The notes under the pieces are model-generated. The model worked only from the letters and a program-made list of their open reading frames with translations, had not been told where the DNA came from and made no database searches. From Schwartzia sp. (in: firmicutes) (lineage in GTDB: Bacteria; Bacillota; Negativicutes; Selenomonadales; Selenomonadaceae): a DNA stretch of 42,692 bases. The DNA is taken from the NCBI GenBank assembly GCA_017444395.1, contig JAFSWT010000114.1:1-42692 (forward strand), in the 5' to 3' direction. The stretch's first letter is position 1. Each line of letters begins with the position of its first letter. Positions 1 through 42,692 of this stretch are shown in pieces. Made by a program: the position numbers and the translations under genes.

Positions 1-2
1 AC

Positions 3-1013
3 TATAATAAACAAATTGGTAATAATGTAATTGATAAGAATCCCCGAAATATCAACTGGAGTGCTGGTTTATTAAAATGCTTGGATAAGAAATTAACTAT
101 CACATTCAGCAAATCCTTCATAAAATACGCATATTATCGCCCGTTCACAAAATGTAATTTATTCTGGGAGAAACATATTATTGAAAGGCGGTCACGTTTT
201 GATGAATTGATTGTTGAAGATAATGAAAATATCATCATTTGCATATCAGGAATCAGCAATACAAAAGAGTTTTCTGCTTTCATTTCTAATGGTTTTGTAG
301 ATTTCCATTTCAACGGTGATACGCAATGCTTTCCGCTCTATTACTACGAAAAGCAGGACACCACCCAGCAAAGCCTGTTTGATACGGACAAGGAAACCTA
401 TACGCGCCGCGATGGCATCACGAATTTCATCTATGAGCAGGCCAAGCAACTTTACGGCAATACCGTCAAGAAGGAGGACATTTTCTATTACGTTTACGGC
501 TTCCTGCATTTGCCCGCCTACCGTGCCGAGTTTGCTGCCGACCTCAAAAAGTCCCTGCCGCGTATCCTGCTGGTGGACGAGCCGAAGAAATTCTGGCAGA
601 TTTCCAAGGCAGGCCGCGCTCTGGCGGAGCTTCATCTGCACTACGAGGAGCAACCCGCCCACGAAGGCGTGAACGTCGAAGGGGACGATTGCGGCGACTT
701 CCGCGTGACGAAACTGCGCTTCGCCAGTAAGACGGACAAGTCCACGTTGATCTACAACGACAAAATCCGCGTCACGAACATTCCGGCGCGGGCGTATGAG
801 TATGTTGTCAACGGACGCAGCCCGATTGAGTGGGTGATTGACCGCTACCAGGTCAAAGTGGACAAGGACAGCGGCATCGAAAACGACCCGAATGCCTGGG
901 GCAGAGAACACGGCAACCCGCGCTATATCCTCGACCTGATTTTGAGCCTCATCACGGTTAGCGTAAAGACAATGGCGCTGATAGACAGCCTGCCGGAAGT
1001 AAAGTTCGGCTAA
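3..1013 (+). CDS. Type ISP restriction-modification enzyme, C-terminal specificity part (5' truncated by window)
   Basis: The reading frame is open to the window edge, so this is the 3' part of a larger gene; the first in-frame start-like codon, TTG at 81, is not a credible start. The residues before it (NWSAGLLKCLDKK) and the following YRPF.K.NLFW segment match the C-terminal specificity region of type ISP (LlaBIII-like) single-chain restriction-modification enzymes. In that family this region recognises DNA for a helicase-nuclease-methyltransferase polypeptide. Later family-like pieces are YYVYGFLHLPAYR, GRALAELHLHYE and NDPNAWGREHGNPRYILDL. Base composition changes inside the gene: AT-rich to about position 300, then GC-rich like the host. 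A hairpin terminator follows. Catalytic domains lie outside the window. Confidence 0.85.
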   Translation, partial: YNKQIGNNVIDKNPRNINWSAGLLKCLDKKLTITFSKSFIKYAYYRPFTKCNLFWEKHIIERRSRFDELIVEDNENIIICISGISNTKEFSAFISNGFVDFHFNGDTQCFPLYYYEKQDTTQQSLFDTDKETYTRRDGITNFIYEQAKQLYGNTVKKEDIFYYVYGFLHLPAYRAEFAADLKKSLPRILLVDEPKKFWQISKAGRALAELHLHYEEQPAHEGVNVEGDDCGDFRVTKLRFASKTDKSTLIYNDKIRVTNIPARAYEYVVNGRSPIEWVIDRYQVKVDKDSGIENDPNAWGREHGNPRYILDLILSLITVSVKTMALIDSLPEVKFG

Positions 1014-1017
1014 ATAA

Positions 1018-1053
1018 CCGCCGCGTCCAGAATTTTTGGCGCGGCGATTTTTG
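1018..1053 (+). terminator. Intrinsic terminator after the type ISP gene
   Basis: A 7-bp stem, CGCCGCG at 1019-1025 with CGCGGCG at 1040-1046, is followed by ATTTTT. It starts only a few bases after the stop codon at 1011-1013. Confidence 0.75.
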
Positions 1054-1191
1054 GGATATGGGGGATTGATAAAAACAGGAAAAATTTTGAAAATCAAAGA
1101 TAAAGAATAGCGTAAATAAGATAAAATGTGATAATGTTTGGAAAATAATGAGGAAATTTTCGCTGGGAAAATGATTTTCTGCAACAAAGTA

Positions 1192-1220
1192 TTGATAACT
1201 TTCTTGGTTTCCTGTATAAT
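1192..1220 (+). promoter_or_regulatory. Sigma-A promoter of the small-gene cluster
   Basis: TTGATA (1192-1197), a 17-bp spacer and a perfect TATAAT (1215-1220) predict transcription from about 1227, giving a leader of about 70 nt before the ATG at 1296. The flanking DNA is AT-rich. Confidence 0.8.
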
Positions 1221-1295
1221 GTCGTTAAACAAAAAGGGGGTGAGAATTTGCTGGCAGGGTTTGAACGTGTTCCTGTTTTGAAGGGGAGGTCGTTT

Positions 1296-1652
1296 ATGTC
1301 GGTGACAAACGATGGAATCAACTTCAACAAGAATGTTGTGGCACGGATGGGAAAAGCCCCTTATGTCGTTTTTTTGCTCAATACTGTAGAAAAGAAAGCC
1401 GCTATTCAAAAATGTGAAGGCGATGACCCCGACGCCCTTGCCTTTTGCCAACAGGCAAGGCATGAAAAGACCGGCGTACGAATCAATTTGCGTGACGTAC
1501 AACAGACGATAGCAAGCATGATGGATTGGGATTTGTCAAGATATAATTACAGAATTGATGGGGCGTATCTCCGGGAAGAAAATGCGATGATTTTTGACTT
1601 GGAGGAAGCAAGGAGGTTTGACAGGAAAAGCAAAGGCGCAGATATCGCTTGA
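1296..1652 (+). CDS. Hypothetical protein, 118 aa
   Basis: I do not recognise a named family. The ATG at 1296 is preferred over an in-frame TTG at 1248 because GGGGAGG (1283-1289) lies 6 nt before it. The product is a soluble, compact, mixed-charge protein (NKNVVARMGKAPYV near the N-terminus, MMDWDLSRYNYRIDG near residues 76-90) with no signal peptide or membrane segment. The body looks like one small alpha/beta domain. It is the first of three small genes downstream of a restriction gene, in DNA less GC-rich than the core genome, so it may belong to an accessory or defence-associated patch; that is context only. Confidence 0.6.
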   Translation: MSVTNDGINFNKNVVARMGKAPYVVFLLNTVEKKAAIQKCEGDDPDALAFCQQARHEKTGVRINLRDVQQTIASMMDWDLSRYNYRIDGAYLREENAMIFDLEEARRFDRKSKGADIA

Positions 1653-1677
1653 CAAATTCCAGAAACGTATGTATGAT
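1649..1677 (+). promoter_or_regulatory. Consensus promoter overlapping a stop codon
   Basis: TTGACA (1649-1654), exactly 17 bp, then TATGAT (1672-1677). The -35 box overlaps the TGA stop (1650-1652) of the preceding gene. Transcription would start near 1684, giving a leader of about 90 nt that contains a perfect 7-bp hairpin (TGGAATG 1737-1743, loop TTGC, CATTCCA 1748-1754). Confidence 0.75.
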
Positions 1678-1774
1678 TAAAAAAGAAAAGACACGAACAA
1701 AGATTGTTACCAGCAATCAGTGTCGTGCCTTTCCCCTGGAATGTTGCCATTCCATACTTGGGACGGAATATATT

Positions 1775-1966
1775 ATGGCACTTTGCCTGCTGGATTTAAG
1801 CGATGCCGATTATTACGAAGCGTCGAAATGCGTTATATTGAAGAAAATCCTGGAGGATAAACTTAAAGAGCCTTGTGAACCACGTCTACGTGAGCTTTAC
1901 GGCATTCTATACAGATATGTTCAACGCGCAATAGACCTAGGGACGGGCGTTGTGATTGAACTATAG
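1775..1966 (+). CDS. Small hypothetical protein, 63 aa
   Basis: I do not recognise it. The frame opens with a TTG at 1649, but that codon is the -35 box of a consensus promoter whose transcript would start near 1684. The ATG at 1775 (MALCLLDLSDADYY) is therefore the likely start, though its ribosome site (GGGACGG, 1760-1766) is weak. The product is acidic, probably helical and soluble, with no signal or membrane segment. The stop is 10 nt before the next ATG, so the two genes are probably co-transcribed. A leader hairpin (1737-1754) sits just upstream and might affect translation. Confidence 0.45.
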   Translation: MALCLLDLSDADYYEASKCVILKKILEDKLKEPCEPRLRELYGILYRYVQRAIDLGTGVVIEL

Positions 1967-1976
1967 AGATGATGCC

Positions 1977-2402
1977 ATGAGAAAGAGAGACAAATTGCCG
2001 GGAGACATTTGGGACGGCGGGAAAATAACGCTTTCCCGCTATCCCAAAATCATAACAGAAGAGAAACTCGGCTATTGCGAGGATTATAAGGTCGGGTACA
2101 ATTTATTCGACGTGGATGGGATTCACCGGAGAATCAGTTTATGTGAATTGTTGCGTTGCGAGAAGGAAAGCGACCGTTCTGTAATCGCTTCACGGTTGAA
2201 AGAATGCGATACGACGTACCTTGCCGTTGACTATGTACCGCGCAATCGCAATCAAATCTTATGGCGGTTTTATTTCAGGATTCTTTTGCAATGCTGTTCC
2301 TTTATCAACGGTATCAAAGAAGGAATGAGCATGGTTCTCGTTGTGAACGGAGCCGCGAAAAATTTATTGATGAGTATGCAACAGTACTCGCCACTCAAAT
2401 AG
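1977..2402 (+). CDS. Hypothetical protein, 141 aa, possibly frameshifted
   Basis: No family recognised. The start is taken at ATG 1977 (MRKRDKLPGDIWDGG); a TTG at 1956 overlaps the previous gene. Residues 1-90 look protein-like (KLGYCEDYKVGYNLFDVDG, hydrophilic and mixed). From about 2255 an alternative frame (2231-2461) reads a plausible helical continuation (FAMLFLYQRYQ, REKFIDEYATVLATQIV), while the annotated frame becomes Cys- and Leu-rich. This could reflect a real or sequencing frameshift, or simply two open frames. The alternative frame runs into the 31-bp repeat at 2418. Confidence 0.4.
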   Translation: MRKRDKLPGDIWDGGKITLSRYPKIITEEKLGYCEDYKVGYNLFDVDGIHRRISLCELLRCEKESDRSVIASRLKECDTTYLAVDYVPRNRNQILWRFYFRILLQCCSFINGIKEGMSMVLVVNGAAKNLLMSMQQYSPLK

Positions 2403-2417
2403 TTCAAGAAATATTAT

Positions 2418-2448
2418 ACACTATGACAAGCGTTTTGTTCAGTAGAAA
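2418..2448 (+). repeat. 31-bp dispersed repeat, copy 1
   Basis: This stretch (core CAAGCGTTTTGTTCAGTAG) matches 39040-39070 with one mismatch in 31 bases and the same orientation. Here only one end is present, at the edge of the accessory patch; at 39 kb it forms one arm of a possible small inverted-repeat element. Confidence 0.7.
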
Positions 2449-2482
2449 TCTGCGATTTTGAGCGGGAAAAATGGCAAAGAAA

Positions 2483-2516
2483 TGGCCAACCACAGGGGTT
2501 TGACCCGGGTTGGCCA
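2483..2516 (-). terminator. Terminator of the binding-protein gene
   Basis: A perfect 9-bp stem, TGGCCAACC (2483-2491) with GGTTGGCCA (2508-2516), is followed on the minus strand by a T-rich tail. It lies just beyond the stop codon at 2543. Confidence 0.75.
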
Positions 2517-2542
2517 GGGGAAGTAATTTGACTTTTTGATTT

Positions 2543-3370
2543 TTATTTCTTGTCAATCTTCGTGATGTCGGCGGCGAACCATTTCTGGGAAATCTTCGCC
2601 ATGGTGCCGTCCTTGCGCATCTCGTCGAGGGCCTTCTGGACCTTGTCGCGCAGCGCCTTGTCGTCCTTGCGGAAGCCGACGCCGAACTGGGCCGACGGGC
2701 CGACGGTGACATCGACGGCCTCAATCTTGTTCGGATGCTTGCTCATGTAATATCGGCCGATGATCTCGTCGCAGACGACGGCGTCAATGCGGCCGTTCTC
2801 GAGGTCCATAAAAGCGGAGATATAATCCTGGTACTTCTTGAATTCCTTGAATTTCTTGGTGAGTTCCGGCTTGCCGTCGAGGTAGTCCTCGATGGTGCCG
2901 CCGCCGCTCTGAGTGGCGACAATCTTGCCGGCCAGCGATGCCTCATCCTTGATGTCGGCGTTCTTGCCCGCGCCGCGGAAGATGATGAAGCGGTTGTTCA
3001 TGTACGGGTCGCTGAACAGGATGTTTTCCTTGCGCTTCGGCGTGATGTCAAGGCCGTTCCAGAGCATATCGACGCGGCCGCTCTTGAGCTCGGCCTCCTT
3101 GCTGGCCCAGTCGATGGGCTTGAACTCCACTTCGCCGCCCATGCGCTTCGCCGCCTCGGTGGCGAGGTCGATATCGAAGCCGACGATCTTGTTGTTCTCA
3201 TCGACGAAGCCCATCGGCGGGAAATTGTCGTCAAGGCCGAGGACAATCTTCTTGGCGGCCTCTTTCTTTTCCGGCGCCGGCGCTTTCTGCTGCCCGCCAC
3301 CGCCGCCGCAGCCGGCCAGAAGCCCGGCCGCCAGGACCACCATGAGACAGAACGCGAAAAGTTTTTTCAT
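2543..3370 (-). CDS. Amino-acid ABC transporter substrate-binding lipoprotein
   Basis: A 275-residue periplasmic binding protein of the polar amino-acid (SBP_bac_3, HisJ/GlnH-type) family. Start: ATG at 3370 with AGGAGGGG 7-8 nt upstream; the longer open frame to 3658 overlaps the upstream gene. Residues 1-20 form a lipoprotein signal with lipobox LAGC (Cys21), then a Gly/Lys/Ala-rich linker. The mature domain begins IVLGLDDNFPPMGFVDE and has the family's GFDIDLATEAAKRMG and RVDMLWNGLDITPKR segments. No permease or ATPase gene is nearby, so it is an orphan that must share a transporter encoded elsewhere. It lies 58 bp after a racemase-like gene; a strong GC hairpin (3405-3423) separates them and may stabilise or partly terminate the message. 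Confidence 0.92.
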   Translation of the reverse strand: MKKLFAFCLMVVLAAGLLAGCGGGGGQQKAPAPEKKEAAKKIVLGLDDNFPPMGFVDENNKIVGFDIDLATEAAKRMGGEVEFKPIDWASKEAELKSGRVDMLWNGLDITPKRKENILFSDPYMNNRFIIFRGAGKNADIKDEASLAGKIVATQSGGGTIEDYLDGKPELTKKFKEFKKYQDYISAFMDLENGRIDAVVCDEIIGRYYMSKHPNKIEAVDVTVGPSAQFGVGFRKDDKALRDKVQKALDEMRKDGTMAKISQKWFAADITKIDKK

Positions 3371-3428
3371 TTGGATACCCCTCCTAAAAATGTAATTATT
3401 GCCGGGCGCGCTCCGGGCGCGCCGTATG

Positions 3429-4247
3429 TCAACCGTCCTCCCGCAGAAGTTCTTCGGGGACGAACAGGTTGCCTTCACAGGGGAAATAAACCGTGGCGGC
3501 GATGGACGGCACGCCGGGTTCGACGGCAATGGTGCCGCCGGGCTGACTGACGGTGAAGCGGCCGTCGCCGTCCCGTCCGAGCCAAATGCCCAGGGCCAGG
3601 CTGCCGGAGCCGCAGGCCTGCTCGAAGACGCGGCTCTTCGTGTCGGCCACGCCGACATAGGGACGGATGGTGCAGGCAGTGCCCTGCCGCTGGTAAGGGA
3701 TTACGCCATAGGCGCCGGCTTCCCCGGACGCGAAGAGAGCGTCCAGGATGGCGTCGTATTCGCGGCGCGTTGGCGGTACGTCAGCGGCGAAGCAGAAATG
3801 GCGGATGCCGGGAAGCTCCACCAGGCCGCCGGAAAATTCCCGTCCTGCCGCCGGAATCGTCAGGGGCGTGACGCTTTGGGCGCCGGGCATTTCCGCCCCG
3901 ACGAGGTAACGCCCCCGGGAACGGGCTTCCACCACGCAGGCCAGAGGTGTTTCTGCCCCCGAGCATTCCACGAGAAACTCCGTCTCCACCTCGGCCAGTC
4001 CCCGCGTTACCGCCAGGGCCGCCAGCGCCAGCGTCGCGTTGCCGCAGAATTCGCCCCCCGCCATCTCCAGGCGGAGCACGGCGCCGTCGTCCCGCGGCGC
4101 GGCGAGAAATCCCGCCTGCTCGGCGGCGAGGTAATCGCTGTCCATCGCCAGATTGGCAATGGCGGCATAGTCTTCCGGCCGGACATCGCCTTCGAGGAAA
4201 ACCGTGGTATTGCGGCAGGGGCTGGCCTTCACGAAATGTATGTCCAT
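3429..4247 (-). CDS. PhzF/DapF-fold isomerase with two catalytic-type cysteines (CntK-like racemase candidate)
   Basis: A 272-residue cofactor-independent epimerase-fold protein. Residues 65-70 (GEFCGN, Cys68) and 210-216 (QACGSGS, Cys212) are the paired cysteine loops of diaminopimelate epimerase, proline racemase and the CntK histidine racemase. Typical PhzF isomerases lack one of them, so amino-acid racemisation is more likely than phenazine-type isomerisation. The length is close to CntK (about 273). The start at 4247 has GGGGAGG upstream and a strong promoter at 4287-4315. The next gene downstream encodes an amino-acid binding lipoprotein, so the substrate could be an amino acid it delivers; that is inference. 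No nicotianamine-synthase-like partner (CntL) is visible nearby. Confidence 0.8.
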   Translation of the reverse strand: MDIHFVKASPCRNTTVFLEGDVRPEDYAAIANLAMDSDYLAAEQAGFLAAPRDDGAVLRLEMAGGEFCGNATLALAALAVTRGLAEVETEFLVECSGAETPLACVVEARSRGRYLVGAEMPGAQSVTPLTIPAAGREFSGGLVELPGIRHFCFAADVPPTRREYDAILDALFASGEAGAYGVIPYQRQGTACTIRPYVGVADTKSRVFEQACGSGSLALGIWLGRDGDGRFTVSQPGGTIAVEPGVPSIAATVYFPCEGNLFVPEELLREDG

Positions 4248-4286
4248 TTTTGCCTCCCCAACCCAATCAATGTATTGCTCTCATAG

Positions 4287-4315
4287 ATTATACACAGAAT
4301 ACGGCTCCTAAGCAA
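4287..4315 (-). promoter_or_regulatory. Sigma-A promoter of the racemase gene
   Basis: On the minus strand: TTGCTT (4310-4315), a 17-bp spacer, TATAAT (4287-4292). It lies just past the terminator of the upstream gene, so the racemase and binding-protein genes form their own transcription unit. Confidence 0.85.
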
Positions 4316-4320
4316 GAGAA

Positions 4321-4353
4321 AACGCTTCCCGTCCAAAATCAGCGGGAAGCGTT
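4321..4353 (-). terminator. Terminator of the NhaC gene
   Basis: A perfect 11-bp stem, AACGCTTCCCG (4321-4331) with CGGGAAGCGTT (4343-4353), is followed on the minus strand by TTTTCTC. Confidence 0.85.
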
Positions 4354-4397
4354 TATTGCTGAAGGAAAAGCGGGGCGGCTGTTTTTCCCCGGGGATG

Positions 4398-5927
4398 TCA
4401 GGCAGACGTTTTGCCGTCGTTGGGATCGTCGGTCTCCAGCGGCGGGCACTTGGCGATGATGATGGCGCCCGCGATGGCCAGACAGACAAGACCGGCGCCG
4501 AGCCCCAGGAAACCGCTCTGCGTGAAACCGTCCACCAGGTAGCCGACGAGGCTGCAGGCGCAGACCAAAAGAACATAAGGAATCTGGGTGCTCACATGAT
4601 CGATATGGTGGCACTGCGCGCCCGCCGAGGCCAGGATTGTGGTATCGGAAATCGGCGAGGCGTGGTCGCCGGCCACCGCGCCGGAAAGAACGGCCGCCAC
4701 AGCCAAAACCAGTCCCTGGTAGTCGTTCATGCCGATGACGGCCACGGCAATCGGAATCAGGATGCCAAAGGTGCCCCAGGAGGTCCCGGTGGAGAAAGCC
4801 AGAAAACCTGCAACGACGAAGAAGATGGCCGGCAGGAACAGGCCGAGGGAGGCGCTGCCGCTGACGATGTGGCCGACATAGCCGCCGAGGTTCAGGTACT
4901 TATCGCTGACGATGCCGGACATCGTCCAGGCGAGGCACAGGATGAAGATGGCCGGCACCATGGCCTTGAAGCCGGCGGTGAAGCATTCGCAGAACTCAGT
5001 GAAGGGCATAACGCGCCGGGGCAGATAGAGAAGGGCCGTGAAGACAAAAGCAATGAAGCCGCCCAGAGCCAGCGCCTTGGAGGAATCGCAGTCGGCGAAG
5101 GCATCGGCGACGGACTTGCCCTCGGTGATGCCACCGGTATAAAGCATGCCGAAAACACAGGCAACAATCAGTACCAGAATGGGCAGCAGCAGGTCAGCAA
5201 TCGAACCCTGCCGGACCGGCTTGTCGGTATCCATATCCGCGTACTCCTGGTCGATGACGAAGTTTTCCCGGTTCGCCCTGACGACCTGGCCCATGGTGCC
5301 GAAGTCCCGCCCAGTCCAGGCGATGAAGAACATGAAGCACATCATGAGAATGGCGTAAAGGTTGATGGGAATCGTCTGGAGGAACAGGCCGAAACCGTCG
5401 ATGCCACTGTTTTCCGGCAGCGACGAGCCTACCGCCGCCGCCCAGCTCGACACCGGCGCCAGGATGCAGACCGGCGCCGCCGTGGCGTCGATGATGAAAG
5501 CGACCTTGGCCCGGGAAATCCTGAACTTATCGGTGATGGGCCGCATGACGGTGCCCACGGTCAGGCAGTTGAAATAATCGTCGATGAAGATGACGATGCC
5601 GAGCAGCGCCGTGAGTAGCAGGGCGCTCTTCTTGTCCTTGATCTGCCGCCCGGCCCATTCGCCGTAGGCCGCCGTAGCCCCGGACCGGGTGATGGCCGCC
5701 ACCAGGATGCCCAGGATGACGAGAAAGACCAGGATGTTGACATTGCCGCCGACCTTTTCCTCCATGATGGCGAATACCGTCAGGATGGCCTCAAGCACGT
5801 TGCCTCCGGAGAAGAGCATTGCCCCGGAGAAAATGCCGATGAGCAGCGACATATAGACCTCTTTTGTCGCCAGTGCCAGGATGATTGTGAGAATCGGCGG
5901 AAAAACCGCCCACGCCGTCTCTGCCAT
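4398..5927 (-). CDS. Na+/H+ antiporter, NhaC family
   Basis: A 509-residue inner-membrane protein with about 11-12 hydrophobic segments and NhaC-family signatures: IVIFIDDYFNCLTVGTVMRP near residue 115, a TGTSWGTFGILIPI motif and GDHASPISDTTILAS in the C-terminal half. It should exchange Na+ for H+, or in some members antiport carboxylates; the substrate cannot be read from sequence. The start at 5927 has GGAGG upstream. The leader contains a GC-rich hairpin (5954-5980) of unknown role. It has its own terminator, so it is not in one operon with the racemase downstream. Confidence 0.92.
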   Translation of the reverse strand: MAETAWAVFPPILTIILALATKEVYMSLLIGIFSGAMLFSGGNVLEAILTVFAIMEEKVGGNVNILVFLVILGILVAAITRSGATAAYGEWAGRQIKDKKSALLLTALLGIVIFIDDYFNCLTVGTVMRPITDKFRISRAKVAFIIDATAAPVCILAPVSSWAAAVGSSLPENSGIDGFGLFLQTIPINLYAILMMCFMFFIAWTGRDFGTMGQVVRANRENFVIDQEYADMDTDKPVRQGSIADLLLPILVLIVACVFGMLYTGGITEGKSVADAFADCDSSKALALGGFIAFVFTALLYLPRRVMPFTEFCECFTAGFKAMVPAIFILCLAWTMSGIVSDKYLNLGGYVGHIVSGSASLGLFLPAIFFVVAGFLAFSTGTSWGTFGILIPIAVAVIGMNDYQGLVLAVAAVLSGAVAGDHASPISDTTILASAGAQCHHIDHVSTQIPYVLLVCACSLVGYLVDGFTQSGFLGLGAGLVCLAIAGAIIIAKCPPLETDDPNDGKTSA

Positions 5928-6001
5928 AGATAATCCTCCGTTTTGTAAGATTTGTCCGGGTCCGTTGCTCCGGCCCGGGCATTTTTATACGATGGAATCT
6001 T

Positions 6002-6151
6002 TCATTTGCTTTCCAGCCGTTTGTAAAGGGTATAGTTACGCTTCATGATTTCTGACGAGAGCTTATCCATGCGTTCCCGCAACTGCGAATCCGTGCGGCT
6101 GTTCGTGGTGATTATCGCTTTGTTGTCGCCGTTTTTTTCCGGTTTGGTCAT
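6002..6151 (-). CDS. Small hydrophilic protein, 49 aa
   Basis: ATG at 6149-6151, stop at 6002-6004, preceded by AGGCGGT. The product begins MTKPEKNGDNKAI and ends YTLYKRLESK. It is highly charged, with no hydrophobic segment, and the second half (SQLRERMDKLSSEIMKRN) should form an amphipathic helix. A minus-strand TATAAT (6183-6188) sits just upstream, though its -35 box is poor. It lies between the DUF4127 and NhaC genes, all on the minus strand. Function unknown; the clean ribosome site and protein-like composition support a real gene. Confidence 0.6.
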   Translation of the reverse strand: MTKPEKNGDNKAIITTNSRTDSQLRERMDKLSSEIMKRNYTLYKRLESK

Positions 6152-6249
6152 GCAATCTACCGCCTTTCCTGAAAGTGTCCCTATTATATCATATTATCAC
6201 GCGCAATGCGATTCCCCAAAGGCTTTTTTCTGATTTTTCTGATACCCCA

Positions 6250-7929
6250 TCAGCGCAGCTCAATGATCTGTGCCATCGGTGTCAGCCGGACCTCGAAGGT
6301 GCGGGGCCACGGGCAATAGACATCGGCGGTGAGGTTTTGGACGGCGAGTGTCGCGTGGCCTTCGGCGAGGGGCAGGGATACCGGCGTCCGGAAGGCGCGG
6401 GAGGCGGCGAAGGTCGCCAGCCGCCGGTCCATCGCCTGTTGGATGGTGGCATTGACCCAGCGGGCGTTGTGGTCAAGGTCGAGGTCGTTGACATCGAGAT
6501 AGCCGGCTTTGCGGAGCATGGCGTTTTCCAGGTCGATGATGTCCTTCAGGTAGTAATAGTCTTCCAGAAAGCGGCCGTCGAGGAAGGCCAGGTTCGCGGC
6601 ATGCGCCGCCAAGGCCTCGTCCCGGGACGAGGCCCGGTGCCGGGCGGTTTCGATGAGGACCGCCTGCGCCGCTGCCGTGCCGATGGCGTTGCTGGCGGTG
6701 TTCCAGCCGGCGTAGGCGGCGAGCCCGTGCAGAGGGATATGCTGCCGCAGAAGCTGGGGCAAAATCGTCTGCTCCGCCAGGAAATCCTCAGCCAGATCGA
6801 CGAGGGCGACACGGCGGCCCGCCGCCAGCAACGTCTGAACGCGGCGGGCCGCGTCCTGGCGGTGGCCTAAGGTATCGGTGCCGTGGGCGGCAATGAAGAG
6901 GGTGATGTCCGCCTCGTCGGAAGAAATGGTGAGTTCTCCCAACAGGGCGGCTTTTTCTTCGGCGGTGGTCTGCATGGAGGCGGCCATATAGGGAAATACC
7001 TTGGCGGAAACGGAGGAATCGCTGTATTCGATGGTAAAGCGTGGGACATAGCCGCTGCGTTCCGCTTCCACCGCCGCCAGGAGTGAAAGGGCAATCTCGT
7101 CGGCACCGTGGGTGAAGAAGGCCCGCGGGGCGGGGAGTTGACGCCGCGCGATCGACTCCTGGAGGCGGCGCCGTTCCCGGTTGTTGATGCCGTAAACTTC
7201 ACCGTCGTCCTGCCCGATGACGAGCCGCGTGAGGACGCCTTGCTCCGCCAGGTCGAGAAGCGCCTCGTTGAGCCGGGCGTTGTCAGTGAAGAGGTCGGTA
7301 TAGTGACGGAAGCTCTTGGATGGAATCCGCATTTCCAGCGCCCGGAGCCGGGCCAGCCCCTCCGGGTCCCGGCCTTCAAGGTCAAGCCGGTCCGCCAGCC
7401 GCGACCATTCCATGAGATATTTGCGCTCGTCAGCGCCGTCGATGCTGTCCGGCGGCGCCAGGCGGGGGAGGATATTGAAGGCGTAAAGCGGCGTCTGGGG
7501 ATAGGCGGCGTGAAGCCCGGCCAGGAAACGGATGACCTCGGCGGCGTCATCGGCGGTCTTTTTCGCTTCTCGGGACGCTAAAAGGCCGCCGTGCAGAAGC
7601 TGGTCGACGGAGAGAATCGCGTAGTCGCAGCCGGCGAGGTTCTCCCGCACCCAGACATGCAGGGCGGCGGTGTCGCCGGGTTTCGAGTAGTAGTCCAGGA
7701 TGTCCTCGGGGGGCGTGATGACCTCTACGCCGGCGATGCGGCCGGCCCGGACGACGAAATCCAGGCAGGGGGGGCGGCTGTCCAGCGGCGCCAGCAGGAC
7801 GCGGCTTCGCACCGGCGGCGTCGCGGCCACCGGCGTTCCCTCGTAGCGCGGGTGCCATATAAAATGAAAGGCTACCATGAGAACGAGTGCCAGCAAAAGC
7901 GGCAGCCATCGCTGCCGGAACGTATTCAT
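6250..7929 (-). CDS. DUF4127 family protein with N-terminal membrane anchor
   Basis: 559 residues from the ATG at 7929, chosen because AAAGGAGG precedes it; the frame continues open to 7983. Residues 5-24 are a hydrophobic anchor or uncleaved signal (WLPLLLALVLMVAFHFIW), so the rest is probably extracytoplasmic. The body matches the DUF4127 pattern: LLAPLDSRPPCLDF, a conserved VDQLLHGGLLASR block, YAFNILPR, GQDDGEVYGINNRER, HGADEIALSLL and AYAGWNTASNAIGTA. Members are often described as uncharacterised exported proteins; I know no established activity. It follows the terminator of the permease-kinase gene, so it is probably transcribed separately. Confidence 0.85.
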   Translation of the reverse strand: MNTFRQRWLPLLLALVLMVAFHFIWHPRYEGTPVAATPPVRSRVLLAPLDSRPPCLDFVVRAGRIAGVEVITPPEDILDYYSKPGDTAALHVWVRENLAGCDYAILSVDQLLHGGLLASREAKKTADDAAEVIRFLAGLHAAYPQTPLYAFNILPRLAPPDSIDGADERKYLMEWSRLADRLDLEGRDPEGLARLRALEMRIPSKSFRHYTDLFTDNARLNEALLDLAEQGVLTRLVIGQDDGEVYGINNRERRRLQESIARRQLPAPRAFFTHGADEIALSLLAAVEAERSGYVPRFTIEYSDSSVSAKVFPYMAASMQTTAEEKAALLGELTISSDEADITLFIAAHGTDTLGHRQDAARRVQTLLAAGRRVALVDLAEDFLAEQTILPQLLRQHIPLHGLAAYAGWNTASNAIGTAAAQAVLIETARHRASSRDEALAAHAANLAFLDGRFLEDYYYLKDIIDLENAMLRKAGYLDVNDLDLDHNARWVNATIQQAMDRRLATFAASRAFRTPVSLPLAEGHATLAVQNLTADVYCPWPRTFEVRLTPMAQIIELR

Positions 7930-7985
7930 TGAGGCTGCCTCCTTTCGCGGATACGGTTTCTTTTGTTCCCGGCTCCTCATCAAGA

Positions 7986-8029
7986 AAAAACGGTATCGCA
8001 GTTCCTCTCGGAGACACGATACCGTTTTT
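7986..8029 (-). terminator. Terminator of the permease-kinase gene
   Basis: A perfect 13-bp stem, AAAAACGGTATCG (7986-7998) with CGATACCGTTTTT (8017-8029), lies directly after the stop codon. T-runs on both sides mean it could work in either direction. Confidence 0.85.
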
Positions 8030-8033
8030 GTTT

Positions 8034-11000
8034 TTACGCTTTCCGGGCGCTGGCCTGCAGGACCTCGGTCAGCGTCGCTATCATCTTCGATACGTCGAGG
8101 GGCTTGGCGATATGAGCGTTCATGCCCGCGTCCTTCGCGTTCTGCACGTCCTCGCTGAAAGCGTTGGCGGTCATGGCGATGATGGGGATGCAGGAAAGGC
8201 CCGGATCGGAGAGCCGCCGAATCGCTTTTGTCGCCTCGTAGCCATTCATGACCGGCATCTGAATATCCATGAGCACTGCCGCGTAATCGCCGGGGTGGGC
8301 GGCCCGGACTTTGTCCAGCGCGTCCTGCCCGTTCACGGCGGTCTCAATCTCGAAACCGGCCCCCATGAGCAGCATGGCGGCAATCTCCCGGTTCACGTCG
8401 AGATCGTCCACCAGCAGCAGCTTTATCTGGCTGAAATCAATCTCGGCCGGGGTTGCGGTTGCGGCCGCTTCAGCCTCGGTTTCGTCTGCGGTATCGAGGA
8501 CGAAAGCAACTTGGATGATGAACTCCGTGCCCTTACCGGGCGCGGTCTCGACGTCGATGCTGCCGTTCATGAGGTCGATGATGCTCTTGGTGATGGACAT
8601 GCCGAGGCCGGTGCCCTGGATACCGCTGACGGTGGCGGTCTTTTCCCGGGTAAAGGGCTCGAAGACCGTCTGGGCGAACTCCGGTGTCATGCCGATGCCG
8701 CTGTCCTTTACCCGGAGCTCATAGACGCCGCGGGCAGGGTCAAAGGAGGGCATCTGGATCAGCGAGACGGTGACCCGGCCGCCCTTCGGCGTAAACTTAT
8801 AGGCGTTGCTGATGAGGTTCAGCAGCACCCGGTCAAGGCGGTTCTTGTCGCAAAGCACGCGGCTGTTTTCCACCCGGGAGGTATCGACGGCGAAGCGGAT
8901 GTCTTTTTCCTTCATCTGCGTCGCGAACATATCCTGGACCTCCGCCAGCACGTTTTTCAGATCGGTGCGGCGTTCCTCCAGTTCCATGCGGCCGCTTTCA
9001 ATGCGGCTCATTTCGAGGATGTCGTTGATGAGTGCCATGAGATGCTGGCTGGCGGCGTCAATCTTCGTCAGGAAACCGCGCATTTCATCCGGTGTCGTTC
9101 CCTGCCGCTGGGCCAGCGTCGTATAGCCGATGATAGCGTTCATCGGCGTGCGGATATCGTGGGACATATTGGAAAGGAAGACCGTCTTGGCGCGGCTCCC
9201 TTCCTCGGCTTCGATGCGGGCCTGCTCCGCCTCGAATTTTTCCTGTTCGGCCCGGAGTTTTTCCTGCTCGGTGTGGATACGCTCTTCCTCCACCAGGAGT
9301 TTCTCTTCCTCCGCCCGGCGCTTTTCTTCCTCCATCTTCTTTTCCCGGTTGCTGATGACGGAGTAAATGCTGAACATGATGTAGAGCGTCGCCAGGATCA
9401 GCGTCATCCGGGCCAGGCTGTTCCGGAAGAGCCGGGTGCGGACGGAAGCCATCTGCGCCTGCAGGAAGGCGTCTTCCTGCTCCTGGCGATCCGGGCCTCG
9501 GAGAACGCCGCTGTCAACCATCTCTTCGTTGTAGAATTCGCTGATGGTCTTCGTGGCCTGCTGGATGTTATCATGATTTGACTGTTGCAGCCAGGCGAAG
9601 GAGACGAAGAAAATCAAAAACAGCAGCAGCAGCCAGGCGATGGTGGATTTGCCGAGGCGGTTCGCCGCGTCGTGCTCGAAGACCATGCGGAAGAACACGA
9701 ATCCCAGCACACTCCAGGCAGTCAGGATCAGATAGGTTTCCGTCGCCAGAGAGCCAATTCCCCAGAGATTCGGCATCATGAGGACAAAGCACAGGACGAG
9801 GGACACGGCCGTCCCGATACCGCCGAACCAACGCATTTTCCGGTTACCCTCGGAACGGGCCAGGGCATAGGCGCAGGCCGATGTATAGGCGTAGGCGAGC
9901 GTCGCTCCCACCGTGTTCACATCCACAATCCAGCCGAGAGCCGCCCGGCCGATGAAGGGCAGGGGGAGCGAAATAGCCAGCATGATGAGGATGGCAACGG
10001 CGGGTACGCCGTCCCGGTTCAAAGTTCCGGGGGAGCGGCGCATCAGCCATCCGGGCAGCAGGTCGTCGCCGGCCAACGCGTAAAGGACGCGGCTGGTGGC
10101 GAAGTATAGGCCGATGAGGCTGGTCGTTAGCGCCGCCAGGATTGTCAGCGCCAGGATGAAAAGACCTGCCGGGCCGAGAATCTCCTGAACGGCATAGAAG
10201 ACCGGCAGCGCCATGACGCCGTCCATCCCGCCGGTTGCCCTGAGATACTGCGTCCAGTTGGAAAAGCCGTCGGGACGCGCCAGAAGAGCGACATAGGAGA
10301 GAAGCAGATAGATGAAGCCGCTGGCGATGACGGCCGCCACCATGACGGGAAATGATTTCCTGACCGGAAATGTCACTTCCCCGGCGGCGTGGGAAACGAC
10401 CTCAAAGCCGGCAAAGGCCCAGGGCGCCATGGCCATGATGCGCAGCACCTGAGCGTAGGGAGACGAACCTTCGGCAAAGGCCGGTGAGAAATCCGTGACG
10501 GTGCTGCCGGCCACGACGCCGCAGAAAAGGACCGCCACGCCCACACAGAGAATGACCGCCATCACGGTCAGAAGACCGAAGCTGAAGCGCCGCGCCCGGA
10601 TGGCGAGCAGGGCGAAGACCGCCAGTGCCGCGATTTCCAGAAAGACCTCGCCGCCGTAAATGTCGTAATCCCATAGCCGGTAATGGAAGCCGAACTGGAA
10701 AGCCCGCCCCAGGAAAACCCGGCCCAAAAGAGCCACGTTTGCCGCGTTGGCCCAGAGAATGGCGGCATAGGTCAGCCAGAAGAACCAGGTGGCGATGAAG
10801 GCATGGTCGTAGCCGAAGACATTCTTCGCGTAGGTAAACGTGCCGCCGGTATCCGGGTAGCGCTGGATCATGTAGTGGTAGTTGCGGGCAATCACCAGCA
10901 TCAGCAAGGTCCCCAGCACAATGCCCAGCGTAGTGCCCCAGGGGCCGGCCACCGGCAGGAACGTCGAGCCCGGCATGACGAAAGCGCCCCAGCCCACAGC

Positions 11001-11144
11001 GCAGCCCAGCGACAAAGCCCAGGCTTTCAGCGCCGAGAGATGACGGGGAAGCCGGTCCGCCGCGTTCCCGTTTTCCGCGGGCGTTTCGCCGGGGACGGCG
11101 GGTTGCGCGAAACAGCGGCGGAACAAACAGTCAAAGAGACGCAT
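8034..11144 (-). CDS. Amino-acid permease (APC) fused to hybrid sensor histidine kinase
   Basis: A single 1036-residue frame joins a transporter to a two-component sensor. Residues about 36-490 are an APC-superfamily permease with about 12 membrane segments (GWGAFVMPGSTFLPVAGPWG, YPDTGGTFTYAKNVFG, APWAFAGFEVVSHAAGE). Two further helices (504-520, 580-597) flank a loop of about 60 residues. A Glu/Lys/Arg-rich coiled coil (600-650) leads to a HisKA domain (FLSNMSHDIRTPMNA, His662), an HATPase domain (N-box NLISNAYKF, G-boxes DSGIGM and GTGLGM) and a receiver (LLVDD, phospho-acceptor Asp960 in LMDIQMPVMNG). The permease part probably acts as the sensor, or as both carrier and sensor, for an amino acid. 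No response regulator with an output domain is adjacent. GAGGGG precedes the ATG. Confidence 0.93.
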   Translation of the reverse strand: MRLFDCLFRRCFAQPAVPGETPAENGNAADRLPRHLSALKAWALSLGCAVGWGAFVMPGSTFLPVAGPWGTTLGIVLGTLLMLVIARNYHYMIQRYPDTGGTFTYAKNVFGYDHAFIATWFFWLTYAAILWANAANVALLGRVFLGRAFQFGFHYRLWDYDIYGGEVFLEIAALAVFALLAIRARRFSFGLLTVMAVILCVGVAVLFCGVVAGSTVTDFSPAFAEGSSPYAQVLRIMAMAPWAFAGFEVVSHAAGEVTFPVRKSFPVMVAAVIASGFIYLLLSYVALLARPDGFSNWTQYLRATGGMDGVMALPVFYAVQEILGPAGLFILALTILAALTTSLIGLYFATSRVLYALAGDDLLPGWLMRRSPGTLNRDGVPAVAILIMLAISLPLPFIGRAALGWIVDVNTVGATLAYAYTSACAYALARSEGNRKMRWFGGIGTAVSLVLCFVLMMPNLWGIGSLATETYLILTAWSVLGFVFFRMVFEHDAANRLGKSTIAWLLLLFLIFFVSFAWLQQSNHDNIQQATKTISEFYNEEMVDSGVLRGPDRQEQEDAFLQAQMASVRTRLFRNSLARMTLILATLYIMFSIYSVISNREKKMEEEKRRAEEEKLLVEEERIHTEQEKLRAEQEKFEAEQARIEAEEGSRAKTVFLSNMSHDIRTPMNAIIGYTTLAQRQGTTPDEMRGFLTKIDAASQHLMALINDILEMSRIESGRMELEERRTDLKNVLAEVQDMFATQMKEKDIRFAVDTSRVENSRVLCDKNRLDRVLLNLISNAYKFTPKGGRVTVSLIQMPSFDPARGVYELRVKDSGIGMTPEFAQTVFEPFTREKTATVSGIQGTGLGMSITKSIIDLMNGSIDVETAPGKGTEFIIQVAFVLDTADETEAEAAATATPAEIDFSQIKLLLVDDLDVNREIAAMLLMGAGFEIETAVNGQDALDKVRAAHPGDYAAVLMDIQMPVMNGYEATKAIRRLSDPGLSCIPIIAMTANAFSEDVQNAKDAGMNAHIAKPLDVSKMIATLTEVLQASARKA

Positions 11145-11265
11145 ACATATCCCCTCGCTGCCTCCTGGCCTAATAATGAAGCCGGAGGTTCAATCCGTGA
11201 AGATGATCCCTTGAGAACGAACAAATGCCATCACAAAATGGCGGGAAAACGGTGCCGGACTTGCC

Positions 11266-12372
11266 TCACACATTAAATCGGAAATAGGTCACGTCGCCGT
11301 CCTGCATCACATAGTCCTTGCCTTCGAGCCGCACCTGGCCCTTTTCCCGGGCGGCTGCGGTGCTGCCTGCGGCTACCAGGTCGTCGTAGTTCACGATTTC
11401 GGCCCGGATGAAACCCCGCTCGATGTCGGAGTGAATCTTGCCGGCGGCTTTCGGCGCGGTGGTGCCCTGGACGATGGTCCAGGCCCGGCACTCGTCCGGT
11501 CCGGCGGTGAGGAACGTCAACAGCCCCAGCAGGGTAAAGGCCGCCTTGATGAGCCGGTCAAGGCCCGACTCGGAAAGGCCGAGGGTTTCCAGAAATTCTT
11601 TCGCCTCGTCCGGTGGCAACTCGGCGATTTCTGACTCCACCCGGGCGGAGATGGCGACGACCTGGGCGTGCTCCTGAGCCGCGTAATCCCTGACCGCTTT
11701 CACGTAGGGATTCTCCTGCTCCGCTGTGGCCGCTTCCTCTTCGGCCACGTTGGCGACGTAAAGGACCGGCTTCAGCGTCAGGAGATTCATGTCCCGGATC
11801 AGCGTCTGTTCCTCCTCGGAGAGGGTGACACTGCGGGCGGGACGTGCCTCTTCCAGCGCGGCCCGGAGCTTATCCAGGATATCCGCTTCCGCTTTGGCCT
11901 CCTTGTTGCCGCTTTTTACGACCCGCAGTAGCTTTTCCCGGCGCTTTTCCACCGCCTCGAGATCTGCCAGGCAGAGCTCGGTAGTGATGATGCCGATGTC
12001 CCGGACCGGGTCCACGGAGCCCTCGACATGGGTGATGTTCGAGTCCTCGAAGCAACGGACCACATGGGCGATGGCGTCCACCTGCCGGATGTGCTCGAGG
12101 AATTTATTGCCCAGGCCTTCGCCCTTCGAGGCCCCTTTTACCAGGCCGGCGATGTCGACGAAACGCACCGAGGCCGGCGTTGTCTTTTTCGACTGATACA
12201 TTTCGTGCAGGACGGAAAGGCGCGGGTCCGGCACATCGACGACGCCCACATTCGGCTCGATGGTGCAGAAAGGGAAATTCTCCGCCTGCGCCCCGGCCTT
12301 GGTGATGGCGTTGAAAAGCGTGCTCTTGCCCACATTCGGGAGTCCGACGATACCAACTTCCAGATTGCTCAA
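11266..12372 (-). CDS. ychF: Redox-regulated ribosome-binding GTPase/ATPase YchF (OLA1)
   Basis: 368 residues with G1 GLPNVGKST, the NFPFCTIEPNVG switch region and VDIAGLVKGASKGEGLGN, followed by a coiled-coil insert and a C-terminal TGS-like domain ending DVTYFRFNV. YchF/OLA1 proteins bind ribosomes and prefer ATP over GTP. The TTG at 12370-12372 (MSNLEVGIVG) is preferred over the ATG at 12387: GAGGTG lies 7-8 nt before it, and it gives the N-terminus and length (about 365) usual for the family. A consensus promoter lies upstream (12405-12433). Confidence 0.95.
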   Translation of the reverse strand: MSNLEVGIVGLPNVGKSTLFNAITKAGAQAENFPFCTIEPNVGVVDVPDPRLSVLHEMYQSKKTTPASVRFVDIAGLVKGASKGEGLGNKFLEHIRQVDAIAHVVRCFEDSNITHVEGSVDPVRDIGIITTELCLADLEAVEKRREKLLRVVKSGNKEAKAEADILDKLRAALEEARPARSVTLSEEEQTLIRDMNLLTLKPVLYVANVAEEEAATAEQENPYVKAVRDYAAQEHAQVVAISARVESEIAELPPDEAKEFLETLGLSESGLDRLIKAAFTLLGLLTFLTAGPDECRAWTIVQGTTAPKAAGKIHSDIERGFIRAEIVNYDDLVAAGSTAAAREKGQVRLEGKDYVMQDGDVTYFRFNV

Positions 12373-12404
12373 TGAAATACACCTCATAACGATTTTATGG
12401 TTAT

Positions 12405-12433
12405 ATTTTAGTAAAAACGGCAGAATTTTTCAA
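12405..12433 (-). promoter_or_regulatory. Sigma-A promoter of ychF
   Basis: Minus strand: TTGAAA (12428-12433), a 17-bp spacer, TAAAAT (12405-12410), in the gap after the radical SAM gene. Confidence 0.7.
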
Positions 12434-12444
12434 GTGAAGAGGGG

Positions 12445-13353
12445 CTATATCACCCCGCGACCGTCAAAAACCGGCACGAAATCCTTCGAGGCCGTCCGGC
12501 CCTCCTGTACATAGCAATGGCGGATACCGAGGGCAAGGGCGTGGTCCACTACCGACTGGTATTCAAACGTCGTCAGGGGACGGTTGATTTCGGGGAATTC
12601 CCGCGCCCGGTAAAGCGGCGTGTACTGGTTCATTAGCGAGAGATACAGCGTGTCGCCGAATTCCCGCCAGAGCCAATCCAAAAGCCGCATGCTTTCATGG
12701 CGCCGTCCCGGCAGCACCAGATGGCGGACCAGCACGCCCCGTGTCATGATGCCGACGGAATCGAAGCACGGTGCGCCTTTCGCCCGGACCATCGCCCGGA
12801 TGGCGCCGGCGGCATGGCGGAAATAGTCCGGCGCGCCGGCATAGCGGCGGGCGCTGTCCTCGTCGATGTACTTGAGGTCCGGCAGGAAAACGTCCACGGC
12901 GTTGGCGATTCTCTCAATCACTTCGGCCCGTTCGTAGCCGCTGGAGTTCCAGACAACCGGGAGAACGAGACCGTTTTCCCGGGCGGTTGCCAACGCGCGC
13001 TGGATTTGGGGCGCGTAGTGCGTTGGCGTCACCAGATCCAACGTCGCCGCGCCGCGTTGCTGCTGCTCAAGAAAGATTTCCGCGAGGCGCTTTTCGTCAA
13101 TGACGATGCCGCCGCCCTCACTGGAGATTTCCGCGTTCTGGCAGAAGACACAGCCCAAAGAGCAATGGGAGAAGAAAACGGTGCCGGCCCCTTTTTCCCC
13201 GGTGAGACAGGGCTCTTCCCACGGGTGCAAGGAAACCAATGCCACGCGTATTGACGCGCCGGCACCACAATAGCCGGTATCTCCTTTCAGCCGGTTCGCG
13301 CCGCAAAGCCGGGGGCAGAGCGCACAGTGCGCCAGTGACAACAGTTCGTCCAT
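12445..13353 (-). CDS. PflX-like radical SAM protein (COG1313-type)
   Basis: 302 residues. It carries the radical SAM cluster motif CSLGCVFC (CxxxCxxC, near residue 64) and an N-terminal Cys pattern (CALCPRLCGANR, then GYCGAG) typical of proteins annotated as putative pyruvate formate-lyase activating enzymes, PflX type. Later blocks include WNSSGYE, VFLPDLKY and RHLVLPGR. The substrate is not established for this subgroup, and no pfl gene is near. The ATG at 13353 (MDELLSLAHC) with AGAGGG upstream is preferred over an ATG at 13371. Its own promoter lies at 13404-13432. Confidence 0.85.
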   Translation of the reverse strand: MDELLSLAHCALCPRLCGANRLKGDTGYCGAGASIRVALVSLHPWEEPCLTGEKGAGTVFFSHCSLGCVFCQNAEISSEGGGIVIDEKRLAEIFLEQQQRGAATLDLVTPTHYAPQIQRALATARENGLVLPVVWNSSGYERAEVIERIANAVDVFLPDLKYIDEDSARRYAGAPDYFRHAAGAIRAMVRAKGAPCFDSVGIMTRGVLVRHLVLPGRRHESMRLLDWLWREFGDTLYLSLMNQYTPLYRAREFPEINRPLTTFEYQSVVDHALALGIRHCYVQEGRTASKDFVPVFDGRGVI

Positions 13354-13403
13354 ATAGCCCTCTTTCGTCATATGTTACCCTTTTGTCGCTTTCCATACTC
13401 CAT

Positions 13404-13432
13404 ATTCTACACACACCACCATCGTTTGGCAA
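13404..13432 (-). promoter_or_regulatory. Sigma-A promoter of the PflX-like gene
   Basis: Minus strand: TTGCCA (13427-13432), a 17-bp spacer, TAGAAT (13404-13409), between the chemoreceptor terminator and the gene start. Confidence 0.75.
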
Positions 13433-13477
13433 GGCGAGACAGGGGGCGGAGGAAAAATTTCGCGGGCCGAAAGAAAA

Positions 13478-13508
13478 CCCCGGAAGACTCGGCAAGAGCC
13501 TTCCGGGG
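13478..13508 (-). terminator. Terminator of the chemoreceptor gene
   Basis: A 9-bp stem, CCCCGGAAG (13478-13486) with CTTCCGGGG (13500-13508), with a small inner CTC/GAG stem, is followed on the minus strand by TTTTCTTTC. Confidence 0.85.
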
Positions 13509-13525
13509 AGAATACATCGACGTTA

Positions 13526-15229
13526 TCAGTATTTGTATTTGCTGAGCTCGTTCTGCATGTTCTGGGCCAGCTTGGCCAGTGCGTCGCTGGCCGAGGCGAT
13601 TTCCTGGGCCGATGCCGACTGCTGTTCGGCGGCGGCGGAAACGGACTGCATCTCGTCGGCGACTTTCTTGGCGCCGCTGTCAATCTCGTTCATTTCCTGG
13701 GTGATGCCCTCCGTCTCATGGGCTACGCCGGCAACGGAGGCCGCCATGGTCTGCACCTTGCCCGAGACCTGGTCGACCAGGCCCTTGATGCGGTCAAAGG
13801 TGCTCCGCAGGCCGTCAACGGACTGGGCGCCCTCGACGACAGCGGCACGGCCGTCCTGCATGGAGGATACGGCGCTGTGGGTATCGGTCTGGATGGCCCC
13901 GATGAGGCTGGAAATCTGCTCGGCAGCCTCGCGGGACTGCTCGGCCAGCTTCCGGACTTCCTCGGCGACGACCGCGAAGCCGCGGCCATGCTCACCGGCC
14001 CGGGCGGCCTCGATGGCGGCGTTCAGCGCCAGCAGGTTCGTCTGCCCGGCGATGCCGGAAATGGTGTCGATGATGGTGCCGATTTCCTTGGAGCGCTCGC
14101 CCAGCTTATCGACGAGTTCCGCCGTCGCCTGGACGGTCTGCTCCACGTTCTTGATCTGGGTGACGGAGGAATCGACCTCGCCGCCGCCATTGGCCGCCTC
14201 GGACGAAGCGTTGGCGGAGTTATTGGCGGCCTGCTCGGCCTGGTTCTTCATCTCGTCGATAGAGGTCGCGATCAGCGAGATCTTCTCACTGCCGTTGTCA
14301 ACCGAAGCCTGCTGCCGGTCCACGACAGCGGCGGCGGCGGTTACGGACTCGGCGACCTGGGTTGCGGCCTTCGCCGTCTCCAGGGAGTTCGCCGTCAGCT
14401 CCTCCGAGGAAGCCGCGATTTGCTCGCTGTCCTCGGCAATCAACCGCATGAATTTATTGACGGAAGCGCGCATATCGAAAAGGGCCCGCTCGGCGTCGCC
14501 AAACTCGTCGCCCCGGGTGCTGCGCTCGCCGGTCAGGCGGAAATCGCCGTTCTTCAGCGTGTTGCAGCCATCAATCATGGCATTGAGCGGCGACTGGATG
14601 GCCCGGATCAGCATGACGGAGAGCAGGATCAAAATGACGATGGCGATGACGGTAGCCGCGACCATCGACATGATGGCGGCCTCATTGTCCTTATCGTTCT
14701 GGCTGTTGATTTCGGCGGCGTTCTTCTCCGCCATTTCCAGGAGCTTGTGGAGCTTGTCCCGCAGGTCTGCCGTCTCCTTCTTGGCGGAGGCGTTGTACTC
14801 GGCGAGGGCCCCTTGGGAATTGCCGGACTCGGCGATGGCCATGGTCTTTACCATGGAATCGCGGAAACGTACCCAGTTCGCCTTGGTTTCGGTAGCCAGC
14901 GCCTGCTCGGCCGGTACCTTGGCCAGGAGTTTCTCGAGCTCTGCCCATACCTTCTCGTAGTTCGCGATGGATTTCTGCTGCCCCTTCTTGACTTCCTGCG
15001 CCCGTGGCGGATCGGCGATTGCCTGATACGTCCGCACCTGGATGACGCGCATGTAATCGACTTCTTCGCCGATCATGTTGACGGTCTGCAGCTTCTCCTT
15101 GTACATGACTTCCATGTCGGTCCCGGCCTTGGTGAGGCTCGACCATCCCCGCAGACCGATGACCGCCATGCCGATGAAGGCAACGACGACCAGCATCAGG
15201 ATCTTGACAGGAACCTTCAAATTGTTCAT
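13526..15229 (-). CDS. Methyl-accepting chemotaxis protein
   Basis: 567 residues. An N-terminal membrane helix (about 9-29), an extracytoplasmic region of about 165 residues with four-helix-bundle (4HB_MCP) character, a second helix (about 186-210) and a HAMP segment ([17 protein letters not shown]) precede the signalling domain. The hairpin tip, with family sequence [43 protein letters not shown], contacts CheA and CheW. There is no C-terminal NWETF-type CheR-docking pentapeptide (it ends LSKYKY). The ligand cannot be inferred. It has its own promoter and terminator, so it is monocistronic. It implies a motile or chemotactic cell. Confidence 0.95.
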
Positions 15230-15314
15230 TCATCTACCCCCAATATTGAAGTATTCCGCCCGGCTTGTCTTTTTTATTGCAAAGCGACGGCCTTCGGCGG
15301 TATTATTCAGAAAA

Positions 15315-15343
15315 ATTATATAATTTCTTTCGCCTGAAAGCAA
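15315..15343 (-). promoter_or_regulatory. Sigma-A promoter of the chemoreceptor gene
   Basis: Minus strand: TTGCTT (15338-15343), a 17-bp spacer, TATAAT (15315-15320), predicting a leader of about 80 nt. The rest of the 15230-15581 gap holds no recognisable gene. A plus-strand TATAAT at 15480-15485 lacks a good -35 box and may or may not serve the next gene. Confidence 0.8.
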
Positions 15344-15581
15344 CCCATACTTTATTCCTTTTAGTGGATAGGATGATGGATATCTTTTGAGCCCTTGAAT
15401 AATGTGGCGGTCAATGATTCGGTTTTCATGCTTGCCGGCTGGTTTACATAAGAGCCACTAGAAATTGAGACTAAGTGCCTATAATTATACGCTTTTTTGT
15501 CAGGAAATGGGTCGGCGAAAAGGATTTTTCCCGTTGTTGTCGAATTAAAAAACTGAATAGTCTGAGATGAGGTGAACGGGT

Positions 15582-17666
15582 ATGAATAAGTCGCAGAAGA
15601 TCCTGATCGTGGACGATGACGAGACCAGCCGCACGCTGTTGCACGGCATCCTCCACGACTATACGAATACCTATGAGGTGTCGGACGGGGTCGAGGCGCT
15701 GGCCTTCCTGCATCGCAACCCGGATACGGCACTGGTTCTTCTCGATGTCGTAATGCCGAAGATGGATGGGTTGGAAGTCCTGACCCGGATGCGGCTTTCA
15801 CCGTATCTGACGGATACACCGGTACTGGTGCTGTCGGCGGCGACAGAGCTTGACCTTCATATCCGGGCGTTGAAGCTCGGCGCGACCGAGTTCGCCTCCA
15901 AGCCATACCAGTCGCCGCTGCTCCGCCAGCGCGTCGCCAATCTCCTGCAGATTCCGCGGGGGCAGGTCAAAGTCGATCCGGACAGCTTTGACGAGCAGAT
16001 GTACCGGCAGAGCCAGTCGCTGGATACCGGCATTACCGTTTACGAGATGGGGCGGGACCGGAAACTGCAGACCATCTATTTCAGCGACAATTACGTCCGC
16101 CTTTGCGGCTATAAGGCGTCAGAGTATCAGGCGCTGCTGGAGGAAGGATCGGCGCTTCAGCGCACGATTCATGTCGATGACGCCTTGGCCTTCCAGCAGG
16201 CGATGGAAACCCTTTCCGCTGACCGGCAGCCATTCTGCCAGAATTTCCGCATCCAGCGGAAGGACGGCTCCATCCATCCGGTGACCGTTTACGCCAATTT
16301 CTTCTCCAAATCGCCGGAGCAGACGGTTTTCTGTGTCCTCACCGTGCCGGTGGACGAGAGCTTCAGCGGCATTCCGTCGGCGCGCCTGCCCATTGGTGAA
16401 GGCGCCATCGACAACCTGACGGGCATTCCGAACCGTGGCGCTTTCCTGAAACTTACCCGGCAGATGCTGGACGAGCGGCCGGGGGAGAAGTTCCTGCTGG
16501 GCGTCTTCAACATCGACCGCTTCAAGGTCGTCAACGACCTCTTTGGCACCAAGGTCGGGGATAATATCCTGATTCATCTGGCGGGCCGGCTGCGGGAGGA
16601 CATCCTGGGCCGGGGCACTTTCGGGCGGCTGGGGTCGGATTCCTTCGCCTTCTGCGTGGCCGAGTCCACCTTTGATCTTCATCGCCTGTTGCGACAGGAG
16701 ACCGGCCTCTCCGATGTCTTCGGCCTGCACTATAATCTGACAATCCATAACGGGCTCTACGCGGTGACCGAGCCGAATCTCGACATCGCCCAGATGTGCG
16801 ACCGGGCCAGGATCGCCCTGGCCAGTGTCAAATCCAACTACATTCAGCGTTATGCCTATTACGACGAGAGCATGCGGCAGGAGATGCTGGCGGAGCAGCA
16901 GATCCTGAACGATATGCACCAGGCTTTGGAGCATGGCGATTTCCTGCTCTATATCCAGCCGGTTTACAGCCTGAACTTCAACAAGCCGGTCAGCGGCGAG
17001 GCGTTGGTGCGCTGGAATCACAACGGCAGCCTCATCGCGCCGGGGCAGTTCATCCCGCTGTTTGAGAAGAACCGGTTCATCACGAACCTGGACCATTATA
17101 TGTGGGAACATGCCTGCCGCTATATCGCCAGCCGCAAGGAGCAGAACCTGTCGCCGATTCCCATCTCGGTCAATGTTTCCCGGGCCAATCTCTTCAATCC
17201 GGGGCTGGTGAACGACCTCGAAGCGCTTCTGAAGAAGTACGATGTATCGTCTTCGTTGCTTAGGCTGGAGATCACGGAGACCACCTACATGGACAATCCG
17301 CAGCAGCTCATCGCCGCTACCCGCGCTTTGCAGAAGGCGGGGTTCAAGATCCTCATCGACGATTTCGGCAGCGGGTACTCTTCCCTCAACATGTTGAAGG
17401 ATATCCCGCTGGACATCCTGAAAATTGACATGAAATTCATTGATGATTTGGAGACCTCGTCCCGGGCGGCGGCGATTCTTCTCGGCGTCATCCGTATCGC
17501 CCAGAGCCTTGGCATGACTACGGTGGCCGAGGGTGTGGAAACGAAATTCCAGCTAGATTTCCTGCGGACGGCCGGCTGCGACAACATTCAGGGGTACTTC
17601 TACTCCCCGCCGTTGCCTGTCGCTGAGTTCACCAAACTCCTGAAAAACCCGCCCATGGCGCCTTGA
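15582..17666 (+). CDS. Response regulator with PAS, degenerate GGDEF and EAL domains
   Basis: 694 residues. A receiver domain (1-125; acidic pocket DDD 11-13, phospho-acceptor Asp55, Lys107) is followed by a PAS-like domain (about 140-255; YFSDNYVRLCGY, IQRKDGSIHPV), a GGDEF domain (275-435) and an EAL domain (440-690). The GGDEF signature is GSDSF (351-355), so cyclase activity is unlikely, though it may bind GTP. The EAL domain has GEALVRW (473-475), the N of NVSRANL, E of LEITETTY, DD of LIDDFGSGYSSL, K of LKIDMKFI and E of AEGVET, so it should be an active c-di-GMP phosphodiesterase. GAGGTG precedes the ATG. No partner kinase is adjacent; the permease-kinase at 8034-11144 is one candidate. 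Confidence 0.93.
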   Translation: MNKSQKILIVDDDETSRTLLHGILHDYTNTYEVSDGVEALAFLHRNPDTALVLLDVVMPKMDGLEVLTRMRLSPYLTDTPVLVLSAATELDLHIRALKLGATEFASKPYQSPLLRQRVANLLQIPRGQVKVDPDSFDEQMYRQSQSLDTGITVYEMGRDRKLQTIYFSDNYVRLCGYKASEYQALLEEGSALQRTIHVDDALAFQQAMETLSADRQPFCQNFRIQRKDGSIHPVTVYANFFSKSPEQTVFCVLTVPVDESFSGIPSARLPIGEGAIDNLTGIPNRGAFLKLTRQMLDERPGEKFLLGVFNIDRFKVVNDLFGTKVGDNILIHLAGRLREDILGRGTFGRLGSDSFAFCVAESTFDLHRLLRQETGLSDVFGLHYNLTIHNGLYAVTEPNLDIAQMCDRARIALASVKSNYIQRYAYYDESMRQEMLAEQQILNDMHQALEHGDFLLYIQPVYSLNFNKPVSGEALVRWNHNGSLIAPGQFIPLFEKNRFITNLDHYMWEHACRYIASRKEQNLSPIPISVNVSRANLFNPGLVNDLEALLKKYDVSSSLLRLEITETTYMDNPQQLIAATRALQKAGFKILIDDFGSGYSSLNMLKDIPLDILKIDMKFIDDLETSSRAAAILLGVIRIAQSLGMTTVAEGVETKFQLDFLRTAGCDNIQGYFYSPPLPVAEFTKLLKNPPMAP

Positions 17667-17747
17667 AGGAACAGGTGTGAGAAACAGGGGATTTCCTTGA
17701 TAGCTGGCGGCAAGATAGGGATAGGGGCCGTCAAAGGAGGCATTCTT

Positions 17748-19031
17748 ATGGAAACGAAACGGACAGAGAACCGTGAGGTCATCACCGGCAGCGACTTCAA
17801 ACGAATGGTGACCGGCGCGTACAGCGAGTTCCTGCTGGAATACGAGACCATCAATCAGCTTGACGCAAAGCTCCGCCCGCAACATGTCGGACGTCCCGGC
17901 ACGGATATCTTGCGGACGATGGGGGCAGCGGTCATGCCGCTGGCGGAGACGAAGGACGACAGCATCGGCGGCCTGGCCCGGCGGGTGGCCTCGGCGGCGA
18001 TCCTCGGCGCCCGCGGCAACGCCGGCGTCGTGCTGTCCCAGATATTCCGGGGCCTGGCCAAGGGCCTTCTGGGTAAATTCAACGCCACCTCGTCGGAGTT
18101 CGGCAAGGCGTTCCAATATGGCATCCTTTACGCCCAGCGGGTTCTGCCCGAGGAGCCGGAACGGCCTATCGTCAAAGCGGCCCGGGCGGTGGCGAAAGGG
18201 GCGTATCAGGCGGTGCGGGCCAATCTCGCCATCTCGGAAATTCTGGCTGCCGCCATCGCCGCCGGGGAAAGCCCCCAGGAGAACGGCGCGTTGCGGGACG
18301 TGGGCGAGGAAATCATGCTGGTCTTCCTGAACGGCTGCCAGAAAGGGCTGAACGGGAATTTCGTCTCCCCGGTGCTGAACTTTTCCGTCGGCACCGAGGG
18401 GCAGCGGCTGGGTCTTCCCGATCCCCGGCAGGATGTGGTCCATCCCTATTGCCTGACCTTCCGGGTGGCGACGGCCCAGGCGGAAGCCGACGAAGTGGAG
18501 CGTCATTTGCAGGAGTCCGCCAGCTTTGTCGTGGTGGAAAGGCAGCGGGGCAGTCTCGTCATCCATCTCCATACCGACCATCCCGGTGAGGTCCTGGAGC
18601 AGATCATCGGCTTTGGGACATTGACGGAAATGCGTCTCAACAACATGGCCGAGCCCCACGCCATGATTCTGGCCCATTCCTCCCTGATGCCGGTGGCTCT
18701 TCTGGCGGTCGCCCGGGATGAGAAACACGCTGAGCGTCTGCAAAAATGTGGCGCCAACCTCATTGCCCTCGGCGGTGATGATGATATCCCCTCGGTCGGC
18801 GCCTTGGTCAACGCCGCCCACAGCGACTTCGCCGAGTCCTATGTGATGGTCTCTGACGGCCCGCGGTTGAACCTCGTGCTGCAGCAGGTCAAGCGCATCC
18901 TCGGCGACCGGGTGGAAATCCTTGTCGTCCAGAGCAGCGCCGAGCAGGAGGCCGCTGTCCGCAGCTTCGACCGCAATCTCTCCGCTCAGGCCAACGCCGA
19001 ACGCATGCGCCTCCGCCTGACAGATAAATGA
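17748..19031 (+). CDS. FakA/DhaL-like DAK2-domain protein lacking the kinase motif
   Basis: 427 residues from ATG 17748, set by AAAGGAGG. Residues 15-205 resemble the DAK2 (DhaL-type) domain of fatty acid kinase FakA: GARGNAGVVLSQIFRGLAKG is nearly family consensus, and VVKAARAVAKGAYQAV and LAAAIAAGE fit later helices. Where FakA has NVFPVPDGDTGTNM, whose aspartates bind Mg-ATP, this protein has NQLDAKLRPQHVGRPGTDIL, so the DGDTG motif is missing. The rest resembles the FakA middle and C-terminal region, shorter than the usual length of about 550. It is probably a non-catalytic or altered relative. It starts 81 bp after the EAL gene on the same strand, with a shared terminator downstream. Confidence 0.8.
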   Translation: METKRTENREVITGSDFKRMVTGAYSEFLLEYETINQLDAKLRPQHVGRPGTDILRTMGAAVMPLAETKDDSIGGLARRVASAAILGARGNAGVVLSQIFRGLAKGLLGKFNATSSEFGKAFQYGILYAQRVLPEEPERPIVKAARAVAKGAYQAVRANLAISEILAAAIAAGESPQENGALRDVGEEIMLVFLNGCQKGLNGNFVSPVLNFSVGTEGQRLGLPDPRQDVVHPYCLTFRVATAQAEADEVERHLQESASFVVVERQRGSLVIHLHTDHPGEVLEQIIGFGTLTEMRLNNMAEPHAMILAHSSLMPVALLAVARDEKHAERLQKCGANLIALGGDDDIPSVGALVNAAHSDFAESYVMVSDGPRLNLVLQQVKRILGDRVEILVVQSSAEQEAAVRSFDRNLSAQANAERMRLRLTDK

Positions 19032-19065
19032 GCCGCCGCGTTGCTGATGGAACCGTATAATGAAA

Positions 19066-19102
19066 AAACGCAGGAGCCTCTGTCGGTGAGACTCCTGCGT
19101 TT
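19066..19102. terminator. Bidirectional terminator
   Basis: An 11-bp stem, AAACGCAGGAG (19066-19076) with CTCCTGCGTTT (19092-19102), has T-runs on both sides. It separates the convergent DAK2 and DUF5610-like genes. Confidence 0.85.
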
Positions 19103-19125
19103 ATTTTTTAGTGTTTGCTTGAATA

Positions 19126-19833
19126 TTACATGACTTCCTTGGCCGCGTTCACGAGCTGCTCGTTGCCGGTCTGCGTCGTGCCGCTGGCGGCCTGCTGGTA
19201 GCTCGCTTGCACGCTGTCGAAGCGCTTCATGACCTCATCCTGCGTGTCCTTCGTGATCTGCGGCATATCCTGCGTGCCATAGACCTTGTTGAACGCCGCG
19301 CCGGCCTGCTCGAAGCCCTTCTGCACCGCCGTGCGCATCTGCTCCAGTTTCTTCTCATCGCCGCCGGCAATCGAGGTCGCCATATCCATGATGCGGCCGG
19401 CTACCGCGTCCACCGACCAGTCGCCGCCCTCGCCGATGGCCTGCTTCGCCTCATCCGGCGTCGTTGCCACCGACGGCAGGACGAACTTGCTCGTGTCGAT
19501 CTGCAAACCGTCGAAGTTCAGCTTGCCGATGCCCTCAGCCTGATAGCCCTGAAGCTTGGCGTTGATTTCCGTGAGCTGGCTGATCATGAGCTGCTGGCTC
19601 TTGGAGACATCATCCTGGAGCTTCGAGATTTCGTCCAAAGAAAGCCCCTTGGTGTCACCGGTGCCTTGCGTCGCCAGATTCACCGTATAGGGCGGCGTAT
19701 TGAGCCCCGTTGCCTGGGAAGCCTGCGCGCCCGCATCTTTTTCCGTGCCTTGCGCCTGCTGCTGATTCTGCGCGTTCAGCAGCGCCTGCGTCGTATTCTG
19801 CCGGATGGCGGCGGCATTGTTGTTGATTTCCAT
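19126..19833 (-). CDS. DUF5610-like protein, 235 aa
   Basis: A soluble, Gln/Asn/Ala-rich protein. The N-terminal 50 residues are low-complexity (repeated Q and N); the C-terminal half holds a helical block WSVDAVAGRIMDMATSIAG followed by EQMRTAVQKGFEQAGAAF and DEVMKRFDSV, which resembles the pattern I associate with DUF5610. No enzymatic role is known to me. The start at 19833 has AGGAGG 8 nt upstream, and a promoter lies at 19910-19938. It stands alone between two terminators or promoters and is divergent from the small toxin gene. Confidence 0.65.
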   Translation of the reverse strand: MEINNNAAAIRQNTTQALLNAQNQQQAQGTEKDAGAQASQATGLNTPPYTVNLATQGTGDTKGLSLDEISKLQDDVSKSQQLMISQLTEINAKLQGYQAEGIGKLNFDGLQIDTSKFVLPSVATTPDEAKQAIGEGGDWSVDAVAGRIMDMATSIAGGDEKKLEQMRTAVQKGFEQAGAAFNKVYGTQDMPQITKDTQDEVMKRFDSVQASYQQAASGTTQTGNEQLVNAAKEVM

Positions 19834-19909
19834 AGTCCGTTTCCTCCTTCATGACTGAGAAGCCCATTCCTTCGGTGCGATCCATAGAAATTCGGAGTTC
19901 TTTCCGTAT

Positions 19910-19938
19910 ATTATACATCATTTTCTGCGAAATGTCTT
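19910..19938 (-). promoter_or_regulatory. Promoter of the DUF5610-like gene
   Basis: Minus strand: AAGACA (19933-19938), 17 bp, TATAAT (19910-19915). It is back to back with the toxin promoter that starts at 19947. Confidence 0.65.
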
Positions 19939-19946
19939 GGAAAAAC

Positions 19947-19976
19947 TTGGCAATAAATATAAATTTATGATATGAT
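19947..19976 (+). promoter_or_regulatory. Promoter of the small toxin-like gene
   Basis: TTGGCA (19947-19952), an 18-bp AT-rich spacer and TATGAT (19971-19976) predict a transcript from about 19983 and a 5' leader of about 60 nt. Confidence 0.7.
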
Positions 19977-20044
19977 TTGTTCGGAAAAGGTGTTGCATAA
20001 ACGGTAGGCGGCCGATTCTAAGCCCCTGGAAGGGGGCAATGCTG

Positions 20045-20113
20045 ATGACTACGTACGATTTTTTCGCGTTTCTGGTTTTGCTGGTCGCGTTGATTGTAGC
20101 CATCAAGGCATGA
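20045..20113 (+). CDS. Candidate type I toxin, 22-24 aa membrane peptide (Hol_Tox/TxpA-like)
   Basis: ATG at 20045 (MTTYDFF, ending VAIKA), or ATG 20039 for two more residues. It is a short N-terminal MTTY followed by one hydrophobic helix, the layout of the small holin-like (Hol_Tox) and TxpA-type toxins, though at 22-24 residues it is shorter than their usual 30 or more and lacks a basic tail. The ribosome site AGGGGG is buried in a hairpin: GCCCCT (20022-20027), loop GGAA, GGGGGC (20032-20037), ending one base before ATG 20039. Such masking is common in type I toxin mRNAs. A convergent antisense RNA gene overlaps its 3' end. Its own promoter is at 19947-19976. Confidence 0.6.
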   Translation: MTTYDFFAFLVLLVALIVAIKA

Positions 20114-20205
20114 GAAAAGCCGCCCTACAGTTCCCAGGCTGAGGCGGCTATTCTCTGGCTTATCTCGTTCGGGGCTGGCCGTTTTACCGGCAGCACATTT
20201 TCTCT
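20112..20205 (-). ncRNA. Candidate antisense antitoxin RNA 1
   Basis: A promoter (20212-20240) predicts a minus-strand transcript from about 20205. It ends in an intrinsic terminator formed by GGCGGCT/AGCCGCC (20143-20149 with 20118-20124) followed by TTTTCTC, giving about 94 nt. The RNA overlaps the stop codon and 3' UTR of the convergent toxin-like gene, the arrangement seen in txpA/ratA-type type I systems. Near its 5' end is a GC hairpin encoded by the conserved 20171-20196 repeat, with an A-rich loop (GTAAAA) that could start pairing with the toxin mRNA. Confidence 0.65.
20171..20196. repeat. 26-bp exact repeat, copy 1 (5' hairpin of RNA 1)
   Basis: GGGGCTGGCC...CGGCAGCAC on the plus strand is identical over 26 bases to 20327-20352, 156 bp downstream; the next seven bases match at six. 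It forms a stem-loop in both orientations. On the plus strand it is followed by ATTTTCT, so it may also terminate the toxin mRNA. Confidence 0.9.
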
Positions 20206-20211
20206 ATGCCT

Positions 20212-20240
20212 ATTATACCTTGTTTCCGTCCCGTCGTCAA
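20212..20240 (-). promoter_or_regulatory. Promoter of antisense RNA 1
   Basis: Minus strand: TTGACG (20235-20240), 17 bp, perfect TATAAT (20212-20217). Confidence 0.85.
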
Positions 20241-20269
20241 CGGTTGTTCTGTTGGGTTTATCCCACAAA

Positions 20270-20359
20270 AATCAGAAATGACCGCCCCTCTCCCAAAGAT
20301 GCGCGGTCATTCTGACTCAACAATTTGGGGCTGGCCGTTTTACCGGCAGCACCTTTTCT
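20270..20359 (-). ncRNA. Candidate antisense antitoxin RNA 2 (no partner toxin seen)
   Basis: A second unit with the same plan: promoter (20366-20394), start near 20359, the same 26-nt 5' hairpin (20327-20352) and a terminator stem AATGACCGC/GCGGTCATT (20277-20285 with 20303-20311) followed by a U-rich tail. The terminator arms differ in sequence from RNA 1, so only the 5' hairpin and layout are conserved. Where RNA 1 meets a toxin stop codon (TGAGAAAAG), this copy has TCAGAAATG and no small hydrophobic ORF upstream, so the partner gene seems lost or was never present. Confidence 0.6.
20327..20352. repeat. 26-bp exact repeat, copy 2
   Basis: Identical to 20171-20196; it forms the 5' hairpin of antisense RNA 2 and is followed on the plus strand by CTTTTCT. 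Confidence 0.9.
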
Positions 20360-20365
20360 GAGTTT

Positions 20366-20394
20366 ACTATAGCGGTTTTGCCCTGGTTCGTCAA
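20366..20394 (-). promoter_or_regulatory. Promoter of antisense RNA 2
   Basis: Minus strand: TTGACG (20389-20394), 17 bp, TATAGT (20366-20371). The -35 box and spacing match the RNA 1 promoter. Confidence 0.8.
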
Positions 20395-20449
20395 AGCAAA
20401 TTTGGACAGTGGTCCGTCAATTCATGGGCGGCATATTTCACGTTTGACC

Positions 20450-20518
20450 AAAAAAATTGAAAAAACCGTGAAAAAAACGAAAAAAACCCTTGCAAAATGA
20501 TTTCGTTTGTGCTAGATT
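20450..20518 (+). promoter_or_regulatory. ompM promoter with phased A-tracts
   Basis: TTGCAA (20490-20495), 17 bp, TAGATT (20513-20518). Directly upstream are four A-tracts (20450-20456, 20460-20465, 20471-20477, 20480-20486) spaced about one helical turn apart, which should bend the DNA or act as an UP element. The leader of about 115 nt carries a 7-bp hairpin (GATTCGG 20590-20596, CCGAATC 20600-20606). This fits a highly expressed outer-membrane protein gene. Confidence 0.75.
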
Positions 20519-20638
20519 AGCGGTAGCCGGATTTTTGGGCGGGGAAACCCTTGAGGAAACGTGGACACTCACCGGAAACCCTCCGAAAAGATTCGGCCGC
20601 CGAATCCACATCTTTTATTTTTAAGGAGGAGTTTCTGT

Positions 20639-21970
20639 ATGAAAAAGACTCTCGTGTCCGCTCTGACCACCGCGTTGGTCGTCGGCGCCGCTTCCACTAC
20701 GTTTGCGGCTGCCAATCCGTTTGAGGATGTCCCGGCCGATCACTGGGCCTATGACGCTGTTGCTCAGCTGGCTGCTGACGGCGTCATCGAAGGCTATGGC
20801 GACGGCACCTACCGTGGCGACCAGGAGATCACCCGTTATGAGATGGCCCAGATGGTTGCCCGCGCCATGGCGAAGAACAACGTCTCCGGCGCTGACAAGG
20901 CCATGATCGACAAGCTGGCCGCTGAGTTCGCCGATGAGCTCAAGAACCTCGGCGTCCGCGTTGCCGCTCTCGAGAAGAAGGTTGACAACGTCATCTGGAA
21001 GGGCAAGGTCCGCTATCGTTACATCAGCCGTAGCGAGAACAACACCAGCGGCCACAACCAGAAGGTCAATGGCCTGCTGTTCCGGCTCGAGCCCCAGGCT
21101 ACCATCAACAAGCACTGGGTCGGCAAGGCTCGTATCGACTACAACAGCAACACCGAGATGAACGATGCCGCGAACATCAACAGCGTCACGGTTGATCGTA
21201 TCTATGTCGAGGGTACTTATGGCGATACCAAGATTTATCTTGGTAAGTTCCCCAACAAGACGCAGGCTGACTACGGTATGATCCTCGATGATCGTATGGC
21301 CGGCGGTAAGGTTGTCTTCGGTAAGGATGTCAAGGTCAGCCTGGCGGCTGCCCGTTACAACATGACCAATTACGGCGCGTTCACCCACGGCGGCAACGGC
21401 GAGGGCAACGGTATGCCGGGTTCCTATCGCGGCAATCGCACGAATACGGCCAGCTATCTGGGATTCGAGGTTTACAATGACCGTGCCAAGAAGTTCACTT
21501 GGGGCCTCGGCTATCACCACCTCCGCAACAAGGCCCAGTTCAACGACGTCGTTACGGGCATTGGCAAGAACAACATCAACATCTTTGACATCGGTCTCGG
21601 CTACAAGTTCGACAAGAACCTGAACCTGACTGCCGCTTACGCGCAGGCCAGCGGTGCCAAGGGTGAGTTTGACGAGTCCAAGTACAAGCGTTCCTATGCG
21701 TTCCAGCTCAATTACAAGGGCGCGAAGGCCAGCAAGGTCAATTCCTGGGGTGCTTTCCTCGCCTATCGTCACCTCGGTGATTTCTCCACCATCCATCCGA
21801 CCGCGAAAGAGTTCGGCCCGATGAATGGCGGCGAGAAGGGCTGGGAGATCGGCCTTTCCTGGACGCCGTTCAAGAACGTCCTCGGCAAAGTCCAGTACTT
21901 CGCCGGCAAGGAAATCTACAGCTCCAACAAGGTTCGTGCTGTCTGGACGGAGCTCAACTTCAACTTCTAA
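20639..21970 (+). CDS. ompM: SLH-domain outer-membrane porin, OmpM type
   Basis: 443 residues. A Sec signal peptide (about 1-23, ending TTFA-A) is followed by one SLH domain (NPFEDVPADHWAYDAVAQLAADG..GYGDGTYRGDQEITRYEMAQMVARAM, about residues 26-80), a short coiled coil (NLGVRVAALEKKVDNV) and a C-terminal beta-barrel of about 320 residues with alternating aromatic strands, ending in Phe (ELNFNF) as usual for outer-membrane proteins. In Negativicutes such proteins are major porins whose SLH domain binds polyamine-modified peptidoglycan and tethers the outer membrane. The ATG at 20639 follows AAGGAGGAG; the open frame extends further but would hide the signal peptide. It is monocistronic, with a strong terminator. 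Confidence 0.95.
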   Translation: MKKTLVSALTTALVVGAASTTFAAANPFEDVPADHWAYDAVAQLAADGVIEGYGDGTYRGDQEITRYEMAQMVARAMAKNNVSGADKAMIDKLAAEFADELKNLGVRVAALEKKVDNVIWKGKVRYRYISRSENNTSGHNQKVNGLLFRLEPQATINKHWVGKARIDYNSNTEMNDAANINSVTVDRIYVEGTYGDTKIYLGKFPNKTQADYGMILDDRMAGGKVVFGKDVKVSLAAARYNMTNYGAFTHGGNGEGNGMPGSYRGNRTNTASYLGFEVYNDRAKKFTWGLGYHHLRNKAQFNDVVTGIGKNNINIFDIGLGYKFDKNLNLTAAYAQASGAKGEFDESKYKRSYAFQLNYKGAKASKVNSWGAFLAYRHLGDFSTIHPTAKEFGPMNGGEKGWEIGLSWTPFKNVLGKVQYFAGKEIYSSNKVRAVWTELNFNF

Positions 21971-21987
21971 TATCCTTTGGCAACAAC

Positions 21988-22015
21988 AAAAGCCCCGGCT
22001 TCGGCCGGGGCTTTT
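21988..22015 (+). terminator. Strong ompM terminator
   Basis: A perfect 12-bp stem, AAAAGCCCCGGC (21988-21999) with GCCGGGGCTTTT (22004-22015), is closed by a TTCG tetraloop. Confidence 0.95.
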
Positions 22016-22059
22016 CGTATGGGAGAGGGTGCCGGCTTTCCTGGCAGCGCAGATACTGC

Positions 22060-22088
22060 TTGACATTGCCGGGCAAAACGGCTATCAT
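22060..22088 (+). promoter_or_regulatory. Promoter of the AGCS symporter
   Basis: TTGACA (22060-22065), 17 bp, TATCAT (22083-22088). Confidence 0.8.
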
Positions 22089-22149
22089 TAGAGCCGGTTT
22101 TTTTTTACATGAATATCCGTTTTCTGGCGGATGATGGAGGGATTTGTTC

Positions 22150-23502
22150 ATGGAAACACTCATTCCCCTGTTGAACAGCATCGATTCGTTCATGTGGGGG
22201 CCGCCGCTGATCGTGTTGCTCGTCGGCACCGGTATCTATCTGACCGTCCGTTTGGGGCTCATCCAGGTCTTTCGCTTGCCGAAGGCGCTGTCGCTGATTT
22301 TCAGCGCCCAGAACAAGGGCGAGGGGGATGTTTCGAGCTTCAAGGCGCTTTGCGTGGCGCTGGCGGCGACGGTGGGAACCGGCAATATCGTCGGTGTAGC
22401 CACGGCAGTAAAGGTCGGCGGACCGGGGGCGATTTTCTGGATGTGGGTCGCGGCGTTCTTTGGGATGGCGACGAAGTACGCTGAGGGTCTTTTGGCCGTG
22501 AAGTTCCGCACGACGGACGAGAAGGGCGAGATCGCCGGTGGCCCGATGTTCTACATCAAGAACGGCATGGGGGAGAAATGGGCGCCGATGGCGGCGTTTT
22601 TTGCCTTTGCCTGCATCCTGGTCGCTTTCTTTGGCATCGGCACCTTCCCGCAGGTCAACGCCATCGTGGACAGCATGAAGATCTCGTTTGGCCTGCCGGT
22701 TGTCGTGACCGACGCGGCCATCACAATCCTGATCGCCGCTATCACCATCGGTGGTCTCCAGAGCATCGCCCGGGTGGCGGAGAAAATCATCCCGTTGATG
22801 GCGGTCATCTATATCCTCATCAGCCTGGGGCTGATTGTCATGCATCTTTCTGCAGTGCCGGATGCTCTTGCCCTGATTTTCCACAGCGCCTTCAACGGCG
22901 AGGCGGCGGTGGGCGGTTTCGCTGGCTCCACGGTCCGCATGGCGATGCAGAACGGCATTGCCCGCGGCGTCTTCTCCAATGAATCCGGCCTCGGCTCGGC
23001 GCCGATTGCCGCTGCTGCCGCCAAGACGAAATGGCCGGCGGAGCAGGGGCTCATCTCGATGACGGGAACCTTCATCGATACCATCATTATTTGCTCGATG
23101 ACGGGCCTGGCGCTGATCCTGACCGGTGTCTGGAAAGGCGACGCGGCAGGGGCGATGATGACGACCAGCGCTTTTGCTGCCGCCTATGGCGACTTCGGGG
23201 CGAAAATTCTGACCGTGTCGCTGGTACTGTTCGCTTTCACGACGATTCTCGGCTGGAATTACTATGGGGAGCGGGCCTGCATCTATCTGTTCGGCACGAA
23301 GGGCGTCATGCCGTACCGCTTGATTTTCATTGCCCTGGTGGCTTCGGGGGCATTCCTGAAGCTCGAAGCGATCTGGATTTTGGCGGACATCGTGAACGGC
23401 CTCATGGCCATCCCGAACCTCATTGCCCTGATTGCCCTGGCGGGGGTCATCGTGTCCGAGACGAAGCTGTATTTCGATCACCTGGCGAAGGAGCGCCGTT
23501 GA
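22150..23502 (+). CDS. Alanine/glycine:cation symporter, AGCS family
   Basis: A 450-residue inner-membrane protein with about 10-11 hydrophobic segments and AGCS signatures: a FKALCVALAATVGTGNIVGVATAV block, the GGPGAIFWMWVAAFFGMATKYAE motif, GGPMFYIKNG and ARGVFSNESGLGSAPIAAAAA. These proteins take up alanine or glycine with Na+ or H+. The ATG at 22150 follows GGAGGG; an in-frame TTG at 22144 is closer to the ribosome site and less likely. It is preceded by a consensus promoter and stands alone between the ompM terminator and the amidase promoter. Confidence 0.95.
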   Translation: METLIPLLNSIDSFMWGPPLIVLLVGTGIYLTVRLGLIQVFRLPKALSLIFSAQNKGEGDVSSFKALCVALAATVGTGNIVGVATAVKVGGPGAIFWMWVAAFFGMATKYAEGLLAVKFRTTDEKGEIAGGPMFYIKNGMGEKWAPMAAFFAFACILVAFFGIGTFPQVNAIVDSMKISFGLPVVVTDAAITILIAAITIGGLQSIARVAEKIIPLMAVIYILISLGLIVMHLSAVPDALALIFHSAFNGEAAVGGFAGSTVRMAMQNGIARGVFSNESGLGSAPIAAAAAKTKWPAEQGLISMTGTFIDTIIICSMTGLALILTGVWKGDAAGAMMTTSAFAAAYGDFGAKILTVSLVLFAFTTILGWNYYGERACIYLFGTKGVMPYRLIFIALVASGAFLKLEAIWILADIVNGLMAIPNLIALIALAGVIVSETKLYFDHLAKERR

Positions 23503-23545
23503 GCGGGGCACATCTTTCCCCGGAAGGCAGTTGGGCGCCGAAAAA

Positions 23546-23575
23546 TTGACATTGCTTACCGAGGCGTGTTATATT
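23546..23575 (+). promoter_or_regulatory. Promoter of the amidase leader
   Basis: TTGACA (23546-23551), an 18-bp spacer and TATATT (23570-23575). Transcription should start near 23582, about 150 nt before the amidase ATG. Confidence 0.75.
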
Positions 23576-23581
23576 ATAAGG

Positions 23582-23701
23582 TAGCACGCGCGCGCTTTGG
23601 CTGGCCGGAGCGGCGGGCATGGCCCGCCGGTCTGGCTTACGCTTCCCGGCTTTGGGATGCGGGACTTTCAAAAGGCTGGCTGGTGCCGGCCTTTCTTTTT
23701 G
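23582..23701 (+). ncRNA. Structured leader ending in an intrinsic terminator (attenuator, riboswitch or small RNA)
   Basis: Between a consensus promoter and the amidase gene lie about 120 nt of strongly foldable RNA. One long hairpin is GCCGGA-G-CGGCGGGC (23604-23618), loop ATG, GCCCGCCG-G-TCTGGC (23622-23636). It is followed by a full intrinsic terminator: AAAGGCTGGC (23671-23680), loop TGGT, GCCGGCCTTT (23685-23694), then CTTTTT. A GCGCGCG at 23588-23594 can also pair with CGCGCGC at 23711-23717, just before the ribosome site, which would enclose the whole element. A terminator between promoter and gene implies premature termination control or an independent small RNA. I could not match it to SRP, 6S, T-box or a common riboswitch class. 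Confidence 0.6.
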
Positions 23702-23734
23702 AGGAAATGACGCGCGCAGGTTGGGGGAAAGAAA

Positions 23735-25081
23735 ATGATTCGCGTGGTTTTCCTATGGCTGGCAGCGTTGCTGTTCCTGGGGCAGCCCGGCATGGCAGCG
23801 GCGTCGGCCTTTGGTGACAAGGTGTCTCATCTGGCGGAGATCAAAGCGGTTCGTGTCGGCGCGGCGGCCGACCATGTCCGCATCGTGGTGGACGCGACGA
23901 AGGAAGTTACGTACAAGACGATGGTGTTGTCAGGGCCGGGGCGGGTGGTCGTGGATATCGCCGGGGCCTGGCTGAATCCCAGCGTAGCCCGGGATATCCC
24001 GTTGGACAGCCGGTTTGCCAGCCGCATCCGAGTAGGGCAGTTCGACAAGACAACCGTCCGTGTCGTGGTGGAAACGACCGTGACAAAGGGAAACTTTGAT
24101 GTCTTCTCTATCGCCGGCGGTGAGAACGCGGCCCCGTACCGGGTGGTAATGGATTTCGGCCGCACCGGCGCCGGCAGCGAAAAAGGGGAATACGGGACGG
24201 CGGAGAAGCCGAAGGATGCGCCGCCGGAGAATCCGGAGCCGGAAACGCCGGAGACGCCGAAGGAGGAGAAGCCGGGCGAGGAGACGGAAAAGCCGGCAGA
24301 GACGAAGACGGAAAAAGAGCCGGATCCGGAAGCGAAAAAGGACGCCGAGGGAACAGAGAAGAAGGAATCGGCCGGGGAAGCGGGCGAATCCACCAAAAAG
24401 GATGAGAAGAAGGACGGCGAAAAGCCGGCTACGGAAAAGAAGGAGGAGGCAAAGTCCGAGGAAAAGGAGGAGCCGATTCCTGAGCCCAAATTCTCGCCCG
24501 GTCTCAAGGGGAAGAAGATTTGCCTCGATCCCGGACATGGCGGCGAGGATGCCGGCGCCATCGGGCCGACGGGCGTTACCGAGAAGAGCGTGACGCTGCG
24601 GATTGCCAAGGAAGTAAAAGACTTGCTGGAAAAGGCGGGAGCGAAGGTCATCATGACCCGGGAGACCGATACCGAAGTTTCGCCGAAGCACCGGCAGGCG
24701 ACGGACATCGACGAGCTCCAGGCCCGCTGCGACGTGGCGAACAAGGCAAAGGCGGATATCTTTGTGAGCATCCATATGGATTCCTTCACCAGCCGCGAGG
24801 CGTCGGGCACCACCGGTTTTTATTACGAGAAGGGAACGGCGGCCAGCCGCCGTCTGGCGCAGGCCATTCAGGCCCCGCTTTACAAGCTGTTGAAGACGAC
24901 GAGCCGCGGCATCAAGACCTGCAATTTCTATGTGGTTCGCAAGACGAACATGCCGGCGACGCTGATCGAGGTGGCGTTCCTCTCCAACCCGAAAGAGGAG
25001 AAACTGATGAACTCGAAGCAGGGCGTGACGAAAGCTGCGACGGGCATCGTGCAGGGCATTTCGGATTTCTTTGGCAAATGA
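23735..25081 (+). CDS. N-acetylmuramoyl-L-alanine amidase with AMIN domain (AmiC type)
   Basis: 448 residues. A signal peptide (about 1-24) is followed by an AMIN domain (about 35-140; VRIVVDATKEVTYKTMVL, RVVVDIAG), a linker of about 110 residues almost wholly of Glu, Lys, Pro and Thr (150-255), and an Amidase_3 domain (260-448). Zinc ligands and catalytic residues expected for the family are visible: His268 (DPGHGG), Glu283 (TEKS), His347 (SIHMDS) and Glu412 (IEVAFLSN). It should cleave the amide between MurNAc and the stem peptide in the periplasm, with AMIN targeting it to the wall or septum. Expression may be controlled by the structured leader. The ribosome site is GGGGGAAAG. Confidence 0.93.
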   Translation: MIRVVFLWLAALLFLGQPGMAAASAFGDKVSHLAEIKAVRVGAAADHVRIVVDATKEVTYKTMVLSGPGRVVVDIAGAWLNPSVARDIPLDSRFASRIRVGQFDKTTVRVVVETTVTKGNFDVFSIAGGENAAPYRVVMDFGRTGAGSEKGEYGTAEKPKDAPPENPEPETPETPKEEKPGEETEKPAETKTEKEPDPEAKKDAEGTEKKESAGEAGESTKKDEKKDGEKPATEKKEEAKSEEKEEPIPEPKFSPGLKGKKICLDPGHGGEDAGAIGPTGVTEKSVTLRIAKEVKDLLEKAGAKVIMTRETDTEVSPKHRQATDIDELQARCDVANKAKADIFVSIHMDSFTSREASGTTGFYYEKGTAASRRLAQAIQAPLYKLLKTTSRGIKTCNFYVVRKTNMPATLIEVAFLSNPKEEKLMNSKQGVTKAATGIVQGISDFFGK

Positions 25082-25104
25082 TTGGATGATATAGGAGGAT
25101 GGGC

Positions 25105-26325
25105 ATGGCGGAACAAGAAAAGACGATGGAGAAGAACCAGACGCTGCTGAAGATGGAGGCGCTCTTGAAAGAAGAGACGGAGAAGCGCAAGAAACAGATC
25201 ATGCGCCGCGAGGTGCCGGAGAAGCGCACTCTGGAAAACGGACTCATGACGCTGACGAAGGCGGAACTCGACGACATCCGTTACAACGTAGGGCTTTCCG
25301 GTACCAGCGGCCTTTCCAAAGCGGAGCTGGTAGAGAAGCTCGTCCCGGCGGTGGTGAAGTTCGCCGGCGAGTGGTTTGTCTCGATGTTTGATGAGCAGTA
25401 CCAGGCAATGCGTCACCTGGTGGAGCGGGAAGGCCTGTCCACTCAGTTCCGGCCGGACGAGGCGCGTCTTGACTACTTCCAGGGCATTGGCGTGGTGCTT
25501 TCCGGGGCTTATCACGACAAGCCCGCCTGGTATATGCCGGACGAGATCATGGCGGAGTTCAGGAAGCTCGACAGCAGTACCTTCGCCAAGATCGTCGAGT
25601 GGAATACCGACATTTTCCGCGTGGCGTCAGGGCTCCTTTTCTACTACGGCGTCCTCGACCACGACCAGCTCTTTTCCAAGGTGAAGCCCTATATTGGGGC
25701 GGAGGATGACTTCCGCTTCGTGGATTTCATGCGGGTGATGATGAACGGCGTCTGCTGGCATACGAACATCGCCATGTCGGAGAAATACGCCTACTATTAC
25801 ACGGTGATGGACCCGGCGAAGACCTGGGAGGCCCAGCAGTCGGTGGCGGTGGGCTACGCGAAGCTGCCTTACACGAAGGTCTATGACGCCGGCGAGGAAA
25901 ACTACATCGAGGCTACGGACGCTTACAAGGCGATGGCGCAGTTCTTCATGCGGGCCTTCGGGGCGGATGTGCTCCAGGCGGCCAACATCGCCGGCGAGAT
26001 CACGATCCTGTTCCAGAACGGCGGCAAGATGAAAGACGTGCTGAAGTATATTGGCACTGTGGGGACGCTGGATGACGCGTTGGAAGAGGAGTTGGGGCCG
26101 CTGCTGATGGCGTTCCACAACTCGCTGCGGCTTTGGGCCTTCAAGGGCCATACGCCGGAGGAAATGGTCTCGGGCAAGCTCGACCCGGAGGAAGAAGAAA
26201 CGCCTGACATGGGCCACCGGAAGAAGAAGGTAGGGCGGAACGATCCCTGCCCCTGCGGCAGTGGCAAGAAGTACAAGAACTGCTGTATGCGCGGGACACC
26301 GGCGGACGAAAAGGACGAGGCGTAA
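25105..26325 (+). CDS. SEC-C motif protein with Rho-N/SAP-like N-terminal segment
   Basis: 402 residues. The C-terminus carries a zinc-binding SEC-C motif (VGRNDPCPCGSGKKYKNCC, about 370-388), found at the end of SecA and in many stand-alone proteins. The N-terminus is a charged coiled coil (5-45), then a TLTKAELDDIRYNVGLSG..LSKAELVEKL segment like Rho_N or SAP folds that bind nucleic acid. The centre is a large helical domain I cannot name. ATG 25105 is preferred over ATG 25099, which directly abuts AGGAGG (25093-25098). It starts 23 nt after the amidase and is probably co-transcribed with it. It lacks SecA's ATPase. Confidence 0.8.
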   Translation: MAEQEKTMEKNQTLLKMEALLKEETEKRKKQIMRREVPEKRTLENGLMTLTKAELDDIRYNVGLSGTSGLSKAELVEKLVPAVVKFAGEWFVSMFDEQYQAMRHLVEREGLSTQFRPDEARLDYFQGIGVVLSGAYHDKPAWYMPDEIMAEFRKLDSSTFAKIVEWNTDIFRVASGLLFYYGVLDHDQLFSKVKPYIGAEDDFRFVDFMRVMMNGVCWHTNIAMSEKYAYYYTVMDPAKTWEAQQSVAVGYAKLPYTKVYDAGEENYIEATDAYKAMAQFFMRAFGADVLQAANIAGEITILFQNGGKMKDVLKYIGTVGTLDDALEEELGPLLMAFHNSLRLWAFKGHTPEEMVSGKLDPEEEETPDMGHRKKKVGRNDPCPCGSGKKYKNCCMRGTPADEKDEA

Positions 26326-26394
26326 GGAAAAAAGCGGCGTCTCGCTCTGGCGCCGCACCGGTAAATCGGCAGGGTGAACAGGAGGCGACGGAAA

Positions 26395-26724
26395 GTGAGA
26401 GGACGAAAGCTCGCAGCGGTTTTCTTCATCGGACTCTTGTTTTTCAGCGGCCAGATGCCGTTTCTATCGCCATCGGGAACCGATACGGTGCTGGCCGCCC
26501 CCAGGAAGCCCCGCCGACCGCCGCCAAAGCCACGCCAAAAGCCTGAGCCCATGAACTACGAGCGGGCCGTGAGCATCGAGGACAAGGAACACGAGCGTCG
26601 GGTGCGGCTGATCTACAAGCATCTCAAGAATCACAAGCCCTTGCGGGAATATGAGCTGCAAAAGGAAATGGAGCGCCATCAAAAGCGGCTGGAGGAAATC
26701 GAGAAAAAGTACGGCGGGCGCTAG
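26395..26724 (+). CDS. Small exported basic protein, 109 aa
   Basis: GTG start at 26395 with AGGAGG 9-10 nt upstream; an earlier in-frame GTG at 26374 has no ribosome site. Residues 2-32 are a Sec signal peptide (RGRK, a hydrophobic core, probable cleavage after VLA). The mature part starts with a Pro/Arg/Lys-rich stretch (APRKPRRPPPKPRQKP) and ends in a charged helix with coiled-coil character (LQKEMERHQKRLEEIEKKYGG). No family recognised. It follows the SEC-C gene by about 70 nt, with a GC hairpin but no T-run between them, so it is probably in the same operon. A periplasmic structural or wall-associated role is only a guess. Confidence 0.65.
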   Translation: MRGRKLAAVFFIGLLFFSGQMPFLSPSGTDTVLAAPRKPRRPPPKPRQKPEPMNYERAVSIEDKEHERRVRLIYKHLKNHKPLREYELQKEMERHQKRLEEIEKKYGGR

Positions 26725-26828
26725 GCTGGACGTGTGTGACCGGGCCACGCTGCCCGCTTTTCCACAGGCCGGGCACGGGGGAGTGGCAAGTTTTTTGAGA
26801 AAAATGCTGAGAAATTTGCGTTTCCCTC

Positions 26829-26857
26829 TTGCCAAGAAGAGAAAAATCGGCTATAAT
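26829..26857 (+). promoter_or_regulatory. Promoter of the tRNA-Val pair
   Basis: TTGCCA (26829-26834), 17 bp, perfect TATAAT (26852-26857), 15 nt before the first tRNA. Confidence 0.85.
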
Positions 26858-26872
26858 ATCCATTGTTGAAAT

Positions 26873-26949
26873 GCGCTGTTAGCTCAGTTGGTTAGAGTAT
26901 CACCTTGACATGGTGGGGGTCGCAGATTCGATTTCTGCACAGCGCACCA
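26873..26949 (+). tRNA. tRNA-Val (anticodon GAC)
   Basis: A 77-nt cloverleaf including an encoded CCA. The acceptor stem is GCGCTGT (26873-26879) with ACAGCGC (26939-26945), discriminator A. The anticodon arm is TCACC, loop TTGACAT, GGTGG, so the anticodon is GAC (Val, reads GUC/GUU). The D-arm is AGCTCAGTTGGTTAGAGT. Confidence 0.95.
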
Positions 26950-26960
26950 CTTGCAAACCC

Positions 26961-26985
26961 GGCTGGTTTTTGCCAGCCTTTTGTT
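26961..26985 (+). terminator. Terminator-like hairpin between the two tRNAs
   Basis: GGCTGG (26961-26966), a T-rich loop, CCAGCC (26973-26978), then TTTTGTTTT. It may reduce read-through into the second tRNA, which has no obvious promoter of its own. Confidence 0.6.
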
Positions 26986-26993
26986 TTATCCTT

Positions 26994-27070
26994 GCTCAAA
27001 TAGCTCAGTTGGTTAGAGCACCATCGTCACATGGTGGGGGTCCAGCGTTCGAGTCGCTGTTTGAGCACCA
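26994..27070 (+). tRNA. tRNA-Val (anticodon CAC)
   Basis: A 77-nt cloverleaf with encoded CCA. Acceptor stem GCTCAAA (26994-27000) with TTTGAGC (27060-27066), discriminator A. The anticodon arm is CCATC, loop GTCACAT, GGTGG, giving CAC (Val, reads GUG). Position 32 is G, unusual for that site. It shares the D-arm and anticodon 3' side with the upstream tRNA-Val, suggesting an old tandem duplication. Confidence 0.93.
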
Positions 27071-27077
27071 GAAAGAC

Positions 27078-27105
27078 AAGGGAACCGAAGCGGTTCCCTT
27101 TTTTT
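27078..27105 (+). terminator. Terminator of the tRNA unit
   Basis: AAGGGAACCG (27078-27087), loop AAG, CGGTTCCCTT (27091-27100), then a run of Ts. Confidence 0.9.
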
Positions 27106-27130
27106 GCGCTTCCGGGCGCACCAAAAGAAA

Positions 27131-27151
27131 ACCCCCGGCGAGGCCGGGGGT
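27131..27151 (-). terminator. Terminator of the nfnAB/one-carbon operon
   Basis: ACCCCCGGC (27131-27139), loop GAG, GCCGGGGGT (27143-27151), followed on the minus strand by TTTCTTTT. Confidence 0.85.
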
Positions 27152-27185
27152 AAATTATTATATGGGGTTGCCAACGGAAGCAGTA

Positions 27186-28586
27186 TCAGCCGCGCTTTTT
27201 CTTCAGGTATTCGTCGATGGCGGCGGCAGCTTTCTTGCCGGCCCCCATGGCCAGGATGACGGTGGCGGCGCCGGTGACGATGTCGCCGCCGGCGAAGACA
27301 CCGGGCTTCGTGGTGGCGCCGGTCTCATCGGCGATGATGTTGCCGCGCTTGTTGGTGTCCATGCCGGGCGTTGTCGAGGCGACGATGGGGTTCGGCCCCT
27401 GGCCGATGGCCATGACGACGGTATCGACCTCAAGCTCGAATTCGGAGCCCTTGATGGCAACGGGGCTGCGGCGGCCTGAGGCGTCAGGCTCGCCGAGCTC
27501 CATGCGGACGCATTTGAGGGCCCGTACCCAGCCCTTGTCGTTGCCGAGGACTTCCACCGGATTGTTGAGGAGCTGGAAATCGATGCCCTCTTCTTTCGCG
27601 TGGTGAACTTCCTCCTTGCGGGCCGGTAGCTCTTCCTCGCCGCGGCGATAGACGATATAGACGTGCTCGGCGCCGAGGCGCAGCGCTGTGCGGGCGCCGT
27701 CCATGGCCACGTTGCCGCCGCCGACCACGGCGACTTTCTTGCCGACGCGGATCGGCGTCGCGTAGTCGGGGAAGCGATAGGCTTTCATGAGGTTGCAGCG
27801 GGTCAGGAACTCGTTGGCGGAGTAAACGCCGTTGAGATTCTCGCCGGGGATGTTCATGAAGTGCGGCAGGCCGGCGCCGGTGCCGACGAAGACGGCGTCG
27901 AAGCCCTCTTCCTCCATGAGCTCGTCAATGGTGTAAAGCTGGCCGACGACGGTATTGACTTCGATTTTGACGCCCATCTTTTCCAGGTTGGCGATTTCCT
28001 TTTTGACGATGGCGTCCTTCGGCAGACGGAACTCGGGGATGCCGTAGGAGAGCACGCCGCCCGCTGTGTGCAGGGCCTCGAAAATGGTCACGCGATAGCC
28101 GCGGCGGGCCAGATCGCCGGCGGCGGAAAGCCCGGCCGGGCCGGCGCCGATGATGGCAACCTTTTGGGCGTCCGGCGCGTAGTCAATGGGCTTGACTTCT
28201 TTGTTTTGGGCCATTTCCCGGTCGGCGGCGAAGCGTTCCAGGCGGCCGATGGCGACGGATTCGCCCTTGTTGCCGAGGACGCAGTGCTTCTCGCACTGGT
28301 TCTCCTGCGGACATACACGGCCGCAGACCGCCGGCAGGGCGTTGGATTCCCTGATCTTGGCGATGGCGCCGTCGAAGTCGCGCTCCTTGATTTTGGCGAT
28401 GAATTCCGGGATGTTGACCTCTACCGGGCAGCCCTTGCGGCACTGGGGAATCTTGCAGTGGAGACAGCGCTCCGCTTCGGCGACGGCCGTTTCCTCGTCA
28501 TAGCCCAGAGCGACTTCGTTGAAATTGTGGGCGCGGACCTCGGGGGCCTGCTCCGGCATAGGATGTTTCTTCAGTGACAGCGCCAT
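27186..28586 (-). CDS. nfnB: NfnB/GltA: FAD- and [4Fe-4S]-dependent NADPH oxidoreductase subunit
   Basis: 466 residues, of the glutamate synthase small-subunit (GltA/SudA) type. The N-terminal iron-sulfur domain has CLHCKIPQCRKGCP and CGRVCPQENQCEKHC; the first dinucleotide site is IIGAGPAGLSAAGDLA, the second VVGGGNVAMDGARTAL, and the C-terminal FAD motif is GVFAGGDIVTGAATVI. Paired with the adjacent NfnA it should form NfnAB, the electron-bifurcating NADH-dependent ferredoxin:NADP+ oxidoreductase. The ATG at 28584-28586 overlaps the nfnA stop (TAATG), which implies coupled translation; the longer frame to 28616 is unlikely. A stand-alone glutamate synthase role is less likely because no gltB-like large subunit is nearby. 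Confidence 0.9.
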   Translation of the reverse strand: MALSLKKHPMPEQAPEVRAHNFNEVALGYDEETAVAEAERCLHCKIPQCRKGCPVEVNIPEFIAKIKERDFDGAIAKIRESNALPAVCGRVCPQENQCEKHCVLGNKGESVAIGRLERFAADREMAQNKEVKPIDYAPDAQKVAIIGAGPAGLSAAGDLARRGYRVTIFEALHTAGGVLSYGIPEFRLPKDAIVKKEIANLEKMGVKIEVNTVVGQLYTIDELMEEEGFDAVFVGTGAGLPHFMNIPGENLNGVYSANEFLTRCNLMKAYRFPDYATPIRVGKKVAVVGGGNVAMDGARTALRLGAEHVYIVYRRGEEELPARKEEVHHAKEEGIDFQLLNNPVEVLGNDKGWVRALKCVRMELGEPDASGRRSPVAIKGSEFELEVDTVVMAIGQGPNPIVASTTPGMDTNKRGNIIADETGATTKPGVFAGGDIVTGAATVILAMGAGKKAAAAIDEYLKKKRG

Positions 28587-29431
28587 TATGCATTCCTCCC
28601 CAGCCCGATGCGGCAAACATGATCTTTTTCCTCGGCTTCCATCTCGCGGTACATGCCCTGCCGTTCCCGAAGGCCGGCGAAATCGACGAGGTGGCCGTCA
28701 AACTCCGGCCCGTCCACGCAGGCGAACTTCGTCTCGTCGCCAATCTGCACGCGGCAGCCGCCGCACATGCCGGTGCCGTCCACCATGATGGGATTCAGGC
28801 TGACGATGGTTTTCAGCTTGTACGGGCGGGTGGCTTCGACGACGCTCTTCATCATCACGACGGGGCCGATGGCGTAAACGAGGTCGATTTTCTCGCCCCG
28901 GTCCACGAGCTGCTGCAGGGCCGTGGTGACGAAGCCCTTGATGCCGTAACTGCCGTCGTCGGTGGTGATGATTACCTCGTCGCTGACGGCCTTCATCTCC
29001 GGCTCCATGATCAGGATGTCCTTGCTGCGGGCGCCCATGATGGAGATGACCTTGTTGCCCGCCTCGTGCATACCGCGGGCGATGGGATAGACCGGCGCGA
29101 CGCCGATGCCGCCGCCGATCATGACAACGGTGCCGAGCCCCGGCTCGACTTCGGAGGGCTTGCCCAGCGGACCGACGAAATCGAGGATGGAATCCCCCTC
29201 ATTGAGCTCGGACAGAAGCTGGGTTGAGGCGCCGACCGCCTGGAAAATGATGGTGATAATGCCCTTTTCCCGGTCAAAATCGGCGACGGTCAGCGGGATG
29301 CGCTCGCCCTCCTCGTTGACCCTGAGGATGATGAACTGTCCGGGTCGCGTCTTCTTCGCCAGCCGCGGCGCCTCCACGTCGAACCGGAACACACCCGGTG
29401 ACAGCTCATCCTTTTTCAGAACCTTGAACAT
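28586..29431 (-). CDS. nfnA: NfnA: ferredoxin-NADP+ reductase-like subunit with [2Fe-2S] site
   Basis: 281 residues, of the dihydroorotate dehydrogenase electron-transfer/sulfide dehydrogenase beta type. An FAD-binding barrel (RPGQFIILRVNEEGERIPLT) is followed by an NAD-binding domain (VVMIGGGIGVAPVYPIARGM) and a C-terminal Cys cluster (GMCGGCRVQIG..FACVDGPEFDGH) for [2Fe-2S]. ATG 29431 is chosen; a GTG codon sits directly before it, and GGGGGAG is upstream. It lies 57 bp after the metF-like gene. The pair links NADH, NADPH and ferredoxin pools, which suits the C1 enzymes upstream in the same operon. Confidence 0.9.
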   Translation of the reverse strand: MFKVLKKDELSPGVFRFDVEAPRLAKKTRPGQFIILRVNEEGERIPLTVADFDREKGIITIIFQAVGASTQLLSELNEGDSILDFVGPLGKPSEVEPGLGTVVMIGGGIGVAPVYPIARGMHEAGNKVISIMGARSKDILIMEPEMKAVSDEVIITTDDGSYGIKGFVTTALQQLVDRGEKIDLVYAIGPVVMMKSVVEATRPYKLKTIVSLNPIMVDGTGMCGGCRVQIGDETKFACVDGPEFDGHLVDFAGLRERQGMYREMEAEEKDHVCRIGLGRNA

Positions 29432-29488
29432 CACTGCTCCCCCTTTGAATTATGTTTTGTATGGTAAAAAAGTGGAACTGCATTATGA

Positions 29489-30232
29489 TCAGGCAAGAAC
29501 GCCCTTCAGATAGGCCGCGAGGTTTGCCTTGATGGGCATGAGATAGATATTGCCACCGCGCTTTTGGGCGAAAGCGCGGACCGCGCGGGCGAATTCAATG
29601 CTCCATTCGAGCGTCGGCGCAAAGCCCTTGGGAAATACCACATGATTCTTGAGCTCCCAGTAGCTCTGGGAGGCAACGGACTGGACCGGTGAGGCGCCCC
29701 AATAGACTTCAAGGCCGTCCAGCATATCGGCGTAGATTTCCAGAAAGCGCATGTCGAAGAAGGGCTGGGTAAAGAACCCCGCCGCCCCGGCCTGTAGCTT
29801 ACGGCGGACGCGGTATTGCTCCTGCTGCAGACTGCCCCGGTACTGGTCGATACCGGCGTAAACGCGGATGCCCGGTAGCTCCTCGCGGAACTTGCGGATG
29901 ACATCGGTGGTCACTGTGGGATAGACGGTATGCTTCATATCCTGCGGCGGGTCGCCCTCGATGACGAGAACCTCGCGGATATCGTGCTCCCGCAGGAAAC
30001 TTCCCATGGTGAGGGGGCGGGTGAGATCGACGTCCATCGCCCGGATATGGGGCATGGCGGCGGGGGAGAACTCCCGGGCAATCGCTGCGCCCTCCCAGCT
30101 CCGCACTTCGTAGCGCAGGAGGTCGGGGATATTGATGAGGTCAGCAGAGCAGCCGGTGTCCTTAACCAGTTGCAGGTCTTCCCGGAGGCCCTCGGCGCTC
30201 CGCGGCACCAGCTCGACGGATATGCGTCCCAT
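29489..30232 (-). CDS. Methylenetetrahydrofolate reductase-like protein (short MetF)
   Basis: 247 residues, of the MTHFR TIM-barrel family but short (E. coli MetF is about 296). Visible features are MGRISVELVPRSA (the usual N-terminal EXXP-type start), VLVIEGDPPQD, a QPFFDMRFLEIYAD block (normally TQxFFD) and VYWGASPV. It should interconvert methylene- and methyl-tetrahydrofolate with FAD; the electron donor is unknown. No MetV or RnfC2 partner is present, but NfnAB follows. AAGGAGG precedes the ATG. It starts 16 bp after fhs. Confidence 0.85.
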   Translation of the reverse strand: MGRISVELVPRSAEGLREDLQLVKDTGCSADLINIPDLLRYEVRSWEGAAIAREFSPAAMPHIRAMDVDLTRPLTMGSFLREHDIREVLVIEGDPPQDMKHTVYPTVTTDVIRKFREELPGIRVYAGIDQYRGSLQQEQYRVRRKLQAGAAGFFTQPFFDMRFLEIYADMLDGLEVYWGASPVQSVASQSYWELKNHVVFPKGFAPTLEWSIEFARAVRAFAQKRGGNIYLMPIKANLAAYLKGVLA

Positions 30233-30248
30233 AGCGCGCCTCCTTCCC

Positions 30249-31916
30249 TCAGAAGAGGCCGGTGATCCGGCCCGCTTCGTCGATGTCCATAGCCTCCGCC
30301 GCCGGGTGTTTCGGCAGTCCCGGCATGGTCAGGATATCGCCGGTCAGGGCCACGATGAAGCCGGCCCCGGCCGAGACGCGAAGCTCCCGCACGGTGATGG
30401 AGAAGCCTTGGGGCCGCCCCGTCTTCGTAGCGTCGTCCGACAGCGAGTATTGCGTCTTCGCCATGCAGACCGGCATCTTGTCGAGGCCCAGAGCCTCGAT
30501 TTCCGCCAGTTGCTTTTGGGCCGACGGCGTGAAGACGACACCGTCGGCGCCGTAAACGGTGCGGGCGACGGTTTTGATCTTTTCGGGGATGGGGGCCCCG
30601 GAATCGTAAAGCGTATGGAAATCCGCTGCCTTCGTCATCGCTTTTTCCACCGCGGCCGCCAGCGCCTGACCGCCTTCGCCGCCCTTGGCCCAGACTTCGG
30701 ACAGGGCGACATCGGCGCCGAGCTTGTGGCATTTCTCCTCCACGAAGGACAGCTCCTCCGGGGTGTCGGTGGGGAAGGCGTTGACCGCCACCACCGCCGG
30801 CAGCCCAAAAGCCTGGATGCTCTCGATGTGTTTCAGGAGGTTCGCCATGCCCTTTTCCAAGGCCGCCATATCCACTTTGGCCAACTCCGTCTTCGGCAGG
30901 CCGCCGTGCATCTTGAGAGCGCGCACCGTGGCCACGATGACCACCGCGTCGGGATGGAAACCGGCGAAGCGGCACTTGATGTCAAGGAACTTCTCCGCCC
31001 CCAGGTCGGCGCCGAAGCCGGCCTCCGTCACCACGACGTCGGCGAATTTCAGCGCGAATTTCGTAGCGATGATGCTGTTGCAGCCGTGGGCGATGTTGGC
31101 GAAGGGGCCGCCATGGATGAAAGCCGGTGTTCCCTCGATGGTCTGTACCAGATTCGGCTTGATGGCGTCCTTGAAGAGAAGCGCCAGAGCGCCGGTGACG
31201 CCGAGCTCCTTTGCCCGGACTGCCCGGCCGTCCCGGGTATAGGCGACGATGATCTCGCCCAGGCGGCGCTTCATGTCCATGAGGTCGGTGGAAAGACAGA
31301 GAATCGCCATCATTTCCGAGGCCACGGTGATGTCGAAGCCCGTCTCCCGCGGCACGCCGTGGGCCTTGCCGCCAAGTCCGATCACCACATGGCGGAGTGC
31401 CCGGTCGTTGAGGTCCAGCACCCGCTTCCAGACGACGCGGCGCACATCGATGTCCAGCGCGTTGCCCTGTTGGATATGGTTGTCAACGACGGCGGCCAGC
31501 AGGTTGTGGGCCGTGGTGATGGCGTGGAAATCGCCGGTGAAGTGGAGGTTGATGTCCTCCATCGGCACGACCTGGGCGTAGCCGCCGCCGGCCGCACCGC
31601 CCTTGAGCCCGAAGCAGGGCCCCAGTGACGGCTCCCGGAGCGCCACTGCCGTTTTTTTGCCACGCTGCCGGAAAGCGTCCGCCAACCCGACACTGGTGGT
31701 CGTCTTGCCCTCGCCGGCCGGCGTCGGATTGATGGCGGTGACGAGAACCAGCTTACCGTTTGGCCGGTCCTTGACGCGCTCCCAGGCGGAAAGGGCAATT
31801 TTCGCCTTGTACCGCCCGTACAGTTCCAATTCGCTCTCCGGGATATCCAGTTTCTCCGCGATCTCCTGGATGGGCTGGAGCGTCGCTTCCTGCGCGATTT
31901 CAACATCCGATTTCAT
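30249..31916 (-). CDS. fhs: Formate--tetrahydrofolate ligase
   Basis: 555 residues, the usual family length. The P-loop is [18 protein letters not shown]; other family blocks are [35 protein letters not shown] and [14 protein letters not shown]. It makes 10-formyl-tetrahydrofolate from formate and ATP. The ATG at 31916 follows GAGAGGGGG; the frame is open to 31934. It lies between folD and the metF-like gene with short gaps, forming a C1 operon. Confidence 0.97.
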
Positions 31917-31969
31917 ATTGTTTCCCCCTCTCACGATTTTAAGACAGTTCCTGTATCTTTCTGCTCATA

Positions 31970-32839
31970 CTATTTTTTGGCGCCTGCCTGGAGTCGGGCC
32001 GCCGTCACCGTGTTCTGCATCAGCATGGCGATGGTCAGCAGCCCGACGCCGCCCGGCACTGGCGTGATAGCTCCGGCGACCTCGCTGACGGCCTCGAAAT
32101 CGACATCGCCCACGAGCTTTTTCGGGGCGATGCGGTTGATGCCGACGTCGATGACCGTCGCCCCGGGCTTTACCATATCGGCGGTGACGAAGCCCGGCTT
32201 GCCCACGGCGGCAACGAGGATGTCCGCCTCCCGGGTGATGGCGGCCAGATCCTTCGTGTGGGAGTGGCAGACGGTGACAGTGGCGTTGCGCTGCAGCAGC
32301 AGGTTCATCATCGGCTTGCCGACGATGTTGCTGCGGCCGATGATGACGGCCCGGGCCCCGTCAATGGGAATCTCCGCCAGCTCCAGCATGCGGACGCACC
32401 CGGCGGGCGTGCAGGGCACCAGCGACGCCTCGCCGACGGACAGGCGGCCGACATTCACCGGATGGAACCCATCCACATCCTTGACGGGATCGATGCGGTT
32501 CAGTATCTCGGATTCCGCTGCCGCCAGCCCTTTCGGCAACGGCAGCTGGACGAGGATGCCATGGATTCTGTCGTCGCGGTTCAGATCGTCAATCCGGGCC
32601 AGAAGTTCTTCCTTCGTCGCCGTCTCCGGCAGCTCCACCGCCAGGGAAAAGATGCCCAACTCACCACAGGCCTTGTGCTTGTTGCGGACATAGACTTCGG
32701 AGGCCGGGTCGTGGCCGGCAATGACCACCGCCAGCCCCGGCATGACGCCGGTTGCTTTCAGGATTTTTTCCGCTTCCAACCGGGCGTCCTCCTTGATTTT
32801 CGCCGCGAAGTCCTTGCCGTATAAGATTCGTGCCGCCAT
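31970..32839 (-). CDS. folD: Bifunctional methylene-THF dehydrogenase/methenyl-THF cyclohydrolase
   Basis: 289 residues from ATG 32839 ([15 protein letters not shown]), the usual length; an ATG at 32863 lacks a ribosome site. Family signatures are [17 protein letters not shown] (catalytic Lys region), [18 protein letters not shown], the NADP-binding [12 protein letters not shown] and the C-terminal [18 protein letters not shown]. It converts methylene- to formyl-tetrahydrofolate through the methenyl form, producing NADPH. Upstream lies a ubiA remnant, left by the islet that separates folD from ubiA. Confidence 0.97.
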
Positions 32840-32963
32840 ATCACTGTTCACTCCCGTTTGCATTTTTTATTCGATGCCAATGAGCGCTAAGACCCCCGCC
32901 TCTAAAGCGGAAGATAAGCGATCGTAAAGCTTTGGGTGAATTCGGCTACATAACAGTCTCTTT

Positions 32964-33049
32964 TTACGCCAAGCTCCACCAGGTACAGAGGAACATCGCC
33001 ACCGAGACGATGCCGTTGCGCATGAAATACGCCTGGGTCAGCCGGCTGA
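32964..33049 (-). pseudogene. Detached C-terminal fragment of ubiA (direct repeat copy A)
   Basis: On the minus strand this encodes about 28 residues (FSRLTQAYFMRNGIVSV..CTWWSLA, then stop), matching the last residues of the intact ubiA downstream. At DNA level 32970-33049 matches 33693-33772 with about 5 differences in 80. Several differences are at third codon positions, and A for V is conservative, so both copies look as if they diverged as coding sequence. It has no start and is a remnant left by insertion of the toxin-antitoxin islet. Confidence 0.88.
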
Positions 33050-33082
33050 AGCCTATTTACCGGGAACCATTGATATACGGGA

Positions 33083-33361
33083 CTAACCAAATAATTCCGA
33101 ATGACTGCCTACGCGATACATTATGAGTATAAGCATATCGTCATTGATCTCGTAGACCAGAAGCCAATCCGGTTCAATGTGGCACTCGCGGCTACCCTCG
33201 TATTCACCCCGTAAACCATGGTCGTGGTATTTTTCATCCAAAACGTCACCATTTGCCAATTGCTCAATTACATCGTATAGTTTTTCCAAGTCTTTCCCTT
33301 GTTTTTTGGCCAATTTCAAATCTCGCTTGAATTGCCGGGTGAATCTGACCTCATATCTCAT
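33083..33361 (-). CDS. yafQ: YafQ-family mRNA interferase toxin
   Basis: 92 residues, of the RelE/YafQ fold. MRYEVRFTRQFKRDLKLAKKQ starts the usual basic helix; the active-site region is HGLRGEYEGSRECHIEPDWLLVY, and the C-terminal end is GSHSELF, as in YafQ with its late His. It should cleave mRNA on the ribosome when free of antitoxin. Its ATG overlaps the antitoxin stop (ATGA, 33358-33361). Composition is less GC-rich than the surrounding operon. Whether it is active is untested, but no key segment looks missing. Confidence 0.92.
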   Translation of the reverse strand: MRYEVRFTRQFKRDLKLAKKQGKDLEKLYDVIEQLANGDVLDEKYHDHGLRGEYEGSRECHIEPDWLLVYEINDDMLILIMYRVGSHSELFG

Positions 33362-33630
33362 GATTCGAGTGCCGTCCGCAGCTCAGCCATATTGGTATAT
33401 CCTTTTGCCTTCGGGTCGGCGGCAATCCTGCGGCCTTCCTCAATAGCGGCTTTGGTGACATGATTCGGCGTATCAAGCGTTAAGGGAAACGGTATACCAT
33501 GTGCCCGGATGGTAGCCTTCAAAAAAAGATTGATTGCCGATGTCATGGTCAGCCCCAGCTCGTTGAACACCGCCTCAGCTTGCGCTTTTATCTCATGACT
33601 GGTACGAACATTCAAATTTGTCGTTTGCAT
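33358..33630 (-). CDS. dinJ: DinJ/RelB-family antitoxin
   Basis: 90 residues from ATG 33630 (MQTTNLNVRTS), preceded by GAGGTG; the frame is open to 33711 but would run into ubiA. The N-terminal ribbon-helix-helix region (NLNVRTSHEIKAQAEAVFNELGLTMTSAINLFLKATI) binds DNA and the C-terminal part wraps the toxin. Such antitoxins autorepress with the toxin; I see no clear operator palindrome. A TTGACA sits at the ubiA stop (33690-33695), but a convincing -10 box is lacking. Confidence 0.92.
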   Translation of the reverse strand: MQTTNLNVRTSHEIKAQAEAVFNELGLTMTSAINLFLKATIRAHGIPFPLTLDTPNHVTKAAIEEGRRIAADPKAKGYTNMAELRTALES

Positions 33631-33686
33631 ATTCAACACCTCAATCAATTGTGTATCGGATGCCTTTATTTCCATATAGTGCACCA

Positions 33687-34535
33687 TTATGTCAAGCTCC
33701 ACCAGGTACAAAGGAACAACGCCACCGAGACGATGCCGTTGCGCATGAAATACACCTGCGTCAGCCGGCTAAAATCGTAGGGAGCGACGATGCTGTGCTG
33801 ATAGACGAGCGTCAGCGCCGCAATCAGGACGCCGAGGTAATAGGGCCAGCGAAGGCCGCAGAGAATGCCCAGCAGCAGGAAACAGGCCACACAGAGGACA
33901 TGAAGCCAGCGAGCCAGCCGCATTGCCTGGGGGGCGCCCAGGGCCGTCGCCAGCGAGTGCAGGCCGTGAGCCCGGTCAAAGGCTTCATCCTGCGCCCCGT
34001 AGATTGCGTCGAAGGCGCCAATCCATATCCCGACGGCCAGGCACAGCACCACCATCGGGAAGTCAATCGTCCCCCGCACCGCTACCCAGCCGCCGGCGGG
34101 GGCCATGGCGATGGCGATGCCGAGGACGCCGTGGCAGGCGAAGGTGAACCGTTTCATGTAGGGATAGACGAGGAAGGGCAGCGCCGCCAGCGGCAGCAGC
34201 TTCAGGCAGATGGGCGGCAGTTGGCCCACCGCGAAAAGGCAGATCATGAGGTTGGCGATGATGAGCCCGACGGCCTCTTCTTTTGTGACCTCGCCGGTGA
34301 CCATGGGGCGTCTGGTAAAGCGCGGGTGGACTTTGTCGTATTTGAGGTCCACGAGGTTGTCGATGGCCAGCGCTGCGCTCCGGGCGCCGGTGATGGCCAG
34401 GGTAATCCAGAGCAGCGTTGACAGCTTTGGCACGCCGCCCGCCGCCAGGAATGCCCCCATATAAGCGAAGGGCAGATCGAAAATGGTATGATGCAGCGCG
34501 ATATTCCGGATATGCGCCTCGATTTTACGCTTGAT
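33687..34535 (-). CDS. ubiA: UbiA-family polyprenyltransferase (MqnP-like), probable AUC start
   Basis: 282 residues, about 8 membrane segments. The first Asp motif is DNLVDLKYDKVHPRFTRRP (NxxxDxxxD type) and the second DAIYGAQDEAFD. It should attach a polyprenyl chain to an aromatic acid in menaquinone synthesis, matching the adjacent UbiD. The only ATG in the region is at 34460, but the 25 residues before it (KRKIEAHIRNIALHHTIFDLPFAY) are typical UbiA N-terminus. Upstream of them the frame has no ATG, GTG or TTG back to the ubiD stop at 34560. AGGAGG (34544-34549) lies 8 nt before an ATC codon (34533-34535), the only well-placed start-like codon. Its last 27 residues lie in the 80-bp direct repeat. 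Confidence 0.88.
   Translation of the reverse strand: MKRKIEAHIRNIALHHTIFDLPFAYMGAFLAAGGVPKLSTLLWITLAITGARSAALAIDNLVDLKYDKVHPRFTRRPMVTGEVTKEEAVGLIIANLMICLFAVGQLPPICLKLLPLAALPFLVYPYMKRFTFACHGVLGIAIAMAPAGGWVAVRGTIDFPMVVLCLAVGIWIGAFDAIYGAQDEAFDRAHGLHSLATALGAPQAMRLARWLHVLCVACFLLLGILCGLRWPYYLGVLIAALTLVYQHSIVAPYDFSRLTQVYFMRNGIVSVALFLCTWWSLT
33693..33772 (-). repeat. 80-bp direct repeat copy B (3' end of intact ubiA)
   Basis: Partner of 32970-33049. The two copies flank 643 bp that contain the dinJ-yafQ pair. Confidence 0.9.
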
Positions 34536-34559
34536 GGCCGCCGCCTCCTGTCGCCCGGT

Positions 34560-36020
34560 TCATCCGAGCCCGAATTCCTGCCAGCGCTTGGTCACGCGCT
34601 CTTTGATCTCGTCCGTCATTGTGATTTCGTCCGGCCATTCCCGGGTATGGCTTTCCTCCGGCCAGGAGCGGGTGGCGTCGATGCCGAGCTTCGTGCCCCA
34701 TTTCGGCATCGGGGAGCTGTGGTCGAGGACGTCCAGGGGTCCGTCCACCAGCACCAGGTCCTGCCGGGCGTCGATGTTGTTGAAGACGCGCCACCAGACT
34801 TCCTGCTCGTTCTGCACGTCCACATGGGCATCGACGACGATGATCAGCTTCGTGAACATCATCTGTCCCATGCCCCAGATGGCCTGCATGACCTTCTTCG
34901 CCTGCTGGGGATAGGATTTCCTGATGGAGACCATGGCGCAGTTGTGAAAGACGCCGGAAAAGGGCAGGTTGATATCGACGATTTCCGGGATCATCTGCTG
35001 CAAAAGCGGCAGGAATATGCGCTCCGTTGCCTTGGCGATATAGCAGTCCTCCATCGGCGGCCGGCCGACGACGGTGGCGGCGTAGATGGGATTCCGCCGG
35101 TGAGTGATGCAGGTGATATGGAACACCGGGTAATCGTCGGCCAGCGAATAGTAGCCGGTATGATCGCCGAAGGGGCCCTCGCGGCGGCTCTCGCTGACAT
35201 CGACGTAGCCCTCCAGCACGATCTCGCTGGTGGCCGGTACCTCGAGGTCCACGGTCACGCATTTCGTGAGCTCCACCGACTTATGACGCAGGAAACCGGC
35301 GAAGACCATCTCGTCGATGTCCCGGGGCAGCGGCGCTGTGGCGGCGTAGATGAGGGCCGGGTCGGCGCCGATGGCCGCCGCCGCCTCGAGCCGCGTGAAG
35401 CCCTGCTCCCGGGCGTCGCGGTAGTTCTCGGCGCCGTTCTTGTGGATGTGCCAGTGCATCCCGGTGGTGCGGCTGTCGTATTTCTGCAACCGGTACATGC
35501 CGACGTTGCGCTTGCCGGTGGCCGGGTTCTTGGTGAAGACCAGCGGCAGCGTCACGAAGGGGCCGCCGTCCTGGGGCCAGCATTTGAGAATAGGGATATT
35601 GTCCAGCGAGGGATTGTCCCGCTCGATGACCTCCTGGCAGGGGGCGTGACTCACGTATTTCGGGAAATTGATGGCGTTCTTCGCCATGGGAATCAACGAT
35701 ACCAGGTCCATCTTATGGGAAAAGGAAATGTAGGGCAGCCGCAGCAGGTTCCGTATCTCGTCGGCGATGTCATCGAGCTTTTCCACGCCGAGGGCCAGCG
35801 ACATCCGCTCGTAGCTGCCGAAAGCGTTCATCAGCACGGGCATATCGTAGCCTTTGACGTTCTCGAAGAGCAGCGCCACATTGTCCGGCCCGGTTTTCTT
35901 GGAGACGCGGTCGGTGATTTCGGTGATCTCGAGCTCGGCGTCCACTTCCGCCCGGACGCGCTTCAGCCAGCCGCGCTGCTCCAGGGCCGCTATGAATTCG
36001 CGCAGGTCTTTATACGCCAA
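34560..36020 (-). CDS. ubiD: UbiD-family decarboxylase (MqnL-like)
   Basis: 486 residues, the full length for UbiD. Family segments are KCWPQDGGPFVTLPLVFT, GMYRLQKYDSRTTGMHWHIHKNG, ESRREGPFGDHTGYYS (prenyl-FMN and Glu-Arg-Glu site) and the C-terminal GIDATRSWPEES. It decarboxylates a prenylated aromatic acid using prenylated FMN. TTG start at 36020 (MAYKDLREFI) with GGAGGG 7-8 nt upstream. Its stop is 25 nt before the proposed ubiA start. No ubiX (prenyl-FMN synthase) gene is in the window. Confidence 0.95.
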   Translation of the reverse strand: MAYKDLREFIAALEQRGWLKRVRAEVDAELEITEITDRVSKKTGPDNVALLFENVKGYDMPVLMNAFGSYERMSLALGVEKLDDIADEIRNLLRLPYISFSHKMDLVSLIPMAKNAINFPKYVSHAPCQEVIERDNPSLDNIPILKCWPQDGGPFVTLPLVFTKNPATGKRNVGMYRLQKYDSRTTGMHWHIHKNGAENYRDAREQGFTRLEAAAAIGADPALIYAATAPLPRDIDEMVFAGFLRHKSVELTKCVTVDLEVPATSEIVLEGYVDVSESRREGPFGDHTGYYSLADDYPVFHITCITHRRNPIYAATVVGRPPMEDCYIAKATERIFLPLLQQMIPEIVDINLPFSGVFHNCAMVSIRKSYPQQAKKVMQAIWGMGQMMFTKLIIVVDAHVDVQNEQEVWWRVFNNIDARQDLVLVDGPLDVLDHSSPMPKWGTKLGIDATRSWPEESHTREWPDEITMTDEIKERVTKRWQEFGLG

Positions 36021-36032
36021 TGGTTTTCCCTC

Positions 36033-36866
36033 CTATTTCCGCATGACGAAGCGCACCGTCAGATAGCTGATCTCGTAAAGCAGGATGAGCGGCACCGCGA
36101 TCATCGACTGGTTGAAGATGTCCGGCGTCGGCGAGACGACAGCGCCGATGACAAAGGCCAGGAAAATCACCAGCCGCTGCTTGTTCCGCAGGAACTCGGA
36201 GCCAATGAAGCCGAGTTTGGCGAAGACGATGATGATGAGCGGCAGTTCGAACACGACGCCGAAGGGCAGGATGAACGATATCACGAAGTCGAAATACTGG
36301 TGGAGCGTGAACATGGGCTGCAGGTTCTCGGTGCTGAAGCCGACGAAGAACTTGATGGCCGCCGGCAATGCCAGGAAGAAGGCGAAGGCCAGCCCGGTAA
36401 AGAAGAGCAGCACCGACGAGGGCACCAGAATGCCGATGACAGTGCGCTCCTTGATGGTCAGTGCCGGCAGCACGAACTTCCAGGCCTCGTAGAAAATCAC
36501 CGGCAGGGCCAGCAAAAAGCCGGCGAAGAAAGCGATTTTCAGATAGGTGAAGAACGCCTCCGCCGGCTGCAGATAGTAGAGCTTTCCCGTCGGCAGCGTA
36601 ATCAGCCCCATGATTTCTTCGATATAGTAATAGGAAATGGCCGAACCGATGGCCACGGCAATCAACGAGCGGATGATGCGCTGCCGCAGTTCCTCTAGAT
36701 GGCGGATCAGCGACATATTGCCCTCGACGTTCTCATCCTCATCGGACATGGGAAGATCCGGCGCTTCCTCCCGTTCCTCGGGCGGGAGCGCGATCGTGTC
36801 CTTTGCCGGTACCGTCTCCGGGGCGCTGGCCGGGCGCTTCTCTTCGCTTTCTTTTTCGGCGGTCAT
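36033..36866 (-). CDS. tatC: Twin-arginine translocase subunit TatC with long acidic N-terminus
   Basis: 277 residues. The core starts MSLIRHLEELRQRIIRS at residue 51 and has six membrane segments, with PAEAFFTYLKIAFFAGFLLALPVIFYEAWKFVLPAL as the most conserved stretch. The 50-residue extension is rich in Glu, Pro and Asp. GGAGAG before ATG 36866 supports its translation, although Met51 alone would give a normal TatC. With TatA it exports folded, often cofactor-bearing proteins. It lies 12 bp before ubiD. Confidence 0.95.
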   Translation of the reverse strand: MTAEKESEEKRPASAPETVPAKDTIALPPEEREEAPDLPMSDEDENVEGNMSLIRHLEELRQRIIRSLIAVAIGSAISYYYIEEIMGLITLPTGKLYYLQPAEAFFTYLKIAFFAGFLLALPVIFYEAWKFVLPALTIKERTVIGILVPSSVLLFFTGLAFAFFLALPAAIKFFVGFSTENLQPMFTLHQYFDFVISFILPFGVVFELPLIIIVFAKLGFIGSEFLRNKQRLVIFLAFVIGAVVSPTPDIFNQSMIAVPLILLYEISYLTVRFVMRK

Positions 36867-36891
36867 GGCTGTCTCTCCGTCCGGTGCCGCT

Positions 36892-37092
36892 TCACGCTTT
36901 TTCCTCCGGTTTCGTCTCCGGCTCTTTTGCCGGGGACTTCGTTGCCGCCTCGGTCACTTCGTTGGTGGCCCGCTTGAATTCGTTCAGGCTGCGGCCGATG
37001 GCCCGGCCGACTTCGGGCAGTTTGCCCGGGCCGAAGACTACCAGACCAATGATCAGGATGAGTACCAGTTCCGGTACGCCAATGCCAAACAT
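36892..37092 (-). CDS. tatA: Twin-arginine translocase subunit TatA
   Basis: 66 residues: one N-terminal membrane helix ([20 protein letters not shown]), the [14 protein letters not shown] hinge and amphipathic helix ([12 protein letters not shown]), and a charged tail ([10 protein letters not shown]). GAGGAG precedes the ATG. With tatC 25 bp downstream and no separate tatB, this is a minimal TatAC system, common in Firmicutes. Confidence 0.96.
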
Positions 37093-37128
37093 AGCGCTTT
37101 GTCTCCTCTCGAATAATCAGATAAAATA

Positions 37129-38109
37129 TCAGAAATCCCGGCGGCCAATGTAGTCAGCCGCTTTGATGAAGGCCCGCCGCACCGCTTCGGGGAGCGGCTC
37201 CGGCAGTGCCGCTTTGGCCTGCGCCAGATATTCGTCCGCCTTCGCCTGGGCGTAAGCGACACCGTCTGAGGCCCGGACAATGGACAGGGCCCGTTCCACC
37301 ATAGCGTCGGTCATCGCTTCGTCGGTCACGATGGCCGTGAGCTCCGCCCGGTCGGGACTTTGGGCGAGAGCCCGGAGCACCGGTAGCGTCACGACGCCCT
37401 GCCGGATATCGTTGCCCGCCGGCTTGCCCAGCTTCGCCGCGTCGCCGGTGATGTCGAGCAGGTCGTCGGTGAGTTGGAAGGCCATGCCGATGGCGTGGCC
37501 GTACTTGTAAAGTCCCCGGGCCACCGCCTCCGGCGCCTGGGCAACCAAAGCGCCCATCTCTGAGCAGAGCGCCAGAAAATGGGCCGTCTTTTTTTCGATT
37601 CGTTCGTAATACGAAGCTTCGCTGAGCCCGGCTTGATACAGCGATGAATCCTGCAGGATTTCACCGGTCGAGAGCTCGCGGACCAGCTCGGCCAGGCGGA
37701 CAGCGATTTCTTCGCCGTAGTCGCGGCCGGATACCAATGTGAACGCCTGGGCGAAAAGGAAATCGCCCCCCAGGATGGCCGCCTGGTTGCCCCAACGGGC
37801 GTTGGCGGTAGGCGAGCCCCGGCGCGTATCGGCGCTGTCAATCACGTCGTCGTGAACCAGCGAGGCCATGTGAATGATTTCAATCGCCACCGCCAGCGGC
37901 ATCATCCGCGATTCCTTAAAAGCGGGTCCGGAGCGGGCCGCCAAAAGATAGAGCGCCGGCCGGAGCCGTTTCCCGCCCGAGCGGACGAGATGCGTCCCCA
38001 TCTCCTGAAGAAGCGGGACGGGAGAGGACACGGCCCGGAGCAGTTCCTCCTCCAGCGTCGCCAGCTCTCTTTTTATGATTTGGAACATCGTAACATCTGC
38101 TATCTGCAT
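37129..38109 (-). CDS. Trans-polyprenyl diphosphate synthase (HepT/IspB type)
   Basis: 326 residues. The first Asp-rich motif is HDDVIDSADTRRG and the second LTDDLLDITGD; GGKRLRPAL near residue 47 is also conserved. The lack of bulky residues just before the first motif suits a long-chain product, probably the menaquinone side chain, which fits ubiA and ubiD in the same block. Chain length cannot be read exactly. AGGTG lies before the ATG. Confidence 0.93.
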   Translation of the reverse strand: MQIADVTMFQIIKRELATLEEELLRAVSSPVPLLQEMGTHLVRSGGKRLRPALYLLAARSGPAFKESRMMPLAVAIEIIHMASLVHDDVIDSADTRRGSPTANARWGNQAAILGGDFLFAQAFTLVSGRDYGEEIAVRLAELVRELSTGEILQDSSLYQAGLSEASYYERIEKKTAHFLALCSEMGALVAQAPEAVARGLYKYGHAIGMAFQLTDDLLDITGDAAKLGKPAGNDIRQGVVTLPVLRALAQSPDRAELTAIVTDEAMTDAMVERALSIVRASDGVAYAQAKADEYLAQAKAALPEPLPEAVRRAFIKAADYIGRRDF

Positions 38110-38148
38110 TCCATCACCTGTGCTGGAAAAATAAATCCCGGGCCGCCC

Positions 38149-38577
38149 TCATTCCGGCACGCCCATTTCCTTCTGCCAGGCAGCGAGGTCCGCCAGCGTC
38201 ACGGAATTCACGACCTCCTGCACCGCCGCGTCGATTCGCTCCCAAAGGCGAAGCGTCGGGCACTGAAGCCGCCGCTGGCAGTCGTTCGTTTCACCGTCCA
38301 GGCAGGCGACCGGCGCCAGGCTGCCTTCAATGAGTGTCAGGATGCTGCCGGCAGTATATTCCCCGGGATCTCTCGACAGACGGTAGCCGCCCTGGGGCCC
38401 CCGGCTGCTGCGGACGAAATCCGCTTTGGTGAGCACCGACACGATTTGCTCCAGGTATTTCTCGGAAATTCCCTGCCGCCGCGCGATATCCTTGATGCGG
38501 ACCGGCGCATCTTTCCCGTGAAGGGAGACATCGATCATGAGGCGCAGCGCGTACCTGCCCCGTGTAGAAATCTTCAC
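38149..38577 (-). CDS. Rrf2-family regulator with three cysteines (IscR-like)
   Basis: 142 residues. The N-terminal winged helix (MKISTRGRYALRLMIDVSLHG..IKDIARRQGISEKYLEQI..SSRGPQGGYRL) is diagnostic of Rrf2. Cys92, Cys100 and Cys106 (C-x7-C-x5-C) resemble the IscR cluster ligands (C-x5-C-x5-C), so it may sense iron-sulfur status. GTG start at 38577 with GAAGGTG upstream. It is the first gene of the long minus-strand block, so it may regulate it. No iscS/iscU genes are adjacent. Confidence 0.92.
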   Translation of the reverse strand: MKISTRGRYALRLMIDVSLHGKDAPVRIKDIARRQGISEKYLEQIVSVLTKADFVRSSRGPQGGYRLSRDPGEYTAGSILTLIEGSLAPVACLDGETNDCQRRLQCPTLRLWERIDAAVQEVVNSVTLADLAAWQKEMGVPE

Positions 38578-38657
38578 GTTCGCACCTTCTTGTTGAGTTT
38601 ACTGGAGAGCGTTAGAATTTACGAGCGAAGTGAAAAATAATTCTTACGATCTCCGCA

Positions 38658-38711
38658 TATACTCGCGGTGAGCTTACTTTGGTATTGCATATTTCTCTGA
38701 CCGCGAGTATA
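38658..38711. other. Perfect 12-bp inverted repeat with embedded promoter
   Basis: TATACTCGCGGT (38658-38669) and ACCGCGAGTATA (38700-38711) are perfect complements separated by 30 bp. A plus-strand promoter, TTGCAT (38685-38690), 17 bp, TATAGT (38708-38713), overlaps the right arm. It may be an operator, a transcript hairpin or a recombination site. Confidence 0.6.
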
Positions 38712-38775
38712 GTCTGCCGGAAAAACGGCTATCGTTGTATATCATTATACCTTTTCCCGGCAAAAAAATAAAGGC

Positions 38776-38810
38776 GATAGAGAAAATAAGAAAAAGGGCG
38801 CGGAAGCGCC
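38776..38810 (-). terminator. Minus-strand terminator-like hairpin without a recognised gene
   Basis: GGCGC (38797-38801), loop GGAA, GCGCC (38806-38810), followed on the minus strand by CTTTTTCTTATTTT. No convincing gene lies upstream on that strand. Confidence 0.5.
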
Positions 38811-38946
38811 GTTATTTGCGACAAATGGAAACGCTTCTTTCTCCGCGCTCCTCTTCCCAAAAGTCACGAGACACGCTATAATAAAATTACTTAAACTCCC
38901 CACATGGAAAACAAGGCAAAATGCTTGAAATACGAGGGGTGTTGCG

Positions 38947-39070
38947 GAACAAAACGTTTCATAGGGGACGGTGCGTGATTCAAACATTTGGCCCTGGTTT
39001 CCCTGAACTGGGAACGGTGTTCCTCTTGATTATTGTTTGACACTATGTCAAGCGTTTTGTTCAGTAGAAA
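38947..39070. repeat. Possible small inverted-repeat element, includes 31-bp repeat copy 2
   Basis: GAACAAAACG (38947-38956) is the exact inverse of CGTTTTGTTC (39053-39062), bounding 116 bp. The right side (39040-39070) is the 31-bp repeat also found at 2418-2448. A TTGACA/TGTCAA hairpin (39037-39051) lies at the same end. No transposase is encoded, so it may be a non-autonomous element or an IS scar. Confidence 0.5.
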
Positions 39071-39307
39071 AAACCGCAAAAAATCGGATAAATATCAGAT
39101 AAATACCGTAATAGCAAGGCTTTTACCTTTCGTCTCCATTTTGCATTTTGACGTTTTGACTTTTTATATCAATAAATCATTACTATCCAGTGGCATATCT
39201 CTCGTGATTTTTTGCTACGCTGTAGTTCTCGTTATACAGGCATTTAACCTCACTTCGCTATGGGAAGTTTGAATAACATTATATTTTGATAAAAGGGGGA
39301 TACATCA

Positions 39308-40015
39308 ATGAGTTGGAATATAGCCGCGAAAAAAGGTGAAATCTCTGATCGGGTGCTGATGCCCGGCGATCCTCTGCGGGCAAAGCACATCGCGGAGACG
39401 TTTCTGGAGGATGTCCGGGAATACAATCATATCCGCAATATGCTGGGTTTTACCGGGACATATAAAGGCGTTCGGGTTTCCGTCCAGGGCAGCGGCATGG
39501 GGATGCCGTCGATGGCGATTTACGCCACGGAGCTGGTGAAGGATTACGGCGTGAAGAAGATCATCCGCACCGGCACTTGCGGCGCTTTGCAGGATGGCAT
39601 CCATGTACGCGATATCGTGATTGGCCAGGCGGCGACAACGGACTCCAGCATGGCGCTCAACATTTTCGGGCCGGGGCTGAGCTTTGCTCCAACGGCCGAC
39701 TTCGCGTTGATGGAACAGGCGGTGGCAAAGGCGCGGGAACTCCATGTCCCCGTCCATGTCGGCAATGTGCTGTCGCAGGACCGGCTGTACGATGACGAGA
39801 TCGACCTGAAGAAGCTGGCACGCTACGGTGTGCTGGCGGCGGAAATGGAGGCCGCGGCCCTCTACCTCATCGGGGCCCGGTATGATGTTCAGGCCGTCGG
39901 CATTTTCACGGTCAGCAACCATATCCTTACCGGCGAGGATACCACCGCTGAGGAGCGGGAGACCTCCTTCGACGATATGGCAAAGATCGCGCTGGAAACG
40001 GCGGTCATGGACTGA
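39308..40015 (+). CDS. deoD: Purine-nucleoside phosphorylase, DeoD type
   Basis: 235 residues, the normal length of hexameric PNP. Family blocks are RVLMPGDPLRAKHIAETFLED, the phosphate-site GSGMGMPSMAIYATEL, IRTGTCGAL, the catalytic VLAAEMEAAALY and the ending TVSNHILTGEDTTAEER. It splits purine (deoxy)nucleosides with phosphate. AAGGGGGA lies 7 nt before the ATG. It stands alone; no other deo gene is nearby. Confidence 0.97.
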   Translation: MSWNIAAKKGEISDRVLMPGDPLRAKHIAETFLEDVREYNHIRNMLGFTGTYKGVRVSVQGSGMGMPSMAIYATELVKDYGVKKIIRTGTCGALQDGIHVRDIVIGQAATTDSSMALNIFGPGLSFAPTADFALMEQAVAKARELHVPVHVGNVLSQDRLYDDEIDLKKLARYGVLAAEMEAAALYLIGARYDVQAVGIFTVSNHILTGEDTTAEERETSFDDMAKIALETAVMD

Positions 40016-40053
40016 GGGCCGGCGTTCTGGCAATCTGCGCATCCGTTTCCGAG

Positions 40054-40082
40054 TTGACATCTATGCTATAATAAATTTTGAT
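40054..40082 (+). promoter_or_regulatory. Possible promoter of the DUF1858 gene
   Basis: TTGACA (40054-40059), 17 bp, TTTGAT (40077-40082). A TATAAT within the spacer (40067-40072) has no suitable -35 box. Confidence 0.5.
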
Positions 40083-40109
40083 ATTTCTTTGCGTAAGGAG
40101 GGAATCAGC

Positions 40110-40313
40110 ATGACGATAACGAAGGACATGAGCATCATGGAGGTCGTCCAGAAGTATCCGGATACCGTCGAGGTTTTCATGAATTCCGGTATGGGCTGCC
40201 TGGGCTGCGCCGTGGCGCACTTCGAGAATATCGAGCAGGGCGCGATGGCGCACGGCATTGATATCGATGATCTGATGAAGCGGCTGAACGAAGTCGTCCC
40301 GGCGGCAGAGTGA
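40110..40313 (+). CDS. DUF1858 redox-disulfide protein, 67 aa
   Basis: ATG 40110 with AAGGAGGG 7 nt upstream; the open frame before it is not coding. MTITKDMSIMEVVQKYPDTVEVFMNSGMGCLGC is the DUF1858 pattern, whose CxxC (GCLGC) appears in small proteins linked to hybrid-cluster and other anaerobic redox proteins. No hybrid-cluster gene is in the window. A strong terminator follows. Confidence 0.93.
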   Translation: MTITKDMSIMEVVQKYPDTVEVFMNSGMGCLGCAVAHFENIEQGAMAHGIDIDDLMKRLNEVVPAAE

Positions 40314-40360
40314 CCGCTTGCCGGCAAGGGAAGATTCTTTTGCTGCGCCTTTGGGAAAGC

Positions 40361-40405
40361 AAAGAGGCTGGCGATGAAGATTTCACTTCATCGTCAGCCT
40401 CTTTT
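40361..40405. terminator. Long bidirectional terminator
   Basis: A 19-bp stem with one G-T pair (40361-40379 with 40386-40404) and T-runs on both outer sides separates the convergent DUF1858 and deacetylase genes. Confidence 0.92.
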
Positions 40406-40417
40406 ATGTGAAAATGC

Positions 40418-41248
40418 TCAGAACGAGGGCACCCATTCGGCAAGTTTGGGATAGCCGGCGTCCATCAGGGCCCGCTGGAAGTTCTCCAGAGAGGCGGCAA
40501 TCCGCGGGCAGCGGAGCCTCGCCTGGAAGCGGAGCAGCATATGGGTGTTGGCGCCGAAGGCCGGTACCCGGTGCAGCCGGTAAAGATCATCGCCGGGGAG
40601 GATATAGCCGAGGTCGACGGTGAAAGCGGCGCGATAGCCGGCGTCCCGCACCTGCTCTTCTATCACACCTGTGGTGAAACCGCAGGGATAAGCGAGGAAA
40701 CGCACCGGCTGGCCAAGGCGCCACTCAATGGCGCGACGGGATTCGGCCAGCTGTTTTTTCACCTCCGCCGGGGTGCATTGCGTCAGCACCGCGTGGCTCA
40801 GCGTATGGCTGCCGAAGGAGATGCCGTCTTTCTGCATGGTGCGGGCCTGTTCCCAGGTCAGGTAGTTGGGATACTGCCCGACGTAATCGGATATCAGGAA
40901 AATCATCGCCTTCATTCCCCGCTCCTTGAGGATGGGATAGGCGTTCTCATAATTATCGATGTAGCCGTCGTCGAAGGTGATGAGGACCGGCTTTTCGGGT
41001 AGCGGGGCTCCGTTTTCCAGCGCGTCCGCCAGCTCGTCGGCGGTAATCGTCGTGTAGCCAGCATTTTTCAGGAAGTCCATTTCCGCAGCGAATTCCTCAG
41101 TGGTCAGCGTCAGCGGGTTCACGTCCCGGTTATTGATCTGGTGATAGTTCAGCACCGGGATGCCCGGCGGCTCAAAGAGCAGACAGGCGAGAACGGCAAC
41201 CGCGATCAGGAGAATGGCGATGACCAGGCGTATCTTTAAGGCGCGCAT
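40418..41248 (-). CDS. Membrane-anchored polysaccharide deacetylase
   Basis: 276 residues from ATG 41248, with AAGGT upstream; longer in-frame starts up to 41389 lack ribosome sites and run into the divergent promoter. Residues 5-24 are a membrane anchor (IRLVIAILLIAVAVLACLLF). The NodB-homology domain has VLNYHQI, LITFDDGY (catalytic Asp pair), GSHTLSHA (metal-binding His pair) and FLAYPCGF. It should remove acetyl groups from an extracellular glycan, as PgaB/IcaB-type or peptidoglycan deacetylases do; the target is not clear. Confidence 0.9.
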   Translation of the reverse strand: MRALKIRLVIAILLIAVAVLACLLFEPPGIPVLNYHQINNRDVNPLTLTTEEFAAEMDFLKNAGYTTITADELADALENGAPLPEKPVLITFDDGYIDNYENAYPILKERGMKAMIFLISDYVGQYPNYLTWEQARTMQKDGISFGSHTLSHAVLTQCTPAEVKKQLAESRRAIEWRLGQPVRFLAYPCGFTTGVIEEQVRDAGYRAAFTVDLGYILPGDDLYRLHRVPAFGANTHMLLRFQARLRCPRIAASLENFQRALMDAGYPKLAEWVPSF

Positions 41249-41349
41249 ATGATACCTTCTTTTCATCAAATGATATTCGCGTTCCATGATATAGCAACGA
41301 CAGCGGACTGTCAAGCATTTCCGGGGGTGCATATCGGTCGGAATCGTGG

Positions 41350-41355
41350 TATAAT
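41350..41355 (+). promoter_or_regulatory. -10 box of the PTS gene
   Basis: A perfect TATAAT about 55 bp before the GTG start. The -35 region (41327-41332, GTGCAT) is weak, which may mean an activator is needed. Confidence 0.5.
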
Positions 41356-41410
41356 CATGCGTGGCGTTTTTAATGACATTATATGGCATACAAAAAGGGA
41401 GGCGGTCCGG

Positions 41411-42692
41411 TGCGGGATGAGGAACGGTTGATACGGGAAATCTACAGGCTGGCGGGACCAGCGGAGAATATATCCCATGTCACGAACTGCATGACACGGC
41501 TCCGCCTGCAACTGGTGAAGAAGGATGACGCTCTGACGGAATCGTTAAAAAACGTTGACGGTGTACTGGGTGTGAACAATACGGAGAGTGAGCTTCAGAT
41601 CATCCTGGGGCCGGGAAAGGCAAAGAAGGCCGCCGACGCATTGCAGGCATTGCTGAAGGGCGAGGACCGGCCCGCCGTCGGTGACGGCCAGGCGTTGCGG
41701 GAATCCCTGCGGGAGAAGAACGCGACGCCGGCGAAGCTTTTCTTCAAGCGGATTGCCGGCATCTTCATCCCGTTGATTCCGGGCTTCATCGCCTGCGGTC
41801 TCATCACCGGCTGCCTGGGATTTTTCCTGAAACTATTCCCGGCGATGGCGGCGTCGGTGCCGGCGAAACTGCTGGCGGTTGCGGGCAACGCGGTCTTCTG
41901 GGGCATGAATCTCTTCGTCGGGTACAACGCCGCCCAGGTCTTCGGCGGCTCGCCCATCCTGGGCGGCGTATTGGCGGCGCTCATCAATCATCCGGCGCTT
42001 TCCGGCATCACGCTGCTGGACACGCCGCTTCATCCGGGTCGCGGCGGCGTGATTGCCGTCATCCTGGTGGCGGCCTTCGGCGCCTGGCTGGAGAGGCGGA
42101 TTCGCCGGCTGGTACCGGAAATGTTCGACCTGTTCCTGACGCCGCTCTTCACAGTGCTTATCGCCGGTACGGTAGCTTTGCTGGTGCTGCAGCCCATCGG
42201 CGGCGCCCTGTCAGACGCCATCGGCGCCGCCGCGACCTGGGCGGTGGATGCGGGCGGCGCATTGGCCGGGGCGCTGATGGCGGGATTCTGGCTGCCGATG
42301 GTCATGTCCGGCATCCATCAGGCGGTCACGCCGATTCATGTGGATCTCATTGCCCAAAGCGGCGTGACCATCCTGCTGCCCACCCTCGCCATGGCCGGTG
42401 CCGGTCAGGTGGGAGCGGCTCTGGCCGTCTATGGCCGGACGAAAAGCCAACGACTGCGGAAGATCATTGCCTCGGCGCTCCCCGCCGGCATCCTGGGCGT
42501 GGGAGAGCCTTTGATTTACGGTGTCACCTTTCCGCTGGGACGGCCCTTTCTCGGCGCCTGCATCGGTGGAGCCGCGGGCGGCGCGGTGGAAGCGGCAGCC
42601 CGGGTAGGCGCGTCGACACTGGGCATATCGGGGCTGCCGTTGGCGGCGGCGACGGACAACATCCCGATGTATCTGGCCGGGCTATTGGCATC
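41411..42692 (+). CDS. PTS EIIBC component, MurP-like (3' truncated by window)
   Basis: GTG at 41411 (VRDEERLIREIYRLAGP) with AGGGAGG 8 nt upstream; the frame runs off the edge after 427 codons. Residues 1-85 are an EIIB domain with phosphorylation site Cys in NCMTRLRL and IILGPGKAKKAADAL, the form seen in MurP (N-acetylmuramic acid) and its relatives. A linker leads to the EIIC domain (about 110 on): KRIAGIFIPLIPGFIACGL, FVGYNAAQVFGGSPILG, GIHQAVTPIHVDL and GVGEPLIYGVTFPLGRPF. It imports and phosphorylates a sugar, plausibly MurNAc. A linked murQ etherase would support this but would lie outside the window. Confidence 0.88.

Follow-up and report, generated by a model that had tools for sequence, protein, structure and literature searches.

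A hybrid histidine kinase with a fused APC-family permease as its probable input module in Schwartzia and related anaerobic bacteria

The gene between positions 8034 and 11144 of the window, the complete 42,692-nucleotide contig JAFSWT010000114.1 of a Schwartzia sp. genome [assembly GCA_017444395.1], probably encodes a membrane-bound hybrid sensor kinase that takes its input from a repurposed amino-acid permease of the APC family. The domain architecture, catalytic residues, single origin, exchange of output domains, near-constant linker register and purifying selection described below were all computed. The fusion family is real and seemingly undescribed. No description of an APC-type permease-kinase fusion was found in the open-access literature, though automatic annotation of such proteins surely exists. 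The chances are roughly even that the family forms an extensive, so far undescribed class of prokaryotic transceptors. On that view, an APC permease would have arisen once as a pure input module, with transport lost or changed, gained a two-helix linker and spread in anaerobic gut bacteria of several phyla. Hybrid kinases, diguanylate cyclases and a chemosensory-like system of degenerate kinases and CheB would then have taken it up as their input, with linker length changing mostly by whole heptads.

The interval has no coding frame on the plus strand. The minus strand carries a frame that runs uninterrupted from an ATG at 11144 to a stop at 8034 and predicts a protein of 1036 aa. The initial annotation had described a single 1036-residue frame and the order permease, two helices, coiled coil, HisKA, HATPase and receiver; both agree with the frame and with Pfam, hydropathy and models. 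As a reading of one window, it overlooked the strand, the size and single origin of the family, the other outputs and the heptad-exact linker. The features are as follows.

8034..11144, minus strand: whole gene, 1036 aa, with APC permease, two-helix linker, coiled coil, HisKA, HATPase_c and receiver (ORF, Pfam and model).
9660..11048, minus strand: APC permease domain, residues 33-495, 12-helix LeuT-type fold (Pfam, residues 36-461; AdiC fold match, model residues 33-501).
Within 9660..11048, minus strand: permease motifs GCAVGWGAF (TM1) and PWAFAGFEVVS (TM6).
9588..9644, minus strand: TM13, residues 501-519 (hydropathy; start of predicted helix 501-545).
9408..9587, minus strand: helical hairpin, residues 520-579, predicted from the topology to be extracytoplasmic (model helices 501-545 and 551-605; alignments).
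9351..9407, minus strand: TM14, residues 580-598, continuous with a cytoplasmic helix (hydropathy; models).
9195..9350, minus strand: signalling helix or coiled coil, residues 599-650 (TM14-to-His distance).
8991..9188, minus strand: HisKA (DHp), residues 653-718, with phospho-acceptor H662 in SHDIRTP at 9159-9161 (Pfam; alignment).
8508..8849, minus strand: HATPase_c (CA), residues 766-879 (Pfam; alignment).
8070..8417, minus strand: receiver, residues 910-1025, with phospho-acceptor D960 at 8265-8267 (Pfam; alignment).
6250..7983, minus strand: DUF4127 protein, the next gene, 50 bp downstream of the fusion (Pfam PF13552, 2.5e-114).

The domains named in the initial annotation were all found, and all four exceed their own Pfam cut-offs: AA_permease_2 at residues 36-461 (E 1.2e-25, 90.7 bits against a cut-off of 27, with AA_permease matching too), HisKA at 653-718 (E 2e-18), HATPase_c at 766-879 (E 2e-26) and Response_reg at 910-1025 (E 2.4e-21). 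Residues 462-652 contain no further Pfam domain at E<=0.01. Residues 1-606, modelled from 50 relatives (pLDDT 87.9, pTM 0.87), match AdiC with a Z score of 40.4 over 417 residues at 3.1 A, and the transporter fold is therefore complete, as had been proposed. LAT-type, CAT-type and ApcT transporters also match in the structure search, and the best sequence relative in the PDB is GkApcT [5oqt] (E 8e-10). Past the permease, two hydrophobic peaks (501-519 and 580-598) fall within predicted helices 501-545 and 551-605, which pair as a hairpin. In the full-length model the long, charged second helix extends towards the kinase as far as residue 633, but this model is of moderate quality (pLDDT 73.6, pTM 0.54) and its domain placement is unreliable.

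The catalytic residues of the kinase and receiver are complete, including the H, N, G1 and G2 boxes and the receiver acidic residues. H662, N776/N780, D814-G816-G818, G844-G848, D914, D960 and K1014 are invariant in an alignment of 21 relatives. By its domains and signature residues the protein is a hybrid histidine kinase, for which autophosphorylation and phosphorelay are predicted.

The fused permeases have one evolutionary origin. Maximum-likelihood analysis of 61 permease domains placed all 42 fusions and all 19 stand-alone permeases on opposite sides of a branch of length 0.89, supported at 100/100. The stand-alone relatives are about 480-520 aa long and end after TM12, without TM13 and TM14, and the TM13-TM14 hairpin was seen only in fusions. 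The output is HisKA-HATPase-receiver in most fusions, but the same module also precedes GGDEF domains, in a tandem pair in one genome (L072, 2956-5589 and 6530-9160) and in L147 (2192-4408), all confirmed by Pfam, and in L071 (5190-7859), recognised by motif. These GGDEF fusions fall in two spots of the permease tree. In a further clade (L059-L062 and L073), tandem pairs of 810-840 residue proteins combine the permease with degenerate kinase cores (L059, 4504-9406; L060, 6108-12329; L061, 4488-10777), and one of the L059 pair lacks the N- and G-boxes. The pairs in L059-L061 adjoin a gene that encodes a CheB methylesterase domain but no detectable receiver. These loci are possibly a transporter-linked chemosensory system. 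The N-terminal part of the CheB-like gene product resembles a receiver that lacks its phospho-acceptor Asp, and the L060 and L061 pairs have several MCP genes next to them. With one input standing before several outputs, the permease-plus-two-helix module behaves as a sensor module would.

In 72 of the 81 fusions measured, 37 residues separate the end of TM14 from the phospho-acceptor His. This distance is 72 residues in the window protein and its sister, an increase of 35 or five heptads located at about 609-643, and 44 residues in L157, an increase of 7 or one heptad. Three fusions scored 39 or 40 and one scored 36, and on reading these look like shifts of the anchor motif. L070 and L078 carry one extra residue in this linker. 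The pattern is that expected of one continuous coiled coil in which register matters, and the natural +7 and +35 linkers offer ready-made tests of helix-register signalling.

The same fusion is present in the sister genome (G118), with 81% identity across its full length and 78% across residues 1-606. The dN/dS between the two is 0.19 overall, with 0.19 for the permease, 0.30 for the two-helix linker, 0.16 for the kinase and 0.10 for the receiver, and every part is under purifying selection. The permease-plus-linker query matched 113 of 189 Selenomonadaceae genomes. Seven of these matches were weak (near 1e-25), and the one examined, in G041, is a stand-alone permease; subtracting the seven gives about 106 of 189 genomes that carry the fusion. 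A scan of named genomes returned at least 588 relatives. The best 80 are mainly from rumen MAGs and belong to Selenomonadaceae (Schwartzia, Quinella), Lachnospiraceae (Butyrivibrio) and Oscillospiraceae, together with one record each from Coriobacteriales, Atopobiaceae, Treponema and Victivallales, among which there may be binning errors. An ORF was recognised by the motif filter in 73 of these 80, and all 73 are fused or cut off by the end of a contig. Of 398 genomes sampled evenly across the phylum, 4 carry the fusion, indicating that the family is concentrated in certain anaerobes. In a search of plasmid records, none covered 80% of the query, and the matches listed cover the kinase half only.

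The initial annotation had pointed out that relatives encoding permease and kinase as separate genes would tell against a true fusion. No split pair was found among the members of the fused clade examined, including the 73 above, and split relatives were rejected because the short frames in G054, G100 and G110 all stop at contig ends. The source genome is a MAG of 163 contigs that is 79% complete, so an assembly chimera or a lost stop codon could be imagined, but the same fusion in the Selenomonadaceae genomes and in hundreds of other assemblies rules this out and leaves an artefact with a negligible probability.

The initial annotation also proposed a transporter that reports its own substrate, and the permease residues do not establish this. 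In 86 thinned fusions compared with 28 thinned stand-alones, D248 is replaced by E (0.99), P251 by S/T, N344 by V/I/L/M and N181 by C/S/A, while the stand-alones retain the original residues at 93-100%. D248 and P251 lie in the TM6 motif, which changes from GFD-x-IPQ to GFE-x-[IV]-[ST], and N344 lies in TM8. TM6 and TM8 are moving helices of LeuT-fold transporters. Because positions that are near-invariant in stand-alones have been replaced, the fusions may have taken on a different substrate or lost transport, as has been argued for the repurposed Ks-Amt5 (PMC5764959). The TM5 lysine of the proton-coupled, ApcT-type subtype is absent from the fusions, where the position is mostly L/F/C, but the stand-alones also lack it (L/I/M), and its absence was rejected as proof of lost transport. 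A true transceptor, with a permease that still transports its amino acid and a kinase that reports occupancy or flux, as CbrA does for histidine, is nonetheless a possibility of some substance, though the odds are somewhat against it. It is favoured by the complete fold, by the hinge glycines of TM1 and TM6 kept in the fusions (G51, G53 and G246), by the strong purifying selection on the permease relative to the sister, and by stand-alone relatives located beside genes for amino-acid or amino-sulfonate catabolism. CbrA itself both transports histidine and signals (PMC7096432). Against it are the four replacements, at positions where altered or lost transport could show, although these were placed by alignment and not by a measured binding site. 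This reading overlaps with that of a repurposed permease, which leaves transport undecided, and the likelihoods given to the two are not exclusive.

Under the preferred reading of a repurposed permease as input, we infer a ligand class, direction of control, dimerisation and relay route as follows. The central site of the LeuT-type fold would bind a small ligand, which is probably an amino acid or resembles one, and the resulting change of state in the permease would shift TM13 and TM14, both gained with the fusion. TM14 would continue as one helix through the register-preserving coiled coil into the DHp helices and so set kinase activity, a coupling suggested by sequence and monomer models. 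Phosphate would then pass from H662 to D960 of the attached receiver, to an HPt domain elsewhere in the genome and on to a response regulator. Such a relay is possible given that the source genome has an orphan HPt frame of 124 aa (contig C86) and HPt domains at the ends of other kinases. Sensing could alternatively reside in the extracytoplasmic TM13-TM14 hairpin, which is confined to fusions and is similar to the periplasmic two-helix sensors found in many kinases; the permease would then serve as a membrane scaffold or a tethered transporter. However, most invariant alignment columns are in the permease and none are in residues 520-579, which are weakly conserved, and the L059/L060/L065 clade has a far shorter loop, or almost none, whereas the permease is conserved throughout. 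The permease is for these reasons the likelier site of ligand sensing, and a hairpin sensor is judged unlikely. Control could also run in reverse, with the state of the kinase and receiver regulating transport and outward signalling secondary. The C-terminal receiver and the lack of an adjacent response regulator in the window would fit, but the GGDEF outputs of some relatives and a kinase core with all its catalytic residues point to outward signalling and make this very improbable. The repurposed-permease reading has difficulties of its own: in the CbrA precedent the ligand had no significant effect on kinase activity in vitro (PMC7096432), the models are of monomers only with the full-length one moderate, and a rigid register leaves the single extra residue of L070 and L078 unexplained.

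Bacterial transporter-kinase fusions have been described as rare (PMC13022988). CbrA and CrbS/MxtR share with the window protein an N-terminal LeuT-fold secondary transporter followed by HisKA/HATPase_c (PMC13022988, PMC7096432, PMC7918813), CrbS also has a C-terminal receiver, and both kinds of carrier belong to the APC superfamily in the broad sense. However, the SLC5/STAC kinases have an SSS/SLC5 carrier of 13 helices, a cytoplasmic STAC bundle and a PAS domain (PMC7918813, PMC13022988), whereas the fusion has an APC (2.A.3-like) carrier, two membrane helices and a coiled coil, and no PAS. The remark in the initial annotation that CbrA uses a different carrier family is thus correct, with SSS/SLC5 there and AA_permease_2 here. 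At E<=0.01 Pfam detected neither an SSF nor an ammonium-transporter domain in the fusion. It gave no match in the region corresponding to STAC (residues 462-652), where two membrane helices are found, this being a profile search and not a direct STAC comparison, and no PAS match before the DHp, where there is a coiled coil instead. CbrA works with CbrB, while the fusion has no adjacent partner in the window, as the initial annotation had noted. In Ks-Amt5 a HisKA kinase likewise has a recruited, altered transporter as its sensor, and its authors consider it repurposed for sensing (PMC5764959), but it has an Amt/Rh fold, a trimeric core, no reported receiver and no APC domain. The fusion is thus an APC variant of the transporter-kinase kind, outside the CbrA family and distinct from Ks-Amt5. 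Receptors of the 5TMR type also combine a transporter-related membrane input with many outputs (HK, GGDEF, chemotaxis), but their fold is unrelated and akin to ECF S-components (PMC11109136), whereas the kinship of the fusion to true amino-acid permeases is visible in its sequence. The closest relatives found outside the fused clade are stand-alone APC permeases from other Firmicutes families (L176-L180 and L255-L263), which belong to the same permease family at roughly 26-34% identity to the window protein but have an intact D-x-I-P-Q in TM6 and the TM8 Asn. Known transporter-kinases use SLC5 or Amt carriers, and the APC version has hundreds of natural members. Together, the fusions, close stand-alones and swapped outputs make it directly testable how occupancy of a LeuT fold becomes a kinase signal, and comparison of the two sets can reveal which residues change as a transporter becomes a receptor.

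Gene neighbourhoods provide a weak lead that the ligands of the fusions are small amino or amino-sulfonate compounds. The stand-alone clade of L178, L179, L180 and L185 lies beside genes for Xsc, CuyA, class III aminotransferases and alanine dehydrogenase, and in anaerobic Firmicutes its members may import taurine, cysteate or compounds like these. Xsc above cut-off and a class III aminotransferase are beside L178, CuyA above cut-off beside L180, and an aminotransferase and alanine dehydrogenase (above cut-off) beside L179. Alanine dehydrogenase is also beside the stand-alone L186, with an alanine-dehydrogenase-like neighbour in L263, and other stand-alones are next to a glutamate-dehydrogenase-like gene (L255, named by eye) or an aldehyde dehydrogenase. 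Taurine or cysteate as the substrate was set aside, as CuyA was above cut-off in none of the 189 Selenomonadaceae genomes, Xsc in the window's own genome was not, and other stand-alones have other neighbours. Among fusions, L070 has an alanine dehydrogenase nearby. The sub-clade of L070 (4516-8307) and L078 (6585-10386) is directly upstream of a PHO4 (Pit-type) transporter.

In the window, the DUF4127 gene is possibly co-transcribed with the fusion and is followed on the same strand by genes for an NhaC-type antiporter and a weak relative of histidine racemase (98 bits against a cut-off of 300). The sister locus (L187) keeps the DUF4127 and antiporter genes near the fusion. The antiporter and racemase-like genes were too weak to serve as substrate clues. 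A second DUF4127-like protein is encoded two genes upstream of a PAS hybrid kinase in the same genome (L240, 950-2599). A response regulator gene with receiver, PAS, GGDEF and EAL domains (15582-17666, plus strand) adjoins an MCP gene (13526-15229, minus strand); it is 4.4 kb from the fusion on the opposite strand and nothing ties it to the kinase. Elsewhere, 26 of the 90 fusions that have a downstream neighbour are directly followed on their own strand by a rhodanese-domain lipoprotein-like gene (for example L150, 8940-9647, and L067, 2035-2442), which is not in the window and was rejected as a sulfur clue. In L066 (9401-11500) and L068 (3936-5543), a second, PAS-containing hybrid kinase directly follows the fusion and is a possible partner kinase.
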